Positions 1-64,000 of a stretch of 64,000 bases of DNA are shown one piece after another. Numbering within the stretch: the stretch's first letter is position 1; the number at the start of each line of letters is the position of its first letter. The DNA is from Cyanobacteria bacterium PR.3.49 (GTDB taxonomy: Bacteria; Cyanobacteriota; Vampirovibrionia; Obscuribacterales; Obscuribacteraceae): the NCBI GenBank assembly GCA_013997645.1, contig PNKB01000001.1:1-64000 (forward strand). The letters are read 5' to 3'. The position numbers and the translations under genes are program-made. The notes beneath the pieces were generated by a model that made no database searches, was not told where the DNA came from, and worked only from the letters and a program-made list of their open reading frames with translations.

Positions 1-1227
1 GGCCCTTCATTGATTCGCGCGGCAGCGAAAAATCACAAGTATCTTGCCATTGCATGCCAGCCCCAGCAATACGACAGCATCATCGAATCGATGAAAGCCA
101 ATGGTGGCAAGATCACGCAAGAACTGCGCAAACAGCTATGTTTGGATGCATTCACACGGACTGCGGAATACGATCGCCAGATTTCCAATTACTTTTCGAA
201 ACAGCAGGGCGCCGCACAAACAAATGGTGCCAAAGCCGGACAAGGCGACAGCCAGGAAGCCCTGCCTGTGTCCATGACTTTGAACCTGTCGCAATTTCAA
301 TCGCTGAGATACGGTGAAAACCCGCACCAGGCAGCAGTATGGTACGCGGATTCACGCAGCAGCAACAAAGGTGAAGAGAGCTTTCCTCCATTCTTGCAAC
401 TGCAAGGCAAAGAAATGTCCTCCAACAACATCACCGACACTTACTGCCTGGTCCGCATCTTGCGTGACGCGGGCAACCCGGCTGCTTGCATCATCAAGCA
501 CAACAACCCCTGCGGTGTAGCAACCGGCGCCACTCTTGATGAAGCATTCGAGAAAGCTTACTCCACCGATCCCGTTTCCGCCTTCGGTGGTATCTACGGG
601 TTTACTTCCACATTGACGGAAGCTTTAGCTCGCAAGATTGTCGAGGGTTTCGTCGAAATCGTCGCTGCGCCTGACTTCGAGGAAGGCGCGCTCAAAGTCC
701 TTTCAGCCAAGAAAAACGTTCGAGTTTTGAAATTCAAGCCGAATGTGCTTTCGCCTCAAGCCCACGATGAGTGGACTGCGAAATACCTGCAAGACTTCGG
801 ATGGATTCTCGAGAAAGACACCGAGCCGCCGGTGACTCGCGAGAATTTCCAAAAAGTGTCGGGCACCTGCTGCACCGAACTACTCTTGGGCGACGCACAA
901 TTTGCATGGTCAGTGGTAAAACATCTGACTTCCAACGCGATCTTCATCGCCAAAGACGGCAAATCTCTGGGCTTCGGCATCGGACAAACGAGCCGCATCG
1001 CATCCGTGAAAATCGCCCTTGAGCAAGCCGGAGAAGCAGCACGCGGTGCCGTACTGGCCAGCGACGCATTCTTCCCGGCCACAGACAACATCGATGCCTG
1101 CAAGGAAGCCGGCATCAGATTAATAGTCCAACCGGGCGGCAGCATCAAAGACAAAGAAGTCATTGAAGCCTGCGAAAAAGCCGGCATCACGATGCTCTTC
1201 ACTGGTCAAAGATGCTTCAAACATTAA
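1..1227 (+). CDS. purH: Bifunctional phosphoribosylaminoimidazolecarboxamide formyltransferase/IMP cyclohydrolase, 5'-truncated by window edge
   Basis: Frame open from base 1 (GPSLIRAAAKNHK...); AICARFT motifs LRYGENPHQ, KHNNPCGVA, DPVSAFGG, SDAFFPATDNID. Confidence 0.95.
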   Translation, partial: GPSLIRAAAKNHKYLAIACQPQQYDSIIESMKANGGKITQELRKQLCLDAFTRTAEYDRQISNYFSKQQGAAQTNGAKAGQGDSQEALPVSMTLNLSQFQSLRYGENPHQAAVWYADSRSSNKGEESFPPFLQLQGKEMSSNNITDTYCLVRILRDAGNPAACIIKHNNPCGVATGATLDEAFEKAYSTDPVSAFGGIYGFTSTLTEALARKIVEGFVEIVAAPDFEEGALKVLSAKKNVRVLKFKPNVLSPQAHDEWTAKYLQDFGWILEKDTEPPVTRENFQKVSGTCCTELLLGDAQFAWSVVKHLTSNAIFIAKDGKSLGFGIGQTSRIASVKIALEQAGEAARGAVLASDAFFPATDNIDACKEAGIRLIVQPGGSIKDKEVIEACEKAGITMLFTGQRCFKH

Positions 1228-1249
1228 TGCGATAGAGCAAACTGAGGAT

Positions 1250-1774
1250 ATGGAAATGAACAAACCACTTGTCGGCATCGTGATGGGCAGCAAATCCGAT
1301 TACGAGACTTTCAAACACACCGAACAAGTGCTTATTGATTTCGATGTTCCCTATGAAATCTCGGTAAAGAGCGCGCACCGCATGCCCAAAGAGATGTTCG
1401 ATTACGCATCAGGTGCTGAAGAGCGTGGGTTGAAAGTGATAATTGCCGGCGCCGGCGGTGCTGCTCATTTACCGGGGATGGTTTCGGCCCTGACACCACT
1501 GCCGGTGCTGGGAGTGCCTATGGAATCCCGGGTTTTAAAAGGCGTCGACAGCCTTCTGTCTATCGTGCAGATGCCGTCGGGCATTCCAACGGCAACCTTT
1601 GCCATTGGGCAGGCCGGTGCGGTCAATGCCGCCCTGTTTGCCATTCAGATATTGGCACTGGAAGACGAAAAGCTTCTCTCGGCGCTTAAAAAATACAGGG
1701 AAAAACTTACCGATGACGCGCGTGCCGGCGACATCGTTGTTAAGGAAAGACTGAGCACGAAATCGGTGAAATAA
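1250..1774 (+). CDS. purE: N5-carboxyaminoimidazole ribonucleotide mutase
   Basis: MEMNKPLVGIVMGSKSDYE..., SAHRMP, GAGGAAHLPGM motifs; likely start at 1250 or 1256 rather than 1163 (which overlaps purH). Confidence 0.95.
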   Translation: MEMNKPLVGIVMGSKSDYETFKHTEQVLIDFDVPYEISVKSAHRMPKEMFDYASGAEERGLKVIIAGAGGAAHLPGMVSALTPLPVLGVPMESRVLKGVDSLLSIVQMPSGIPTATFAIGQAGAVNAALFAIQILALEDEKLLSALKKYREKLTDDARAGDIVVKERLSTKSVK

Positions 1775-1798
1775 GAAAGCGAGTTAAAGAGCAAAGCA

Positions 1799-3004
1799 AT
1801 GGCGACAGTTGGCATTCTCGGCGGCGGACAATTAGGCATGTTGCTTGCGGAAAGCATCTACCGCTACGGTGGCACAGTCGCAGTTTACGATCCCGATGTC
1901 AACGCTCCGGCGCACAGACTTGCCGCAAAATCGTTCATGAAGCCTTTCACGGATTCCGATGCTTTGACGGAATTTTTCAATTTTTCTGACGTCGTTACTT
2001 ATGAGTTTGAAAATGTCGAGAGCGCTCCACTTTATCCACTGGCAAAAGTAAAACCGATATTGCCGAGCGTAAAAGTGCTTGCCATCTGCCAGGACAGAAT
2101 TCAGGAAAAGGAATTTCTTCGCGACAATAACCTTCCTTATGCGAATTTTGCAACTGCAAAAACTATCAGGCACTTAGAAAAAGAAGCACGCGCTTTTCAG
2201 CGACCGTTTATCATTAAAACCGCCCGTGGTGGCTACGACGGCAAAGGTCAGTGGCTGATCAATACTACTGCAGAACTGGAAACTCTGCTGGACGACACAG
2301 ATCTGCTCAAACATGAAGGCAGTGGATTTGTTATCGAATCAGTGATTAACATAGCCATGGAAGTAAGTTGCATTGTCGTGCGCAATCCTTCCGGCAAAGA
2401 TTACGTTTATCCAGTCTTCGAGAATATGCACAAAAACCATATTCTCGACTTCACGGTATTTCCCGCTCGTCTGCCCCTCGAAGTCGCTGACAAGCTGCAG
2501 GACATCGCACTGGCGACGGCCAAGAAAATGGATGTGCACGGACTGCTCTGCATCGAGTTTTTCCTCTCGCATAGACGATCACCCAATTCTTCCGGAATTA
2601 CCGTCGGCGACTGGAATATTTACATCAACGAGATGGCACCGCGACCGCACAACTCAGGGCATGTGACCAGAGTCGCATCAAGCGTAAGCCAGTTCGACAG
2701 CCTTGCCAGAGTACTTCTGAACATCCCGCTCGCTCAGCCTAAAGGTTTGGAGAGAGGCAGCTATTGCATGGGCAATTTGCTTGGAGATGTATTTCTAGCA
2801 CAGGGAACGAACGGAAAAAAACCACTCAATTTACAGGCGCTCGATGCATTCCCTGAAGTCGTGGATGTGGTTATTTATGGCAAGCACGAAGCGCGCGAAA
2901 AAAGAAAAATGGGGCACTTCGTCACTCTTGGCGATACTGCCGACGAAGCGCACAATCAAGCCGTTCGTTTTCGGGAAAGCCTGATGCTCAGCCGCGTGGA
3001 ATGA
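1799..3004 (+). CDS. purK: 5-(carboxyamino)imidazole ribonucleotide synthase (ATP-grasp)
   Basis: MATVGILGGGQLGMLLAES..., KTARGGYDGKGQ, NEMAPRPHNSGH; follows purE. Confidence 0.95.
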   Translation: MATVGILGGGQLGMLLAESIYRYGGTVAVYDPDVNAPAHRLAAKSFMKPFTDSDALTEFFNFSDVVTYEFENVESAPLYPLAKVKPILPSVKVLAICQDRIQEKEFLRDNNLPYANFATAKTIRHLEKEARAFQRPFIIKTARGGYDGKGQWLINTTAELETLLDDTDLLKHEGSGFVIESVINIAMEVSCIVVRNPSGKDYVYPVFENMHKNHILDFTVFPARLPLEVADKLQDIALATAKKMDVHGLLCIEFFLSHRRSPNSSGITVGDWNIYINEMAPRPHNSGHVTRVASSVSQFDSLARVLLNIPLAQPKGLERGSYCMGNLLGDVFLAQGTNGKKPLNLQALDAFPEVVDVVIYGKHEAREKRKMGHFVTLGDTADEAHNQAVRFRESLMLSRVE

Positions 3005-3011
3005 AGGCCGA

Positions 3012-3401
3012 TTAACCCGGCTGATTGATCATAAAGGTAGCAAAGCTGTCAAAAAACTCGTGCATTGTTTCCAGATGCGGAGCGAATTCAGGCACCGCAT
3101 CAAGTGCTGCATTCATGTTTTTGATCCAGGCGTCGCGCTCTTTCTGGCCGATTTTGAACGGCATGTGCCGCTGCCTCATGCGCGGATGACCGCGCTGCTC
3201 GCTGTAAGTCTGGCGTCCGCCCGTTCGCTGAATTAAAAACAACGCCAAATGCTCTTTGCCCGGAGCCAGGTCCTCGGGATAAAGTGGTCGCAAGATCGGA
3301 TCTTGCTCGACTCCTGCGTAAAACTCATCGACCAGCCGAAAGAAGGGTTCTTCCGAGCCAATCGCCTTGTATACGAGTCCAACCGGGTCTATAACATTCA
3401 C
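3012..3401 (-). CDS. Truncated hemoglobin (group II-like globin)
   Basis: FYAGVEQDPILRPLYPED...GGRQTYSEQRGHPRMRQRHMPFKIG...AWIKNMNAAL matches the GlbO/YjbI-type pattern; convergent with purK. Confidence 0.85.
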   Translation of the reverse strand: MNVIDPVGLVYKAIGSEEPFFRLVDEFYAGVEQDPILRPLYPEDLAPGKEHLALFLIQRTGGRQTYSEQRGHPRMRQRHMPFKIGQKERDAWIKNMNAALDAVPEFAPHLETMHEFFDSFATFMINQPG

Positions 3402-3472
3402 CTTGCGATTATACAGCCCTTAATAAGCGGTTAAATCCTCCTTTGTCCGGGAAATAAGGGAGTTAAGCGTAT

Positions 3473-5119
3473 TTGAAACTAATAAGGGACCAGGGCGTGT
3501 TTCAAAAATGGCAGCAATGCGTAGATGCTGCCCGCAAGGAATGTGAAAAGGAGAACTGGCAGGAGGCCGAACGGCACCTGGCAACGGCTGTTGCGGAGGC
3601 TGAACGCTTTGGATACTCAAACACGCGCCTATGTGAGTCGCTCTGCCAGCACGCCGAAGTGCTGGTCAATCTCGGGCGCATAGGAGAAGCCGCCGACGGG
3701 CTTGAAAGAGCGCTTGGCATTGCCAAGAATGCCTACGGGCCAATTCACCACGAAGTCGCACACATTATGACGCGCCTTGGCAAGGTAAGCACCCTCTACA
3801 GCGAAGAAGAAGCGGAGAAGCACCTGAAGCAGGCAATCTCGGTTTACCGAGAGCTGCACGACGAAAGGGTAGCTCTGGCGGTAGAACAGCTCTCTAAGCT
3901 CTACGGCATGCACGGACGGCAAGAAGAAGCAGAAGCTCTGCTCAGAGAAATGCTGGACCAATTGGAGATCAATCCCCCGAGCGACCAGTCTTTGCTGGGC
4001 ATTACTCTTTTGTCGCTCGGCAATATGTGCATGAGTTTCGATGAAGACGATGAAGCAGCCGTGCTGTTCGAGCGAGCATTGCCAATTCTCAAAGACGATC
4101 CGGAATGCTATGAGCAAGCTGTCGATGCTGCGTCCGCACTCGGAAAGCACTATTTCGGCAAAGAACAGTTCAACGAGGCGGAAGAAGCCTATGATCAGGC
4201 GATCTCCATGTCCAACCACCGCCCGCAAGCTTGCGCCCGCTACGCAGCCGAAGCGCTGGTCAGGCTTTCGCGCCTGCAGACTGTAGTGCATCAAAATTAT
4301 GAGCTGGCAGAAGATTTGCTCGTTCGCGCAATGGACGCCTGCGACACAGCTGTTCCACCGCTTTCAGTCAGTCTGGTCCGGCAGGAGTACGCACGCCTGG
4401 CACAGCGCACCGGTCAATATGGAAGAGTAGAGGCGCTCGACAAACTGTTGTTTCAGAATTACAAGAGTATCATCGACAATGCCCTTGCCTCAGAGCAAAT
4501 GTATGGGTACGAGATGTTAGCGATTTCGCACGGGCAGCAGCTTGTAGAGCTTCTATGCAAACAACAAAAATGGAAGGATGCGGAAGAATATTCTCGCTGG
4601 GTTGTGAAAACAGCCGATCGCTACTGCGGGGATTCAGCTTTGTACAGCTTGCAGAGCATGATTACACTTGCCACTATATGCGGTGAAATCGGCAAGGTCG
4701 AAGAGGCGTCGAATCTGTGCAACTATTTGCTCAGCCAAGATCAGAAAGAAGAAATTGATTGCCTGTTGCTCGTTCGCCTGGTGCCTATCTTGATAAAAAT
4801 CTCGCGCCGGGATGAGGCAGAATCGTTGGTATCCTTACTTCAGTTGCGTATTGAGAATGCCGCTCTCGACGGGATGCGCGACTATAACGCGTCGGCATAT
4901 TATCGCCTGGCTTTGGCAAACAAGCATCTGGGTAATTTCGAAGAAGCAAAATTGCTCACACAAATCGCCGTCGCAGAGCTTGAAGAAGAAACCGGCTCCG
5001 ATAGTATATTCCTTGCTTTTGTCCTGGAGGACTGGGCCGACGAAATGAAAGACACCGAAGCGGAAGAATTGTCGTCCTTATTGTTTTCAAAAGCAGCAGA
5101 AATCAGAGCCCGAAGATAA
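3473..5119 (+). CDS. TPR-repeat protein
   Basis: Multiple degenerate TPR units; TTG start. Confidence 0.82.
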   Translation: MKLIRDQGVFQKWQQCVDAARKECEKENWQEAERHLATAVAEAERFGYSNTRLCESLCQHAEVLVNLGRIGEAADGLERALGIAKNAYGPIHHEVAHIMTRLGKVSTLYSEEEAEKHLKQAISVYRELHDERVALAVEQLSKLYGMHGRQEEAEALLREMLDQLEINPPSDQSLLGITLLSLGNMCMSFDEDDEAAVLFERALPILKDDPECYEQAVDAASALGKHYFGKEQFNEAEEAYDQAISMSNHRPQACARYAAEALVRLSRLQTVVHQNYELAEDLLVRAMDACDTAVPPLSVSLVRQEYARLAQRTGQYGRVEALDKLLFQNYKSIIDNALASEQMYGYEMLAISHGQQLVELLCKQQKWKDAEEYSRWVVKTADRYCGDSALYSLQSMITLATICGEIGKVEEASNLCNYLLSQDQKEEIDCLLLVRLVPILIKISRRDEAESLVSLLQLRIENAALDGMRDYNASAYYRLALANKHLGNFEEAKLLTQIAVAELEEETGSDSIFLAFVLEDWADEMKDTEAEELSSLLFSKAAEIRARR

Positions 5120-5181
5120 GGATTTATTATGGATGAAATAAAGCAGCAGCAAACTGATATTTCTCACCTATTCAGCCATTT

Positions 5182-5805
5182 ATGAACCTACTCAGATCCA
5201 CAATTTTCATAACCTTTACGGTTGCACTTACACTTTTAAATGCTGTCGCAGATGGAAAAGACATCGACAAAATCATTCAACTTAACAACGAAGGTGTAAG
5301 GCTACTTAACGCCAAGCAATATGATGCTGCTATTGCGCAGTTTACCGAAGTAAGAATTATCGATCCCGATTATCTTTTAGCGAAAGACAATCTAGTAGTT
5401 GCATATAACAGTCGTGGCTTAGCGCACTTTCAACAAAAACACTATCAGAAAGCATACGATGACTTCAACAACTCATTTAAATTGAGCAATAATCCGACAG
5501 TTCGGCTGAATCGCACCGCAACAGCACTGAGACTAAGATACTTCAAAGATGCTTACGAAGATTCGCTGCGAGCGAATTCAGTAGAACTTAAAGCCCTGGC
5601 AGAAATTGGACTTGGACAACCAGAGGAAGCTATACGTTTACTGAAGTTAAATGAGCCGCCAACTAAGCTCGCACTTATGGGTCTTATCATTGCTTATCGC
5701 AAACTCGGTCAGGTTTCAATCAGTCGTCAGCTCGAAGCAAGGTTGAAGTCAAAATCTGATTTGCTCGAGCTCTCGGAATGGACCAAGGTGTTCTCTCTGC
5801 AATGA
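5182..5805 (+). CDS. Secreted/membrane TPR protein
   Basis: N-terminal hydrophobic signal-like segment, TPR units (LLNAKQYDAAIAQFTEVRIIDPDY). Confidence 0.75.
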   Translation: MNLLRSTIFITFTVALTLLNAVADGKDIDKIIQLNNEGVRLLNAKQYDAAIAQFTEVRIIDPDYLLAKDNLVVAYNSRGLAHFQQKHYQKAYDDFNNSFKLSNNPTVRLNRTATALRLRYFKDAYEDSLRANSVELKALAEIGLGQPEEAIRLLKLNEPPTKLALMGLIIAYRKLGQVSISRQLEARLKSKSDLLELSEWTKVFSLQ

Positions 5806-5843
5806 GATTATAATCTTAGAGGTCGGAAATTGCTGGTGACAAC

Positions 5844-7679
5844 TTGTTCTCCCGATTGAACGCCAATCAAAAAGGAATGATTCTGGTGCTTGCGCCTGTC
5901 ATTGTCCAATTGGTTTTTGTCGCGGTCATTTACAGTACCCTCAATAGCGCAGCGACAAGCTTCGAGAAAGTCAGGCGAGGCAGAGAAGCCATACTGGCGT
6001 TGCAGAAGAACGAGATTGTCTTTGCGCAGATGATTTTGATTTTCTCCGACACATCATATATACAAAATCCTGCTGCGTATTTGAGTGCGCAATCGCGGCT
6101 CAAAATTGCTTTTAAAACGGACAAGGTTTGGACTGGCTTAAAATTAAGCGACTATCCGGAATTACGAGATGCAATCGAGCTTGGTGAGCGGCTGCAGTCG
6201 GAGTTTTATGCCTTGTATAACGCCGGCAAGAAGGCCGGCGAAAAGGGTCCGCAAGAAATACAAAATTTCGTGAATAACGTGGGTCTCAACACGGCTATCA
6301 ACCTTTGCCTAGATCGCCGCAGGCTGTCCAAACTAATCCTTGCCGTAGAACATGAACAAATGAAGGCACAACCGGTGCAACTGGCAAAGGAAAGAGAGCA
6401 CGTAATTTTTGTATTCAGTTTGATGCTTACAGCTGGTGTTCTGGTATCAACTCTATTAGCTTGGTTGTTTGCACGCGACATTATTCTTCGTCTCGATCTG
6501 GTTTCCGAAAAGGCTCACTTACTTTCCGCCGGTAAAACTGTAATCAGAAACGAGCAGGGCACCGATGAAATTTCAGAATTGGATGCCATCATCAGTGATG
6601 CTGCATCTACACTGAAAGAAGTGCGCGAGCGCGAAGCGGTGGTCCTTGCCAACGCAGCCGACGTCATATGCTCTCTAGATTCAAGACTTCGATTCACCGC
6701 CGTCGGAGAGGCCAGTACAAAAGTATGGCACTACAGTCCAGATGAGCTTCTGGGAATGTCAATGCTGTCACTGTTATCTGAAGATACTGTTGAACGCACA
6801 CGCAATGCATTCACACAACTTTCGGAAGAAGAAAAGGACTCGGAGAGTAGAGTAGAAAACATCCTCAAAACAAAAAGTGGTGCGCACAAAAATTTCGTGT
6901 GGACAATCAACTGGTCCAAACAGCAAAAGGCATTTTTCTGCGTTGTTCACGATGTCACCGAACTGCGCGCTATCGAGAAATTGAAACAACACTTCCTTTC
7001 GATCGCCAGCCATGACCTGCGTGCACCTCTGTCGGCAGTGAGCCTCAACATCACGTCACTGCTAGAAAGTGGAGATGAAGAGGTTTCTTGCGGTGCCAAA
7101 CAAACTCTCACACGGGTTCAAACGAGCGTCCAGCGCTTGACGGATCTGGTTGCAGAATTGCTCGAACTGGAAAAATTGGAAGCGGGCAAACTAAATCTTA
7201 ATTTGGCTCCGGTCGCAGCCTCGGACGTGTGCGAGGAAGTAAAAGAATTGCTGCATGGGATGGCGCAGAAAGCAGACGTCAGACTGCAGGGGCCGGTCGG
7301 GGAAGCGCTTCTTAATGCGGAAGAAAAGCGTGTCGTCCAAATGGTCACCAATCTAGTTTCTAATGCCATAAAATTCTCTCCAGCCGGTTCTACAGTAAAA
7401 CTGACAATCACAAAACAAGATGGATTCGGCGAAATTCGTGTCTCGGATCAGGGACCAGGCATTGCGGAAGAAGAATGCGGTTTGATTTTCGAAAGGTTTA
7501 CACAAGCTCGCAGCGCCGAAAGTACGTCGCATCGAGGAACAGGACTGGGACTGGCAATCGTGCGCGCACTTGCCGAATCACATGGTGGCGAAGTAGGGGT
7601 TGAAAGCAAGTTAGGCGCAGGCAGTACATTCTATGTGCGCCTTCCGCTTATGAAAGAAAGAGGGGGTGTAGACGCATGA
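5844..7679 (+). CDS. PAS domain-containing sensor histidine kinase
   Basis: TM segments, PAS, H-box SIASHDLRAPLSA, N-box NLVSNAIKFSP, G1 DQGPGIAEEE, G2 GTGLGLAIVRALAESHGG; TTG start. Confidence 0.92.
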   Translation: MFSRLNANQKGMILVLAPVIVQLVFVAVIYSTLNSAATSFEKVRRGREAILALQKNEIVFAQMILIFSDTSYIQNPAAYLSAQSRLKIAFKTDKVWTGLKLSDYPELRDAIELGERLQSEFYALYNAGKKAGEKGPQEIQNFVNNVGLNTAINLCLDRRRLSKLILAVEHEQMKAQPVQLAKEREHVIFVFSLMLTAGVLVSTLLAWLFARDIILRLDLVSEKAHLLSAGKTVIRNEQGTDEISELDAIISDAASTLKEVREREAVVLANAADVICSLDSRLRFTAVGEASTKVWHYSPDELLGMSMLSLLSEDTVERTRNAFTQLSEEEKDSESRVENILKTKSGAHKNFVWTINWSKQQKAFFCVVHDVTELRAIEKLKQHFLSIASHDLRAPLSAVSLNITSLLESGDEEVSCGAKQTLTRVQTSVQRLTDLVAELLELEKLEAGKLNLNLAPVAASDVCEEVKELLHGMAQKADVRLQGPVGEALLNAEEKRVVQMVTNLVSNAIKFSPAGSTVKLTITKQDGFGEIRVSDQGPGIAEEECGLIFERFTQARSAESTSHRGTGLGLAIVRALAESHGGEVGVESKLGAGSTFYVRLPLMKERGGVDA

Positions 7680-9490
7680 AACACCCCTGGAGCAATCTAT
7701 TTACACTGGGCGTCCTGCTTGTGGCCATTCCGCTTTTAATGCAAGTGGCATTTGCAGCGCACTTTGCAGACTTGCTTGGTCAGATGCAAAAACGGCTGGA
7801 AGCGCAATGGAAATCAGAAGAGATTATTCGCCTCGCCTGTCAATTATCATCAGATTCGACTGATGTACTGGTATGGATTCAACTCCTTCCGTCGCTGCGA
7901 ACCATGCTTGACAGCGACTTTACGCCTAAGAGTATCGACAAAACCATTCAGGAGTATAAAACTCTTCGGAAACTAGTTAGTCAATCGGCAACTAAAAGTG
8001 AGGGATTCGAAAAATTTACTCAAGCAGCAGATCGTTTGTTTGCTCTGCTCGAAACGAAGCGCATCCCAATTCGCGAAACTACACCTCGAACATTGCAGAG
8101 CATTTTGCGTCAAGATGCAGCAGAAAAGAACATTCTGGGCGAGGACGGCCCCGATTTCTTTGGCGGAATCTCCCAAATCGTCAACTCAGAGGAAGTCAGA
8201 CTGGCGGAAATCAATTCGTTTGATGCAGCCGCTGTTGCAAAACTGAATCAGCAATTGCTGACATTTGTCCTCTTTAGCATGGCGGTGACCCTCTGCCTCG
8301 GGCTGGTCTATTCGCGTGCAATCAGCAGCCCCCTGCAGCGCCTGACTGAAAATGCCAGACGTCTGGCAAGACGAGAAAAGATGTTGCCTTCAATTGGTGG
8401 TAATAATGCATTCGGCAAACTGGACAAACTTCTGCATATGTCATCCAGAGGGATTGAAGTTGCACTGCAACGTGAACGCGCAGCTATAGAAAATGCGGCC
8501 GACTTGATAGTAACTCTCAACAGCAAAGTCTGTTTCGAGTCTATCAACCCTTTTGCGCTCAGAATGCTCGGCTACGAACCGAAAGAATTGCTTGGTCAGC
8601 CGGTTTCGATAATTGCTCAGCCTGAACAAAGTTTTCAAATAGAAGAATATGTGCGCAGTGCGATCAAAGCGAATGAATTGAAGCGATTCGAAGCGAAGAT
8701 TAAAACCCGCGACGGAAAACTCATCGATACGACATGGTCATGCATATGGTCCGAGCGCGAACAAAAACTCTTTTGCATTGCCCACGATATCACCGAAGAA
8801 AAAGCAATTGAAACCTTGAAGCAGGACTTTGCCGACATGATTAGTCACGACCTTCGCAGTCCGCTTATGGCAATGAGCAATTCACTCGTGCTGCTGGAAC
8901 GAGGGGTGAAGGGTGAGCTTTCAGATAATGCCAAAGCTCGGGTGCAAACGGCTTCGAAGAAAGTCGAAAGCTTGATTGCCCTCGTCAACGATTTACTCGA
9001 TTTTCAGAAATTGAAAGCTGGAAAAATGGAGTTGAACACGTCTCATGAATGTATTGGGGCGATTGTACGCGAAGCGGCGGATCTGCTGGCCGAGAACGCA
9101 CGCAGAAAAAACATAGAAATCCTATTGCCTGAGGGTGAATTTAGAATCGATCTGGACAAAAACAAAATCATGCAGGTCGTAATTAATTTGATGTCTAATG
9201 CCATCAAGTTCAGCAAGGAAAGCAGCAAGGTGATTGTCGAAGTTCTAGACGCAGACGATTCGAATTTTTCAATTTTCTCGATCAGCGACTGCGGTCCCGG
9301 CGTGGCGGAGGAATTTCGCACAAAAATATTCGAGCCATTCGAGCAAGCACCATCCATGCATGCAAATGAAGGCACAGGTCTGGGGCTGGCAATTTGCAAA
9401 CTAATCGTAGAAGCGCACGGCGGCAAGATTTGGGTCGAGCCAAAGAGTAACGGAAGCGTTTTTAAATTCGAACTGCCAAAACGCAGCTAA
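7676..9490 (+). CDS. PAS domain-containing sensor histidine kinase
   Basis: ATGA overlap with preceding kinase; H-box MISHDLRSPLMA, NLMSNAIKFS, DCGPGVAEE, GTGLGLAICKLIVEAHGG. Confidence 0.92.
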   Translation: MKHPWSNLFTLGVLLVAIPLLMQVAFAAHFADLLGQMQKRLEAQWKSEEIIRLACQLSSDSTDVLVWIQLLPSLRTMLDSDFTPKSIDKTIQEYKTLRKLVSQSATKSEGFEKFTQAADRLFALLETKRIPIRETTPRTLQSILRQDAAEKNILGEDGPDFFGGISQIVNSEEVRLAEINSFDAAAVAKLNQQLLTFVLFSMAVTLCLGLVYSRAISSPLQRLTENARRLARREKMLPSIGGNNAFGKLDKLLHMSSRGIEVALQRERAAIENAADLIVTLNSKVCFESINPFALRMLGYEPKELLGQPVSIIAQPEQSFQIEEYVRSAIKANELKRFEAKIKTRDGKLIDTTWSCIWSEREQKLFCIAHDITEEKAIETLKQDFADMISHDLRSPLMAMSNSLVLLERGVKGELSDNAKARVQTASKKVESLIALVNDLLDFQKLKAGKMELNTSHECIGAIVREAADLLAENARRKNIEILLPEGEFRIDLDKNKIMQVVINLMSNAIKFSKESSKVIVEVLDADDSNFSIFSISDCGPGVAEEFRTKIFEPFEQAPSMHANEGTGLGLAICKLIVEAHGGKIWVEPKSNGSVFKFELPKRS

Positions 9491-9492
9491 TG

Positions 9493-10452
9493 TTATTGAG
9501 TTTTCTTTTGAGCGGACGGCTCACCGGAAGGTCCGATCAGATCGTTGTAGACCTTGGTTACACTTTCAGTCACTTTTACCGATTGTTCGCTTCTTCCCTT
9601 TTTCAAAGTGGCAATCGATTGTTTGAACAGACCGTCAGCTTCTGTTTTCTTCTCTGCACTATCCTGTTTTGCCAAAATCTCAGCTAAAGAAGCCTGCGCT
9701 ACTGCAGTATTCGGATCTTTCTTGCCGAAATTCTTGACGAACAAACCAAGCGCTCTGCGGCTCGTAGCTTCAGCATCTGCATATTTCTTTTGATCGAGTT
9801 GAAGACCCGCGATGACGCTAAGTTCTTTTGCTACTGCCTTGCTTTCCTCACTGGTGGTCCGCTCCCAAATCAGCAGAGCACGCTTTGCCAGAGGTTCGGC
9901 CTCAGCATTTTTCTTTACGGCATGCAGGCAAACAACAATGTTGTCCAAAACACGCGCACACTCTTTGTCATCTTTTGATTTGGTCTTCTCGACGAATTTC
10001 AAATAGCGCTCGGAAGCCGCCTGGCTTTTGGCATACTGATTGGTTTTCAAATACAAAGTTGCAAGGAAGTCCAATCTTCTCATGAGAGTGAAGTCCTCCG
10101 ACGGCATGATTTTCTCGCCGTACTTGAAGGAAAGTTCGGCCGAGGTGCAGGCCTCGCTATATTTGCCCAAGGTATCGTATACAGTGGCAAGGTTGTTCAG
10201 CGTTTTGCCCCGGCGCGGATCGTTGTCCGGAAACTTCTCTGCAACATCGAGAGCTTTCTGAAAATCCTTCAGTGCAACTTCGTAATTGCCTTTTTCGAAA
10301 TTGTCCTTTCCGTGCCTGTGCAGACTTTCCCAGGTGGGATCGCTCGAAGCAGCACTCGAAGAGAGCGTTGCCGCTCCCAATGCCAGGCTCACAGACAAAG
10401 CGGAAATCAAACCATTCGCAATAAAGCGTCGGCGCATTTGTTTTACATTCAT
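9493..10452 (-). CDS. Secreted TPR-repeat protein
   Basis: Signal peptide after MNVKQMRRRFIANGLISALSVSLALG; TPR_10/12-like repeats (GKTLNNLATVYDTLGKYSEA). Confidence 0.85.
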   Translation of the reverse strand: MNVKQMRRRFIANGLISALSVSLALGAATLSSSAASSDPTWESLHRHGKDNFEKGNYEVALKDFQKALDVAEKFPDNDPRRGKTLNNLATVYDTLGKYSEACTSAELSFKYGEKIMPSEDFTLMRRLDFLATLYLKTNQYAKSQAASERYLKFVEKTKSKDDKECARVLDNIVVCLHAVKKNAEAEPLAKRALLIWERTTSEESKAVAKELSVIAGLQLDQKKYADAEATSRRALGLFVKNFGKKDPNTAVAQASLAEILAKQDSAEKKTEADGLFKQSIATLKKGRSEQSVKVTESVTKVYNDLIGPSGEPSAQKKTQ

Positions 10453-10460
10453 AGTCTTCA

Positions 10461-10919
10461 CTACTGAGGAGGAATCATAGAAGGGCATTCTTTCGACTTG
10501 CCCGCAATCTCACTATGGATACCGGCCGCACCCTCGCCAAGCATCTCTGAGGAAACCAGAACGCATTCTCTTTCCTGAGAGGCACCTTGTGGATTTTGCC
10601 AGGCATCGTACGGAAACTCGCTGGAATTTTGACGTCTATACCAGACCTCAACGTGCTGAGCTTTCCACACCAGCACCGTCGGCAGTGGCTGACCATCATC
10701 GAATTTGTTTTGCAAATCGTGCAGGAAAGACTTGTTCAGTTTGACGTGAATGCCGCCCGGATAGACGTTAGCCCCCAGGTCTTTTATCACTTCAATAATT
10801 TCCGGTGTCATCTTGTGCACTGCCACCAGAACGTCAGAACCCTGTCTGCACCAGGGAAGTGTCTTGAGCATTTCAAGAAAAGTAGCGCAGGTTGCCGAGG
10901 CGCCTTCTGTTTCACTCAT
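10461..10919 (-). CDS. Hypothetical protein (152 aa)
   Basis: Intact ORF between a kinase and a TPR gene on the same strand; no family recognised. Confidence 0.6.
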   Translation of the reverse strand: MSETEGASATCATFLEMLKTLPWCRQGSDVLVAVHKMTPEIIEVIKDLGANVYPGGIHVKLNKSFLHDLQNKFDDGQPLPTVLVWKAQHVEVWYRRQNSSEFPYDAWQNPQGASQERECVLVSSEMLGEGAAGIHSEIAGKSKECPSMIPPQ

Positions 10920-11033
10920 CGCTTGATAACCACCGAGTTTGCTAAAGACCTAATTGTAAAACGTCTGATATGGAAGGTCACCCCTTTGTATTGGATTGAC
11001 TCAGGCGCCGAGCGATTTAACATTCGATTTAAT

Positions 11034-13202
11034 CTAAGGCATATTGCCCTGCACGCCGTTCTTTTCCCAATCGTTCCACATTTGCCTGGCGGCTGCGCGC
11101 GTGGTGATGCCTTTGATGACATCGCCTGACTTCATTTCGGCATCCTTCAGATTAAAGAGCACCTTGGCTACGGAAATATCTTCCTTGCCCTTCGATTTCG
11201 TGAAGAAATTGATCGCTTTATCAAAGAATTTTTTCGCCTCAGCCGGTTTGCCGCGCCCCATCTCCACAAGCCCGAGCTGGTTTAGGCAAATAGCATAGTT
11301 GTAGCGTCCTTTGTCGCCGTTCTCACGAAAGCACTGCGCAGCCTGTCGGAATAACGGGTCGGCCATATCGTAGTAACCGCGCCGCCGCAAGTGTTCTGCA
11401 ACCGAAAAGCATGAATACGCCATTTCGCTGCTGAGAATGTTGCTTTGCCCGCTCTCTTTCCAGACCTTCATGAATTTGAGCGCGGCATCGTCGGCTCTGG
11501 CGCCCTTTTTCTGACCATTATAGGCATCAACCAAAATTGCCAGCGCCTTCAAATTGTCCTGTCCGCCCAGCTTGCCGAGCTGATCCAAAATGGTGAGCGC
11601 GGCCGCACCACATCTTTCTGCAATTTCCGGTTTTCCATTCAGATTGCTGACTTTGCCGCATTCAAGCCACAACTCTTCGGCTTCCAGCGAGTTTCCGAGA
11701 TTCATCTGCGCGGCAATTTGAATACACATGACATAGCGCTGTTGCGCCTCGGCATAGCGACCGGCACCTTTGTAAAAATCAGCGATCATGCGCTCCACTT
11801 CCAGGCCTTGCGGGCTAATCTCGCCGCTGGTTTGATGCGCGAGTTTTCTTCTGGTGCGGAAATACTCTTCCTTGATTTTAAACTTGTTTGGATCAGAGCC
11901 GTCACGCGAACGCGGCTGTTCGAGCGCGATTTCGCGTTCGATGGCACTGGGGTCCGTGCCCAGCCCATAGAGCGGAGAGTACATCGCTACGCCCGCACCG
12001 ATAACCAGCATCACAACAACCAGCAAGCTAATCACAAGTTTTTTCGACGATCCAAGCACGTTGAACATGCGGCGCCGAATTTCATGCATCTCGCGCGATA
12101 CTAGCGCCAACGATTTCAAGCCTGTTGTTTTACCAACATCAACAGCTTCCAGCTCACGCTTCAGCTCGATCATCGATTGCTGTCTGCTGTTCGGATCTTT
12201 GCTGAGCGCTTTGAAAAGTATCTTCTCCAGGCGCTCCACAAGACGCACATCTGCCTGCACATTATCCAGACTCTTAGGCAATTCATGTACTTGCTTGTAC
12301 ATAGTCTCGACAATCGTTTCCCCTTCTAGCGGAACTCGACCGGTCAACGCTTCGTACATCAAACAGCCCATGGAATAAACATCCGCGCGTTTGTCTACGA
12401 CGATGCCGCGACATTGCTCGGGACTCATATAAGGAGGACTGCCCAGAGCATGTCCGGTCGGCGTTTTACTCAACGTGCTGCGCGCTTCTTCCGCCAACAC
12501 TTTGGCAATGCCGAAGTCCACCACCTTCACATAGTCTTTCTCGCCGTCTTCTTCAACCAGAACAACGTTGCTCGGCTTCAAATCTCTGTGCAACACACCC
12601 AACTCATGAACATGAGACATTGCATCGCAGGCTTGAATAAAGATCTTCAAACAGCGCTCGACTGGCAGTTTACCTTCTTTGGCGATTACATCCGACAGGG
12701 ACGGACCGTCGAGATAATCCATAATGATGTACGGACTGCCGTTGGGCGTGACACCGACATCGAAAATTTTAACCGCGTGCGGGTGGCGCACTTTGTTGGC
12801 TGCTTGCGCTTCTCTGCGGAACCGTCTGACATTGGCAGGATTGTCCAGCAAATGTGCATGCATGACTTTGAAGGCGACCTTCTCGCCGGAATGCAAATCG
12901 CGCGCCCGGTAAACGGAGCTCATTCCGCCTCTGCCAATCGGTTCTTCTACTTCATACTTGTTCTGAATTACAGAGCCGACAAACTGGCGGGTAAACTCGG
13001 AGAGATCATCGAGATCATCGTTTTCGTCATCCTCGTCATCAATCTCATCGAGCGCGGAAAGCGAAAAAAAGTTGTCTCTGATAAAGGCAGGGTCCATTTT
13101 GCGCGCAGCCGGCGATGGTCCGGCAGCGTCACCGCCGGCGGTAGCATCGTCAGCAACCGGCGTGTCGAATTTATTGGATCTGTCCTTGTCTTTTTCCGGC
13201 AC
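11034..13202 (-). CDS. Ser/Thr protein kinase with TM segment and C-terminal TPR-like repeats
   Basis: IGRGGMSSVYRARD, VLHRDLKPSN, VDFGIAK, SPEQCRG; TM SLLVVVMLVIGAGVAM; repeats. Confidence 0.95.
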   Translation of the reverse strand: MPEKDKDRSNKFDTPVADDATAGGDAAGPSPAARKMDPAFIRDNFFSLSALDEIDDEDDENDDLDDLSEFTRQFVGSVIQNKYEVEEPIGRGGMSSVYRARDLHSGEKVAFKVMHAHLLDNPANVRRFRREAQAANKVRHPHAVKIFDVGVTPNGSPYIIMDYLDGPSLSDVIAKEGKLPVERCLKIFIQACDAMSHVHELGVLHRDLKPSNVVLVEEDGEKDYVKVVDFGIAKVLAEEARSTLSKTPTGHALGSPPYMSPEQCRGIVVDKRADVYSMGCLMYEALTGRVPLEGETIVETMYKQVHELPKSLDNVQADVRLVERLEKILFKALSKDPNSRQQSMIELKRELEAVDVGKTTGLKSLALVSREMHEIRRRMFNVLGSSKKLVISLLVVVMLVIGAGVAMYSPLYGLGTDPSAIEREIALEQPRSRDGSDPNKFKIKEEYFRTRRKLAHQTSGEISPQGLEVERMIADFYKGAGRYAEAQQRYVMCIQIAAQMNLGNSLEAEELWLECGKVSNLNGKPEIAERCGAAALTILDQLGKLGGQDNLKALAILVDAYNGQKKGARADDAALKFMKVWKESGQSNILSSEMAYSCFSVAEHLRRRGYYDMADPLFRQAAQCFRENGDKGRYNYAICLNQLGLVEMGRGKPAEAKKFFDKAINFFTKSKGKEDISVAKVLFNLKDAEMKSGDVIKGITTRAAARQMWNDWEKNGVQGNMP

Positions 13203-13413
13203 GATAAAATCGGTTCTTTATAAAGTCACGCTCTCTTTCCGATGACTCCACAGGCAATACCATGCCGAAAGTGGCTGTTTCCAATGTCGCCTCAAATTCG
13301 TAGCTGCCCGATTAACTGTTATCCTATTATCTATACGAGCGAATTTTTGCTCGGTCGGCATGACCATAGTTATACCCAGGGTAACCACTCCAGATTCAGG
13401 TCGGTGAGGAGTC

Positions 13414-14346
13414 TTGGCGATTTTGGTGAATGAAAAGCAGTTGTCTTTTGGGCTGATCGCTCTTATTTTGCTGTTTTCGGTCCCCTCTTATGCAAAAAAT
13501 CCGCCTTCGACGGCGGCTGTCAAACCGACAGCCGTGCCTGCAACCCCAAGCGGGCCGGGCTCTGCGGGATACCGCGTCGAGGCGACTAGCAATTACGCCG
13601 GCACCCTTTCCTGCCAGATGTGCAAGGACGGCATTCGGGTGAAGTCCGACCGAATGGGACTTACCTGGATTCTGACGGCGCCGCAGTGGAATGCTCAAAT
13701 TTACAATACCGGCACGGAATGCTACATGGACCTGCCCTACGGCGAATGGACCAAGCGGCAGTCCTTCATACCGATGGCCAAGAAAAAGGCAAAGCTCAAG
13801 CTGGAGCGGACCAACAATACAAAGACCATTCATGGGCTGCAGACGCGCCAGTTCGTAATCATGGCCACATTCGAGCCGGGCTCGCAGGGTTATCCGGGCG
13901 GTCCAAATACGGCCAATATGCCTGGAATGCCTGGATCCGCGGGGGCGCCCGGCTCACAGGCCGGCGGTAAGCGCAAAGAAAAGACCAAGAAAGCCGCCGC
14001 CGCTCCAGCGGTTACAGTCAGAGAAGCAGAAATGTGGGTAGCAAAGGACCCCTGCGTTCCCAAACAATTCAACGAACTGATGAGCAAGATTTTCGGCATC
14101 CCGGCCGAGGATGGGTTACCGCTCAGCATTAGCCTCAGGCAGAAGAACGGCAAGATAACCAGCATCTGGGAAACGGTCAAGCTAACCAAAGGCAACATCG
14201 GCCGAGACGAATTTAAGCCAATCCAGGGATACAAGAAGGTGAAGACCGAAGTTGAGATGATGCTGGGCGATCAGGATTTGGGAATGGATGTGGGTGATCT
14301 GGACTCAAAACCGACAAAACGCCTGAAATTGGATGAGATGCCTTAA
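13414..14346 (+). CDS. Secreted protein of unknown function with Gly/Pro-rich insert
   Basis: Signal peptide (LIALILLFSVPSYA), collagen-like GYPGGPNTANMPGMPGSAGAPGSQAGG segment. Confidence 0.75.
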   Translation: MAILVNEKQLSFGLIALILLFSVPSYAKNPPSTAAVKPTAVPATPSGPGSAGYRVEATSNYAGTLSCQMCKDGIRVKSDRMGLTWILTAPQWNAQIYNTGTECYMDLPYGEWTKRQSFIPMAKKKAKLKLERTNNTKTIHGLQTRQFVIMATFEPGSQGYPGGPNTANMPGMPGSAGAPGSQAGGKRKEKTKKAAAAPAVTVREAEMWVAKDPCVPKQFNELMSKIFGIPAEDGLPLSISLRQKNGKITSIWETVKLTKGNIGRDEFKPIQGYKKVKTEVEMMLGDQDLGMDVGDLDSKPTKRLKLDEMP

Positions 14347-14598
14347 TATCGGCGGATTGGCGAAATTTGAACGCCGGCAGGATCGCTCAAAATCCAGGCC
14401 AGGAAATAATTACCGGATTATCAGTCGCCTTCGGGACGCAAAAGCCAGTAGCAGGCGCCCTTGAGAGATGCCAAGCCAGGTTTATATTCTCTATGTCGTG
14501 GCACATTTAATGAGGGACATATAGAAGCTGCTATTTTAAGTGCATAGCAGCACAGCTATGTGGGGGGTGGACAGTCCACCTTTCGGGAAGGAAACGTT

Positions 14599-16923
14599 AT
14601 GGCCACTACTTGCTCCGTATGCAAGCGCTCATACACCGAAGAAATGTGTCCGTATTGCACGGTCACTGACGTCAAGGTTTCGGAATTGACTGATAAATTG
14701 CATCTACAGCACGGCGGTGATGGAGCCGAAGTGCCGACCGCTTTTTTGGTCGACCTGGTTTCCAACCGCAAAATTCCAATTACTACGCCCCGATGCAAAG
14801 TAGGACGCGACGATCTCAATGACATTGTCATCTCGGGCGACCAATCGATATCAAGATTTCATTTCGTCATCAGCAAAGATTCCGATCAATACATGGTTCA
14901 GGACAGCAAGAGCCGTCACGGAACATTTTTGAACGGCAATCAGATCGCCGGACCGATTCCGATAAACGACGGAGATGTGCTCAAAGTCGGCGTCTCGTTA
15001 TTCTGGTTTGTAATCGAAAATCAGACAGTCGGCGCCCCGGATCAGTTTTCTCCAGTCGACGTGCCAGCCGACGCGCAAGAGATGAAAGTGAGTGCCGGAG
15101 AAAAAACGACTCCTTACGCACCTACTCGCGAAGTCGATGTGGCTTCGATGACATCGCTGAAAGAAGTTCTGGCCCAGGCCAAGGCCAAAGAAAATGCGGT
15201 CAGCGAAGCCGAGATGAGCAAAACACTGCCGCCCAATTACAAAGAATTGGCAGAAGAAAAGCTTGCGCCTAAGTCGGAAGACAAATCAGACAAGGCGGAT
15301 GAGAAGGCAGAAAAATCAGAATCTAAATCCAATGAAAAATCTGATGAGAAGTCCGATGATAAGTCCGAAGTAAAGTCTGAGAATAAGTCAGACGAAAACT
15401 CCGATGCTAAGTCCGACAATAAATCCGAAGAAAAGTCGGACGCTAAGGACAGCCAAGAGGACACTGAAGGCAAAGATTCCAAAGCCAAAGAAGAAAAAGA
15501 CAAAGAAGAAAAAGACAAAGAAGAAAAAGACAAAGAAGAAAAGGAATCTGCCAAAAAGGACGAAAACAAATCAGAGAAGAAAGAAGATAAGAAAGAAGAC
15601 GGCATGCAAATCACTGCCTCCATGCTCATGGAAGCGCTGGAACACGAGTCGCTGTCTGAAGTCTCCAAACTTGATGATGCGCCGAAAGGCAAAAACAAAG
15701 AATCCGAAAAAGAAGTGTCCGGCAACGGAAAAGAGAAGTCGGAAGAAGCCGAGAGCAAAGAGAAAGAGAAAGAAAAAGACAAAGAGAAAGGCAAGAAGAA
15801 AAAGGACGACGATTTATTGTCCGAAAAAGACTTGCAGGGTCTGTTCTCAGACAACAATCTTGACAAAACTTCCGACAAAGAAGCGGCATCCGACAATAAC
15901 AAAGATCATGATGAGACAAGTAGCGATAAAATAAGTGATTCACCCGAGAGTGCGGATAAAGAGCCCGAGGACAAGTCCAAAGGCAATGATGAGGACTTCA
16001 GTCCTGGAGTTTCCGATAAGTCGCACAGTGACACGGAAGCCGTTTCAAAGAGCACTCTAGACAAAATGGCGGATGCAGTTCAAGACTCATCCGAATCTAA
16101 AGAGAAAGAGTTAGACAAGGAAGACAAGACAGAAGAGAAAGCATCATCAAGCAATACCGAAGAAGCTGGATCACTGTCCAATCTATCGTTCGAACAAGAA
16201 ATCGTTGAGAAGACCAAAAACGGAGCATGGAGCGGAAATACGATGCAAGACACGAAAGTCCCCGACTGGTGCAGCAAATACTTTGCTTCCGAACTGAACC
16301 TTTTGGTGAAGGATCTCGATAACCTCAACGAGCAAGTTCGCACTGCTCAAAACAAAATCAAAGAAGTGGAAAACCGCCTTGCGGCAACCAAGAGCTTGCG
16401 CAACACGTTGCTCACTTCGACAGGCGAAGATCTGGTTGAAGCCTGCGGAAAAGTGCTGGCGCGTCTCGGTTTCCGAGTCAAAATCGTCGAAGACGACAAG
16501 CAGGAGCTTCGTCTGGAATCAGACGACAAAGTCTCAATCTGCAGAATCATCTGGACGCCCGGATTGCCGGAGCGCACCCACTTGGGTCAGCTCTCTATCG
16601 CACAAACACGCTACTGGTGCGAACAAGGCGCCGAGCCAAAAGGCATTTTGATTGCCGCTCAAGCGGAAGACAAGCCGCCGCCCAAGATCACCGACACTGA
16701 CTACAATGGTGAATTGGCAGATTACGCCAGCAAGAAGAACGTTCTTATGTTCACTACATTACAATTGCTCGCCATGTACAAAGAAGTGGCCCTCAATGAC
16801 GGCAGTTCCGAATCGCTTCGCTCTTCCATCCACACGTCGAACGGCTGGCTGAAAGGCTACAGTCTCGATCCTTCGGATGAAGACGAAAAAGAACCCGGCA
16901 AACTCGCATCGGCTTCGGCATAA
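14599..16923 (+). CDS. Zn-ribbon/FHA domain protein with long charged low-complexity linker and C-terminal restriction-endonuclease-like domain
   Basis: N-term CSVC..CPYC; FHA motif GRDDLNDIVISGDQSISRFHF...DSKSRHGTFLNG; K/S/E/D linker; C-term TGEDLVEACGKVLARLGFRV...LSIAQTRYWCEQG..KGILIA. Start with SD at 14599. Confidence 0.88.
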   Translation: MATTCSVCKRSYTEEMCPYCTVTDVKVSELTDKLHLQHGGDGAEVPTAFLVDLVSNRKIPITTPRCKVGRDDLNDIVISGDQSISRFHFVISKDSDQYMVQDSKSRHGTFLNGNQIAGPIPINDGDVLKVGVSLFWFVIENQTVGAPDQFSPVDVPADAQEMKVSAGEKTTPYAPTREVDVASMTSLKEVLAQAKAKENAVSEAEMSKTLPPNYKELAEEKLAPKSEDKSDKADEKAEKSESKSNEKSDEKSDDKSEVKSENKSDENSDAKSDNKSEEKSDAKDSQEDTEGKDSKAKEEKDKEEKDKEEKDKEEKESAKKDENKSEKKEDKKEDGMQITASMLMEALEHESLSEVSKLDDAPKGKNKESEKEVSGNGKEKSEEAESKEKEKEKDKEKGKKKKDDDLLSEKDLQGLFSDNNLDKTSDKEAASDNNKDHDETSSDKISDSPESADKEPEDKSKGNDEDFSPGVSDKSHSDTEAVSKSTLDKMADAVQDSSESKEKELDKEDKTEEKASSSNTEEAGSLSNLSFEQEIVEKTKNGAWSGNTMQDTKVPDWCSKYFASELNLLVKDLDNLNEQVRTAQNKIKEVENRLAATKSLRNTLLTSTGEDLVEACGKVLARLGFRVKIVEDDKQELRLESDDKVSICRIIWTPGLPERTHLGQLSIAQTRYWCEQGAEPKGILIAAQAEDKPPPKITDTDYNGELADYASKKNVLMFTTLQLLAMYKEVALNDGSSESLRSSIHTSNGWLKGYSLDPSDEDEKEPGKLASASA
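15310..15450 (+). repeat. Imperfect 12-bp-period tandem repeat encoding K-S-[D/E/N]-x tetrapeptides
   Basis: aaatctgatgag/aagtccgatgat/aagtccgaagta/aagtctgagaat/aagtcagacgaa... in frame. Confidence 0.85.
15487..15546 (+). repeat. 15-bp tandem repeat (aaagaagaaaaagac) x3 plus a partial copy, encoding KEEKD
   Basis: Three exact consecutive copies at 15487-15531 followed by a diverged copy. Confidence 0.9.
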
Positions 16924-16934
16924 CCAAGTAAGTC

Positions 16935-18500
16935 ATGAGCGCAAAACGCAAAGATGGGCGGAATCCCGATTCGGGCAGCACCGCCCACGGTGAGGCTGCG
17001 CCGTCGGACGACGACGAAACCGTCGAAACAAACACCAGTGCAAACAGCGATCCGGAATTGATCCGCGGCAAAGTGCTCGAGGGCAAGTACGAGATTTTGT
17101 CGCACCTGGGCAGTGGTGCTATGGGTGCAGTATACAAAGCTCGCCATGCAGTGCTGAACAAAGAGGTGGCGGTGAAGGTCCTGATCGCAGCGGCACTGGA
17201 CGATCCGGTTAAGAAAAAACGCTTTATGCGTGAGGCAAAAGCTCAAGGCGGACTGACGCATAGAAACATAGCGGCTGTGCATGATGTCGGTCTGACGGAA
17301 AAAGAACAGCCGTTTTTTGTCATGGATTTACTCGTTGGTGAAAGTCTCGAAGAGCATCTGGAAAAAAACAAGTCGCTCGAATTCCATGAATTTGTCGCCA
17401 TTTTCGAACAAGTCGCACGAGCGCTGCATCACGCTCATACGAAAGGAATAATTCACCGAGATATAAAGCCGAGCAATATTATGCTGCTTGATACCAAAGA
17501 CACGGAGGATGGAGAAATTCATGCTCTCGTTGTCGATTTCGGAATCGCGGTGCACAGTCAAGAAGAACTTACAAAACTGACTAAAATCGGCTATATCGTG
17601 GGCACTCCTCACTACATGAGCCCAGAGCAAATCGAGGCAAAAACGCTCGATGCAAGATCTGACATCTACAGTCTCGGTTGTGTAATGTATGAAGCCTTGA
17701 GCGGCAATGTACCCTTTTTGGGAATGAACGCGGCCGCCACCATGGCATTGCACCTCGCGCAAAAACCTGAGCACATCACTTCGTTCACTACCAAGTCGCC
17801 CTTGCCTGCTGCGCTGGCAGAGCTAATCATGCGCTGCATCGAGAAGGATCCGGCCATGCGTTTTTCTTCTGCAAAGGAAATTGCTGTTCAATTGAGTAAT
17901 TTGAAACTCGCCGACTTAAGTGCCGGAAAAGAAAAAGAACAAAAAGAGAAAACTCAAGAAACAAATTTCGTTGCTGTTGCCGGCAAAGAGCATACGAGCA
18001 AGAATCCCGCACACGCTCCTGCACCTGTTGGCGACAATATCGAATTGGTTGCCGGTCAAGACTTAAAGGAAGTAGAGCGCGAATCGACGGAAACGTCCTC
18101 AACTTTTTCTGAAAAAGTTGAGGACAGTGTTCCCGATAGCACACCTAATCGGATGCTGGACAAATCCTCAAGTTCCGAATCGCAGACATCGGCAGAAAAG
18201 CAAGCGGCAACAAATATTTTGCCAACGCCTCAGGTCAATGCACCAGCGGACAAAATGCTCGATAGAAGCGAGGTAATTACGATCGTCACGGTAATAGTCT
18301 GCGGGATAATTCTCTGGCCGGCAAACGGAAGGCTTTCAGTGCCTCCGGAAATGCGCGCCAGTGATAGCGAATTACTGAACGGGGTAATTGCAATTTGGAA
18401 TCACTTCACACTGCATGTCGGCTGGCAGTGGATTGTGTGGGTCGCAATTCTGTTCCTAATTGGAAAAGGAGTGAAAGGACTCTTGCGTTCTCAAAATTAA
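16935..18500 (+). CDS. Ser/Thr protein kinase with C-terminal TM segments
   Basis: LGSGAMGAVYKARH, IIHRDIKPSN, VDFGIAV, YMSPEQIE; C-terminal hydrophobic segments; 11 bp downstream of FHA gene. Confidence 0.95.
   Translation: MSAKRKDGRNPDSGSTAHGEAAPSDDDETVETNTSANSDPELIRGKVLEGKYEILSHLGSGAMGAVYKARHAVLNKEVAVKVLIAAALDDPVKKKRFMREAKAQGGLTHRNIAAVHDVGLTEKEQPFFVMDLLVGESLEEHLEKNKSLEFHEFVAIFEQVARALHHAHTKGIIHRDIKPSNIMLLDTKDTEDGEIHALVVDFGIAVHSQEELTKLTKIGYIVGTPHYMSPEQIEAKTLDARSDIYSLGCVMYEALSGNVPFLGMNAAATMALHLAQKPEHITSFTTKSPLPAALAELIMRCIEKDPAMRFSSAKEIAVQLSNLKLADLSAGKEKEQKEKTQETNFVAVAGKEHTSKNPAHAPAPVGDNIELVAGQDLKEVERESTETSSTFSEKVEDSVPDSTPNRMLDKSSSSESQTSAEKQAATNILPTPQVNAPADKMLDRSEVITIVTVIVCGIILWPANGRLSVPPEMRASDSELLNGVIAIWNHFTLHVGWQWIVWVAILFLIGKGVKGLLRSQN
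18095..18125. repeat. 31-bp near-perfect palindrome inside the kinase CDS
   Basis: gtcctcaactttttc-t-gaaaaagttgaggac: 15-bp perfect arms with a 1-nt centre. Confidence 0.95.
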
Positions 18501-18550
18501 CAGGGAGCGCTTTCGCCCTCCCCGTGTTGCCCTTCGTTTTTAAAGATCGG

Positions 18551-21500
18551 TTAGCTGAACATGTTGGCGTCTCTTGCTGAGGCGACAAACCAGTTCACCA
18601 AACCCGGCACAGAAAACGCGAGGATCATGATGCCGATGCCGAAAGCTATGCGTTGATTTGAATTCAAGCATAGATTCAAGCCCGGCAACTGAACAGCGAT
18701 TCTGCGTTGGAAAAAACCGTGCATCATCAATGCGAATCCGACCAGCATTCCACCCATCTCAACCAGATTGGAGAAGATATTGAGCAATGCTTCCAGATTG
18801 GCCAGGTTGTTGACACGCACTGTCCCGGCAGTATTAATACCTGTGACGTAGGTAGCATCGTCGCCTTGCGGCCCGATTGTGCCGTTGGTGGCACCTTGCA
18901 ATTTCGGGCTGTCTTCGTCGTACGAAGGCTCAGGCTGGGAGCCCAGAGTTAGATTGCTGCCAAGTTCTCTGTGCTGAACGATAGCTGAGCTGACCGCGGT
19001 CACCAGTCCATATGTTGCAGCAATGGTGGCAGCACGCGACGCCTTGCGCTCTGATATCAACTGATCGCAATAAGCGTTGGCATGCAATGCCATCAACTCG
19101 GCAGCCTCTTTTGGTGTTGCCATGCGGCAGGTCGGCTTATCTGTTGTTTCAGCCAGCGCTACAGCATAGTTGACTCTGTCATTCTTCCAGCGAGAAACAA
19201 AACTCTCGATGTCCTTGCCCAGTGACACACCCTTGGGAATCTGCGTGAATGGACCGATCTCCGAGTGATTCTTGAAAAATTCAAGGGTGTCCGTTTCTCC
19301 GCTGTCGATCGAATATTCATAGAAAGCAGGAATATTCGAATATTGAGACATGATGTAAATCTCGCGGTTGAATGCCGGCTGTGGCCCGTGGATCCACAGA
19401 ACAGCACCGTTGGCACTCTCACCTGCAAGTTCCGAGGCTTTCACTACAGCCTGCAAATTATCCTGACCCCCGACGAATTTCATATCGGTGATCAGCTTGA
19501 TACCGCTTTCTAAAGCCAGAGGCTCAAGAACTTTCTTCTGCTCTTCTGATGCCACCATTACTGAGGTAATCACGCCCTTAGGTATGCTTCTCAGTGCAGC
19601 AGTAATCTGATCCGCCTGTTTCGCCAGGGCGGAAGAACCGTCCAGCACCACAATCAAATTCTTTGGCGGTTTGACACTGATTGGTTTGATGGTTTCAACC
19701 ACATATCTTTTGGCTACCTGACCTTTCTTGAGTGCCTGGGCGATCTTCAACTTCTTCTTGGCTGCGGGTTTAAGAATTCTGGCAACGTCCTCCAATTGCT
19801 GCCGCACTCCGCGCGACCCATCGATCATTACTACTACTTGTTGCGGCTTTCCATCCTCCTCTGCGAGTTCTGCTTCGGCTTCCGCTTGTGCGGCCAGATC
19901 CTGCTCTTGTTTCCTTCTTATTTTTTCTTTTTCCTCCTGTTCTTTTAGTTTTGTAGAAATCATGTCTAAGACCGCAACTTGCTCCATCTTCGCAGGCAAC
20001 TGCGCCGAGATGCCTGTTTCCGTTCCTTTCAATTCCTCCTTGCTGAGCGGTCCGGCAATGATATGTTGACCCGATGTGCTCAACGAATGTCTCAACTTCG
20101 AGCTGTGAGCTTTCAAATTCATTGGTGACTTCAAGCGCAGCATATGCTCACCGTCCAGGGTAAAGTTAGCGGCAACAAATCGGGGTATAGGTAATGCGGC
20201 TTGGGACGCGCTCTCCGCTTTGAGAGGCACAACCATCGTTATGCGCACCTTCAGCTCCTGATCTTGCTCCACGGGATAACAATGAAGCAAAAATCTGCCG
20301 TGACCGACTGGAGTGAGCATAGCCGGGCAGTAGTGATCGGCTTGCACCCAGCTTTGATCCCCTTGTCCTTTTTCACTGACAGAAACAGCTATACGAGCGT
20401 CCGTCGCCTCTCCGTTGACCCAGAGCGTCATGCCTGTTACGGCTGTGCCGGCGGGCAAGGCAATTTCAGCGCGAGCCTCCTGCGGTCCTGCTGATTCATT
20501 CTTGAATACATATGTCCAATTTACGGTCGATGTTAGAGTCGCCGGACTTAGCGCACCACTCACAAGTGAGCGCGCGAGAGTCAGCCCTTTGACTGGTTCT
20601 CCGACAACGTGCCTTCTCAAATAATCATCCGACATTGCCGAGAGATCGCCGGTGTTCACGTCTCTAAACGGCTTGCCCGTGACGGCGAAATACAGCTGTC
20701 TCTGAGTGGTCAGTTTGATAGGAAAAAATAATCCAGCCAAACCCACCGCTCTGTCATCAGTACATTCCATGCGCAATTGCGGCTCAACATTCAGAGTACG
20801 CAAAACTCTCAGTCCGCGCTCGCGCTCTGATTTATCGTTTGCAACTGCGCTCTTCTCAGCAATGCGAACATAAAACGACCTGACTTCGGTGGCACATAAA
20901 GCGGCAATCGAAAGTATGATCCCGAAAGTGGAAAACATCAGAACTTGCGCTCTGGAAGAGCGAAAGTCACGAGCCAGGCGAAAGCGGTTGATTTGAAAAA
21001 CGGCAATCAACATCGAAACAAAAGTGAAAGAGCTAAGTGCGCTAAAGCCTGTCTCAAAAGTAGTGCCGATTCGTGACTGCAAGGTATCGCAGCCGACAAT
21101 CAAGGCAGCCGTGCTGACCACGCAGAGCGTCAAGGCAGCGCCGACTGCCGATCCAGCAAGCAGACCTCTCACTAATGAAAATCTGTGGTCGTCTCGCTTT
21201 AGGGAGCGCCACATTCTCAAATTGGCAACTGGTATCATAAGCGCAAAAGCGATTTGAAGGCCGGTCTCAAGCGGATGATTCAGCAAAACCAGCGTTAGTC
21301 TCTTTGCCGCAAATGCACATCCGGTGAGCAGCATTCCGAATGGTATCACAACTCCCAATGTAACGATGCAAAGATCGTAGAATGAAAGAGGTATATTCCA
21401 CTTCAGATTTAGTCTTGGCGGCACACCTTTCTGCTTATAATCAGCATCGGCATCATCACCAAAAGCGCCTGCACTGCCGGCAGTATTGAATTCGGTACCG

Positions 21501-21607
21501 TCAGCAATATCATTTGCAGCCGCTACTGCCGTACTTCCTTTTCTTCCTTTTCTGCTCGACTTTCTTCCGGATGCCTCAAGGGATTCGTCATGTATATCAT
21601 CGCTCAT
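18551..21607 (-). CDS. Multi-pass membrane protein with VIT-like and VWA-like regions
   Basis: N-terminal TM helices; VIT-like TYVFKNESAGPQEARAEIALPAGTAVTGMTLWVNGE; VWA-like NLIVVLDGSSALAKQADQI; C-terminal TMs. Confidence 0.72.
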   Translation of the reverse strand: MSDDIHDESLEASGRKSSRKGRKGSTAVAAANDIADGTEFNTAGSAGAFGDDADADYKQKGVPPRLNLKWNIPLSFYDLCIVTLGVVIPFGMLLTGCAFAAKRLTLVLLNHPLETGLQIAFALMIPVANLRMWRSLKRDDHRFSLVRGLLAGSAVGAALTLCVVSTAALIVGCDTLQSRIGTTFETGFSALSSFTFVSMLIAVFQINRFRLARDFRSSRAQVLMFSTFGIILSIAALCATEVRSFYVRIAEKSAVANDKSERERGLRVLRTLNVEPQLRMECTDDRAVGLAGLFFPIKLTTQRQLYFAVTGKPFRDVNTGDLSAMSDDYLRRHVVGEPVKGLTLARSLVSGALSPATLTSTVNWTYVFKNESAGPQEARAEIALPAGTAVTGMTLWVNGEATDARIAVSVSEKGQGDQSWVQADHYCPAMLTPVGHGRFLLHCYPVEQDQELKVRITMVVPLKAESASQAALPIPRFVAANFTLDGEHMLRLKSPMNLKAHSSKLRHSLSTSGQHIIAGPLSKEELKGTETGISAQLPAKMEQVAVLDMISTKLKEQEEKEKIRRKQEQDLAAQAEAEAELAEEDGKPQQVVVMIDGSRGVRQQLEDVARILKPAAKKKLKIAQALKKGQVAKRYVVETIKPISVKPPKNLIVVLDGSSALAKQADQITAALRSIPKGVITSVMVASEEQKKVLEPLALESGIKLITDMKFVGGQDNLQAVVKASELAGESANGAVLWIHGPQPAFNREIYIMSQYSNIPAFYEYSIDSGETDTLEFFKNHSEIGPFTQIPKGVSLGKDIESFVSRWKNDRVNYAVALAETTDKPTCRMATPKEAAELMALHANAYCDQLISERKASRAATIAATYGLVTAVSSAIVQHRELGSNLTLGSQPEPSYDEDSPKLQGATNGTIGPQGDDATYVTGINTAGTVRVNNLANLEALLNIFSNLVEMGGMLVGFALMMHGFFQRRIAVQLPGLNLCLNSNQRIAFGIGIMILAFSVPGLVNWFVASARDANMFS

Positions 21608-21799
21608 ATGCGTTTCTCCGCTCCTGCGCAAGCAAAAGACATCGGCGAAAAGACGTGCACTAAATTATGCAACATTGTGCATCGCCAGAAGAGATGCTTG
21701 ATACAGATGTGAGTTGTAGATTAGTAAGTTAGCGCCGGAAAACCCAGCGTCGCCAATGTAGCGTGAATGCAACGCAGAATCGATAGGGTTAACCCTGAC

Positions 21800-24484
21800 T
21801 TAGTTCGAGGCATCTGCCTCGACGGCCTTGACTGGATTAATTGCCGCCGCTCGTGCTTGCAAGTCGGCAGCGTCTTTACCGCGTCCAAGCTGTTTCAAGA
21901 CATTGGCAAGACTCTCGAGACACTGCTTCATCAGAAGACTATTTGACGAACCTCGCTCCAAAATTGCGATCGCTTTATTCAAGCTGCGCTCGGCGCCTTC
22001 GCCATTGCCCAACTTGAACTGTGCATTGGCAGTATCCCTGTAGAGTGCAGCCAAAGATGGACTTCTGCTGCCATAGAGTTTGACCGCCGTCTTCAGCGCT
22101 TCTTCATAAGCTCCAACTTCTTCTTGTTGCATTCCGCAAGTCGAATAGGCTCTCGCCAACTTTTGCTGACGGCGAACATAAGCAAAGGGCTCACCACATC
22201 GCAAGTTGATCGCCGCGGCACGCTTTAGCAACGGTATCGCTTTCGGTGCCACCGTAGGATCTTGCGAATAGCACGTGGCGACTATGGAAAGCAAATTGCT
22301 GAGCTCCCAATAATTTTTCGACTCTCTGCGCTCGTTCTCTTGAAGCGCTTCGAGTGCCGGCTTCAATGCTTCATGGTAGTCTCTCATGTACAGCTTCAAG
22401 AATGCATGAGTAACAGCCATTTCCTTTTCCTGCGTTTTTTCCAAAATCTCCTGCGACAGTTGCGCATACTTTTGCGCGTTTGGAGTGTCACCCTTAGAGC
22501 TGTAAAGTTCGGCTATTTGAAAGCATATAGAACCAGCGATATAACTGTTGGAATCAGGCCCGCCGGCCAATTCCAATTCCTTTTGCAGGGCCAGAATCGC
22601 CTTATCGGAATTTCCATGAAGTTGAAAAAAGTGCGCCGCATCGCTAAGATAATCCGCTCTCTCGAGGGGAGAAACAGTAGGAGAATTCTTCAGCAACTTC
22701 TCGGCAGCTTCAAAGCTCTTCTCAGCAAGATCAGGTTGGCTTGTGGCAAGATAAGCAAGTGCAAGCGTATGCAAGACGCGACCGTAAAGCGGATGATCCT
22801 CACCAGTCAACTGCTTGCAAAGTTTGCGCGCGAAGGTGAGAATCTCCATGCAACGAAGAGCGTTTGGTCCTGTGATGATCGTAAACTGATTGCTGTCGGT
22901 TTTTCTCACGAGTAATTGGCGACAATCACCAAGCACCACCGCCAATTTTTTCTGCAGTTTCAACTCGAGAGCAGTGCGCTTTGGTCCGGCAGGAGGCAAC
23001 GAATCGAGCTGTTTTGCCAGCTCATCCAGAGAATTCTGTGCAATAGCAGCAATGCGATACGTGCGCAAGCCAATCTGAATTTCCTCAAGCGAAGCAGCGC
23101 GTTGGCTCTGATACTCCACGACCTTGTCCTTTTTGTCCAGGACCAAATTCAAATCCACCAATTGGTCTAAGGAAGCATTGATACGCGTAGGATCGCTGGA
23201 GCGCTGTGCCTGCTTGAGCGCCAATGTGAAATACGCTCCAGCGCGAGTAAAATCACCGTCGTCAAAGGCTTGCTGTCCGTTGTAATCCATTTCCGGCCAA
23301 CTCTTGACGCTCTCTTCTGCAAAGTATCGATCGAGTGCATGCCAGAGAGCAAAAGAACCAATCGTCACGCTAACAACAAACATGAGCCAGAAAAGCTTGA
23401 CAGGCATGCCTCTGCTCTTCTTCGCAGCAGCCCTGCTAAAGCCGAGATCAATCATGGCCTTCAATGCACCAAAGCCAACCATCTCGTCTTCGCGCCCGAT
23501 TTTAGAAAGCGCCTCATCAAGCTCTGCAACTGTCTGATACCGTCCAGCAGGCTCCTTCGCCATCGCTTTGAACAACACGGAATCCAGTTCCATTGCATAG
23601 GGAAGATCCAGGCGTCTAGAGCTTATAGAATCAGGCTGTTCATGCAAATGCATCTGAATTGTCTCAAATGCGGTCGGTCCTTGAAAGGGTGGTGCGCCTG
23701 CAAAAATCGCGTAAAGGACACAACCCATCGAATAAATATCTGATCGATGATCGAGCTTTTTGCCCTGGCATTGTTCGGGGCTCATATAGAGCGGGCTGCC
23801 GAGAATCTCTCCGGAGCGCGTGAAATTCTGCGCATCGGCATTATCCTGCTGCAAAATTTTGGCAATTCCGAAGTCGACGATTTTTACAAGTTCAACATCA
23901 GTCTGATCCTTCTGCAGAAGAATGTTGGCGGGTTTAAGATCCCGGTGCACGACTCCACTTTCGTGAGCGACAGCAAGAGCGCTGCACATTTGCCGCAAGA
24001 CGTTTATACCGCGCTCCAGACTGAGTGGACCTTCACTGGCTAAAACCTCAGCCAGCGACTTTCCTTCGATGTATTCCATCACCAGATACGGTGGTATCGT
24101 GTTGACGTTAAACTCGAACACAGTAACCAGATTAGGGTGTTTGAGGCGGCTGATTGTCTGCGCTTCTTGTTGAAAACGAGGCAAATCCTGAGTGGTGTGA
24201 CCTGATTGCAGAGGCATCATTTTGATGGCAACATTTCTGCCCAACGACAGGTCACGAGCCTGATAAACCACGCTCATTCCGCCGATACCCAGACGTTTTA
24301 AAATGCCATATTTGCCGTCTAAAATTTCGCCTACCAGCGAATCGGCGACTGCCGCCATGGGCGGCTCATCCGACGACCCGGTCCTTGCCTGGCTCTTTCC
24401 GGTTACATCCTGAGCAGAAGGCGGAGGACCCGCGCGCGGCGTTTTATCCTCCTCGATCGAAAATTCGTTCTCTTCAGGCTCCAA
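21800..24484 (-). CDS. Ser/Thr protein kinase with TM segment and C-terminal TPR repeats
   Basis: LGIGGMSVVYQARD, VVHRDLKPAN, VDFGIAK, YMSPEQCQG; TM LFWLMFVVSVTIGSFALW; TPRs. Confidence 0.95.
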   Translation of the reverse strand: MEPEENEFSIEEDKTPRAGPPPSAQDVTGKSQARTGSSDEPPMAAVADSLVGEILDGKYGILKRLGIGGMSVVYQARDLSLGRNVAIKMMPLQSGHTTQDLPRFQQEAQTISRLKHPNLVTVFEFNVNTIPPYLVMEYIEGKSLAEVLASEGPLSLERGINVLRQMCSALAVAHESGVVHRDLKPANILLQKDQTDVELVKIVDFGIAKILQQDNADAQNFTRSGEILGSPLYMSPEQCQGKKLDHRSDIYSMGCVLYAIFAGAPPFQGPTAFETIQMHLHEQPDSISSRRLDLPYAMELDSVLFKAMAKEPAGRYQTVAELDEALSKIGREDEMVGFGALKAMIDLGFSRAAAKKSRGMPVKLFWLMFVVSVTIGSFALWHALDRYFAEESVKSWPEMDYNGQQAFDDGDFTRAGAYFTLALKQAQRSSDPTRINASLDQLVDLNLVLDKKDKVVEYQSQRAASLEEIQIGLRTYRIAAIAQNSLDELAKQLDSLPPAGPKRTALELKLQKKLAVVLGDCRQLLVRKTDSNQFTIITGPNALRCMEILTFARKLCKQLTGEDHPLYGRVLHTLALAYLATSQPDLAEKSFEAAEKLLKNSPTVSPLERADYLSDAAHFFQLHGNSDKAILALQKELELAGGPDSNSYIAGSICFQIAELYSSKGDTPNAQKYAQLSQEILEKTQEKEMAVTHAFLKLYMRDYHEALKPALEALQENERRESKNYWELSNLLSIVATCYSQDPTVAPKAIPLLKRAAAINLRCGEPFAYVRRQQKLARAYSTCGMQQEEVGAYEEALKTAVKLYGSRSPSLAALYRDTANAQFKLGNGEGAERSLNKAIAILERGSSNSLLMKQCLESLANVLKQLGRGKDAADLQARAAAINPVKAVEADASN

Positions 24485-24593
24485 AAGAGTCTCCAGCTAT
24501 CAGATATTATCCAAGCGGCAGATAAATTCTCATGATCTATATTTGCTAATGTTCTATGCCCAGTTGTCTTAGACTCTAAGCCATAGCTTTAAT

Positions 24594-27500
24594 CTACAGC
24601 GGGGAGCCGACAGTGCCCATTTCGGGGGATTTCGCCCTGACGCTCGAGGGGATGACCCTGGACCTTATTCTGGAGAACAATTCTGCCAGATTATTGTGCT
24701 GGGATGGCAGATTAACTGCCGCCCTCAGGCTCTCCGTCGGGTTCGTAACCATACAATCGAATTTCTCGAATTCATCTTGCGTTTCATCATTGCTCAAGTG
24801 CTCAAAAAGCCACTCGAGCCCGTTTTCTTGCAGGAGCGCAAAGCTGCGGGCAAACAAATATGGGCCTCTGAACTGATACGGCAAATGCAAATCTATCCGA
24901 TGAAAACCTTTATCGATAGACCTTCCCTGCTCGAAACCACTTGTGGTGTCCTCTAGCTGGCAGCCTCTCAAAATCAATCGGCAATCATCGCTGTCCACCT
25001 GGTATGCATCTGCGATCACTGCTTCCACAAACGCACGCAATCTGGCACGGCGAGCTGAATTGTCGGTGCAGGGGGAGGGGAAACCTTCGGCCCGCAGCGC
25101 GTTATGATTACTCAATTCTGACACTGCGCTTATCAGAGGCGCACATTGAGACAACTTCTCCAGGTCAGGAATGAGACATTCCTTGAGGATAAACCAATTG
25201 AGGTTATTCGCCGAAAGACGCATGCGCAGCAAATAATCAAAGACATAGCTGTTAAGGCAGGCAAGCAACACACAAAGTCGATCGTGGTTATTTTGCGACC
25301 CTGTTGAAAGCACAGGCACCGAATTGCCGCACGGCCAGTCTCCTATCATCGCGGCAATGCACGAGCGAGCATTCGTAGATGCACCGACGGCAAGATAGCC
25401 AATTTTAGCTCCGCGCTCAGGTTGTATGGACAGGTAGTCAGCAAGGTCTATCGTGTATTGCGGAAACAGCGCCTTATTTCCAAAATCAACTTCGGCCCAT
25501 TCAGCGCGCCGCCCTTTTCCGCTCAACCAGGCTTTTTTCGCCCAATCGTACTGACCGATCATTCTTCCCTCATAGACAGGAAGCAGCACTCTTTCAATAT
25601 CGTCAACAGCCAGACCGGAATCTCCGTCTGCAGATTGCGTGTATTCGCCTGAATGGCGAGAGTGAAACATTTCAATCGGGCGCCAGGCACCTTTTATCCA
25701 GTGACCAAAAATATCCCGGACAAAACCACTTCGCTGCGCCGCCGAACTCTCGATGAAAAGCCGTGAATCATTGGTCATATCGAATTCCCTGCGAAAGGAA
25801 ATGGCTCGAGATTCGGCATTTTTATCCGAGACAGGGTTGCACTGCAATGCGCCTATCGATGTTGCAGTTGAACATATTTTTTCAATAAGCTGCAAATCTT
25901 GTACGCGAGTTACCTCAGTAAATGAGAGGCAATCTTGAGACAAACGTCTGAGAAGGCTGACATTGAAATTAACCGGCTTTTCAGCTAGCTGATCCGGAGA
26001 TACTCGCATAAAAGAACAGCTGACATTGCTCGTGGAGCCGCCTTTGATTGCGCCCATGGTGCAAAATTTGAAAGATCTGTGAATCGGGAATATTCCTTCG
26101 CGATTGTGATACCCGTGCAAGAATAACCAGCGGCAATGCCCGAGAAAAAGACGCCGCAACTCTGTAGCACCTTTATCGCTGTAGAGCCCGGATGGCACTA
26201 TCTGCGCCACCACGCCACCGGTTTTCAGAAGAAAATAGCTGAGTTCAAGGAAGAGCTTATAAGAGTTTGAATCTCCTCCCCCTTGGTGACAAAATAGCGT
26301 TTCCACTCGCTTGTCATCAACCATCCAGGGACGATCTGCGACCTTTTGCAAATAGTTCTTGAAGCCTTCATGATAGAGCTTGTAATAATTCCATTCTTCA
26401 GCAAGATTCGAGTCTTGCGCAATTAGCTGCTCTTGGCGCAAAAGCGCAGCTTGTTTTCCCAAAGTCATGAAATCAGGGTCCCAGCGAGAGAAAAATTCTC
26501 TTGAATTAGCTTTCTCAATTTCCCACGGCGGATTCGTGATTACTGCATCGAAGCCCGGGTTATCGCCAGAAAATACCTCTGCAAATTCAAGGTCCCAGTG
26601 AAAGAAGTTCAACCTCGCTCTAATATGTTCGACCGGAACATCGTCTGCAAACAAGGCGATTAAATTACCGAAGAATTGCAAGCAAACAGTATCCCTGCGT
26701 TGCCTTTCGCTGGAAGCTGGCCCTTCCTTTTCAGCAGGACTTCGCCACAACCCCAACAAAGCGTTTCCATGCCGCAAATTCTCGAATAGAGACGCTTCCG
26801 AGACAGGCAATCCGCAGCGATGCGCCAGGCCTATTCTCGCCAATTCGACTGCAGCACTGTCGACATCCAATCCGTACAAGCAATTTCGTGCCACTGCTAT
26901 CGATATCAGTCTTTTCAACTGCACCGGGTCGGATTTATTCAAACATTCACGAACCGAAAATGCATCCGCCGAAGCAGGAACACGCTCAATCAGTGCATTC
27001 CAGTCCGCGTCGCGGTTGCAGATGGACAATCGCTTTAAAATACATTCAGACAACACATCCAATGTCGTGCGAAGAAATGTTCCCGCTCCCATCGACGGAT
27101 CGACGATGCGCAACCTCAGAATTCGCTCAACCGAAACCATAGAATCAGCACGAGAAGGAAGCGAGGCCGGAGACTTTTCCGATGACGCATCATCTGGATT
27201 TCCGGTTAGCAGCGGCAACAGCGCACGAATTGTCACATCTCGCGCCAGAGAATTCGGGGTATAAAACACACCACGCTTTCGCTTCTCATTGACTGATTCA
27301 ACCAGTTTGAAGGCGCCCAACTTTCCTGTAAGTCGCATCTCCAACAATTCTTCATACGCATTCGAAAGTTCGGCAAAGTCAAGTTCGGAGCCTTTTTTTG
27401 CAGCGAGCAACCGGACCACAAGTTTTCTGACTGTTTCAAATACCAGAGATGAGTAAGCAGGCTCATGCTCTATGGCGCAATCACGTAATTTTGCGTTGAG

Positions 27501-27686
27501 CAGCTCGACCAGATTGTTCGCCAGGTGGCGTGACAGTACGGACAGGCTGCTGCATTCAGTGATCGCACCAATGTCCTTTGCAGCGAAATCTGCTTCAATT
27601 TCCTGCGCACTTTTACAGCCGAAACTGGCCAGAAATTTCTGGAGTGTTTGTCTCGACATTGCAGATGCGGCGAACTTCTTTTTCAA
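24594..27686 (-). CDS. Eco57I/PglX-like N6-adenine DNA methyltransferase (type IIG-like)
   Basis: RKRGVFYTPNSLARDV (motif X-like), IVDPSMGAGTFL (motif I), FDAVITNPPWE (motif IV), target-recognition-like C-terminus. Confidence 0.88.
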   Translation of the reverse strand: MKKKFAASAMSRQTLQKFLASFGCKSAQEIEADFAAKDIGAITECSSLSVLSRHLANNLVELLNAKLRDCAIEHEPAYSSLVFETVRKLVVRLLAAKKGSELDFAELSNAYEELLEMRLTGKLGAFKLVESVNEKRKRGVFYTPNSLARDVTIRALLPLLTGNPDDASSEKSPASLPSRADSMVSVERILRLRIVDPSMGAGTFLRTTLDVLSECILKRLSICNRDADWNALIERVPASADAFSVRECLNKSDPVQLKRLISIAVARNCLYGLDVDSAAVELARIGLAHRCGLPVSEASLFENLRHGNALLGLWRSPAEKEGPASSERQRRDTVCLQFFGNLIALFADDVPVEHIRARLNFFHWDLEFAEVFSGDNPGFDAVITNPPWEIEKANSREFFSRWDPDFMTLGKQAALLRQEQLIAQDSNLAEEWNYYKLYHEGFKNYLQKVADRPWMVDDKRVETLFCHQGGGDSNSYKLFLELSYFLLKTGGVVAQIVPSGLYSDKGATELRRLFLGHCRWLFLHGYHNREGIFPIHRSFKFCTMGAIKGGSTSNVSCSFMRVSPDQLAEKPVNFNVSLLRRLSQDCLSFTEVTRVQDLQLIEKICSTATSIGALQCNPVSDKNAESRAISFRREFDMTNDSRLFIESSAAQRSGFVRDIFGHWIKGAWRPIEMFHSRHSGEYTQSADGDSGLAVDDIERVLLPVYEGRMIGQYDWAKKAWLSGKGRRAEWAEVDFGNKALFPQYTIDLADYLSIQPERGAKIGYLAVGASTNARSCIAAMIGDWPCGNSVPVLSTGSQNNHDRLCVLLACLNSYVFDYLLRMRLSANNLNWFILKECLIPDLEKLSQCAPLISAVSELSNHNALRAEGFPSPCTDNSARRARLRAFVEAVIADAYQVDSDDCRLILRGCQLEDTTSGFEQGRSIDKGFHRIDLHLPYQFRGPYLFARSFALLQENGLEWLFEHLSNDETQDEFEKFDCMVTNPTESLRAAVNLPSQHNNLAELFSRIRSRVIPSSVRAKSPEMGTVGSPL

Positions 27687-27803
27687 ATCAAAGTTCCAAA
27701 GATACTTCTCTAGTGTACACGCAGATTTTGCTATTCTTTGATTGACAGTATCTCAATAATTTTGCATGCATTACGCAAATCCAAGGCATATACAAATTAC
27801 ACC

Positions 27804-29420
27804 ATGATCCAAAACTTGGGCGTCAAAGCAGTGGCGGCTTCAGCTGCATTTGTCGGGCTGCTGGACATCTGGCTGGGCATCAACCGCGACATCTCGGACA
27901 ATCCGATGTCGTCGTATTTGCCATTTGAAAGTCATCTCACAAAGAGTCTGATCATTTGCTTCGGGCTGATTTTGACTTATCTTGCCATTAACTTGTGGGA
28001 AAGGAAAAAGACCGCATGGGTAGTGGCTTTTACAATTACTCTTTTGTCCCTGTCCACCCACTTGATTCATAAAGACATCGGGCCGGGAGTATGGGCTCTC
28101 GGTTGGCTTGCAATGCTGCTCATCGCACTCAAGTCAAATTTTACGGTAAAAAGTGAACACCGCTCTATCACCAGAGGGATCTACATTTCTCTCGGCACGA
28201 TCTTGCTTACGATTGTTTATGGAACGGTCGGATTTTTCCTCATGGACAAGCGAGACTTCGGCATCGATTTTTCGTTTGCCGATTCACTAAAAAGGACGCT
28301 GAGCGGATTTTTCCTAATGGGAAATGCAGATCTGGTGCCTGCAACACATCACGCAAAGTGGTTCCTTCATTCATTGAGCGTTGCCGGCGCCACCACTATT
28401 TTCTTGATCGTAACGAGCTTGTTCAAACCCTTGCAATATCATCTGGATACGCATGACAAGGAAAGAAAGTTGGCTCTTTCCATTACAGAAAAGAACGGCA
28501 GATCGTCTATGGATTTTTATAAGGCGATGCCCGACAAACTTCTTTTCTTCTCTCAATCAAAAAATTGCTTTGTCTCCTATGGTATCGCCAATGATGTAGT
28601 CGTAGTGCTTGCAGACCCGGTCGGGCCGGAAGACGAATTAAAAACTGCACTGAAAGAATTCATCGATTGGGTGACCGACAGCGGCTGGCTTCTTTGCTTT
28701 CTGCAAGCAGAACCGGAGTGCCTCGACTTGTACAAAACATTTGGATTCGAAGAAGTCAAAATCGGCGAAGAGGCCCGCGTAGACATCGACAAATTTACGA
28801 CCGAGACGATAAAGAAAAAGGACTTCAAAGGAAAGGAAAACAAATTCAAAGGTTTTAGCCTGGTGCGTCATGAGCCGCCACACAGCGCGGAACTCATGGA
28901 TACTGTCGAGGCAATCTCGAATGAGTGGCTGGCTTTGCCCGGACGAGGCGAACACAATTTTACGCTCGGTCGCTTCGAAAGAAACTACATTCAAACTACA
29001 CCGCTCATTTGCCTCAACAATGCGGACGGAAAGTCAATCGCGTTCGTCAATGAAGCGAAGTCATATTACCCGGGCGAAATCACTATCGACCTCATGCGCC
29101 ACAGGAATGAAGTGCCTTCCGGAACGATGGACTATCTCTTTTTGAAATTGCTGCAAGCGTACAAAGAGCGGGGCTACCGCTACTTCAATCTCGGTTTGGC
29201 CGCGCTTTCCGGAGTGGGTGACAATCCCGACGCATCGCTGAAGGAAAGAGCACTTTTCCAGTTGTGCGAGCATCTCAACAAAGGCTTTTCCTACAAAGGG
29301 CTTCAAAAGTACAAGCAAAAATTCGACCCGATTTGGGAGGCACGCTACTTTGTGTACAGAGGAGGACCTGCCAAGCTGTTGAAATGCGTGCTCGCCTTTA
29401 AGAAAGTCACAGGATACTAG
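27804..29420 (+). CDS. MprF-like protein: TM region plus phosphatidylglycerol lysyltransferase C-terminal (DUF2156) domain
   Basis: ITEKNGRSSMDFYKAMPDKLLFFSQSKNCFVSYGIANDVVVVLADPVGPED..., LGLAALSGVG..., FSYKGLQKYKQKFDPIWEARYFVY; start 27738 also possible. Confidence 0.85.
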   Translation: MIQNLGVKAVAASAAFVGLLDIWLGINRDISDNPMSSYLPFESHLTKSLIICFGLILTYLAINLWERKKTAWVVAFTITLLSLSTHLIHKDIGPGVWALGWLAMLLIALKSNFTVKSEHRSITRGIYISLGTILLTIVYGTVGFFLMDKRDFGIDFSFADSLKRTLSGFFLMGNADLVPATHHAKWFLHSLSVAGATTIFLIVTSLFKPLQYHLDTHDKERKLALSITEKNGRSSMDFYKAMPDKLLFFSQSKNCFVSYGIANDVVVVLADPVGPEDELKTALKEFIDWVTDSGWLLCFLQAEPECLDLYKTFGFEEVKIGEEARVDIDKFTTETIKKKDFKGKENKFKGFSLVRHEPPHSAELMDTVEAISNEWLALPGRGEHNFTLGRFERNYIQTTPLICLNNADGKSIAFVNEAKSYYPGEITIDLMRHRNEVPSGTMDYLFLKLLQAYKERGYRYFNLGLAALSGVGDNPDASLKERALFQLCEHLNKGFSYKGLQKYKQKFDPIWEARYFVYRGGPAKLLKCVLAFKKVTGY

Positions 29421-29471
29421 CTCTGTCTAATTGCATTTTCATTTGGTACAAATGGGTACAAATAACTGAGA

Positions 29472-31094
29472 ATGAATTATCGAGGAATTTTAATGCGTTT
29501 TCCCTCTTGCTTGGCCGGCACACTCTGCTTAATCCAGCTTGTCACGTTCGGACTGTCGAATCGCAATAACGCGGCTTTAGCGCAAGGATTGTACGGCGCG
29601 GGCGACCAGATCCCTCTGCCCAGACGCCACTCGAATATTTACTCTCGGCACTCGGGCACAGCTCGACAACAAGCAACGGATGCGGCGCCACAAAACCTCA
29701 CGCCGGAGCCAACGCCACTGCGTCAAACAGCAAATTCTTCGTCAAGAATGGCTGCGGATACAGATTTAATTGTGCCGGCAACGGGACAGCCGGGCAAGAA
29801 ATATTCTTCACCAAATACAAATTCGTCGCCTTCAATAACGATAACTGCGCCACCAATTCAGTCAATCAAACCCAACTCCACAACGGAAAAGTCCAGTGTT
29901 TCCATTTCGGACGAAGCACCACTTCACGATCAGGACAAGACTTCAGATCCCTGGTTTTGCGATGACCAAAAACTCAAGATCATGAAGAAAAAGATTACAG
30001 AAGAAACTGAGAATATTCGACAAACACCTCAGAGAGTGAATTCCTACCTGGCTCGCGCAGACGGCTACCTGCACGTCTGGAATTCGCAAGCAGCTTACGA
30101 CGATTCAAATAGAGCACTAGAACTCACCCAGGATAAGGTCCTTCAAGCTTTCGCCTATACCAACAGAGCAGAAGCACTCTTGCAGATGAAGAAGTATCAC
30201 GAAGCGATGACGGACCTTCAAAGAGCAATCTCCATCGATGACGAAAACGCTGAAGCCATCTATTTTCGTGGCATGGCGCGCGAGAGGCTCGGGCAGAAAG
30301 AATTGGCGATCAAAGATTATCTGGTTGCTCGAGATTTAGGCTTTGCACCAAATGGTGTGAAGGTCAATTTCGAGCCGTACATGACCGAAATACAACGAAC
30401 CATAAAAAGTAATTGGCACCCGCCGAAAGCAGGAAATACTCGAAAAACGACAGCAGTCTTTCGAGTACTGCGCAATGGACAGATGGAAAATCCGCGCATA
30501 GACAGCGAATCAGGAACGCCTGAAACTGATGCTGCAGCCCTTGCAGCATTGAACGCGTCCGCTCCATTTCCACCTTTGCCGAAAGGCTCACCAAGACATG
30601 TAGATATTTCGTTTAACTTCGACTACAACGTAAACAGAAATTATCCAGCCTCGACTTCATATTCCAGAGAACACGAGCTGCTGAAGGAAGATGCGGTACA
30701 AAAGGAGAAGGTCGCCGCCGCGGAAAAGACTGGAGATGACGAACAAATTATCAAGGCGCTGATCGAACAAGGAGATCAATACCGCGATCGTAAAAACCTC
30801 TCTTTTGCTGAGGCGGACTACAAACGAGCCAAAACACTGATCGAAAAGCGCGGGCAAAACAATATCGACAATGCCAGAATTCTCGGACGCCTTGCATCAA
30901 TTGAAACGCTGAGAAACCGCAAGTCAGAAGCTGAATCGCTATACAACCAATCGCTCGATATGGCGCAAAAAGCAGGCAGTACCGGAAGCGATGCGGCAAC
31001 CGGAGAAATTCTGCGAGACTATGCAAAATTGATGTATCAAGATTCCCGATATGACGACGTCAAAAAAATGTACGATCGTTTCAAATCGAAATAG
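29472..31094 (+). CDS. Secreted TPR protein with embedded TonB C-terminal-like domain
   Basis: Signal-like N-terminus; TPR; MTEIQRTIKSNWHPPKAGNTRKTTAVFRVLRNGQMENPRIDSESGTPETDAAALAAL..FPPLPKG; further TPRs. Confidence 0.82.
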   Translation: MNYRGILMRFPSCLAGTLCLIQLVTFGLSNRNNAALAQGLYGAGDQIPLPRRHSNIYSRHSGTARQQATDAAPQNLTPEPTPLRQTANSSSRMAADTDLIVPATGQPGKKYSSPNTNSSPSITITAPPIQSIKPNSTTEKSSVSISDEAPLHDQDKTSDPWFCDDQKLKIMKKKITEETENIRQTPQRVNSYLARADGYLHVWNSQAAYDDSNRALELTQDKVLQAFAYTNRAEALLQMKKYHEAMTDLQRAISIDDENAEAIYFRGMARERLGQKELAIKDYLVARDLGFAPNGVKVNFEPYMTEIQRTIKSNWHPPKAGNTRKTTAVFRVLRNGQMENPRIDSESGTPETDAAALAALNASAPFPPLPKGSPRHVDISFNFDYNVNRNYPASTSYSREHELLKEDAVQKEKVAAAEKTGDDEQIIKALIEQGDQYRDRKNLSFAEADYKRAKTLIEKRGQNNIDNARILGRLASIETLRNRKSEAESLYNQSLDMAQKAGSTGSDAATGEILRDYAKLMYQDSRYDDVKKMYDRFKSK

Positions 31095-31143
31095 CTCTAG
31101 TTAAACGATAACTGCAAAAGCTGATCACAGGCGGCGTTCTCAA

Positions 31144-32247
31144 ATGCATGCGACGACCATTGAAAAAGGGAATTCCACTGATCTCATTGACACCCCTTGC
31201 CTGCTTGTTGATTTAGATATCGTAGATAAAAATCTGGAAAGTCTGTTTCAAAAATTTCGAAACAGAAAAGTGAATGTGCGACCTCATTTAAAAACCGTCA
31301 AAAGCCCGGAATTTGCAAAGCTTCTATTGCAGGCCGGTGCCATAGGGGTGTGCACCGCCAAAGTATCCGAAGCCGAAGTAATGGCGGCGGCAGGAATAGA
31401 AGATATTTTGATCACCACTGAGATCATCGGCGCAGCAAAGTTGGGACGGTTGACCAAGCTGATATCAAAACACCCGGAAATAAAAGTGGTAGTCGACAGC
31501 CAAATCGGCATCGCTGCAATGCAGCAATCAGCGTCCGAAGCAAACGTCAACTTGAAAGTCCTAATCGAGCTGAACGTCGGGCAAAATCGGGCCGGAACAG
31601 AACCGGGAGAACCGGCATTGAAATTGGCGAATGAGATTGCCAAACAACCGAATTTGCATTTGCTGGGCATACAAGGGTATGAAGGGCATCTGCAGCTTCT
31701 GACTGACGAAGCCGAGCGCAAGCGACTCTGCACAGAAGCAATGGAAAGACTAATGAGCACGGTTGCGCTATTGAGAGAAAATGGGCATACCACCGAGGTC
31801 ATCACATCCGGTGGCACAGGCACCGCTGAATATTGTGCCGATGCCGGAGTCAATGAAGTGCAGCCGGGAAGTTTTGTTTTCATGGACGGTGCATATAGAC
31901 GCGCTATTGGTGAGCGTTACGGGCATGCTTTGACTGTTGTCGCGACGGTGATCAGCAAACCGGCAGATAACCGGTGCGTGATTGATGCGGGATTTAAATC
32001 TCTATCGACGGACAGCGGCAATGCAGAATTGAAAGTGCAATCAGACATTTCGTACCGCCCTGCAGGTGACGAACACGGAATTCTCGAAAGCGCTTCCGGC
32101 ACGATCCCGCTCAACATCGGTGACCGAGTCGAGCTTATCCCCAGCCACATTGATACTACCGTGAATCTTCACGACTATTACTATTGCCACCGCGGCGGCA
32201 AATTGGAACACGTGTGGAAACTCTCGGCACGCGGCAAAGTTCAATAG
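31144..32247 (+). CDS. DSD1-family PLP-dependent enzyme (D-threonine aldolase/D-serine dehydratase-like)
   Basis: DTPCLLVDLDIVDKNLESL...NVRPHLKTVKSPEFAKL, GGTGTAEYCADAGVNEVQPGSFVFMD, C-terminal metal-binding-type HDYYYCHRGG. Confidence 0.88.
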   Translation: MHATTIEKGNSTDLIDTPCLLVDLDIVDKNLESLFQKFRNRKVNVRPHLKTVKSPEFAKLLLQAGAIGVCTAKVSEAEVMAAAGIEDILITTEIIGAAKLGRLTKLISKHPEIKVVVDSQIGIAAMQQSASEANVNLKVLIELNVGQNRAGTEPGEPALKLANEIAKQPNLHLLGIQGYEGHLQLLTDEAERKRLCTEAMERLMSTVALLRENGHTTEVITSGGTGTAEYCADAGVNEVQPGSFVFMDGAYRRAIGERYGHALTVVATVISKPADNRCVIDAGFKSLSTDSGNAELKVQSDISYRPAGDEHGILESASGTIPLNIGDRVELIPSHIDTTVNLHDYYYCHRGGKLEHVWKLSARGKVQ

Positions 32248-32291
32248 CCACAACGGGCTTGGACACCAGAGCCATTCGTCTATCAAAAAAG

Positions 32292-33848
32292 CTACGGAAG
32301 TGACCGTGCTGCATTCTGCGAAATCGAACGGCGCAGGATAGCTTGCGCAGTGTTGTCCATATTCTCGGCATCACTTTGCTTGCCTGTGCTGCGCAAAACC
32401 CGGCTGAAGTCAATCAAACTCGAAGCAGCAAGTAGGCTTCCTTCGCCGGCTGCTTTAGCGGTGCTGGCAACAGCCCATGAATAGATTTTTTCTGCATTCT
32501 GCATTTTGCCCTGACAATAAAGCAGAAATGCGAGGTAATTCAGGCGAAGCGCTACTTCCATCTTTTGAGCTGCAAGAGGAACCGGCGGCAGCGACGAAAC
32601 GTAGTCTGCAATGGCGACGGAGTTAGCCCCAGATTGCGGATTTTGCTCGTCTTCAACAAGTTGCAGCAACGCCTTTGTCCGCTTGATCATGCTCGACTCA
32701 GGTGAGTATGTTTTCTCATAAATCGACAGCGCTTTCAAAAGCAATGGCTTTGCTTCTGCAAATTTCTTCTGCGACAAGTACAGTGCAGCCAGCCCGCTCA
32801 AGTCGCGAGCGACGCTTGGATGCTCTGGACCAAGCGAAAGTATGTCGGTGGAAATCATGCGCTCGTAAAATGCAACTCGCTGCTTATTGATCTCTTCCAA
32901 AGCAGCAAAATCTGACATAGCGCGATCGGGAGTGATTGCAGGTTTGACTCTTGAAGAAATTCCCTGAAAATCAGGTCCGACATCTCCCGGGAAAATACGG
33001 TCTTCCTCAGTGTTCTGCCCACCCGGCTTCGCAATTCGGGAAGAAACTTCTCGATTGAAAATGGATGCAGCTATGCCGCGCGATCTTTCAACCGAAGCGG
33101 TTGAATCTTTCAGCAATTCCTTCTGAAAAGCTGATTCAAATATCTTGCCTCTATTCTCAGCCTTGGTAAGCAAGTCGATGTAATCAATAAGATGCTGCTC
33201 CAAAATCTCGCTGGACGGCAGAACCTTCTGCTGCATCACAGTCGTCAAAGAAACAAAATACATATCTTCCGCCTTGCGCGGAAACCCGAGCTTGAAATTC
33301 ACTCTTCCAAGACGGTGCAGGTAATCGGCATATGTCAAACTCGCTTTTCCATCAGCCTTTTCGACAATACCAAGAGCGCGAGTCAACAATTTATCGGCGT
33401 CTTTAAAGTCACCTTCGTCTTCTCTAACTCCAGCAAGCGCCACTATTGGCGGCACCACTTTCGGACTGTCTTTTCCATGTTTTTTCTCGAGCAGCTTGAT
33501 TGCTTTCTTATACTGAGGAACGACCACTTCATAAAATTGGTCGCGCATATAGCGAACACTAGCGAGACTCTGCAAACACAATGCTTGATCGTCGGCTGTG
33601 CTTTTCTTATCGTGTCTCACGTTGATCCAGGCTTGCTCGAATGCAGACTCAGCAGCTTCCAACTCTTGAGTTTTTAATTTGCGCTCGCCTTCAACGTATG
33701 GAGTGCGCCAGTCAGAACTGGCAGCAACTCTGTCCTTAGCCACTGCTGACGGTGCAATGCCATTAGCGATCAGCAGTGTCAGTGACATGCTTAGCGCGAG
33801 TGTTCGGGTCATTGTTCGGGTCAAAGAAGTCTTTTGCATTTTGTTCAA
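32292..33848 (-). CDS. Secreted TPR-repeat protein
   Basis: Signal peptide, LGPEHPSVARDLSGLAALYLSQKKFAEAKPLLLKALSIYEKTY; paralogous to 41305-42924. Confidence 0.86.
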   Translation of the reverse strand: MNKMQKTSLTRTMTRTLALSMSLTLLIANGIAPSAVAKDRVAASSDWRTPYVEGERKLKTQELEAAESAFEQAWINVRHDKKSTADDQALCLQSLASVRYMRDQFYEVVVPQYKKAIKLLEKKHGKDSPKVVPPIVALAGVREDEGDFKDADKLLTRALGIVEKADGKASLTYADYLHRLGRVNFKLGFPRKAEDMYFVSLTTVMQQKVLPSSEILEQHLIDYIDLLTKAENRGKIFESAFQKELLKDSTASVERSRGIAASIFNREVSSRIAKPGGQNTEEDRIFPGDVGPDFQGISSRVKPAITPDRAMSDFAALEEINKQRVAFYERMISTDILSLGPEHPSVARDLSGLAALYLSQKKFAEAKPLLLKALSIYEKTYSPESSMIKRTKALLQLVEDEQNPQSGANSVAIADYVSSLPPVPLAAQKMEVALRLNYLAFLLYCQGKMQNAEKIYSWAVASTAKAAGEGSLLAASSLIDFSRVLRSTGKQSDAENMDNTAQAILRRSISQNAARSLP

Positions 33849-33850
33849 AC

Positions 33851-34600
33851 TCAGTCCGCCCAGGGAAGTTTGCGCTGAAAATCCGGGTGCCCATTCAAAT
33901 GATAGGGTACCGGATGACCGTTATCTGGCTCTTTTTCAAAGCCGCCGTTGTGAATAGGATCCGCTTTCTGCGGCACCCAGTCGTTAAGCATGCCGGGTAT
34001 CGGTTTAGTCAAATCTTTCCAGATTTTGATGTCGCGATCACGCTCGCGCAAATCGCGTTTCTCTTTTTCTTTCGCATAATAATCGAGCGTGCGGGCGTCA
34101 TCCGTTTTTCCGAACAAATCTTTTGTTCTCACTCCGTCATCATCCGGACGGGTGTCTTTCTTGTGCTTGGATAAATCCGTGTAGCTCTGCTTACGGAAAT
34201 CCGTATCGATGAATGTTCTTTTCTTAAACTCCGACCCATCAAAACGATCGTACAGGCTGCGGTCGTCTTGCAAGTCTTTTGCTTTGATCGCGGCTTTCTC
34301 TCTCAACCGTCGCAAAGCTTTCAACTCTCGCTCTTCTTTCGCTTTGTAGTCATCATCCCGACTTTGCTGATCGATGGTGGGATCAACTTTGGTGCCCGAC
34401 CGATCGTCTTGAGTCATCAAATCGTCATAAGGATCTGCCAGCGCACCACCGGTAGTGACAGCCAGAAAAAACAAAATTGAAAGGAAGTTTCGACAGCGAA
34501 AATTTCGCCAAGCTGAATCGCAGCGAAAAAAATTTTTCTCGCCCCTGCGAATTTGCTCTTGACTGCGGTTTTCCATGTCCGTGATTCTACTCTGCCCCAT
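33851..34600 (-). CDS. Secreted charged protein of unknown function
   Basis: Hydrophobic export-like segment FLSILFFLAVTTGGALA; D/K/R-rich mature part; no family recognised. Confidence 0.65.
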   Translation of the reverse strand: MGQSRITDMENRSQEQIRRGEKNFFRCDSAWRNFRCRNFLSILFFLAVTTGGALADPYDDLMTQDDRSGTKVDPTIDQQSRDDDYKAKEERELKALRRLREKAAIKAKDLQDDRSLYDRFDGSEFKKRTFIDTDFRKQSYTDLSKHKKDTRPDDDGVRTKDLFGKTDDARTLDYYAKEKEKRDLRERDRDIKIWKDLTKPIPGMLNDWVPQKADPIHNGGFEKEPDNGHPVPYHLNGHPDFQRKLPWAD

Positions 34601-34835
34601 GGGCGTTGCAAAAGGTCCGTTGTCAAAATTAGTCCGCCGCCCCGGGATGATATCAAGTACCCGCTGCTATATGCCTTATCAGAATGTCAGCCTGAATATC
34701 TAGTAAAATAAACGCGAACACGCGCCGGCTCTGCATCGCAGCTTGAAGGTCGCACATGCAGTGCGCCTCATGAAATCAGCGCGATGTTTGAGCCCATCCA
34801 ACTGTACGCCTCTCCGCAATCCGGCTTTATAAAAA

Positions 34836-36329
34836 ATGACGTCGAGGAAACTAGGAAAAAGCATCGCCGCTGTCCTGGCTTTTGTCGCCGTCTTACTGAC
34901 AAGCTGGATTCCAACGTTTGCTGCCGGACGCGAAGTTGAGATTCCGGACATACAGTTTCAGCCGATAAGACCGACGCAAGCAATCACCATTCGCGAAGCT
35001 GTTGACGTTTCTCTCAGAAACTATCCGCAGATTACTCAAAAGCTTTTCAAGTTAAGAGCTGCCAAAGCCAACGTGACGTTGGCAAAAACTCAATATTTAC
35101 CCAACTTGAATATCGACACGCAAGTTTCAGCAGTGACGCCTAACCGCATCGCCAGCGTCGTCATGAACAACGTGTCCGGCTTCGATACAGTCCCTGTCGA
35201 TTCAGGTCCAACCGTGAAGAGCACCACTCTTACACCTGAATGCAACAACCTGCAAGGCTTGAACTTGAACTGGCTTCTTGTCGACTATGGCATGCGCAAA
35301 GCCAACGACCGATTCGCATACGCCGACGCGCGCACTGCCCGCGCCGATGTTGCGCTCACCAAACTCGATGTCGCTTTCCATGCAGCAGACGCCTTTCTCG
35401 ACGCAGTCGCCGCCAAGCAAATCATCACTTCTACCCTGGCCGCTCTCGAGCATATGGAAGCCGCGAATTTACGCGCCAAGACCCTGGTCGCCGAAGGACT
35501 GCGCCCTGGAGTCGACGCCGCCGACTGGGACTACGAAGTATCGAAAACCAAGATCTCACTTATCAGAGCAGAGAAGAACACGCGCGTCGCCTACGTCGAC
35601 CTCGCCGAGAAGATGGGCATCGCTTCCACCGACCTCGACATCGTTTCCGACCCGCTCGTGCGCAGTCCGCTCAAAGTCACTTATTTGCAGCCGGTCGACC
35701 TGACGGCCCATCCCTTGGCGCGCATGAAAGAAGCAGAGATGTATCGCTGGAAAGCGAAATGGGACGTGCTGGACAAAGCATGGCGCCCTCACTTGTGGTT
35801 GAACGCCTCGGCATGGGGCAGAGGCAGCGGCGCCCCGCGTTCGGTCAATCCGATTGGTTCGGTGGCCGGTGGTTTTCTGCCGCAAGTCTTCAACTACATG
35901 GTCGGCGTTTCCTACAGTTTTCCTGTGCTTGAATACTTTCCTTTGAAGGCGCAAAAGGACATGGCGCGCAGCAATCAGATGGCTGCCAAGGCTGATTTCG
36001 AGCTGGCGATGCAGGTGCTGGAACGCAAGGATGCCCGCGCCCGCATCCAACTGGAAATGACTCGCAAAATTGCCGCCCAAACACCCATCCTGGTCGAATC
36101 AGCGCGCGTCAGAGAAATCAAGGTCTTGAAGCGATACAGCGCCGGTCTGACCAACATGGTGTCGCTCGCCGACGCGGAAAAGGCGCTCGCCGAAGCGCAG
36201 GTGGAAGACGCACTGGCGCAAATTGACGTGTGGCGCGCCATTCTTCACCTTGGCTACGTCCAGGGAGACCTCGGACCATTTCTGCAGCTCGTCGACATTG
36301 TCGAAGGCAGCAGGAGAAACGATGGCTAG
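34836..36329 (+). CDS. TolC-family outer membrane efflux protein
   Basis: Signal peptide; IREAVDVSLRNYPQITQKLFKLRAAKANVTLAKTQYLPNLNIDTQ; first gene of an RND triad. Confidence 0.92.
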   Translation: MTSRKLGKSIAAVLAFVAVLLTSWIPTFAAGREVEIPDIQFQPIRPTQAITIREAVDVSLRNYPQITQKLFKLRAAKANVTLAKTQYLPNLNIDTQVSAVTPNRIASVVMNNVSGFDTVPVDSGPTVKSTTLTPECNNLQGLNLNWLLVDYGMRKANDRFAYADARTARADVALTKLDVAFHAADAFLDAVAAKQIITSTLAALEHMEAANLRAKTLVAEGLRPGVDAADWDYEVSKTKISLIRAEKNTRVAYVDLAEKMGIASTDLDIVSDPLVRSPLKVTYLQPVDLTAHPLARMKEAEMYRWKAKWDVLDKAWRPHLWLNASAWGRGSGAPRSVNPIGSVAGGFLPQVFNYMVGVSYSFPVLEYFPLKAQKDMARSNQMAAKADFELAMQVLERKDARARIQLEMTRKIAAQTPILVESARVREIKVLKRYSAGLTNMVSLADAEKALAEAQVEDALAQIDVWRAILHLGYVQGDLGPFLQLVDIVEGSRRNDG

Positions 36330-36347
36330 CAACAGGAAATCAGTCTC

Positions 36348-39300
36348 ATGTGGATAATCGCATTTGCAATGAAACGACCGATCACCGTGGTGGCGGCCGT
36401 TTTGAGCATCGTGCTGATTGCTGTGCTGGCAATCACGAGCATGAAGCGCGATATCTTTCCCGACCTCAAAATTCCTGCGATATACGTCATCCAGGGCTAT
36501 GGTGGCATGTCGCCCGAGCAAATCGAGGGCTACATCACTTCCACATACGAGCTGTACTTTTTGTACGTACCTGGTATCGAACACATTGAATCGAAGACGA
36601 TTCAAAACTTAGCGCTGATCAAAGTTTATTTCCATCCTGACACTGACATGGCCAGCGCTATGTCGGCGATTGTAGCCATGTCTAATCGGGCCACGAGCTT
36701 GATGCCGAAAGGCACTTACAACCCTTTTGTGCTTCGATTCGACCCTGGAAGTTTGCCTGTAGGTCAGCTTGTTCTTTCATCCGAAACGAAATCAGTTAAA
36801 GAATTGGAGGATTTAGCGTACACGCGGATCAGGCCGATGCTTGCAACGGTGCCCGGTGCCGAAGCGCCTCCGCCCTTCGGCGGCAACGTGCGCAGTATTG
36901 TCATTAGTGTCGATGCCGACAAGTTGAGGCGCTACAACATTTCAGGCGATGAGCTGATCAAAGCGCTTGATGTAGGCAACCAGGTACTGCCCGCCGGCAA
37001 CGTGCGCACCGGCGATTACATGCGTATTGCGCCTGTCAACACCGATTTGCCGGACATCCACCAGCTGGATTATTTGCCGATACGCACAGGGCACGGACCT
37101 CAGATTTTCATCAAAGACATCGGCGTCGTCCAGGACTCGTCCGACATCCTTGCCGGTTATGCATTGTTTCAAGGAAGACAAACCGTCTACATTCCGGCTG
37201 TAAAACGGGCCGACGCATCGACAGTTTCCGTGGTCGATTCGCTCAGGGGAGCGTTGCCGAGAATGCAAAGCGTTCTGCCTAAGGACGTGAGAATCAGTTA
37301 TGAATTCGACCAATCAAAATATGTTCGCGAAGCAATCGACGACGTTTTCCACGAAGGATTGATGGGCACGATTTTGCCCGGTTTGATGATCCTTCTTTTC
37401 TTGAAAGATTTCAGAAGCACCCTCATCGTTGTAACCACCATTCCGATTTCGTTGCTATCGGCGATCGTCGGTTTGTGGCTCTGCGGGCAAACCTTCAACA
37501 TTCAAACTTTGAGTGGACTGGCGCTGGCAATTGGAATCCTCGTGGATGAGGCTACCGTTTGTATTGAAAACATCCACAGCCACCTGGCGGAAGGCGCGGT
37601 ATTGCACAGGGCGGTTTTCGACGCCTGCGTGGAAACAATGGTGCCGAGATTGCTCGCCATGTTGTCCGTGGTTGCCGTATTCGTGCCGTCCTTTTTCATG
37701 ACCGGTATTACGCGCGAGCTTTTCATTCCCCTGTCTCTGGCAGTCGGATTCGCAATGATTGCGTCGACCACGCTTGCCTCGACCCTGGTTCCGATCATGG
37801 GCGTATGGCTGATTAAGCCGGAGCACGGCAAGGAAGGCGAGAAGAAAGAAGAAAAACGCGATTGGATTGAAGGTGTCAAAGACAAGCTTGGCGACCTCTT
37901 GAAATTGCTGATGCCGATTAGATATTTGGTCATTGCATTCTATCTGGGCATCTCAATAACGCTCGTTATTGTCATGTACAACACAATCGGCAAACAGCTA
38001 TTCCCGGACTCCGGCAGCAGTCAATTCCGCGTTCGCATCTCCGCTCCTACAGGCATGCGCGTCGAAGCGTTGGAACAGCGTGTGCAGAAAACCTTGAAAG
38101 AAATCAAAGCGCTGGCAGGTGAAGAGAACGTCGAAAAGACTCTCGGCTATGCCGGTCAACAACCACCGTTTTTCGTTATCAGCTCGGCATTTTTATGGAC
38201 CAGTGGTCCGCACCAGGCGGTCATGGATATCCAGCTCAAAGACGACGCCAAAATCAACATGCCCGAGTTTAAAGAAAAACTTCGCAAGCGGCTGGCAACG
38301 GCGATACCTGATACCAAGTTTTCATTCGAGCCCGGCGATCTGGTCAGCCAAATTATGAACCTGGGCTCGCCAACTCCCATCACAGTGCAAGTGACCGGTC
38401 ACAATTTGATCGCAGACAAAGTTTTTGCCGGCAAGATTTTGAAAGAGATGCAAAAGATTCCGGAGCTGCGTGATTTGCAGTGGGGACAAGCTCTCGATTA
38501 TCCATCAGTGCAAGTGGACATCGACAGAGAATTGGCCGGTCAGCTCGGCGTCACTCCGCTGGACATCGGCAGATCCTTGCAGCCTGCTTATTTCTCGAGC
38601 AGATTCGTGCACCTGAGTTTGTGGCGCGACAAAGACAGCGGTTTTTCCTATCAAGTCCAGGTGCAAGTACCGCAAGATCAGATTCGCTCAAAAGACGACA
38701 TCGAGAAGTTCCCCACAATGAACAGCTCTCGGAAAATTCAGATGCCAGAGTTTAACGACGAGCTGGAAGACCCGATGACCAACAGATTCTATCCGGATCA
38801 CAAAACACGCTATCCCCAACATCCGCTTATCCAGGATGTCGCGAAAGTTTCTTACGGTGTCACCAGTGGTGAGTTCGACAGATACAACATGATGCGCATG
38901 GTTTCGCTGACTGCAAATTTGCAAGGCAATGATCTCGGTCGCGTCGGTGACGCCGTAAAGGAAGCAGTCAAACGCGCGGGCAAGCCTCCTGAGGGCGTCT
39001 TCGTCGACGTTATGGGTCAGGTGCCACTGTTGGAAGATACTTTCTTCCACCTGCTTTCAGGATTGCTTCTTGCAGTCGTCGTTATCACTCTCATGCTGCT
39101 CGCATATTTCCAGGCTGCAAGAGTAGTGTTGATCGTAATGTCGACCACTCCGGCAATTTTGCTGGGTGTATTGACCATATTAACGGTCACAGGAACGACG
39201 CTTAACGTTCAATCATTCATGGGAGCGATCATGTGCATCGGCGTAGGCATAGCCAACGCCATCCTGATGGTCGTGTTCGCGGAAGAAAGTCGCGCCAAAG

Positions 39301-39563
39301 GCATGAGCGCGGAGAAAGCCGCCATTCATGGTGCGCAGCAACGCATGCGGCCAATCCTGATGACCTCGATAGCGATGGTGGCAGGTATGGTGCCGATGGC
39401 TCTGTCAAGCACCCAGAGCGCACCACTCGGTCGCGCGGTAATAGGCGGCTTGAGCATGTCGACAATCTCGGTTTTAACTCTGCTGCCGCTTGTTTTTGCA
39501 ATTATTCAAAGGACTGCAACTCTCAAATCCAGATCATTGCACCCGGATGATCAAAATGTTTAG
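36348..39563 (+). CDS. RND efflux transporter permease (AcrB/HAE-like)
   Basis: 1071 aa; AFAMKRPITVVAAVL, LAIGILVDEATVCIENIHSH, typical repeat architecture. Confidence 0.95.
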   Translation: MWIIAFAMKRPITVVAAVLSIVLIAVLAITSMKRDIFPDLKIPAIYVIQGYGGMSPEQIEGYITSTYELYFLYVPGIEHIESKTIQNLALIKVYFHPDTDMASAMSAIVAMSNRATSLMPKGTYNPFVLRFDPGSLPVGQLVLSSETKSVKELEDLAYTRIRPMLATVPGAEAPPPFGGNVRSIVISVDADKLRRYNISGDELIKALDVGNQVLPAGNVRTGDYMRIAPVNTDLPDIHQLDYLPIRTGHGPQIFIKDIGVVQDSSDILAGYALFQGRQTVYIPAVKRADASTVSVVDSLRGALPRMQSVLPKDVRISYEFDQSKYVREAIDDVFHEGLMGTILPGLMILLFLKDFRSTLIVVTTIPISLLSAIVGLWLCGQTFNIQTLSGLALAIGILVDEATVCIENIHSHLAEGAVLHRAVFDACVETMVPRLLAMLSVVAVFVPSFFMTGITRELFIPLSLAVGFAMIASTTLASTLVPIMGVWLIKPEHGKEGEKKEEKRDWIEGVKDKLGDLLKLLMPIRYLVIAFYLGISITLVIVMYNTIGKQLFPDSGSSQFRVRISAPTGMRVEALEQRVQKTLKEIKALAGEENVEKTLGYAGQQPPFFVISSAFLWTSGPHQAVMDIQLKDDAKINMPEFKEKLRKRLATAIPDTKFSFEPGDLVSQIMNLGSPTPITVQVTGHNLIADKVFAGKILKEMQKIPELRDLQWGQALDYPSVQVDIDRELAGQLGVTPLDIGRSLQPAYFSSRFVHLSLWRDKDSGFSYQVQVQVPQDQIRSKDDIEKFPTMNSSRKIQMPEFNDELEDPMTNRFYPDHKTRYPQHPLIQDVAKVSYGVTSGEFDRYNMMRMVSLTANLQGNDLGRVGDAVKEAVKRAGKPPEGVFVDVMGQVPLLEDTFFHLLSGLLLAVVVITLMLLAYFQAARVVLIVMSTTPAILLGVLTILTVTGTTLNVQSFMGAIMCIGVGIANAILMVVFAEESRAKGMSAEKAAIHGAQQRMRPILMTSIAMVAGMVPMALSSTQSAPLGRAVIGGLSMSTISVLTLLPLVFAIIQRTATLKSRSLHPDDQNV

Positions 39564-39578
39564 CAAAGGACCAAAAGT

Positions 39579-40865
39579 ATGATGGACACGCAATCGAGAC
39601 AAGCAATCTTCAGCCCGAAGAACCTCATATTCGTCGCCATTGTGCTGGCGCTCGCAGGCATCGGATTTTTCTTTTTGCAAATGCGGCACAACCGACCGTT
39701 GGTCTCCACCGAAGTGAAGCAGACTGTGGTCTCGGTGCCGACTGTAAAAGTGGTATCAAAAACGCTCTTTCGCGAAGATCAACTGCCTGGCGAAATCAAT
39801 GCCTATCAGGATGTGCTCATTTATCCAAAAGTGCCTGGCTTCATAAAATGGCTGGGAGTCGACCGCGGCTCCATTGTCAAAAAAGGCCAGTTGATGGTGA
39901 AAATGTACGCGCCTGAGTACCTGGCACGCAGAACAGAAGCGATGGCTAAAACATCAGCGGTTTCGGCTGCTTTGTCTGCGGAAGAATCGAGACTTGCCGA
40001 CCTCAAGGCTGAACTTAACAAGGTAAAAGCAAATCTTCTTGCCGATCAATCGACATATCAGCGAGTGTACACGGCGTCACTGGTACCAGGCGTCATTGCC
40101 GACAACGATGTCGTGCAGTGGGCGCAAACGGTCGAACAAGACCGCCAGGACGTCAACACTTACATGCAGCGTGTCAACGCCAAGGCAAAGGAAGTGGCGA
40201 TGAAAAAAGAAGAAGTCGATGCCATGACCAAGTCGTTTGAAAATTACGCAGACATCGCATCGTACCTCGAAATTCCCGCTCCTTTCGACGGATATGTCAC
40301 CGAGAGAAAAATGCACGTCGGCAGTTTTGTCGGTCCGGACGGCACTGGTGCCTATCCACCCATCTGCCGTTTGAAACAGCTTGACCTTTTGCGTATCGTC
40401 GCCCCCGTACCCGAAGTCGATGCTGCCGGTGTAGTAATTGGCTCGCAAGTCCAGTTTACGGTTTCGTCTTTTCCAGATAAGAAATTCACAGGAACCGTCG
40501 CGCGTATAAGCAACGATCTCGACAAAGAAACAAGAACAATGCCGGTTGAACTCAACTTCCTCAATCCGGATTTCAAAATTCTTCCCGGCATGTTCTGCAA
40601 AGTATATTGGCCCACGCGCCGTCACGAGGCTTCGCTGTTCGTGCCCGTTTCCGCAGTCGTCACTACTCCTCTCAACACGTTTGTCTGCAGAGTCAAAGAC
40701 GATGTAGTCGAATGGGTCACCGTTCGCAAGGGTCAAATTATGGATGGCATGGTCGAAGTCTTCGGCAACCTCAAGGAAGGCGATCTGGTTGCCCAGGAAG
40801 GCAGCGAAGAATTGGACAATCAATCCAGGGTAAACCCTGTCGGCAAAGCGGTCGGCAAAGGCTAG
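39579..40865 (+). CDS. RND efflux periplasmic adaptor (membrane fusion protein)
   Basis: PGEINAYQDVLIYPKVPGFIKWLGVDRGSIVKKGQLMVKMYAPE; EIPAPFDGYVTERKMHVGSFVG. Confidence 0.93.
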   Translation: MMDTQSRQAIFSPKNLIFVAIVLALAGIGFFFLQMRHNRPLVSTEVKQTVVSVPTVKVVSKTLFREDQLPGEINAYQDVLIYPKVPGFIKWLGVDRGSIVKKGQLMVKMYAPEYLARRTEAMAKTSAVSAALSAEESRLADLKAELNKVKANLLADQSTYQRVYTASLVPGVIADNDVVQWAQTVEQDRQDVNTYMQRVNAKAKEVAMKKEEVDAMTKSFENYADIASYLEIPAPFDGYVTERKMHVGSFVGPDGTGAYPPICRLKQLDLLRIVAPVPEVDAAGVVIGSQVQFTVSSFPDKKFTGTVARISNDLDKETRTMPVELNFLNPDFKILPGMFCKVYWPTRRHEASLFVPVSAVVTTPLNTFVCRVKDDVVEWVTVRKGQIMDGMVEVFGNLKEGDLVAQEGSEELDNQSRVNPVGKAVGKG

Positions 40866-40874
40866 AATTCAATC

Positions 40875-41297
40875 ATGCGCTGGAAAACATCACTCTCGAT
40901 TGCAATTTTGTTCGCCTGCTTTTCATTGCCGGTTTTGGCGGAGAGCTTCAAGGCAACATTGGAAAAGTCATCGACAATGGAAAAGCCGATGTTTAAAGGC
41001 GTTGAACTATATCTCTGGGAATTGGACGGCAAGACGCTCTGGACAATATTGCCGGGCACCAATCGAATAAAAATGGATGCGGAGATTCGCAACGCAAAAG
41101 ATGCGATCAAATCAAAAGAAGAGTTGGAAAAGTTATTGTCCAAACTTGCGCCGGGCGAATACATTTTCTACAAAGATACGACGAAATCCAGCGGCAAAGC
41201 CAAACACACAAATGAAACAAACGCAGTAAAAAAACTCTGCGAAAAGCTCCAACTGAATTACTCGGGTGAATCGGGCGATTCCAGCAGCGCAAACTGA
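40875..41297 (+). CDS. Small secreted protein of unknown function
   Basis: Signal peptide LSIAILFACFSLPVLAE; 140 aa; 9 bp downstream of MFP gene. Confidence 0.65.
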   Translation: MRWKTSLSIAILFACFSLPVLAESFKATLEKSSTMEKPMFKGVELYLWELDGKTLWTILPGTNRIKMDAEIRNAKDAIKSKEELEKLLSKLAPGEYIFYKDTTKSSGKAKHTNETNAVKKLCEKLQLNYSGESGDSSSAN

Positions 41298-41304
41298 CCA
41301 GGAC

Positions 41305-42924
41305 TTACTTGGCTTCAGCCAGGATTTTTGCAGCGCGACTTTCCGCTTCGGTGGCATCGTTGATTCTGCCGAGACTGCGGAGCACTTGCGCATAGTCGCG
41401 CAAACAAGCAGCCAGCAATGAGTCTTTCTCGCCGACCGCACCTTCAGTGCTGGCAATCGCCCACTCGTAAAACGTGCGCGCTTCCTCGAGTTTTCCTTGT
41501 TTGTAATTCGAGTATGCCAGATCGTTCAAAATCTTGGCGGTCTCGATGCTATTTGGTCCCAGTGCAGATTTTCCTGTGGTCAGCGCGTTGCGAAAGAGTT
41601 CGGCGGCTTTGTCAGAATTACCGAGTTGTAATTCAACCGACGCAAGTGACGCTCTGGTGTTGATAGTCAACAAATTATTCAAACCGTAAGTTTGATCGTA
41701 GATTGAAAGCGCGCGGATCAAAAGTGGTTGCGCTTCTTTGTAGCGCTTCTCGGCAATGTATAGCTGCGCCAGCCCGTTAAGATCATTGGCGACGGAAGGA
41801 TGATTGGGACCCAGCGCATCGATATCAATGGCAATCATGCGTTGATAGTACGCTTCGCCCTTCTGGTATCTGTTCTGTTTGAAAATCGAATCGCTGAGGA
41901 CTTTATATGCAGGCGCAAGAGTTCTGTCTGAGACAGGGTCTATCAAACCGCGCAGCGCCACAGCAGTATTTGCGTCAGTTTGAGTTTGGCGAGAAGAATT
42001 CAATTGATCCCGGCTGGCAATCTGAAATTGCGATTGCCCGCTTGTTGGTGGTTCGATAGCTTGGCGCAACTCGACTTTGTTCGCATCGCTTCTGCTCGAA
42101 TCGCTTCTGTTTAATTCGTTCTTGTGCGAATCAGTCTGAACGCCACCTTGAATACGTTTTTCGGATTGCTTCACCGGTGGATTTTTGCTGTTTAGGATAT
42201 CTTCCTGGAAATCATTGATCAGATCTCTATTGGATGTGTCCGAGCCTTTGAGCAAGTTTCCATAATCATGCATGACGCCTTGGAGTTGTCTTGCCGCGTC
42301 TGCATTAGGATCGGAAGATAAAATTGAAATCGCTCTTTGGTAATGCGTTTCAGCATCTTTCACGCGTCCAGCCTTCTTGCTCGCCCGCCCCATTCGATGC
42401 AACGAACTCGCGACAACCGGACTGTAGGGACCATAACTGCTTTCATTGATCGAAAGCGCTCTCTGGTAATAACTCATCGCAGCGGCATGATCTCCACCCG
42501 ACTCTTGCAACGAGCCAAGAGCCATCAAGACCGGCGCCACTTGGGAGCTGCCGCCGCCGTAGCGGCTGGTTAGCAGCCTCAGCACTTTTTGATACAGAGT
42601 CTGAGCCTCACCAGCCTTGCCTTCAAGAGCCAGAGTTGCTGCCAGTTTGAGCATGCACTTCTCTTCGTCGGCAGCACTTTTCGACTGCTTCAAAACCAAC
42701 GCATATGCAGAGCGAAACTTTGTTTCGGCGAGCGACAAACTTTCCCGATCCAGCGCTCGCTGCCCATCAGCAAACAAAGTAGACCAAGATTCGGGAGCTG
42801 CAAGAGCCGGCTGTGCGCTCAGCAGGATGCCGACTTGCAAGCCAATAGCAGCCGCAGACGTAAGCAGACGGCGGCTCAAGGACCACCTCTTGCACAAATA
42901 CCGGTAACTAGTCAATATCTTCAC
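41305..42924 (-). CDS. Secreted TPR-repeat protein
   Basis: Signal peptide; LGPNHPSVANDLNGLAQLYIAEKRYKEAQPLLIRALSIYDQTY; paralogous to 32292-33848. Confidence 0.86.
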   Translation of the reverse strand: MKILTSYRYLCKRWSLSRRLLTSAAAIGLQVGILLSAQPALAAPESWSTLFADGQRALDRESLSLAETKFRSAYALVLKQSKSAADEEKCMLKLAATLALEGKAGEAQTLYQKVLRLLTSRYGGGSSQVAPVLMALGSLQESGGDHAAAMSYYQRALSINESSYGPYSPVVASSLHRMGRASKKAGRVKDAETHYQRAISILSSDPNADAARQLQGVMHDYGNLLKGSDTSNRDLINDFQEDILNSKNPPVKQSEKRIQGGVQTDSHKNELNRSDSSRSDANKVELRQAIEPPTSGQSQFQIASRDQLNSSRQTQTDANTAVALRGLIDPVSDRTLAPAYKVLSDSIFKQNRYQKGEAYYQRMIAIDIDALGPNHPSVANDLNGLAQLYIAEKRYKEAQPLLIRALSIYDQTYGLNNLLTINTRASLASVELQLGNSDKAAELFRNALTTGKSALGPNSIETAKILNDLAYSNYKQGKLEEARTFYEWAIASTEGAVGEKDSLLAACLRDYAQVLRSLGRINDATEAESRAAKILAEAK

Positions 42925-43025
42925 GGTGCTCCGCGCTGAAATCCTTCAAGATGTATATTTTACCGGATTGGGGGCAGGAAACTCTCCTGCGTCGACGCGT
43001 TGCAAAGAGAACAAAAGGCAGTTTC

Positions 43026-43844
43026 ATGGAAGTAACCTCCATTTTCGCAAATGACATCAACCTGCACGTCCAGGTCGATGGCGACGGCCCACCCATACTT
43101 CTCTTGCACGGATTTCCCGACACGTCTCATCTATGGCGGCATGTTACTCCACTTCTGGTATCTGCCGGCTTCAAAGTCATTGCCATAGACCAGCGAGGCT
43201 TCGGCCAGTCCGACGCTCCTGAAAATGTTGACGCGTACACGATAGATAAGATCGCCGCTGATGCAGTGGCGGTTCTGAAAACTCTCGGCGTGACGGAAAA
43301 GGTCGGTCTGGTCGGTCATGACTGGGGAGCCTTCATCGGCTGGTTTCTCTGCCTTAAAAATCCTGAGTTGTTTCATGCATTTGTCGCAGTTTCCGTCGGA
43401 CATCCGCTGGCTTATCGCCACTCCGGTCCGGCGCAATGGTTAAAAGGCTGGTACATCTGGATGTTCCAAATTCCCGGTCTGGCAGAGTGGATTTTTTCAG
43501 CAAATAACTACAAAGCATTGCGCGATATTTCAAAAGAATCTGTCGATGCAGAACAGCGCGTGGCAAGCTTTTCGCGAAAGGGTAGATTGACTGCAGCCCT
43601 TAACTGGTATCGAGCAAATTTCACGAAATTGCTCACTTACAGGTTTGGCAAAAACACCGTGCCGACCTTGGGAATCTACTCAGTCAATGATGTTGCCCTG
43701 ACTGAAAAACAAATGACGGACTCGCAAAAATACATGAGCGCCAAGTGGGAATACTTCAGAGTCGAAGAGTCATCACACTGGATTCCGCTCGATGACCCGG
43801 CTCAACTCTCGGCCGAGATAATTAGGTGGTGCCAGCCTATTTAG
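43026..43844 (+). CDS. Alpha/beta hydrolase (epoxide hydrolase-like)
   Basis: ILLLHGFPDTSHLWRHV, AIDQRGFGQSD, GLVGHDWGAFIGW, C-terminal SSHWIPLDDP. Confidence 0.92.
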   Translation: MEVTSIFANDINLHVQVDGDGPPILLLHGFPDTSHLWRHVTPLLVSAGFKVIAIDQRGFGQSDAPENVDAYTIDKIAADAVAVLKTLGVTEKVGLVGHDWGAFIGWFLCLKNPELFHAFVAVSVGHPLAYRHSGPAQWLKGWYIWMFQIPGLAEWIFSANNYKALRDISKESVDAEQRVASFSRKGRLTAALNWYRANFTKLLTYRFGKNTVPTLGIYSVNDVALTEKQMTDSQKYMSAKWEYFRVEESSHWIPLDDPAQLSAEIIRWCQPI

Positions 43845-44310
43845 CTGCCAAATCTAATTCGGTTCGCCAATCAATGTTGTAGGGCTCAACCGGCTTACCA
43901 TTAACATCCAAAAAATCGCTGCGCGTGTACAACTGATTATTCCGGGCAAATTTGTTGTCGACCCAGCGATACGCCAAACATGCGGCATTGATGCTCACAA
44001 ATGGACCGATCTCAAGTTCTGCATCTCGTCTTTTGATGACACCAACTGGCTCAGCGTCATCTAAAAAGTCGCTCAGCCAGTAATTCTTGACCTCATAGGC
44101 GATCAATTCCAGTGCGCGAGTTGCTGCCTCGGATGGAAGCACAAAGAGGATGCGCAGAATTTTTTCCTCTCCTTCCGCCACACCTTTATCCATGAGGTAT
44201 CGATGTACGGCAAAGTGCGACTCCTTTATGAAGGCGTCGTGCCAGTCGAGTACGGAAAAAAACTGATCGAAATTAGCTTGCGATGTTACTAATGTCAGGG
44301 GCGGTTCCAT
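43837..44310 (-). CDS. Hypothetical protein (157 aa), paralog of 44352-44831
   Basis: LTLVTSQANFDQFF...LRILFVLPSEAATRALELIAYEV...EPYNIDW; overlaps 3' end of hydrolase by 8 bp. Confidence 0.7.
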   Translation of the reverse strand: MEPPLTLVTSQANFDQFFSVLDWHDAFIKESHFAVHRYLMDKGVAEGEEKILRILFVLPSEAATRALELIAYEVKNYWLSDFLDDAEPVGVIKRRDAELEIGPFVSINAACLAYRWVDNKFARNNQLYTRSDFLDVNGKPVEPYNIDWRTELDLAAK

Positions 44311-44351
44311 TGCGTCAAACTCGTTTCACAAATAAAAACTGTTCCTAAGTA

Positions 44352-44831
44352 TCAAGTGGTTTGCTCTGCGGCCAAATCGAATTGTGCGGGCCAATCAATA
44401 TTGTAGGGCTCGACTATTTTACCCTGTTCGTCGAAATAACCTTCCTGCGTGAAGAACGGATTTCGCTCAGCCGATATATTGTCTACCCACCGGTGCCCTA
44501 TGCACGCCGCTTTCACGATTACTGGTCCAAAAGCGACCTCGGTCTGCCGGCGCTTAATCGAGCCCTTTGGAACACAGTCATCCAGCCATTCAGCCATGGA
44601 ATAGTGCGATACATCATAGGCAACCACTTCAAGAGCCTGATTCGCCAGCTCACAAGGCAACATGAAGAGAATTCGCAATATGGGCTGCTCGGCAAAAGCT
44701 GCTCCGCCGGGAGTCTTCCACTCGGCAATAACAAAATGCGATTCCTTCACATAAGCGCATTCCCACAGCAGCTCTGGGAAAAACTTATCAAACGCTTCTT
44801 GGGAAGTAACGAGTGTGATGGACGATTCCAT
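44352..44831 (-). CDS. Hypothetical protein (159 aa), paralog of 43837-44310
   Basis: ITLVTSQEAFDKFF...LRILFMLPCELANQALEVVAYDV...EPYNIDW. Confidence 0.7.
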   Translation of the reverse strand: MESSITLVTSQEAFDKFFPELLWECAYVKESHFVIAEWKTPGGAAFAEQPILRILFMLPCELANQALEVVAYDVSHYSMAEWLDDCVPKGSIKRRQTEVAFGPVIVKAACIGHRWVDNISAERNPFFTQEGYFDEQGKIVEPYNIDWPAQFDLAAEQTT

Positions 44832-44865
44832 TTGTCTACATTAAACAGGTCCGCCGCCTTCAAGA

Positions 44866-46293
44866 TTAAACCACAATTGACTGGGCGGCTAACCTGCGCA
44901 GGACGGGGATTAATTGAGCAACTGATTGATAACGGTCGGCGGCTTCCAACTGGGTGCAGGATTCGATCAGTTCGGACAATTCATCGGAAGCTTGAGGATT
45001 GTGCTCTTTCAAAATAGACGGAGACAGTGCCTCCGGCTCTTTGCCTGTGAGAAGAAAGTACAAAGTACAGCCAAATGCATAAATATCACTATGAATAGTC
45101 GCTTTGCCGCGCAACTGCTCGGGCGCTATATAAGAATGCTTACCGACAAATGTTCCGGTCGCGTTGCCGATGAATTCATTCGCAGCGCCAAAATCCACAA
45201 TTACAATCTGACCGTCGTTGCGCAAAACGATATTGTCGGGCGTGAGATCACGATGAATAATCGGCTGCTCTCTGTCATGAAGGAACTTGAGCGCAGTAGC
45301 AATTTGCAACGCCCATTCCAAAACATCAGATTCGTTTTGCGGACCATTTTGTTTTACGAGCTGGCGTAAATCGATGCCGTTGGCATGTTCCAAAATCATG
45401 TAGTTTCGGCCGTTTTCCACGAAGCAGTCGAGAATTTTTACGATCGCCGGATTGTCGAGTTTCATGAGCAAATGAGCTTCGCGCTCAAACAACTCACGAG
45501 CCTTTTCGCGCACACTTTCAGCACTGCTTTCGGGCACCACTGCTTCTTTCAATACGACCAATTTTCTGCCGTCCATTTGGCAGAGATAAAGTGCGGATAA
45601 ACCACCCGACGCCAGATGGCAGACTATTTTTATGCTGTTGTTGCGCAAAACCTTTCCGGGCTCGAGCGCTATATATGCAGTTGGACAAAAGCGACGACCT
45701 AATTCTTCTTCCCAGAGATCCGTATAACTGGCTTGCGATTCTTGGCGAATGCCGATACGCAAAGTGTTTTGTAATTCATCCAGACTCGGGTCACAGACTG
45801 ATGGTGCCCACATGCGAGCGGCTAACACTAATTGTTCAACTAATTGCGGTTCCAAGTCTTGGGTCTGCAGTTGCACACCCTTTCCGTTTCGCCTTGTCAA
45901 CAAAAGACGTGATCGATTTACTTCCGCTGATGCCACAATGGCACTCACATTTTGCACTTGAGACCAGGGAAGATAAGTATTTACGTTTAGTTTATTTCCC
46001 AGCAGGCGAGGCAATCTGATTCCCTGCTGATCCACTATTAGGAAATCAGAAGCAATAAACTTTTTTGTAATCAAACAAAGCACGCTCAAGCAGAGCAATG
46101 CCCCCGAGATCGTGAGAACATGAGCAATCTTATTGACGGCATCCATTTGAAACATGGCCAATGTCTGCAGAACGAAGAAACCGGCAGCTATTGGACAAAG
46201 AACACCCCAGATAGGAAACGTAATGTTCAGCGACATCTCAACGATGTCACGCGGTAGACTTTTGCACTTTGATTTAACTATCAAATCAGCCAT
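44866..46293 (-). CDS. Membrane Ser/Thr kinase-like protein with atypical catalytic loop
   Basis: N-terminal TMs; VVLKEAVVP; IIHRDLTPDNIVL; VDFGAANE; APEQLRGKATIHSDIYAFG. Confidence 0.9.
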   Translation of the reverse strand: MADLIVKSKCKSLPRDIVEMSLNITFPIWGVLCPIAAGFFVLQTLAMFQMDAVNKIAHVLTISGALLCLSVLCLITKKFIASDFLIVDQQGIRLPRLLGNKLNVNTYLPWSQVQNVSAIVASAEVNRSRLLLTRRNGKGVQLQTQDLEPQLVEQLVLAARMWAPSVCDPSLDELQNTLRIGIRQESQASYTDLWEEELGRRFCPTAYIALEPGKVLRNNSIKIVCHLASGGLSALYLCQMDGRKLVVLKEAVVPESSAESVREKARELFEREAHLLMKLDNPAIVKILDCFVENGRNYMILEHANGIDLRQLVKQNGPQNESDVLEWALQIATALKFLHDREQPIIHRDLTPDNIVLRNDGQIVIVDFGAANEFIGNATGTFVGKHSYIAPEQLRGKATIHSDIYAFGCTLYFLLTGKEPEALSPSILKEHNPQASDELSELIESCTQLEAADRYQSVAQLIPVLRRLAAQSIVV

Positions 46294-48433
46294 TCTCTAT
46301 CAACCTTGCATCTTTGCTGCGTGCTTTAGCTGTTAAGGAAGCATTATCTTCAAGCGGCTCCGCAGGTGGTGCCAGCTCCATTGAAAGCAAAGCCACTTCA
46401 AGTTCATCTGCTGTTGCAAATCGCTTATTTGTTTGAAGAGCGGTAGCTCGCTTTACAAGAACGTCGAATGTGGCGCTAACATGCGGATTCCTTTGAGACG
46501 GGATTGATTGCGATATTGGCTCAGGGTCTTCTCCTGTAAGCAGATAAAACAGGGTGGCACCAAATGCATAAATATCGCTTTGCGCTGTCGCCTTTCCGCG
46601 AAACTGTTCTGGTGGCACATATGCATGTTTGCCAACAATCGTTCCCGTCGCTCCTTCCTGAATTTGTTGAGCGACATTGAAATCAATTAGTTTGAGCTTG
46701 CCCTTGGAATTGAGAATTAGATTATCCGGTGTGAAATCGCGATGGACAATGGAATTCAAATGCAAGAGTTTGAGCAAATCGCACATTTGTAGCGCGAGAT
46801 CATACACTCGTTCTTCGCTCAAGGCGCCTTTGCTGGCAATCGTATCGCGCAGCGGCGCTCCATCTATGTGCTCGAGTACCAAGTATGCACGATGATCTTC
46901 GATAAAGTAATCAACTAGCTTGACCACATTATCGCTGGCGATTGACTGCAACATTCTTGCTTCTTGCTCAAAGCGCTGGAGAGCGCTTCTTCGTATTGCC
47001 TCATCAACAAAAATCGGCAAGATAGTTTCTTTAAGAACTATAGTTTCGGCTTCTTTGCCGGTCAAAATTCTGCACAAGTATGCAGTTCCCTGTCCTCCGA
47101 CGCCGAGAGTTTTTAACACCTCAAATCGATCTTCACCAACGGTTTGTCCAGGCATCAGCGGCTCGAGCGTTTTTCTTTCCGGCGCTTGGCTCAAAGATTG
47201 CAGCCAAATTTCCGTATAACTCCTTTCCGCTTTTGGCAACATTGATTGTGAAAGTTCAGCTTCAATCTCGCAGTTCGGTACTTGTTTCTCCATCCGCTTA
47301 AGTACACGACTTTTATCTTCTGCAGTAAGCGCTGCCAAACTAACATCAAATTTTTTGCCATCCGTTTTCGTTAGTCGCATTTTCCATGCATCTGCCGAAG
47401 CATCCTTTCTAGGCCTATACAACTTGGCAGACAACACCTCCGACCAACGAACACGTCCCATTGGAATAGCCAACAGTCCACGGCGCAACTGAAAAGTAAT
47501 TCCAATCTCGTCGGCAACCAATGAGTTCGGCCGCAGTAGAATATACTGAACGTAAAAAAGAAAACCGAGCAGCAATGAGCCAGCAAGAACCGCCACAACA
47601 GGATTCGTGGTCGCGTACATGGACTTCCCCGTCAATTCGGATGCTTCTGTGAGTATCTGAGTTTGAACGCTACCAAGTAGCTTTCCTATGAACGAATTCA
47701 AGTTTAATTGCTGCACCATTCTAAAACTATTTGCCTGCAAGCAAACGTATAGAGAAGACAAATACATCATCCAAAAAGGAACGAACACTATCGACATCAC
47801 TAGCGGACCGACGCGCATCCAGTTTCGCGCGGTAAGTATAAATGTCTCAATACTATCGTCCAAAAATTGTTGACAGTTGTATCGAACAATCAAACGTTCT
47901 TTCGTGTCCAGCGGCGGCTTTTGGAGCGTCTTTCTGCATTTCACAAGTGTGCTGATTACAGGAGCTGTCTCCAGTCTCGAATTTCGCGCTTGTAAGTGCT
48001 TCAGAAGTAGCTTTACATTTTCCTCTGTCAAACCGTTGATGCTAAATTTCAGGCTCTGTCCTGAAGTAGTCGTCAGAATCAACGAACCGGGAAGAAGTTT
48101 TCGTTTCTTGTAATCCACGTCCACTGAGGCAATTTCATCAATGCGAATCCTTTGAAATCCAAAGTATATGCAATCGTCGTCAAGACGAATTCTCCGCTTC
48201 AATAAATCTTGAAAAAAATAATTGAGGCAAAGAACGATCACTAGACCAAATCCAATCTGATTAGCCATGGGGCCCATAGAACGACACAGAAAGCCCAAGA
48301 TTGGAACAAGTGGTATCGCCCAAATTGGCACCAAGATGACCGATTTCTGCCATAGAAATAGCTGCGCAAGGACATCTCCGTAGGCAATATTCTTCGCGTC
48401 TCTAGAACGCTTTAGTGGCACTAAATGCGTCAC
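46286..48433 (-). CDS. Membrane Ser/Thr kinase-like protein with PH-like N-terminal segments and atypical motifs
   Basis: N-terminal TMs; LGVGGQGTAYLC; IVLKETILP; IVHRDFTPDNLIL; LIDFNVAQQ; PPEQFRGKATAQSDIYAFG. Confidence 0.9.
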   Translation of the reverse strand: MTHLVPLKRSRDAKNIAYGDVLAQLFLWQKSVILVPIWAIPLVPILGFLCRSMGPMANQIGFGLVIVLCLNYFFQDLLKRRIRLDDDCIYFGFQRIRIDEIASVDVDYKKRKLLPGSLILTTTSGQSLKFSINGLTEENVKLLLKHLQARNSRLETAPVISTLVKCRKTLQKPPLDTKERLIVRYNCQQFLDDSIETFILTARNWMRVGPLVMSIVFVPFWMMYLSSLYVCLQANSFRMVQQLNLNSFIGKLLGSVQTQILTEASELTGKSMYATTNPVVAVLAGSLLLGFLFYVQYILLRPNSLVADEIGITFQLRRGLLAIPMGRVRWSEVLSAKLYRPRKDASADAWKMRLTKTDGKKFDVSLAALTAEDKSRVLKRMEKQVPNCEIEAELSQSMLPKAERSYTEIWLQSLSQAPERKTLEPLMPGQTVGEDRFEVLKTLGVGGQGTAYLCRILTGKEAETIVLKETILPIFVDEAIRRSALQRFEQEARMLQSIASDNVVKLVDYFIEDHRAYLVLEHIDGAPLRDTIASKGALSEERVYDLALQMCDLLKLLHLNSIVHRDFTPDNLILNSKGKLKLIDFNVAQQIQEGATGTIVGKHAYVPPEQFRGKATAQSDIYAFGATLFYLLTGEDPEPISQSIPSQRNPHVSATFDVLVKRATALQTNKRFATADELEVALLSMELAPPAEPLEDNASLTAKARSKDARLIENG

Positions 48434-50181
48434 TAACGAATACCTCTATGCCGACGCCTTGCAAGATTTTGATCGAGCATGCTCTTTATTGTTTCGTTGA
48501 GATCCTTGATTTTTGGACCTTCAATAAATGAAAAGAATGGTCCTTGCACACTCACCTGCCATCCACCGTTGGAAAAAAATGACATGTATTGAAATATTCC
48601 CGGCATGAGATTTCCCGACTTATCAATAAACCTCCAACTCGAGCCATTCCAAATCGGTGCAAAGTTGCCTTCGAAAGGCAACGCGAAATCAAACTGAGGT
48701 TTGATGACAATATTTCCTTTCGAATCAAGATATCCAAACTTTTTGTTTTGACTAAAGACAGCGCGGTCGTGTTTTAGCCAATTACCGTAAGTGTCGGAAA
48801 TGATAGTCTTGGAAGTAAGCTCAGAAAGGGGCTTTCCAGTTTTGTCGACAAAGGTCCAAACGTCGACGCCGGCTTTTTCTTGTACTGCAATTATGTCTCC
48901 ATAGGGAGATGCTTGTTCAAACTGCGGCTTAATCAGCCATTCGTTTTTCCCGTTGACAAAGCCAATCTTTCCGTCGACTTTTACGGCAGCAACTCCGTTT
49001 GCGTATGAAACAATTTCGTCGTATTTCATCGGAATAAGGATCTGTCCGCTAGAGTCAATTACTCCAAAACAATCGCGTCCCCACTCTCTTATAGACCAGC
49101 TAGATTGCCCATCGGATTCAGAATCGTATGCATTAGGATTGACGATAGGCCAACCGAATTGAAAAATTGAACGACCAAGTGATTCGATTCGCGAATATTT
49201 TGGAGCAAGAATCCAATCACCTTTAGGCGAAACAATGCCAACACGATCTCGTTCATCAATGACTTTATAATTTGGTCCTAATTGTGATATCTGTCTATAC
49301 TGCGGTTTGAGGACAACCTCTCCGCCCTTGTCGATGAGTCCCCATAAACCATTTTCGCTGACTACTGCGGCACCATTGTGGAATTCTCCCACAGCTTCAT
49401 ACTTGAAAGGAATGCGCTGCTTACCCTTCTCGTCAATAAATCCCCACTTCTGAGTGTCTACTCTTTCCGGCTCCATAGAAGCCGCTTGTCCCAAACTTAC
49501 CGCAGCCAATCCGTCCTTGAAATTTTTTGCTTGAGCGTATTCAGCAGGAATCACAATTTTTCCTGCTGAATCTGCAAAGCCAAACTTATTTCCGTCCCAG
49601 TTGGTTTTAATTACCGGAGTGTATTTGTGGGAAACAAATTCAATCTCGCCATCGTTGGTCTCAAGCAATCCATAATCGTTAGTGGAAGAATTATAGATGT
49701 ACCCGAGCGGCAGTTCAGCACGCTGTTTTATTACATTGATTACCTTCAATTTGTCGTTTACAAACGCGGGTGTACTTATCAAATGTCGCAGATCTAGCGT
49801 GCTCAATCCTAGACAACTTATGGAGATTGTAAGACATGCGGCCATAATCAAGCGATGTCTGCGCAATCCCCACGTTGATGAATTGTGGATCTGCAAATTG
49901 TTCTCGCTATGAGCGTAGGTAAGCAAATCGCTCTCGGAAAGACGTTCTGCACTAGAAGTTTCTGAGGGAGCTTTGTTTCGTAAGCTTGGGGAGTTTAGTG
50001 AGTTTTGTGCCAACGATTCACTCGTATGCGATTGTTCAGAACTAAGGGCTGAACCGCTATCCACATCTATCGCATCTGCGCGCACTTCTTCGCCCGCGGG
50101 CGTTGAATCGTCCGAGACTTTTAATTTTAGCTCGTCCTGAGTCCGGAAACCAACTTCCGGCTTGTTGACGTTTTCGCTCAT
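48433..50181 (-). CDS. WG-repeat protein with N-terminal TM segment
   Basis: Repeats KWGFIDEKGKQRIPFKYEAVGEFHNGAAVV / LWGLIDKGGEVVLKPQY / FGVIDSSGQILIPMKYDEI / FGYLDSKGNIVIKPQF; TM HRLIMAACLTISISCLGLS. Confidence 0.92.
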   Translation of the reverse strand: MSENVNKPEVGFRTQDELKLKVSDDSTPAGEEVRADAIDVDSGSALSSEQSHTSESLAQNSLNSPSLRNKAPSETSSAERLSESDLLTYAHSENNLQIHNSSTWGLRRHRLIMAACLTISISCLGLSTLDLRHLISTPAFVNDKLKVINVIKQRAELPLGYIYNSSTNDYGLLETNDGEIEFVSHKYTPVIKTNWDGNKFGFADSAGKIVIPAEYAQAKNFKDGLAAVSLGQAASMEPERVDTQKWGFIDEKGKQRIPFKYEAVGEFHNGAAVVSENGLWGLIDKGGEVVLKPQYRQISQLGPNYKVIDERDRVGIVSPKGDWILAPKYSRIESLGRSIFQFGWPIVNPNAYDSESDGQSSWSIREWGRDCFGVIDSSGQILIPMKYDEIVSYANGVAAVKVDGKIGFVNGKNEWLIKPQFEQASPYGDIIAVQEKAGVDVWTFVDKTGKPLSELTSKTIISDTYGNWLKHDRAVFSQNKKFGYLDSKGNIVIKPQFDFALPFEGNFAPIWNGSSWRFIDKSGNLMPGIFQYMSFFSNGGWQVSVQGPFFSFIEGPKIKDLNETIKSMLDQNLARRRHRGIR

Positions 50182-50272
50182 GGAAAAGCCTAGAAGAGTC
50201 AAATCTGTCCCAGTAAAGGACTTTATACCCTAAAAGGCAATTTCCCGCCTTTAGTCCCCATGGCCCTTTCCA

Positions 50273-51463
50273 CTACTGCGTTCCCGGCGTCTCGCTCAAT
50301 TGGGTATCCGGCAAATTCATCTTCTTGCGAATCAGCGGCAAGGCTTTGCGAGCCGCAGCTTCGCCGGCGGCCATCGCGCGGGCAATGTCTTCCTTGCTGT
50401 CCGAGAAGATCTGAATGCCGCTCACATCCGGCGCTATCACGATATCGGCAAATTGCAATTGATGCTCATCGGTTACCGCAAGCACGATGTCTGCGAGCCT
50501 TTCAGTCACCGCGCGATAGTGTCGCATCCTCTTTTCCGGAATGGTTCGCAGAGGATCGTCCACCAGCACAGCGACTACGACGTCCGCTCCGGTGTCGCGC
50601 GCTGCAGATGCAGGTAAATTGGCGCGGATGCCGCCGTCGACGCAGAGTTTATTTCCGATTTTCACAGGTCTGACAATAGGCGCAAGAGTTGAGCTGGCCC
50701 GCATTGCTGTCGCTAAATTTCCTTCGCTGATGCGATACGCCTGTCCGTCGAGCAAATTGGTAACCACGGCGGAAAAAGGAATGTTCAGGTCCTCGATATT
50801 CTCTTTGCCTTCCGGTATGTGTTTCTCCAAAAATTTCTGATATTTCTTGCCGGACATCACGCCGACCGGTTTAGTACGAAATTTGGAAAGCAGTACTGAA
50901 ATTGGCAAGCAAATTACTTTTGCAGCAAATGTCGGCAAGTAGGATTTGCGGAAGTCTTGAAAGCTCTCTTCGCTTTGAAGTTCGTCTAGCGGCACACCGG
51001 CTGCATACATGCCACCCACGATTGCGCCCATGGAGTTGCCGACGATGTAATCGATCGGAATTTTCTGTTCTTCAAGAACGCGAAGAACCCCGACATGAGC
51101 TGCTCCCCGCACGCCGCCGCCACCCAGAGCCAGAGCCATCGTTTTTCGGTTTACCTTGTGCACCTGAAACCTGCCGTCGCCTGTAGCGAACGGCCGAAGC
51201 TTTGGAATGTAGCCGAATTCCATAGATTCTGGACTGGCGGGTCTTATTTCGGTCGCTTTGGTCTCAATCGATGTCGGCTTGGGGTTAACTATGACCTCAG
51301 GAACCGGACCGTGAGTCTCGACTGTTGCCTGGGTCGCCTTCTCGATGCTCGTGTGGGTAACGCCGGAAACGTCAGGGTGCGCCGAGGTTTCCGCCCAAAC
51401 CGCCGGACTGGACGTCACCGTATAGAGAAGGGAAACGAGCAATACCAAATGACGCGAGTTCAT
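50273..51463 (-). CDS. Patatin-like phospholipase (RssA-type)
   Basis: Signal peptide; LALGGGGVRGAAHVGVLRVLEE, GNSMGAIVGG, DGGIRANLP; likely start 51463. Confidence 0.92.
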   Translation of the reverse strand: MNSRHLVLLVSLLYTVTSSPAVWAETSAHPDVSGVTHTSIEKATQATVETHGPVPEVIVNPKPTSIETKATEIRPASPESMEFGYIPKLRPFATGDGRFQVHKVNRKTMALALGGGGVRGAAHVGVLRVLEEQKIPIDYIVGNSMGAIVGGMYAAGVPLDELQSEESFQDFRKSYLPTFAAKVICLPISVLLSKFRTKPVGVMSGKKYQKFLEKHIPEGKENIEDLNIPFSAVVTNLLDGQAYRISEGNLATAMRASSTLAPIVRPVKIGNKLCVDGGIRANLPASAARDTGADVVVAVLVDDPLRTIPEKRMRHYRAVTERLADIVLAVTDEHQLQFADIVIAPDVSGIQIFSDSKEDIARAMAAGEAAARKALPLIRKKMNLPDTQLSETPGTQ

Positions 51464-51610
51464 AAAATTCACCTGGAGCTGAAAGCCTGAGAACGTGACT
51501 ATTTCTGGGTTTAGCGCCCTTTCTGCCTGTCGCCAATCGGCTATCTCACAATCGGACCCGTCAGGGCGGACTGGGCGAATGCCCCACAAGTTCCACAATT
51601 CCGCAAAATA

Positions 51611-51638
51611 AGGACAGATCCAGTCCTTTATCTATAAT
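51611..51638 (+). promoter_or_regulatory. Putative sigma70-type promoter for metB-like/lysC operon
   Basis: aggaca (51611-51616), 16-bp spacer, consensus TATAAT (51633-51638). Confidence 0.45.
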
Positions 51639-51644
51639 GCAAAT

Positions 51645-51982
51645 GCGCCAAAGTTCTGTTAAGCCGCGCCAGTTGAGCCTTCGCAGCCTCAAGCTCTGCG
51701 CAGCCGCCGCTTTCGCCGCCTGAGAAGCCTCTAAGCTCCCGCCCGGCGTTACATTGCAGGCACCGGAAATTGACTACCGGCTCAATCCGTCCATAATGGG
51801 GGCATGTTTAATCGCTCGACCACCACTATGGTAATGCCGATGCCCTCCGGGAGGGGGGTGCCATTGCCACACGTGATCAGCGTATAAGTCTCAACTAAAG
51901 ACTAAAGCTCACCCGATATAAGTGTTGCAATGCCCTCTCTTCCGTGCGGAAGAAGGGGCTTTTTGTTTTGGAGGTTTTTTCG
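51645..51982 (+). promoter_or_regulatory. Long structured 5' leader (candidate cis-regulatory RNA/attenuator)
   Basis: ~340 nt non-coding; hairpin ggtaatg...cattgcc (51830-51868) enclosing ccctc/gaggg; terminator-like hairpin just upstream of SD; no SAM-I/II/IV or cobalamin box recognised by eye. Confidence 0.5.
51932..51968 (+). terminator. Intrinsic-terminator-like hairpin plus T tract (candidate attenuator)
   Basis: gccctctcttccg-tg-cggaagaaggggc followed by tttttgtttt; 13-bp stem with one G-U and one mismatch; SD (ggagg) immediately after. Confidence 0.65.
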
Positions 51983-53209
51983 ATGTCACAAGTTAATCCC
52001 ACAGCCGGAAGGCAAGAATACTGTTTCGCCACTAAGGCAATTCATGAAGGGCAAGAACCGGACCCTAGCACTGGCGCATTGATCACGCCCATTTATCAAA
52101 CGTCGACCTTTGTTCTTGAAGAACTCGGCAAGAACAAGGGTTTCCAATACGCAAGAACACACAATCCAACGCGCTCGGCTCTGGAAGAATGTTTAGCATC
52201 TTTGGAAAACGCCAAGTATTGTTTGGCATCAGCGTCAGGTTTGTCGGCAGCCGCCACAGTGATAAACCTTCTGTCTGCCGGCGATCACGTGATAGTTGGT
52301 GAAGACGTCTACGGCGGCGTTTACAGATTATTCGAAAAAGTATTCTCTCGATACGGTCTGACATTCACATACATTGACGGCAAAGATATCGATGCAATTG
52401 AGCGTGCAATAACACCTAAGACAAAACTAGTCTGGCTAGAATCGCCGACCAATCCACTCTTGAGACTCGCCGATTTGCGAAAAGTCGGAGAACTGACAAA
52501 GTCGCGTGGTTTGATCTTCGCAGTCGACAATACATTCGCCACGCCATATTTCCAACGTCCTATCGAACTTGGTGCCGATGTCGTAATTCATAGCACCACT
52601 AAATATATTTCCGGACACAGCGATATCATCGGTGGTGCAGTAGTTACTTCTAATGATGAACTCTATGAAGTGCTCAAATTCCACAACAACGCAGTTGGTG
52701 CAGTGCCAGGGCCGTTTGACTGCTTCCTCGCTCTGCGCGGCGTGAAGACGCTTGCACTCCGCATGAAAGAACATCAAAACAATGCATTCGCCGTTGCCCG
52801 TTTCCTCGAACAGCATCCAGGAATCGAAGAAGTTTATTACCCCGGTCTCGAAAGCCATCCGCAATACGATCTGGCTCGCGAGCAAATGAAGGGTTTTGGC
52901 GGAGTTGTCGCATGCGTTGTTAAAGGCGGAATCGAAGCAGCAAAAGACGTAGTAAGCAACACAAAACTTTTCCAACTGGCGGAAAGTCTAGGTGGTGTCA
53001 AGTCGCTCATTTGCCACCCCGCGACAATGACACATGCACCGATTCCCAAGGAAGTTCGCGAGCCGCTCGGCATCGTCGACGGATTGATCCGCCTCTCGGT
53101 CGGCATCGAAGAAGCAGATGATTTGATTCGCGATCTGGATGCAGTTTTGCCGCGTGCAAAGAGTTTCTCGAACTCAAAAGAGAAACAGCTCGTTGGCGCC
53201 AACGCATAA
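51983..53209 (+). CDS. metB: Cystathionine gamma-synthase/lyase-family PLP enzyme
   Basis: FATKAIHEGQEPDPSTGALITPIYQTSTF, GLSAAATVINLL, STTKYISGHSD, RLSVGIEEADDLI; synthase versus lyase not resolvable by eye. Start 51983 after ggagg SD. Confidence 0.9.
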   Translation: MSQVNPTAGRQEYCFATKAIHEGQEPDPSTGALITPIYQTSTFVLEELGKNKGFQYARTHNPTRSALEECLASLENAKYCLASASGLSAAATVINLLSAGDHVIVGEDVYGGVYRLFEKVFSRYGLTFTYIDGKDIDAIERAITPKTKLVWLESPTNPLLRLADLRKVGELTKSRGLIFAVDNTFATPYFQRPIELGADVVIHSTTKYISGHSDIIGGAVVTSNDELYEVLKFHNNAVGAVPGPFDCFLALRGVKTLALRMKEHQNNAFAVARFLEQHPGIEEVYYPGLESHPQYDLAREQMKGFGGVVACVVKGGIEAAKDVVSNTKLFQLAESLGGVKSLICHPATMTHAPIPKEVREPLGIVDGLIRLSVGIEEADDLIRDLDAVLPRAKSFSNSKEKQLVGANA

Positions 53210-53239
53210 ACGTTTCTATCTAAACGAAAGGAGTCTACC

Positions 53240-54499
53240 GTGAGTATCAAAGTTCTAAAATTTGGCGGCTCGTCCGTGAAAAACATCGGGCGTATCGAGC
53301 ACGTAGCCGACGTAATCGCCGGCTACAAACCGGACCCAGTGGTTGTGGTCGTCTCCGCCATGGGTGACACCACTGATCACTTGCTGAATCTTGCACGGCA
53401 ATGCAGCACCGCTCCCGATCAAAGAGAACTTGATCTCTTACTCTCAACCGGGGAGCAAGTTTCGATTGTGTTGCTCAGTTTGATCCTGAAAGCGAAAGGT
53501 CTTTCAGCAAAATCTCTGACTGGGCAACAAGCTGGAATCAGCACCACGGACGAACATGGCTCCGCGAGAATACTCGATATCGACGCGGAGCAGATCAGAA
53601 AAGAACTCGAGCAGCATGATGTCGTTGTCGTCGCCGGATTTCAGGGTGTGACTGAATCCGGACAAATAACAACGCTCGGTCGCGGCGGTTCCGATACAAC
53701 GGCCGTCGCCCTGGCGGCCGCGCTGGGAGCGAGCGAATGCGATATCTACACTGATGTCGACGGTGTTTTTACAGCAGATCCGAACTCGATAAAAGAGGCA
53801 ATACCGCTGAAGGAAATTGGTTACGCGCAATGCGTCACACTCGCTCGCAATGGTGCCCAAGTAATTCATCCCCGCGCTGTCGAGCTGGGCGAGCAATATG
53901 ACGTCGTCGTGCGCGTCAGAAACACATTCAACCCATCCAATCCAGGAACTGAAATAAAAGGAGAATCCGAAGTGGAAAGAGTCAAACAATTCTGCGGCGT
54001 CGCGGTTGACGCCAATCAAGGTTCAATCTTAATCAAAAAACTCAAACAGGCAAACAATCTTCTGAGAGAAGTCACCGAATGCCTCAATGAATGCGGTGCG
54101 TTAGTCGACAACATCAAACAAGTAAATAGCAGCGATTCGGCTTTCTATGGCAGTTTGCAGATTTGCTTCCAATATAAAGACAGAGAAAGAGCAGAGTCTG
54201 CGATCTCACTTCTCAACCAAGAAAATCCCTATGTTTCGATTTGCGCTGACCTTGATTTGTGCAAAGTAACGCTTGTAGGTTCGGATGCGCAAGGGAATGC
54301 AAAAGCTTCTATCCGCGCGATTGGTATTTTGGAAGAGAGTGGCATCGAAGTAAAATCAATTCGCACCAGTGATCTGGCAATCTCATGCCTCGTCAACAAA
54401 GTAGATGCGCAAATAGCGGCACGCTTGATCCATGAAGCGTTCCAACTCTCGGCTGATTTCGGAGCAACCAAAACCGAAGAGCTGTCTCTGATTGCCTAA
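53240..54499 (+). CDS. lysC: Aspartate kinase
   Basis: VLKFGGSSVKN, GRGGSDTTAVALAAAL, DVDGVFTADP, C-terminal ACT regions; GTG start after aaaggag. Confidence 0.93.
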   Translation: MSIKVLKFGGSSVKNIGRIEHVADVIAGYKPDPVVVVVSAMGDTTDHLLNLARQCSTAPDQRELDLLLSTGEQVSIVLLSLILKAKGLSAKSLTGQQAGISTTDEHGSARILDIDAEQIRKELEQHDVVVVAGFQGVTESGQITTLGRGGSDTTAVALAAALGASECDIYTDVDGVFTADPNSIKEAIPLKEIGYAQCVTLARNGAQVIHPRAVELGEQYDVVVRVRNTFNPSNPGTEIKGESEVERVKQFCGVAVDANQGSILIKKLKQANNLLREVTECLNECGALVDNIKQVNSSDSAFYGSLQICFQYKDRERAESAISLLNQENPYVSICADLDLCKVTLVGSDAQGNAKASIRAIGILEESGIEVKSIRTSDLAISCLVNKVDAQIAARLIHEAFQLSADFGATKTEELSLIA

Positions 54500-54538
54500 G
54501 ACAAATAATTGCGAACGGCATCAGCGTTGGTCACTCAT

Positions 54539-54676
54539 TCAAAAGTTCATCAGTGGACAATGATCTTCGCAACCGCATATACCATTAGGGTTACAGCGAT
54601 CAAAAGACAGCAGTCCTTGACAATTGGGAGTGGAGATAAAATCCGAGATGTCGCTGTTCATCACCCCAACCTCCAT
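54539..54676 (-). CDS. Candidate Cys-rich small protein (45 aa)
   Basis: Not in ORF track (<60 aa). Translation MEVGVMNSDISDFISTPNCQGLLSFDRCNPNGICGCEDHCPLMNF; 14 nt downstream of the DUF3800-like stop; no strong SD. Confidence 0.3.
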   Translation of the reverse strand: MEVGVMNSDISDFISTPNCQGLLSFDRCNPNGICGCEDHCPLMNF

Positions 54677-54690
54677 GTCTTTGCAAGTCT

Positions 54691-55755
54691 CTAAGTCGCA
54701 GGATAAAGTGCGGGAATTCCCTCAGTTTTGCCAATCGAATAAGGTCGCTTCTCATCATCGGGCCGCCACGTTACTTGAGCAACTACCGGCTTAGCAATTT
54801 CTAGAATTTTCTTTTCCTGCGATTCTGCTTTATCCAAAAGTAAGTGTCCATAAGCATAAAGGACGATATCTATTGCATCGAAGAGAATCGGCTTGTCTAC
54901 GCTCACAGGCTCTGTTTTCAAATTTACTTCGTTCAAAAGAGTCTGAACTTGAGCTCTACCCATTCCCCAGAACTCCAGCTTGTTTTTTTGCGCATCGATT
55001 CTGAACCTTCGAGAAAAATCTTTGTGCGACAATCCATCTTCTTTTAAAAGCGCCACAGCACCCATGAAAGCGGGCGGATAGAGATGCTCTGCGGTAAGTT
55101 TCTGTTGCGGGTTGGAACCTGGCACAAACTGCGGATATGTATTTCGATGCGCGGCTCCAATTTTGTAGCTAGGCATGAAATCTCTTGTTTTTACAATGAG
55201 CTGCTCGGCAATTTCCCAAATTTCTTCTTTGGTGAAGTCTTTAAAAGCAGTGTTTGCCCTGGAGCTTTCATGGAACACTTCCTTACAGTGCAACCGAGCG
55301 CCCTCAATGCCAGTTGCGCCTTCTAAGAATTCCGACAATGCAGCTTCTGCTTCCCTTGCTTCCACGTCCTTAAGTATCAATATGCCGTAGAGGCTAAAAG
55401 GACCGGCGGTGCTTTCATCACCGAAGAGTTCGAAATGATTCGGATTGCCAGGATATTGCAAAATTCTTTCGTGCCGGACGGTTTGCTTGCAACCAAAGCA
55501 AACAAATTCATGCGGCTTTCCTTCCTGCTCGGCGATCCTTTTCACAACTGTGTATGCACCGCAATCTTTGTGCCTCACAATTCCTTTATTATTCGGGTCG
55601 GGTGTCATGTCTAATCCAGAACCTGGTTCCGGTCCAAAAGGGACATCTCCAACCTGACGCGGCGGTGTTTGCACAGTACCGAGATAAGGTTGAAAACCAC
55701 GTTTTGCAAGAGTGTCTCTTTTACCCGTCTTTTCATGCTGCAATTTTTTAGACAT
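54691..55755 (-). CDS. DUF3800-like protein with N-terminal Zn-ribbon-like motif
   Basis: HKDCGAY...FVCFGCKQT Cys cluster; FELFGDESTAGPFSLYGILIL (DUF3800 DES-type N-term motif); FDAIDIVLYAYGHLLLD near C-terminus. Start inferred at MSKKLQH after ggtggg. Confidence 0.6.
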   Translation of the reverse strand: MSKKLQHEKTGKRDTLAKRGFQPYLGTVQTPPRQVGDVPFGPEPGSGLDMTPDPNNKGIVRHKDCGAYTVVKRIAEQEGKPHEFVCFGCKQTVRHERILQYPGNPNHFELFGDESTAGPFSLYGILILKDVEAREAEAALSEFLEGATGIEGARLHCKEVFHESSRANTAFKDFTKEEIWEIAEQLIVKTRDFMPSYKIGAAHRNTYPQFVPGSNPQQKLTAEHLYPPAFMGAVALLKEDGLSHKDFSRRFRIDAQKNKLEFWGMGRAQVQTLLNEVNLKTEPVSVDKPILFDAIDIVLYAYGHLLLDKAESQEKKILEIAKPVVAQVTWRPDDEKRPYSIGKTEGIPALYPAT

Positions 55756-56028
55756 AAATTCCATCCCACCTAGCACCACATACGGTGGCAGATCAATCCC
55801 TGGACGCCGATTTGAAAGCAGTCTACAAATCATTTGTGGAAATTTCGTGGATTTTCATCATGACATCAAGCCTAAACGTCATTCCTACAAACCAAGGTCA
55901 ATGTAATTTTTTGGCTTACAAATAGTGGCACTGCATATGGTGGCGTACAAAACAGAAAATCCAACGGAGAAAGTTAGAAAGCTAATTAGAACTCAATCTC
56001 GTTATCAATTCTGATAGGAGGCTTCATT

Positions 56029-57396
56029 TTGTATATCTATGAATCGATACTTGGCAAACCTCTTTCTGGCTCTGCAAGTGCTTTAAAGAACTATTTTGAA
56101 AATCATGTAGCGGGTCGACCATTGGTTATTCATATTCATGGAGGATTGAACGATGGTTCTGATGCACAAGGCTTGGCCTTTGAATTGACTCCAAAATACG
56201 AAAGTGCTGGAGGACACCCTCTTTTTTTCGTCTGGCATTCGGATATATTGCATTCACTCGCCGCCAAGTTGGAAAGTACAGTTCGCAAAGTTGTTAACAA
56301 CGGCGACTTTAGAAAGCTAGAAACTTCAGTACGAGCTTCTATAGAAAAACCGAAAAACAAAAAGAAGCTGAAAAAAGCAAGAGCGGAGCGAAAATCGCTA
56401 GCCAAATCCGAAAGGGCACGAAATTACGACATTCCGATAGCGGTTCAAACGAAGCAAAAATATAGACCAGATGAAAAGGAAGTTGAGGAGGCAATCGATA
56501 AGAAGTTTAGTCCATTGGATTTTGTCCCCAAGATTAACAGCAAGCACGCTCGCTACGTCAACAAAAATGCAGGACGCAATTTTGGTCAGGAGCGTCTCAA
56601 TTGGTTTACAGATGCTGTTTCATTTTTGGTTGACGACACTATTGAAGTAATAGCCAGAATAATGTGGAGAAAAGCGCATGACGATGATCGCGGAATACCG
56701 CTATTGATTTATGAAGAAGTGCTCCGGTGCCTTAAAATTGATCGAGCGATAAGGCCTGTTTGGGACGGTATGAAGAGCAGCATTGAGAGGTCTTTCAAAA
56801 AAGGTGGCGCCGGCACCGCCTTTATCAAAAGTCTCAATAACTACCTGAAAAAAAATCCAGATACGCGAATTGTATTAATTGGGCATAGCGCAGGGACAAT
56901 TTACGTTAGTCATCTCATTGATGCGGCCGCAAAAAAATTACCGAGCAATATTAAGTTTGAAGTAGTTTTTCAGGCTAGCGCTTGTACCTTTAAAGATTTT
57001 GATCGGCTAGTGTATCCGCACAGAAAGAGAATCAAAGGAATTCGTTTTTTTGGATTGGGACAGAAAAGAGAAAAAGACGATGTAGTATTTCACGGACTGT
57101 ATCCACGATCACTGTTGTATTTTGTGTCAGGAGTGATTGAAAAGCACGCAGATGAGAGCTTAATCGGAATGGCGACATACTTCAGAGAAGGTGCCTATTA
57201 CAAAAAGGAAGTTAAGCGAATACGAGAATATATGCAACCACCGAAGCTCACCCGTGTTTGGGCTCCCAGGCTAGGGATTCCCGGCGGAAGTTCTAATGCG
57301 ACTCGTCACGAGGATTTTTCCAAGGAGCATTCGTCGCTAGAAAGCGTTCAAGACATAATCAGACTTGGTATCGAGAATACCGGTACGAAGGCATAG
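56029..57396 (+). CDS. Alpha/beta-hydrolase-fold esterase/lipase-like protein
   Basis: PLVIHIHGGLNDG; nucleophile elbow VLIGHSAGTIYVS; TTG start with perfect aggagg SD. Confidence 0.75.
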   Translation: MYIYESILGKPLSGSASALKNYFENHVAGRPLVIHIHGGLNDGSDAQGLAFELTPKYESAGGHPLFFVWHSDILHSLAAKLESTVRKVVNNGDFRKLETSVRASIEKPKNKKKLKKARAERKSLAKSERARNYDIPIAVQTKQKYRPDEKEVEEAIDKKFSPLDFVPKINSKHARYVNKNAGRNFGQERLNWFTDAVSFLVDDTIEVIARIMWRKAHDDDRGIPLLIYEEVLRCLKIDRAIRPVWDGMKSSIERSFKKGGAGTAFIKSLNNYLKKNPDTRIVLIGHSAGTIYVSHLIDAAAKKLPSNIKFEVVFQASACTFKDFDRLVYPHRKRIKGIRFFGLGQKREKDDVVFHGLYPRSLLYFVSGVIEKHADESLIGMATYFREGAYYKKEVKRIREYMQPPKLTRVWAPRLGIPGGSSNATRHEDFSKEHSSLESVQDIIRLGIENTGTKA

Positions 57397-57704
57397 CCTT
57401 TTGGAAAAATCACTCTTTGAGTGTCGTAAAAAAAGGGAATCTGGCTAAATTTTCTGCGCATCTCAAATTCGCTGCGTGGCTCTTAAATACGGCACTCAAA
57501 GTACTTGTGGAAGCAAGCATGTGGGATCGCATCTGGGGAATTGGAATGATGGCCAGTGCCGCCGTAGTGCATGATCCAAAGGTGTAGAAAGCTGGCAATA
57601 TACTGGATTTTACTTTGATGGAAGTGCGCGATGAGCTTGCTCAAAATGACAAAAAAGTTTTTGCGAAGCGATGGTGGCACAAAAGCAAGGCAACGACGAT
57701 TTGA
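57393..57704 (+). pseudogene. Decayed NADAR-family (YbiA/RibX-like) gene remnant
   Basis: Translation FWKNHSLSVVKKGNLAKFSAHLKFAAWLLNTALKVLVEASMWDRIWGIGMMASAAVVHDPKV*KAGNILDFTLMEVRDELAQND; lacks N-terminal half; in-frame TAG at 57585-57587. Confidence 0.8.
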
Positions 57705-57776
57705 TGCAAATGGCATTAGCAGAAAGAGAGAAATGCGAGAAACGGCTCGAAAATCTTTAAACGTTTCAGGCCTTTT

Positions 57777-57808
57777 CAAAATAACCATACAGATGCATGG
57801 TTATTTTG
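57777..57808. terminator. Bidirectional intrinsic-terminator-like hairpin
   Basis: caaaataaccat-acagatgc-atggttattttg: 12-bp perfect stem, 8-nt loop, T-rich downstream; between NADAR remnant (+) and histidine kinase (-). Confidence 0.75.
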
Positions 57809-57828
57809 TTTGTAAACACTTCTTGTTC

Positions 57829-59595
57829 TCATTCTTTGGGCAGTTTCACTTCAAAGCAAGTGCCCTTTCCAAGCTCGCTTGTCACCACAATATTTCCATC
57901 GTGCAGCTCAACGAGTTTCTTACAAATTTCCAACCCCAACCCAAATCCCTGCTTATGCACCCCATTTGTGTCCCGCACTTGCTGAAATCGCTCGAACAAG
58001 CGCTTCAAATCCTCTTCTGTAATCCCTGGCCCGTTATCTTTTACAAAAATCGATGTTGCTCTTTCACTCTCTGCGTAATCAATCTCAATAGGAACATTCA
58101 CAGGTGAAAATTTGATTGCATTTCCGAGCAAATTTACCAACACTTGAACCATGCGGTCATTGTTGCAATAAATCAGCCTATCGCTGTCTTGATGCCTAAT
58201 TTGTATGCCTTTCGTTTTCGCTAACATCTCGACGGACCGCAAAGCTTCTTCGACAAGGTCATTGAACGAAACAAGTTCTTTTTCAATCTCAACTTTTCCA
58301 GCATCAAGTCGTTCAATTTCCAGCAAATCATTGACCATGGCTATAAGCCTGGAATTGCTGCCGATGGTTCGATCAATCAATGAAATCCCACGCTCAGACA
58401 ATGTGCCGATACTCGGATCAGATTTCAACAATTCAAGCGTCATAAGATTAGCGCTGATTGGGGTTCTCAAATCATGACTAACCATCTGCATAAAAGACTG
58501 TTTCAAGCGCTCCACTTCTTTGCGTGCACCAATATCATGCGCAACACAAAAATACGATTGCTCAACTGCTGACCAGGCGGCGGAGATTTGCAGTTCGACG
58601 GGGTCTCCAGACTTATGTCTAAGCTCCGCTTCAAAGGTTTGATCCTCACCTAAATTTCGAGCCATTTCAATCTTGTCTATGCAGGGCGACAAAATGTTCG
58701 CGGCGTGCTGACCCAAAAATTCATCAGTGCTAAATCCTAAAATTTTGGTGACGGCATCATTCACAAAAGAAAAACGCAGTTTGGAGTCGATTGCAAAAAT
58801 CAACTCACCGGAATTTTTCAGCGTTGCGCGCTCACGCTCAGTCAATTCGCTCATCGACTTCGCCATGTGGTGAAAACGCCTATCGAGCATGGACAATTCA
58901 TCGGTTCCGCGCATTGGTGTCATTAGAGCTTTTCCGAGCGCAAGATTCTCGGAATTCATCATAAGAACGTTCAATTGTTTGCGAATGCTAGCAGCAAAAA
59001 CAAAAACGAGAGCTAGAGCAAAGGTACCACTGACCAAAACAGCGGTCATCAGCAGAGCGTCAAATTTTGCTTGTTTTTCCGTCACCTCACGAATTTTGAG
59101 CTCGTGCGCCACATCGGCAGCATCCATATCTCGTTTAGTCAACGAGATAATGTCTCGCCCGAGTTTTGTAATACGCATAAAGTCCATCGGGCTTGTCATA
59201 TGCGGCTCGTGCAAACCTTTAGAATTCACTGCTTCATCCAGACATTCTTCCAATGTGTGCATCGTTTGTAAGATGCCGGCAAATTGATTCGGCGTTGTTT
59301 CCGAAGTCTTTATACGCTTACTCAATCTGCGCAATTCATCCAAAGATTCAGAAGCACGCTGACGTTCCAAATCAGAACCTGATGAACCGGTATTTTTGTA
59401 ATTCATCAAATACGTCAAAGGATCAAGGCTGCATTTGAGCGCGCGGTGAATCAAGATAATCGTATCCTGACTCTTTCGCTCGGCTGCATATGCGAGATTT
59501 AGCTCATTCTGCCCTTTCATGACTGCGATGATAAACCCGACTTCCAGCAGAAGCGGAACAATCATCAAAAGTGCCATTTTTTGCCAGAGCTTCAT
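57829..59595 (-). CDS. PAS domain-containing sensor histidine kinase
   Basis: TM segments, HAMP-like, PAS, MVSHDLRTPISA, NLLGNAIKFSP, DNGPGITEED, GFGLGLEICKKLVELHDG. Confidence 0.93.
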   Translation of the reverse strand: MKLWQKMALLMIVPLLLEVGFIIAVMKGQNELNLAYAAERKSQDTIILIHRALKCSLDPLTYLMNYKNTGSSGSDLERQRASESLDELRRLSKRIKTSETTPNQFAGILQTMHTLEECLDEAVNSKGLHEPHMTSPMDFMRITKLGRDIISLTKRDMDAADVAHELKIREVTEKQAKFDALLMTAVLVSGTFALALVFVFAASIRKQLNVLMMNSENLALGKALMTPMRGTDELSMLDRRFHHMAKSMSELTERERATLKNSGELIFAIDSKLRFSFVNDAVTKILGFSTDEFLGQHAANILSPCIDKIEMARNLGEDQTFEAELRHKSGDPVELQISAAWSAVEQSYFCVAHDIGARKEVERLKQSFMQMVSHDLRTPISANLMTLELLKSDPSIGTLSERGISLIDRTIGSNSRLIAMVNDLLEIERLDAGKVEIEKELVSFNDLVEEALRSVEMLAKTKGIQIRHQDSDRLIYCNNDRMVQVLVNLLGNAIKFSPVNVPIEIDYAESERATSIFVKDNGPGITEEDLKRLFERFQQVRDTNGVHKQGFGLGLEICKKLVELHDGNIVVTSELGKGTCFEVKLPKE

Positions 59596-59633
59596 CGACA
59601 GTTATACTTACACAGGACTTATGAAAAATTCAC

Positions 59634-60164
59634 CTACGATTTCGAGGAATCAATCGCCATCACTTCATGCGGGTCCCAGCGGAAGATCGCTTTCACCAGC
59701 GGAAGCAGCGGATGATTCAACGCTTTTGAACTGAAGAAAACTTCGTGTTCTCTTTCAGTTGCGGACATGTGGTGCAGTTCCGGAATAAAACGTTCCAAAC
59801 CGAGATGGCTGGCGTGTTCTGCTGCGCCCTCATACTCCATCACGTTGGCGTGTTCCAACTTACCTGCAAAATACATTGGCAAGAAATATCCGATCACGAA
59901 GCACGAAATTGAGACAGTGCGTCCGATCATCCACATCATGCACTCGCGCCAAACTTGTGGTTTCTCATCCAAAGCCTTCAGCATCTCTCCAACTGTCGCG
60001 CGATGCTCGAGTTCTTCCCTCTCAATTTTTTGAACAGTAGCGCGTTCCTCAGGATCTTTGAGCGAACGCCAGTGCCCGCTGTATGCAAGCGCCGCCGCCA
60101 GTTCGCCCGAATAAGCCATTCGAAGCAAAAGCACCAGTCGGCGTCGATGTTCCTGAGTGTCCAT
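59634..60164 (-). CDS. Ferritin-like/COQ7-type diiron-fold protein
   Basis: YSGELAAALAYSGHW, EREELEHRATVGEML, LEHANVMEYEGAAEHAS, TEREHEVFF: four-helix Glu/His pattern. Confidence 0.65.
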   Translation of the reverse strand: MDTQEHRRRLVLLLRMAYSGELAAALAYSGHWRSLKDPEERATVQKIEREELEHRATVGEMLKALDEKPQVWRECMMWMIGRTVSISCFVIGYFLPMYFAGKLEHANVMEYEGAAEHASHLGLERFIPELHHMSATEREHEVFFSSKALNHPLLPLVKAIFRWDPHEVMAIDSSKS

Positions 60165-60227
60165 AATCGCCGCAATTGTATGCCCTTTGAATCTTCATGT
60201 GCTAAAACTGTCCTTGCGGAGGTGCCC

Positions 60228-60857
60228 ATGTTTAATGTTTGTCCGGGTTGCGGGGAATACAGCGACAACAAGGAAGTCATTCCTATTCCGCCCGTCGCAA
60301 TCTGCCGCCATTGTCAGTACGGCAGTCCCTTTGTTCTTTTGCCGATGTTCGTCGTAACTGGTGCCAGCGGTTCCGGCAAAACGACGGCGGCACTGAAGCT
60401 TTCCAGACAAATGCAAAACGTTGTGGTGCTGGACCAGGACATTTTGTGGAACGACTCGTTCAACACGCCGGAAGATAATTACTACGAATTTCGCAACTTG
60501 TGGCTGCGAATGGTGAAAAACATCAATCAGTCAGGGCGTCCAGTTGTCTTGTTCGGCAGCGGCATACCCGATCAGTTTGAAAAAACAAACGAACGCCGCT
60601 ACATCGAGAAAGTTCATTACATGGCACTCTACTGCAAAGAAGACGTGCTGGTCGACAGGCTCAAAGCGCGTCCGCATTGGCGCAAATCCGGCGCTGAAGA
60701 AAACCTCAAGTCTATGGTCGAATTCAATCAGTGGTTGAAAGACAATGCTGATAATACTGAACCAAAGATGTCACTGCTGGACACCACGGAAATCGAAATC
60801 GCTGAGACCGTTGAGTCTATCCAGAATTGGGTGTCCGAAAATCTGCCAAAGAAATAA
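60228..60857 (+). CDS. P-loop nucleotide kinase/ATPase-like protein with N-terminal Zn-ribbon
   Basis: CPGCGE...CRHCQ; Walker A VTGASGSGKTT; start inferred at 60228 after gcggagg SD. Confidence 0.82.
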   Translation: MFNVCPGCGEYSDNKEVIPIPPVAICRHCQYGSPFVLLPMFVVTGASGSGKTTAALKLSRQMQNVVVLDQDILWNDSFNTPEDNYYEFRNLWLRMVKNINQSGRPVVLFGSGIPDQFEKTNERRYIEKVHYMALYCKEDVLVDRLKARPHWRKSGAEENLKSMVEFNQWLKDNADNTEPKMSLLDTTEIEIAETVESIQNWVSENLPKK

Positions 60858-60968
60858 GTTTCCTTTTGGGAACTTTTGAAAGTTTGCAAGCTCTACATTG
60901 GCCTGGTTGTGGTGAAAACTGCAACTGGGCGGTTAGCGCGGACTGCTTTTATCTTTGGAAAAACAGCA

Positions 60969-61370
60969 ATGAGCAACACATACGACCATCATTTACTATC
61001 CTGGCGGGTGCTACCCAATCTCGTTATGGCAGGACTTTGCGTGGGGTTTATTGCCGGAATTATCAACTACAAGCCGGCAGACGGCAATTTGCGCTTATCC
61101 CCTGGTATGGCAAAAGCCGCAGAAGTGGTTAAGCTCGAAGCACCGTCATCAGTCAAACGTGCTGCAGCAAGTGTAATTCCATCGCCGAATATAACTTCAG
61201 CACAAAATGAAGTTTCTGCATCAAATGATGTTTCAGCATCAAATACCTCGGTTCAGCCGCGCCCCGTCGAGTGGAATACCGCTGCACATGTCTTCGCCCC
61301 AACACATAACTACCAAGTACCGATTGCTGATTCTCTTGGAGTACGGTTGAAGACGATCGTTACGAGATAG
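60969..61370 (+). CDS. Hypothetical membrane-anchored protein
   Basis: TM segment NLVMAGLCVGFIAGIINY; short repeat SAxNxVSASNDVSASN. Confidence 0.55.
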   Translation: MSNTYDHHLLSWRVLPNLVMAGLCVGFIAGIINYKPADGNLRLSPGMAKAAEVVKLEAPSSVKRAAASVIPSPNITSAQNEVSASNDVSASNTSVQPRPVEWNTAAHVFAPTHNYQVPIADSLGVRLKTIVTR

Positions 61371-61378
61371 AATGAGCG

Positions 61379-62086
61379 CTATTTCAGAAAATCGCCCATA
61401 AGGCCATTGTCCTTTTTTGTCCGTGCTAAATCCTTGTCCGCTAGTGCGTGGAGCCCCATTCGCTCATAGGCTTTTGCGCGCGATCCGTATCCGGTTAGAT
61501 CATTCGGGACGATTTTTATTACTGCACTGTAGTCGTCGACTGCTTTCTGATACTTCTTCTGATGGAAATAGACATCACCGCGAATTCTGTATAGCCAGTA
61601 GCTCTTGGGGTTGACCGCAATGCCTTTCGAAAAAATGTCAATTGCTTCGTCATAGCGTTTTTGCTGGTAATAAAGTTCGCCCAGCATCTTGTAATACTCA
61701 TCATTTTTCTTCAGCGCAATCGCTTTCTTCATGTCCGCTATTGCTGCATCGAATCGATGCAGATTCACATTGGCTTCCGCTTTCATACGGTAAATCCAAT
61801 CTTGCTTTTCATGCGCTGAGACAGCCATCGCCTTCTCAAAATCTGCGACTGCCAGCTCATAGCGCTCGGTGCGCAAGTAATATCGTCCTCGAATTGTGTA
61901 TAAATGCCCATGCTGAGGCGCTAGTTTGATGCCCCTGGTGATCGTTCGGATGGCATCTTCTCTATGTCCGCTTTTATACAGCATCTCCGCAGAATCTTCG
62001 ATGGTTCTGGCAAAGACCGTGCTGCACGATACTGCTGCTGCAAAAGCGGCAAGCGCGACAAGGGAATTAAGACGTGAGCGACGCAT
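61379..62086 (-). CDS. Secreted TPR-repeat protein
   Basis: Signal peptide; canonical TPRs (YYKMLGELYYQQKRYDEAIDIFSKGIAVNPKSYWLYRIRGDVYFHQKKYQKAVDDYSAVIKIVP). Confidence 0.9.
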   Translation of the reverse strand: MRRSRLNSLVALAAFAAAVSCSTVFARTIEDSAEMLYKSGHREDAIRTITRGIKLAPQHGHLYTIRGRYYLRTERYELAVADFEKAMAVSAHEKQDWIYRMKAEANVNLHRFDAAIADMKKAIALKKNDEYYKMLGELYYQQKRYDEAIDIFSKGIAVNPKSYWLYRIRGDVYFHQKKYQKAVDDYSAVIKIVPNDLTGYGSRAKAYERMGLHALADKDLARTKKDNGLMGDFLK

Positions 62087-62155
62087 ACGGCATCAGGTAC
62101 GGTGAAAGAGGTTTCCTTCACCATAATACCTTGCTGAGCAACAGAAGCCGAAGAA

Positions 62156-62377
62156 TCAAACGAAAATTTGGGGAGTGCCGGTGCGGGTATCGCAAGCATC
62201 TCGAAATCGCGACATCAGCCTGTCCCAGCCACACATGAAATAAAAGCCTTCATTTATCTTGTGACCCGACACACCCGCGGAGGGTTTTTCGCTATTAGCC
62301 GAGTCGTGAATCGTAGATAAAGTTACGAGCGCATCAACAAATTCTTGATCCAACACCTTTGATTTCTTGAAACTCAT
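62156..62377 (-). CDS. Small hypothetical protein (73 aa)
   Basis: ORF preceded by aggtggg SD-like sequence; no family recognised. Confidence 0.4.
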   Translation of the reverse strand: MSFKKSKVLDQEFVDALVTLSTIHDSANSEKPSAGVSGHKINEGFYFMCGWDRLMSRFRDACDTRTGTPQIFV

Positions 62378-62458
62378 AGCGAAAACCCACCTGCAACCAT
62401 GACAGTAGTTTATGAAAGAGCAGGGTATGAAATCCGGAACGATTTGTGTATTTTTTGT

Positions 62459-64000
62459 TTATTGTCCGGACCCGTCCAGTGTGACTCTCAAAAGCAGCTG
62501 TTTGTCGTCAGACTCCAAATTCATACTGCCACCGTGCTGCTGAACGATCAACCTTAAAAGGTCAGCCGCCAATCGGCCGCGCGCACTCTCTTTGTTCAAT
62601 GCGTTTTTTGCGCATTCGCCACCCGGGGCAAGCACAGTCAATCTGAACTCGCGACCAACTTCTATTGCATTCAATGAAATTGAAGAATTGGCAGGGGCAT
62701 TCAAAATAATGTCATTCAGAACAGCCGTCAATGATTGCACCAGCCTGATCGCATCCGCTCGCACTGAAATTTCCGGATGAGCGACTTTGAGTTGTATATT
62801 CTTGCTAGACAACAAGTGCGTGAGATTACGTTCGGTTTTGGTGAGAACATCATCGATTTGCACTTCACTCTTTTGCACAAGAACTTTGCCTGACAAAATC
62901 TTCTCGACATCGAGGAGATTAGTCAGCAACGAAATCAAATCGATGATGCTTTGCTTGGTTGCAGCAACTATGGCTTTGCCGCGCTCGTTGATCGGACCAA
63001 ACACGCCCGCATCCATTAAATCTACTTTCGCCAAAAGTGATGTAAGAGGTGTGCGAAACTCATGACTGGTCAGCGCAATCAATTCTTGTTTGAATCTCTC
63101 TAGCTTTAACAACTTATTCGCGGCAGCATAAAATGACTGCTCGACAAATGCTATCTCATCATTCTCTGTGGAAGGCTCAGGCAGCGGTTCGCGCGCGGCG
63201 AAAAGCTTGGCGTTGTCAGCGATCTTGCCTGCTCTTGCCGTGAAGCGACGAATTATGTAGATACCTAGAAAGACAGAAACCAGAAAAATAGAGAAGATAA
63301 ACAAGATCGCTATTTTCTCTACGACCTCTCGCATCTCTGCTTTGCCTAAAATATTTTTCTCTACGAGAGTTTTCTCTCGAGATATAGCTTCGTCCAGTGG
63401 ATCCACAAGCTGTGTGACACTGCGTTCAAACGCGTCCCTATTTTTCGGTCCGAAAAACTGATCCGGATTTGCGTCTTCCGAAGCGAGCATGAACTGGTCC
63501 TGGACAGCAATCTGATTGTTGACGATTGCTTCCAATGGCTGAACAATTTTTGCAACACTGGAATTTGAACGCGCTTCATTTTGAATTTTCGACAAATAGG
63601 CAAAAGCCGAACGACGTTCGTACCGCAGCTGTTGAACAAACGACTCCGTTGGCTCGACGTTATACAAAGTAGCAAAAAATGTCGCACGGGCTAACGCATC
63701 TACCAATTTTGCATGGTAGCTGGTCATTTGACTGACTCTATTAAACTCGTTGACGTTCTCTCGAATAGAACCGATCACATTCCACAATGTCACACTAGTC
63801 AAAAGCTGCACAGCAAGCGGCAAGAGAACCATGAGGAGTAGTTTGCGCCAGAGTGTTGGATGAAAACTTGAAGGCGCATCAGTAGTAGGTTCGAAAACCG
63901 GTACAGAAGCTACGGACTCACTATTTAGTTCAGAATTCGAATTGACGGTTGGCAATGAAAACCAAAAAGTTGAGCCCTGACCCAATTTAGATTGAAAACC
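62459..64000 (-). CDS. Tandem (double) histidine kinase, N-terminal part beyond window
   Basis: Frame continues to window edge (GFQSKLGQGSTFWFSLP = end of a HATPase_c domain); then TM, sensor, TM, H-box LTSHEFRTPLTS and a degenerate ATPase region. The called 'start' at 63985 is an in-frame TTG. Confidence 0.85.
   Translation of the reverse strand, partial: GFQSKLGQGSTFWFSLPTVNSNSELNSESVASVPVFEPTTDAPSSFHPTLWRKLLLMVLLPLAVQLLTSVTLWNVIGSIRENVNEFNRVSQMTSYHAKLVDALARATFFATLYNVEPTESFVQQLRYERRSAFAYLSKIQNEARSNSSVAKIVQPLEAIVNNQIAVQDQFMLASEDANPDQFFGPKNRDAFERSVTQLVDPLDEAISREKTLVEKNILGKAEMREVVEKIAILFIFSIFLVSVFLGIYIIRRFTARAGKIADNAKLFAAREPLPEPSTENDEIAFVEQSFYAAANKLLKLERFKQELIALTSHEFRTPLTSLLAKVDLMDAGVFGPINERGKAIVAATKQSIIDLISLLTNLLDVEKILSGKVLVQKSEVQIDDVLTKTERNLTHLLSSKNIQLKVAHPEISVRADAIRLVQSLTAVLNDIILNAPANSSISLNAIEVGREFRLTVLAPGGECAKNALNKESARGRLAADLLRLIVQQHGGSMNLESDDKQLLLRVTLDGSGQ

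Follow-up and report, generated by a model that had tools for sequence, protein, structure and literature searches.

A methionine-rich leader peptide and a predicted transcription attenuator upstream of metB-lysC in the Obscuribacterales family

In the stretch of DNA analysed here (64,000 nucleotides from Cyanobacteria bacterium PR.3.49, hereafter the window), a metB-like gene (51983-53209, + strand), recognised by the Cys_Met_Meta_PP family model and nearest to cystathionine gamma-synthase, is followed by lysC, which family models identify as an aspartate kinase gene (53240-54499, +). The metB start codon (ATG at 51983) lies 3' of its own Shine-Dalgarno (SD) sequence, read as GGAGG at 51970-51974 (+). 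In a similarity search, the nearest named relatives of the MetB protein belong to Melainabacteria and to Obscuribacterales MAGs, and a lysC motif is found 3' of metB in 20 of 22 relative loci. By these matches, the genes 3' of the leader are assigned to the methionine/aspartate pathway. On the other side, a gene for a patatin-like phospholipase (family models; 50273-51598, -) is divergent from the metB leader.

The preliminary description had seen no convincing ORF over the ~340 nt preceding metB. This does not hold, as positions 51804-51887 (+) encode a leader peptide of 27 codons, MFNRSTTTMVMPMPSGRGVPLPHVISV, closed by a stop codon, that is kept in relatives and runs through the hairpin described below. 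Its putative regulatory stretch, Thr Thr Thr Met Val Met Pro Met, spans 51819-51842 (+). Across 13 non-redundant leaders, methionine accounts for 50 of 341 codons (14.7%) in frame, against one and two of 354 (<1%) in the other two frames; at the sequence level, the locus carries a short leader ORF enriched in codons for the amino acid that would be sensed. Both this ORF and its promoter are kept in 22/22 metB leaders, and the ORF measures 22-31 codons across the 25 leaders considered below. The peptides themselves diverge between relatives (for example MQNRLNMSMAMSMPSGEGGVASCEFWHN, MNNRATMMSMTMMSPPREVEFMHMYRS and MRKLMNMCSMMSMAPVAREDELHRFMQS), all having internal Met codons, while Thr codons vary from 0 to 5 per leader and are missing from some relatives, so that Met is what the leaders have in common. 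In the window's genus, three Thr codons stand 5' of the Met codons, and this run may add a threonine contribution to sensing.

The promoter kept in relatives (51770-51797, +) is composed of a -35 box TTGACT (51770-51775), a 16-nt spacer and a -10 box CATAAT (51792-51797). The -10 box is found in all 22 metB leaders, accompanied by TTGAC in 19 and by TTGC in the remaining three, and the sequence AAATTGACT...CATAAT just 5' of the leader ORF is invariant within the genus. The gap between the -10 box and the leader ATG is 6-7 nt in 25/25 leaders (the 22 metB leaders, scanned with allowed gaps of 4-13 nt, and three further ones), and none of the Obscuribacterales-family leaders inspected has an SD sequence at normal spacing before the leader ATG. 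From this spacing and the missing SD, the two observations on which the reading is based, the leader ORF is probably leaderless, with a predicted transcription start at or next to the ATG at 51804; the constancy of the gap means that the leaderless translation of such a regulatory ORF can be tested directly. The TATAAT noted earlier at 51633-51638 is present in the sequence, but is not conserved as a promoter, genus relatives reading TATTAG, TAATAG or TATAAG, and its promoter role was dropped on this ground. About 20 nt 5' of the -35 region stands a CGTTACA box (51747-51753, +). Boxes of this type (GTTACA, TTTACA, TTAACA or GTAAAC) occur at near-constant spacing in 15/16 aligned leaders, the combination with the promoter occurs once in the organism's own genome, and the box is a possible activator site. 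Another block kept in the genus, CTGTTAAGCC..CGCCAGT (51665-51685), lies well 5' of the leader promoter.

Downstream of the promoter, the leader can form alternative pairings. The 1:2 hairpin (51829-51869, +), a putative antiterminator blocker whose 5' arm overlaps the Met codons, corresponds to the GGTAATG..CATTGCC stem with inner CCCTC/GAGGG pairing described before, and was read again from the sequence. Region 2, the antiterminator 5' arm (51848-51871, +), can pair with region 3, the antiterminator 3' arm (51923-51944, +), which overlaps the 5' arm of the 3:4 intrinsic terminator (51932-51964, +). The latter consists of a stem (51932-51959) and the T tract TTTTTGTTTT, with the SD GGAGG thereafter, as had been reported, and is found in 25/25 leaders, placing an intrinsic terminator just 5' of genes of the matching pathway. 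It was missed by a simple terminator scan, probably because of a mismatch within the stem. The duplicated arm was likewise recovered, ATGCCCTC being present at both sites, so that GAGGG is able to pair with either. Mutually exclusive pairings and an attenuator ahead of metB-lysC, as first suggested, are strongly supported by comparative pairing and by folding.

Taken as a whole, the 341-nt region folds no better than its shuffles (z -1.1), and the idea of the entire 341-nt leader as a structured RNA was dropped for this reason; the 165-nt leader by itself reaches a z of -2.2 against shuffles. The complete leader of the window folds into the 1:2 and 3:4 hairpins, with the terminator present, and removal of its first 43 nt, mimicking a ribosome over arm 1, leads to the 2:3 antiterminator with the terminator absent. 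In an occupancy model that supposes equilibrium folding and an assumed ribosome footprint, the terminator probability of the window leader is 0.91 when unoccupied, 0.85, 0.01 and 0.97 with a ribosome at the first, second and third internal Met codon, respectively, and 0.99 for a ribosome on the stop codon; a stall at the first or the third Met codon still leaves the terminator predicted. A 1:2 blocker whose 5' arm would lie under a ribosome stalled at the Met codons is found in this family, with modelled switching at equilibrium in 17/25 leaders: in these, at least one Met-codon position of the ribosome brings the terminator probability below 0.2, and in the other 8/25 none does. A ribosome at the stop codon gives a terminator probability of at least 0.96 in 25/25 leaders, and in two of them (L008 and L013) the model barely forms a terminator even when no ribosome is placed.

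How general is this arrangement? Relatives were chosen by MetB similarity, leader similarity not being used, and a covariance model built on the 22 metB leaders recovers one strong leader copy per genome in 25 of 50 Obscuribacterales-family genomes. These 25 leaders have a common layout (-10 box, ATG, Met-rich ORF, 1:2 hairpin, antiterminator arm, stop codon, terminator, gene), with a fixed geometry: 8-19 nt separate the start of the last upstream Met codon from region 2, shortly 3' of which comes the stop codon. Wherever it is visible, the 3' gene is metB or, directly, lysC: in L056 (894-1032) the Met leader stands straight before lysC and metB is absent, and the L052 copy lies close to a contig end. 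The leader is missing from another MetB group (L024-L031) that is more distant, and no convincing Met-rich ORF was found 5' of metB in families f2, f3, f4, f6 and f7. Low-scoring matches of the model (L074-L076, L078 and L079) look like chance terminators, and a search of plasmids gave no match. In the organism's own genome, another locus (L063:1501-1660, contig C48) has a second TTGAC/GATAAT promoter 7 nt 5' of an ATG and a short ORF, MDILFTPSRREM, ended by a stop codon and followed by a hairpin with a T run, 5' of an ORF that is RtcB-like by eye.

In each leader, region 2 pairs with the terminator 5' arm and with the bases just 5' of that arm. Pairing of regions 2 and 3 is stronger between a leader's own arms (mean -27.4 kcal/mol) than between exchanged partners (-21.2, sd 0.97). 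Not one value as good came out of 20,000 permutations among 13 lineages; this test is alignment-free and takes about one leader per genus, which only partly removes the shared ancestry of these lineages. Judged by this comparison of sequences, the antiterminator arms have co-evolved. The terminator helix shows changes on both sides at 8/11 pairs and a structure better than all slid controls, in an alignment that is model-fitted and hence biased towards its own structure. The mutually exclusive antiterminator and terminator helices have, in this way, evolutionary support.

We are confident that these features are best explained by a transcription attenuation of metB-lysC that is ribosome-mediated, as in trp- or thr-type operons, and senses Met-tRNA. 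Transcription would begin at or beside the ATG of the Met-rich leader ORF. When methionine is plentiful, the ribosome would reach the stop codon, and either the 1:2 hairpin or the ribosome would separate region 2 from region 3; with region 2 held off, the 3:4 terminator would form and transcription would end before metB. When methionine is scarce, the ribosome would stall at the Met codons and cover arm 1, leaving region 2 to pair with region 3, so that no terminator would form and read-through into metB-lysC would follow. The sensor is most likely the translating ribosome itself, reading the Met codons.

Could an RNA sensor use the same terminator and antiterminator? Methionine and lysine genes are often under riboswitch control, and a leader with alternative pairings and a terminator is what a divergent or new riboswitch for SAM, SAH, Met, Lys or Thr would present. 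The absence of any known riboswitch core, already remarked on in the preliminary description, is confirmed in the window, where the Rfam search gave nothing at the gathering threshold and sub-threshold matches at chance level only, and the Rfam covariance model for SAM-I (S-box) found no match in the window or in 50 family genomes. Moreover, the columns that are invariant across genera outside the terminator are mostly the start and Met codons, and the Met codon enrichment is confined to one frame. Conservation across genera consists, as far as can be read from the leaders, mostly of ORF features (start codon, open frame and Met codons) and complementary arms, with no ligand-binding core, so that the suggestion of a divergent or new riboswitch class finds no support, and only a very slim chance is left to it. 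A T-box reading uncharged tRNA-Met directly would also account for the terminator, and in some Firmicutes Met genes are under T-box control, one such RNA being mentioned before methionine transporters (PMC2965389). However, the T-box covariance model from Rfam matched neither the window nor the 50 family genomes, the leader is much shorter than a T-box, and its ORF is conserved, which makes this explanation next to negligible.

Alternatively, the leader ORF could serve mainly to couple its translation to that of metB or to let ribosomes re-initiate there, or the terminator could be a constitutive damper of transcription, methionine sensing playing no part. An upstream short ORF can indeed boost the translation of a gene (PMC4833913), but here its stop codon lies ~95 nt 5' of metB with the terminator in between, and metB has its own SD. 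Such a function would leave the co-evolved antiterminator arms and the in-frame Met enrichment without a reason, and we regard it as quite improbable compared with attenuation by a ribosome reading Met codons.

Attenuation by leader peptide is known from amino acid operons. The trp, his, thr, ilv and leu leaders of Proteobacteria and Actinobacteria likewise have a short ORF rich in codons for the amino acid of the pathway, exclusive 1:2, 2:3 and 3:4 pairings, and an intrinsic terminator before biosynthetic genes; here, by contrast, the enriched codon is Met, the controlled genes are metB-lysC and the host is a member of the Melainabacteria, the likeness being one of design, with no claim of sequence homology. 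Closer in its amino acid is MetL of Streptomyces lividans, 5' of metNIQ, a predicted leader peptide likewise containing Met and Thr, one of those reported as leaderless in that species, and associated with methionine genes (PMC8079986). MetL nevertheless stands ahead of a transporter, its Met residues are few and no typical terminator was found with it (PMC8079986), whereas the metB leader has a terminator that is clear and an antiterminator that has co-evolved. The ilvB-II motif of Corynebacterium, likewise found once per genome before one gene, was a structured RNA tested as a riboswitch first and later explained as a uORF attenuator (PMC10272879), although it concerns branched-chain amino acids and Actinobacteria, unlike the metB leader. 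The S-box (SAM-I) and T-box RNAs regulate methionine genes through transcription termination in other phyla, and are absent from the window and the family. Leader peptides had been known mainly from Proteobacteria and Actinobacteria, to which one study added Firmicutes (PMC2965389), no conserved RNA structures were found upstream of the methionine operons of Actinobacteria (PMC1262725), and no reliable data on attenuation were available for cyanobacteria as of 2016 (PMC4833913). The search of the literature, out of whose reach most subscription journals lay, turned up no Met attenuator upstream of metB and none in Melainabacteria. Every element of the metB leader has a precedent, and attenuation in this group had lacked reliable documentation. 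The metB leader would provide a concrete methionine sensor for bacteria that have neither SAM-I nor T-box RNAs, in a lineage adjoining the cyanobacteria, where attenuation has been counted as undocumented.

The covariance model also matches small genomes of family f5, which we take to be gut Gastranaerophilales. Their leaders (for example MKNNATMMMQMMMMQSLSKGGFCCVDRMC) have an SD sequence in front and are followed by a gene for a protein of ~450 aa, which has no Pfam or NCBIfam match above cut-off, four hydrophobic stretches and a predicted structure of too low quality to be of use (mean pLDDT 41.5). Eleven f5-type leaders came via the covariance model; when the protein was followed by protein similarity alone, a Met-rich ORF was found upstream in 14/15 higher-scoring orthologs versus 0/5 weaker paralogs. 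Among the 23 sister-family leaders tested for pairing, which have 5-18 internal Met codons, the same permutation test of the antiterminator arms gave 0/20,000 exchanges as good.

MetH, MetE and MetQ have no match in twelve f5/f11 genomes, nor has MetB in the f5 genomes searched; judging from their gene content, these families are probable methionine auxotrophs. These missing matches, together with the Met-rich leader, make the ~450-aa protein a candidate factor for methionine acquisition. Tentatively, and with the balance still tilted somewhat against it, attenuation by Met leader peptides might extend throughout the Melainabacteria in two forms, leaderless upstream of metB-lysC in the Obscuribacterales family, and SD-led in the auxotrophic small-genome families, there preceding a protein that is unannotated and probably associated with the membrane. 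Were this so, the ~450-aa protein would be the missing factor of methionine uptake or salvage. The relative of the switch flags a gene family that has no annotation and belongs to probable methionine auxotrophs, in which the usual synthesis enzymes and MetQ are lacking. SD-led Met-rich leaders with a terminator and an antiterminator are seen in f5/f11 at L064-L073, L077, L110, L111, L113-L123 and L129.
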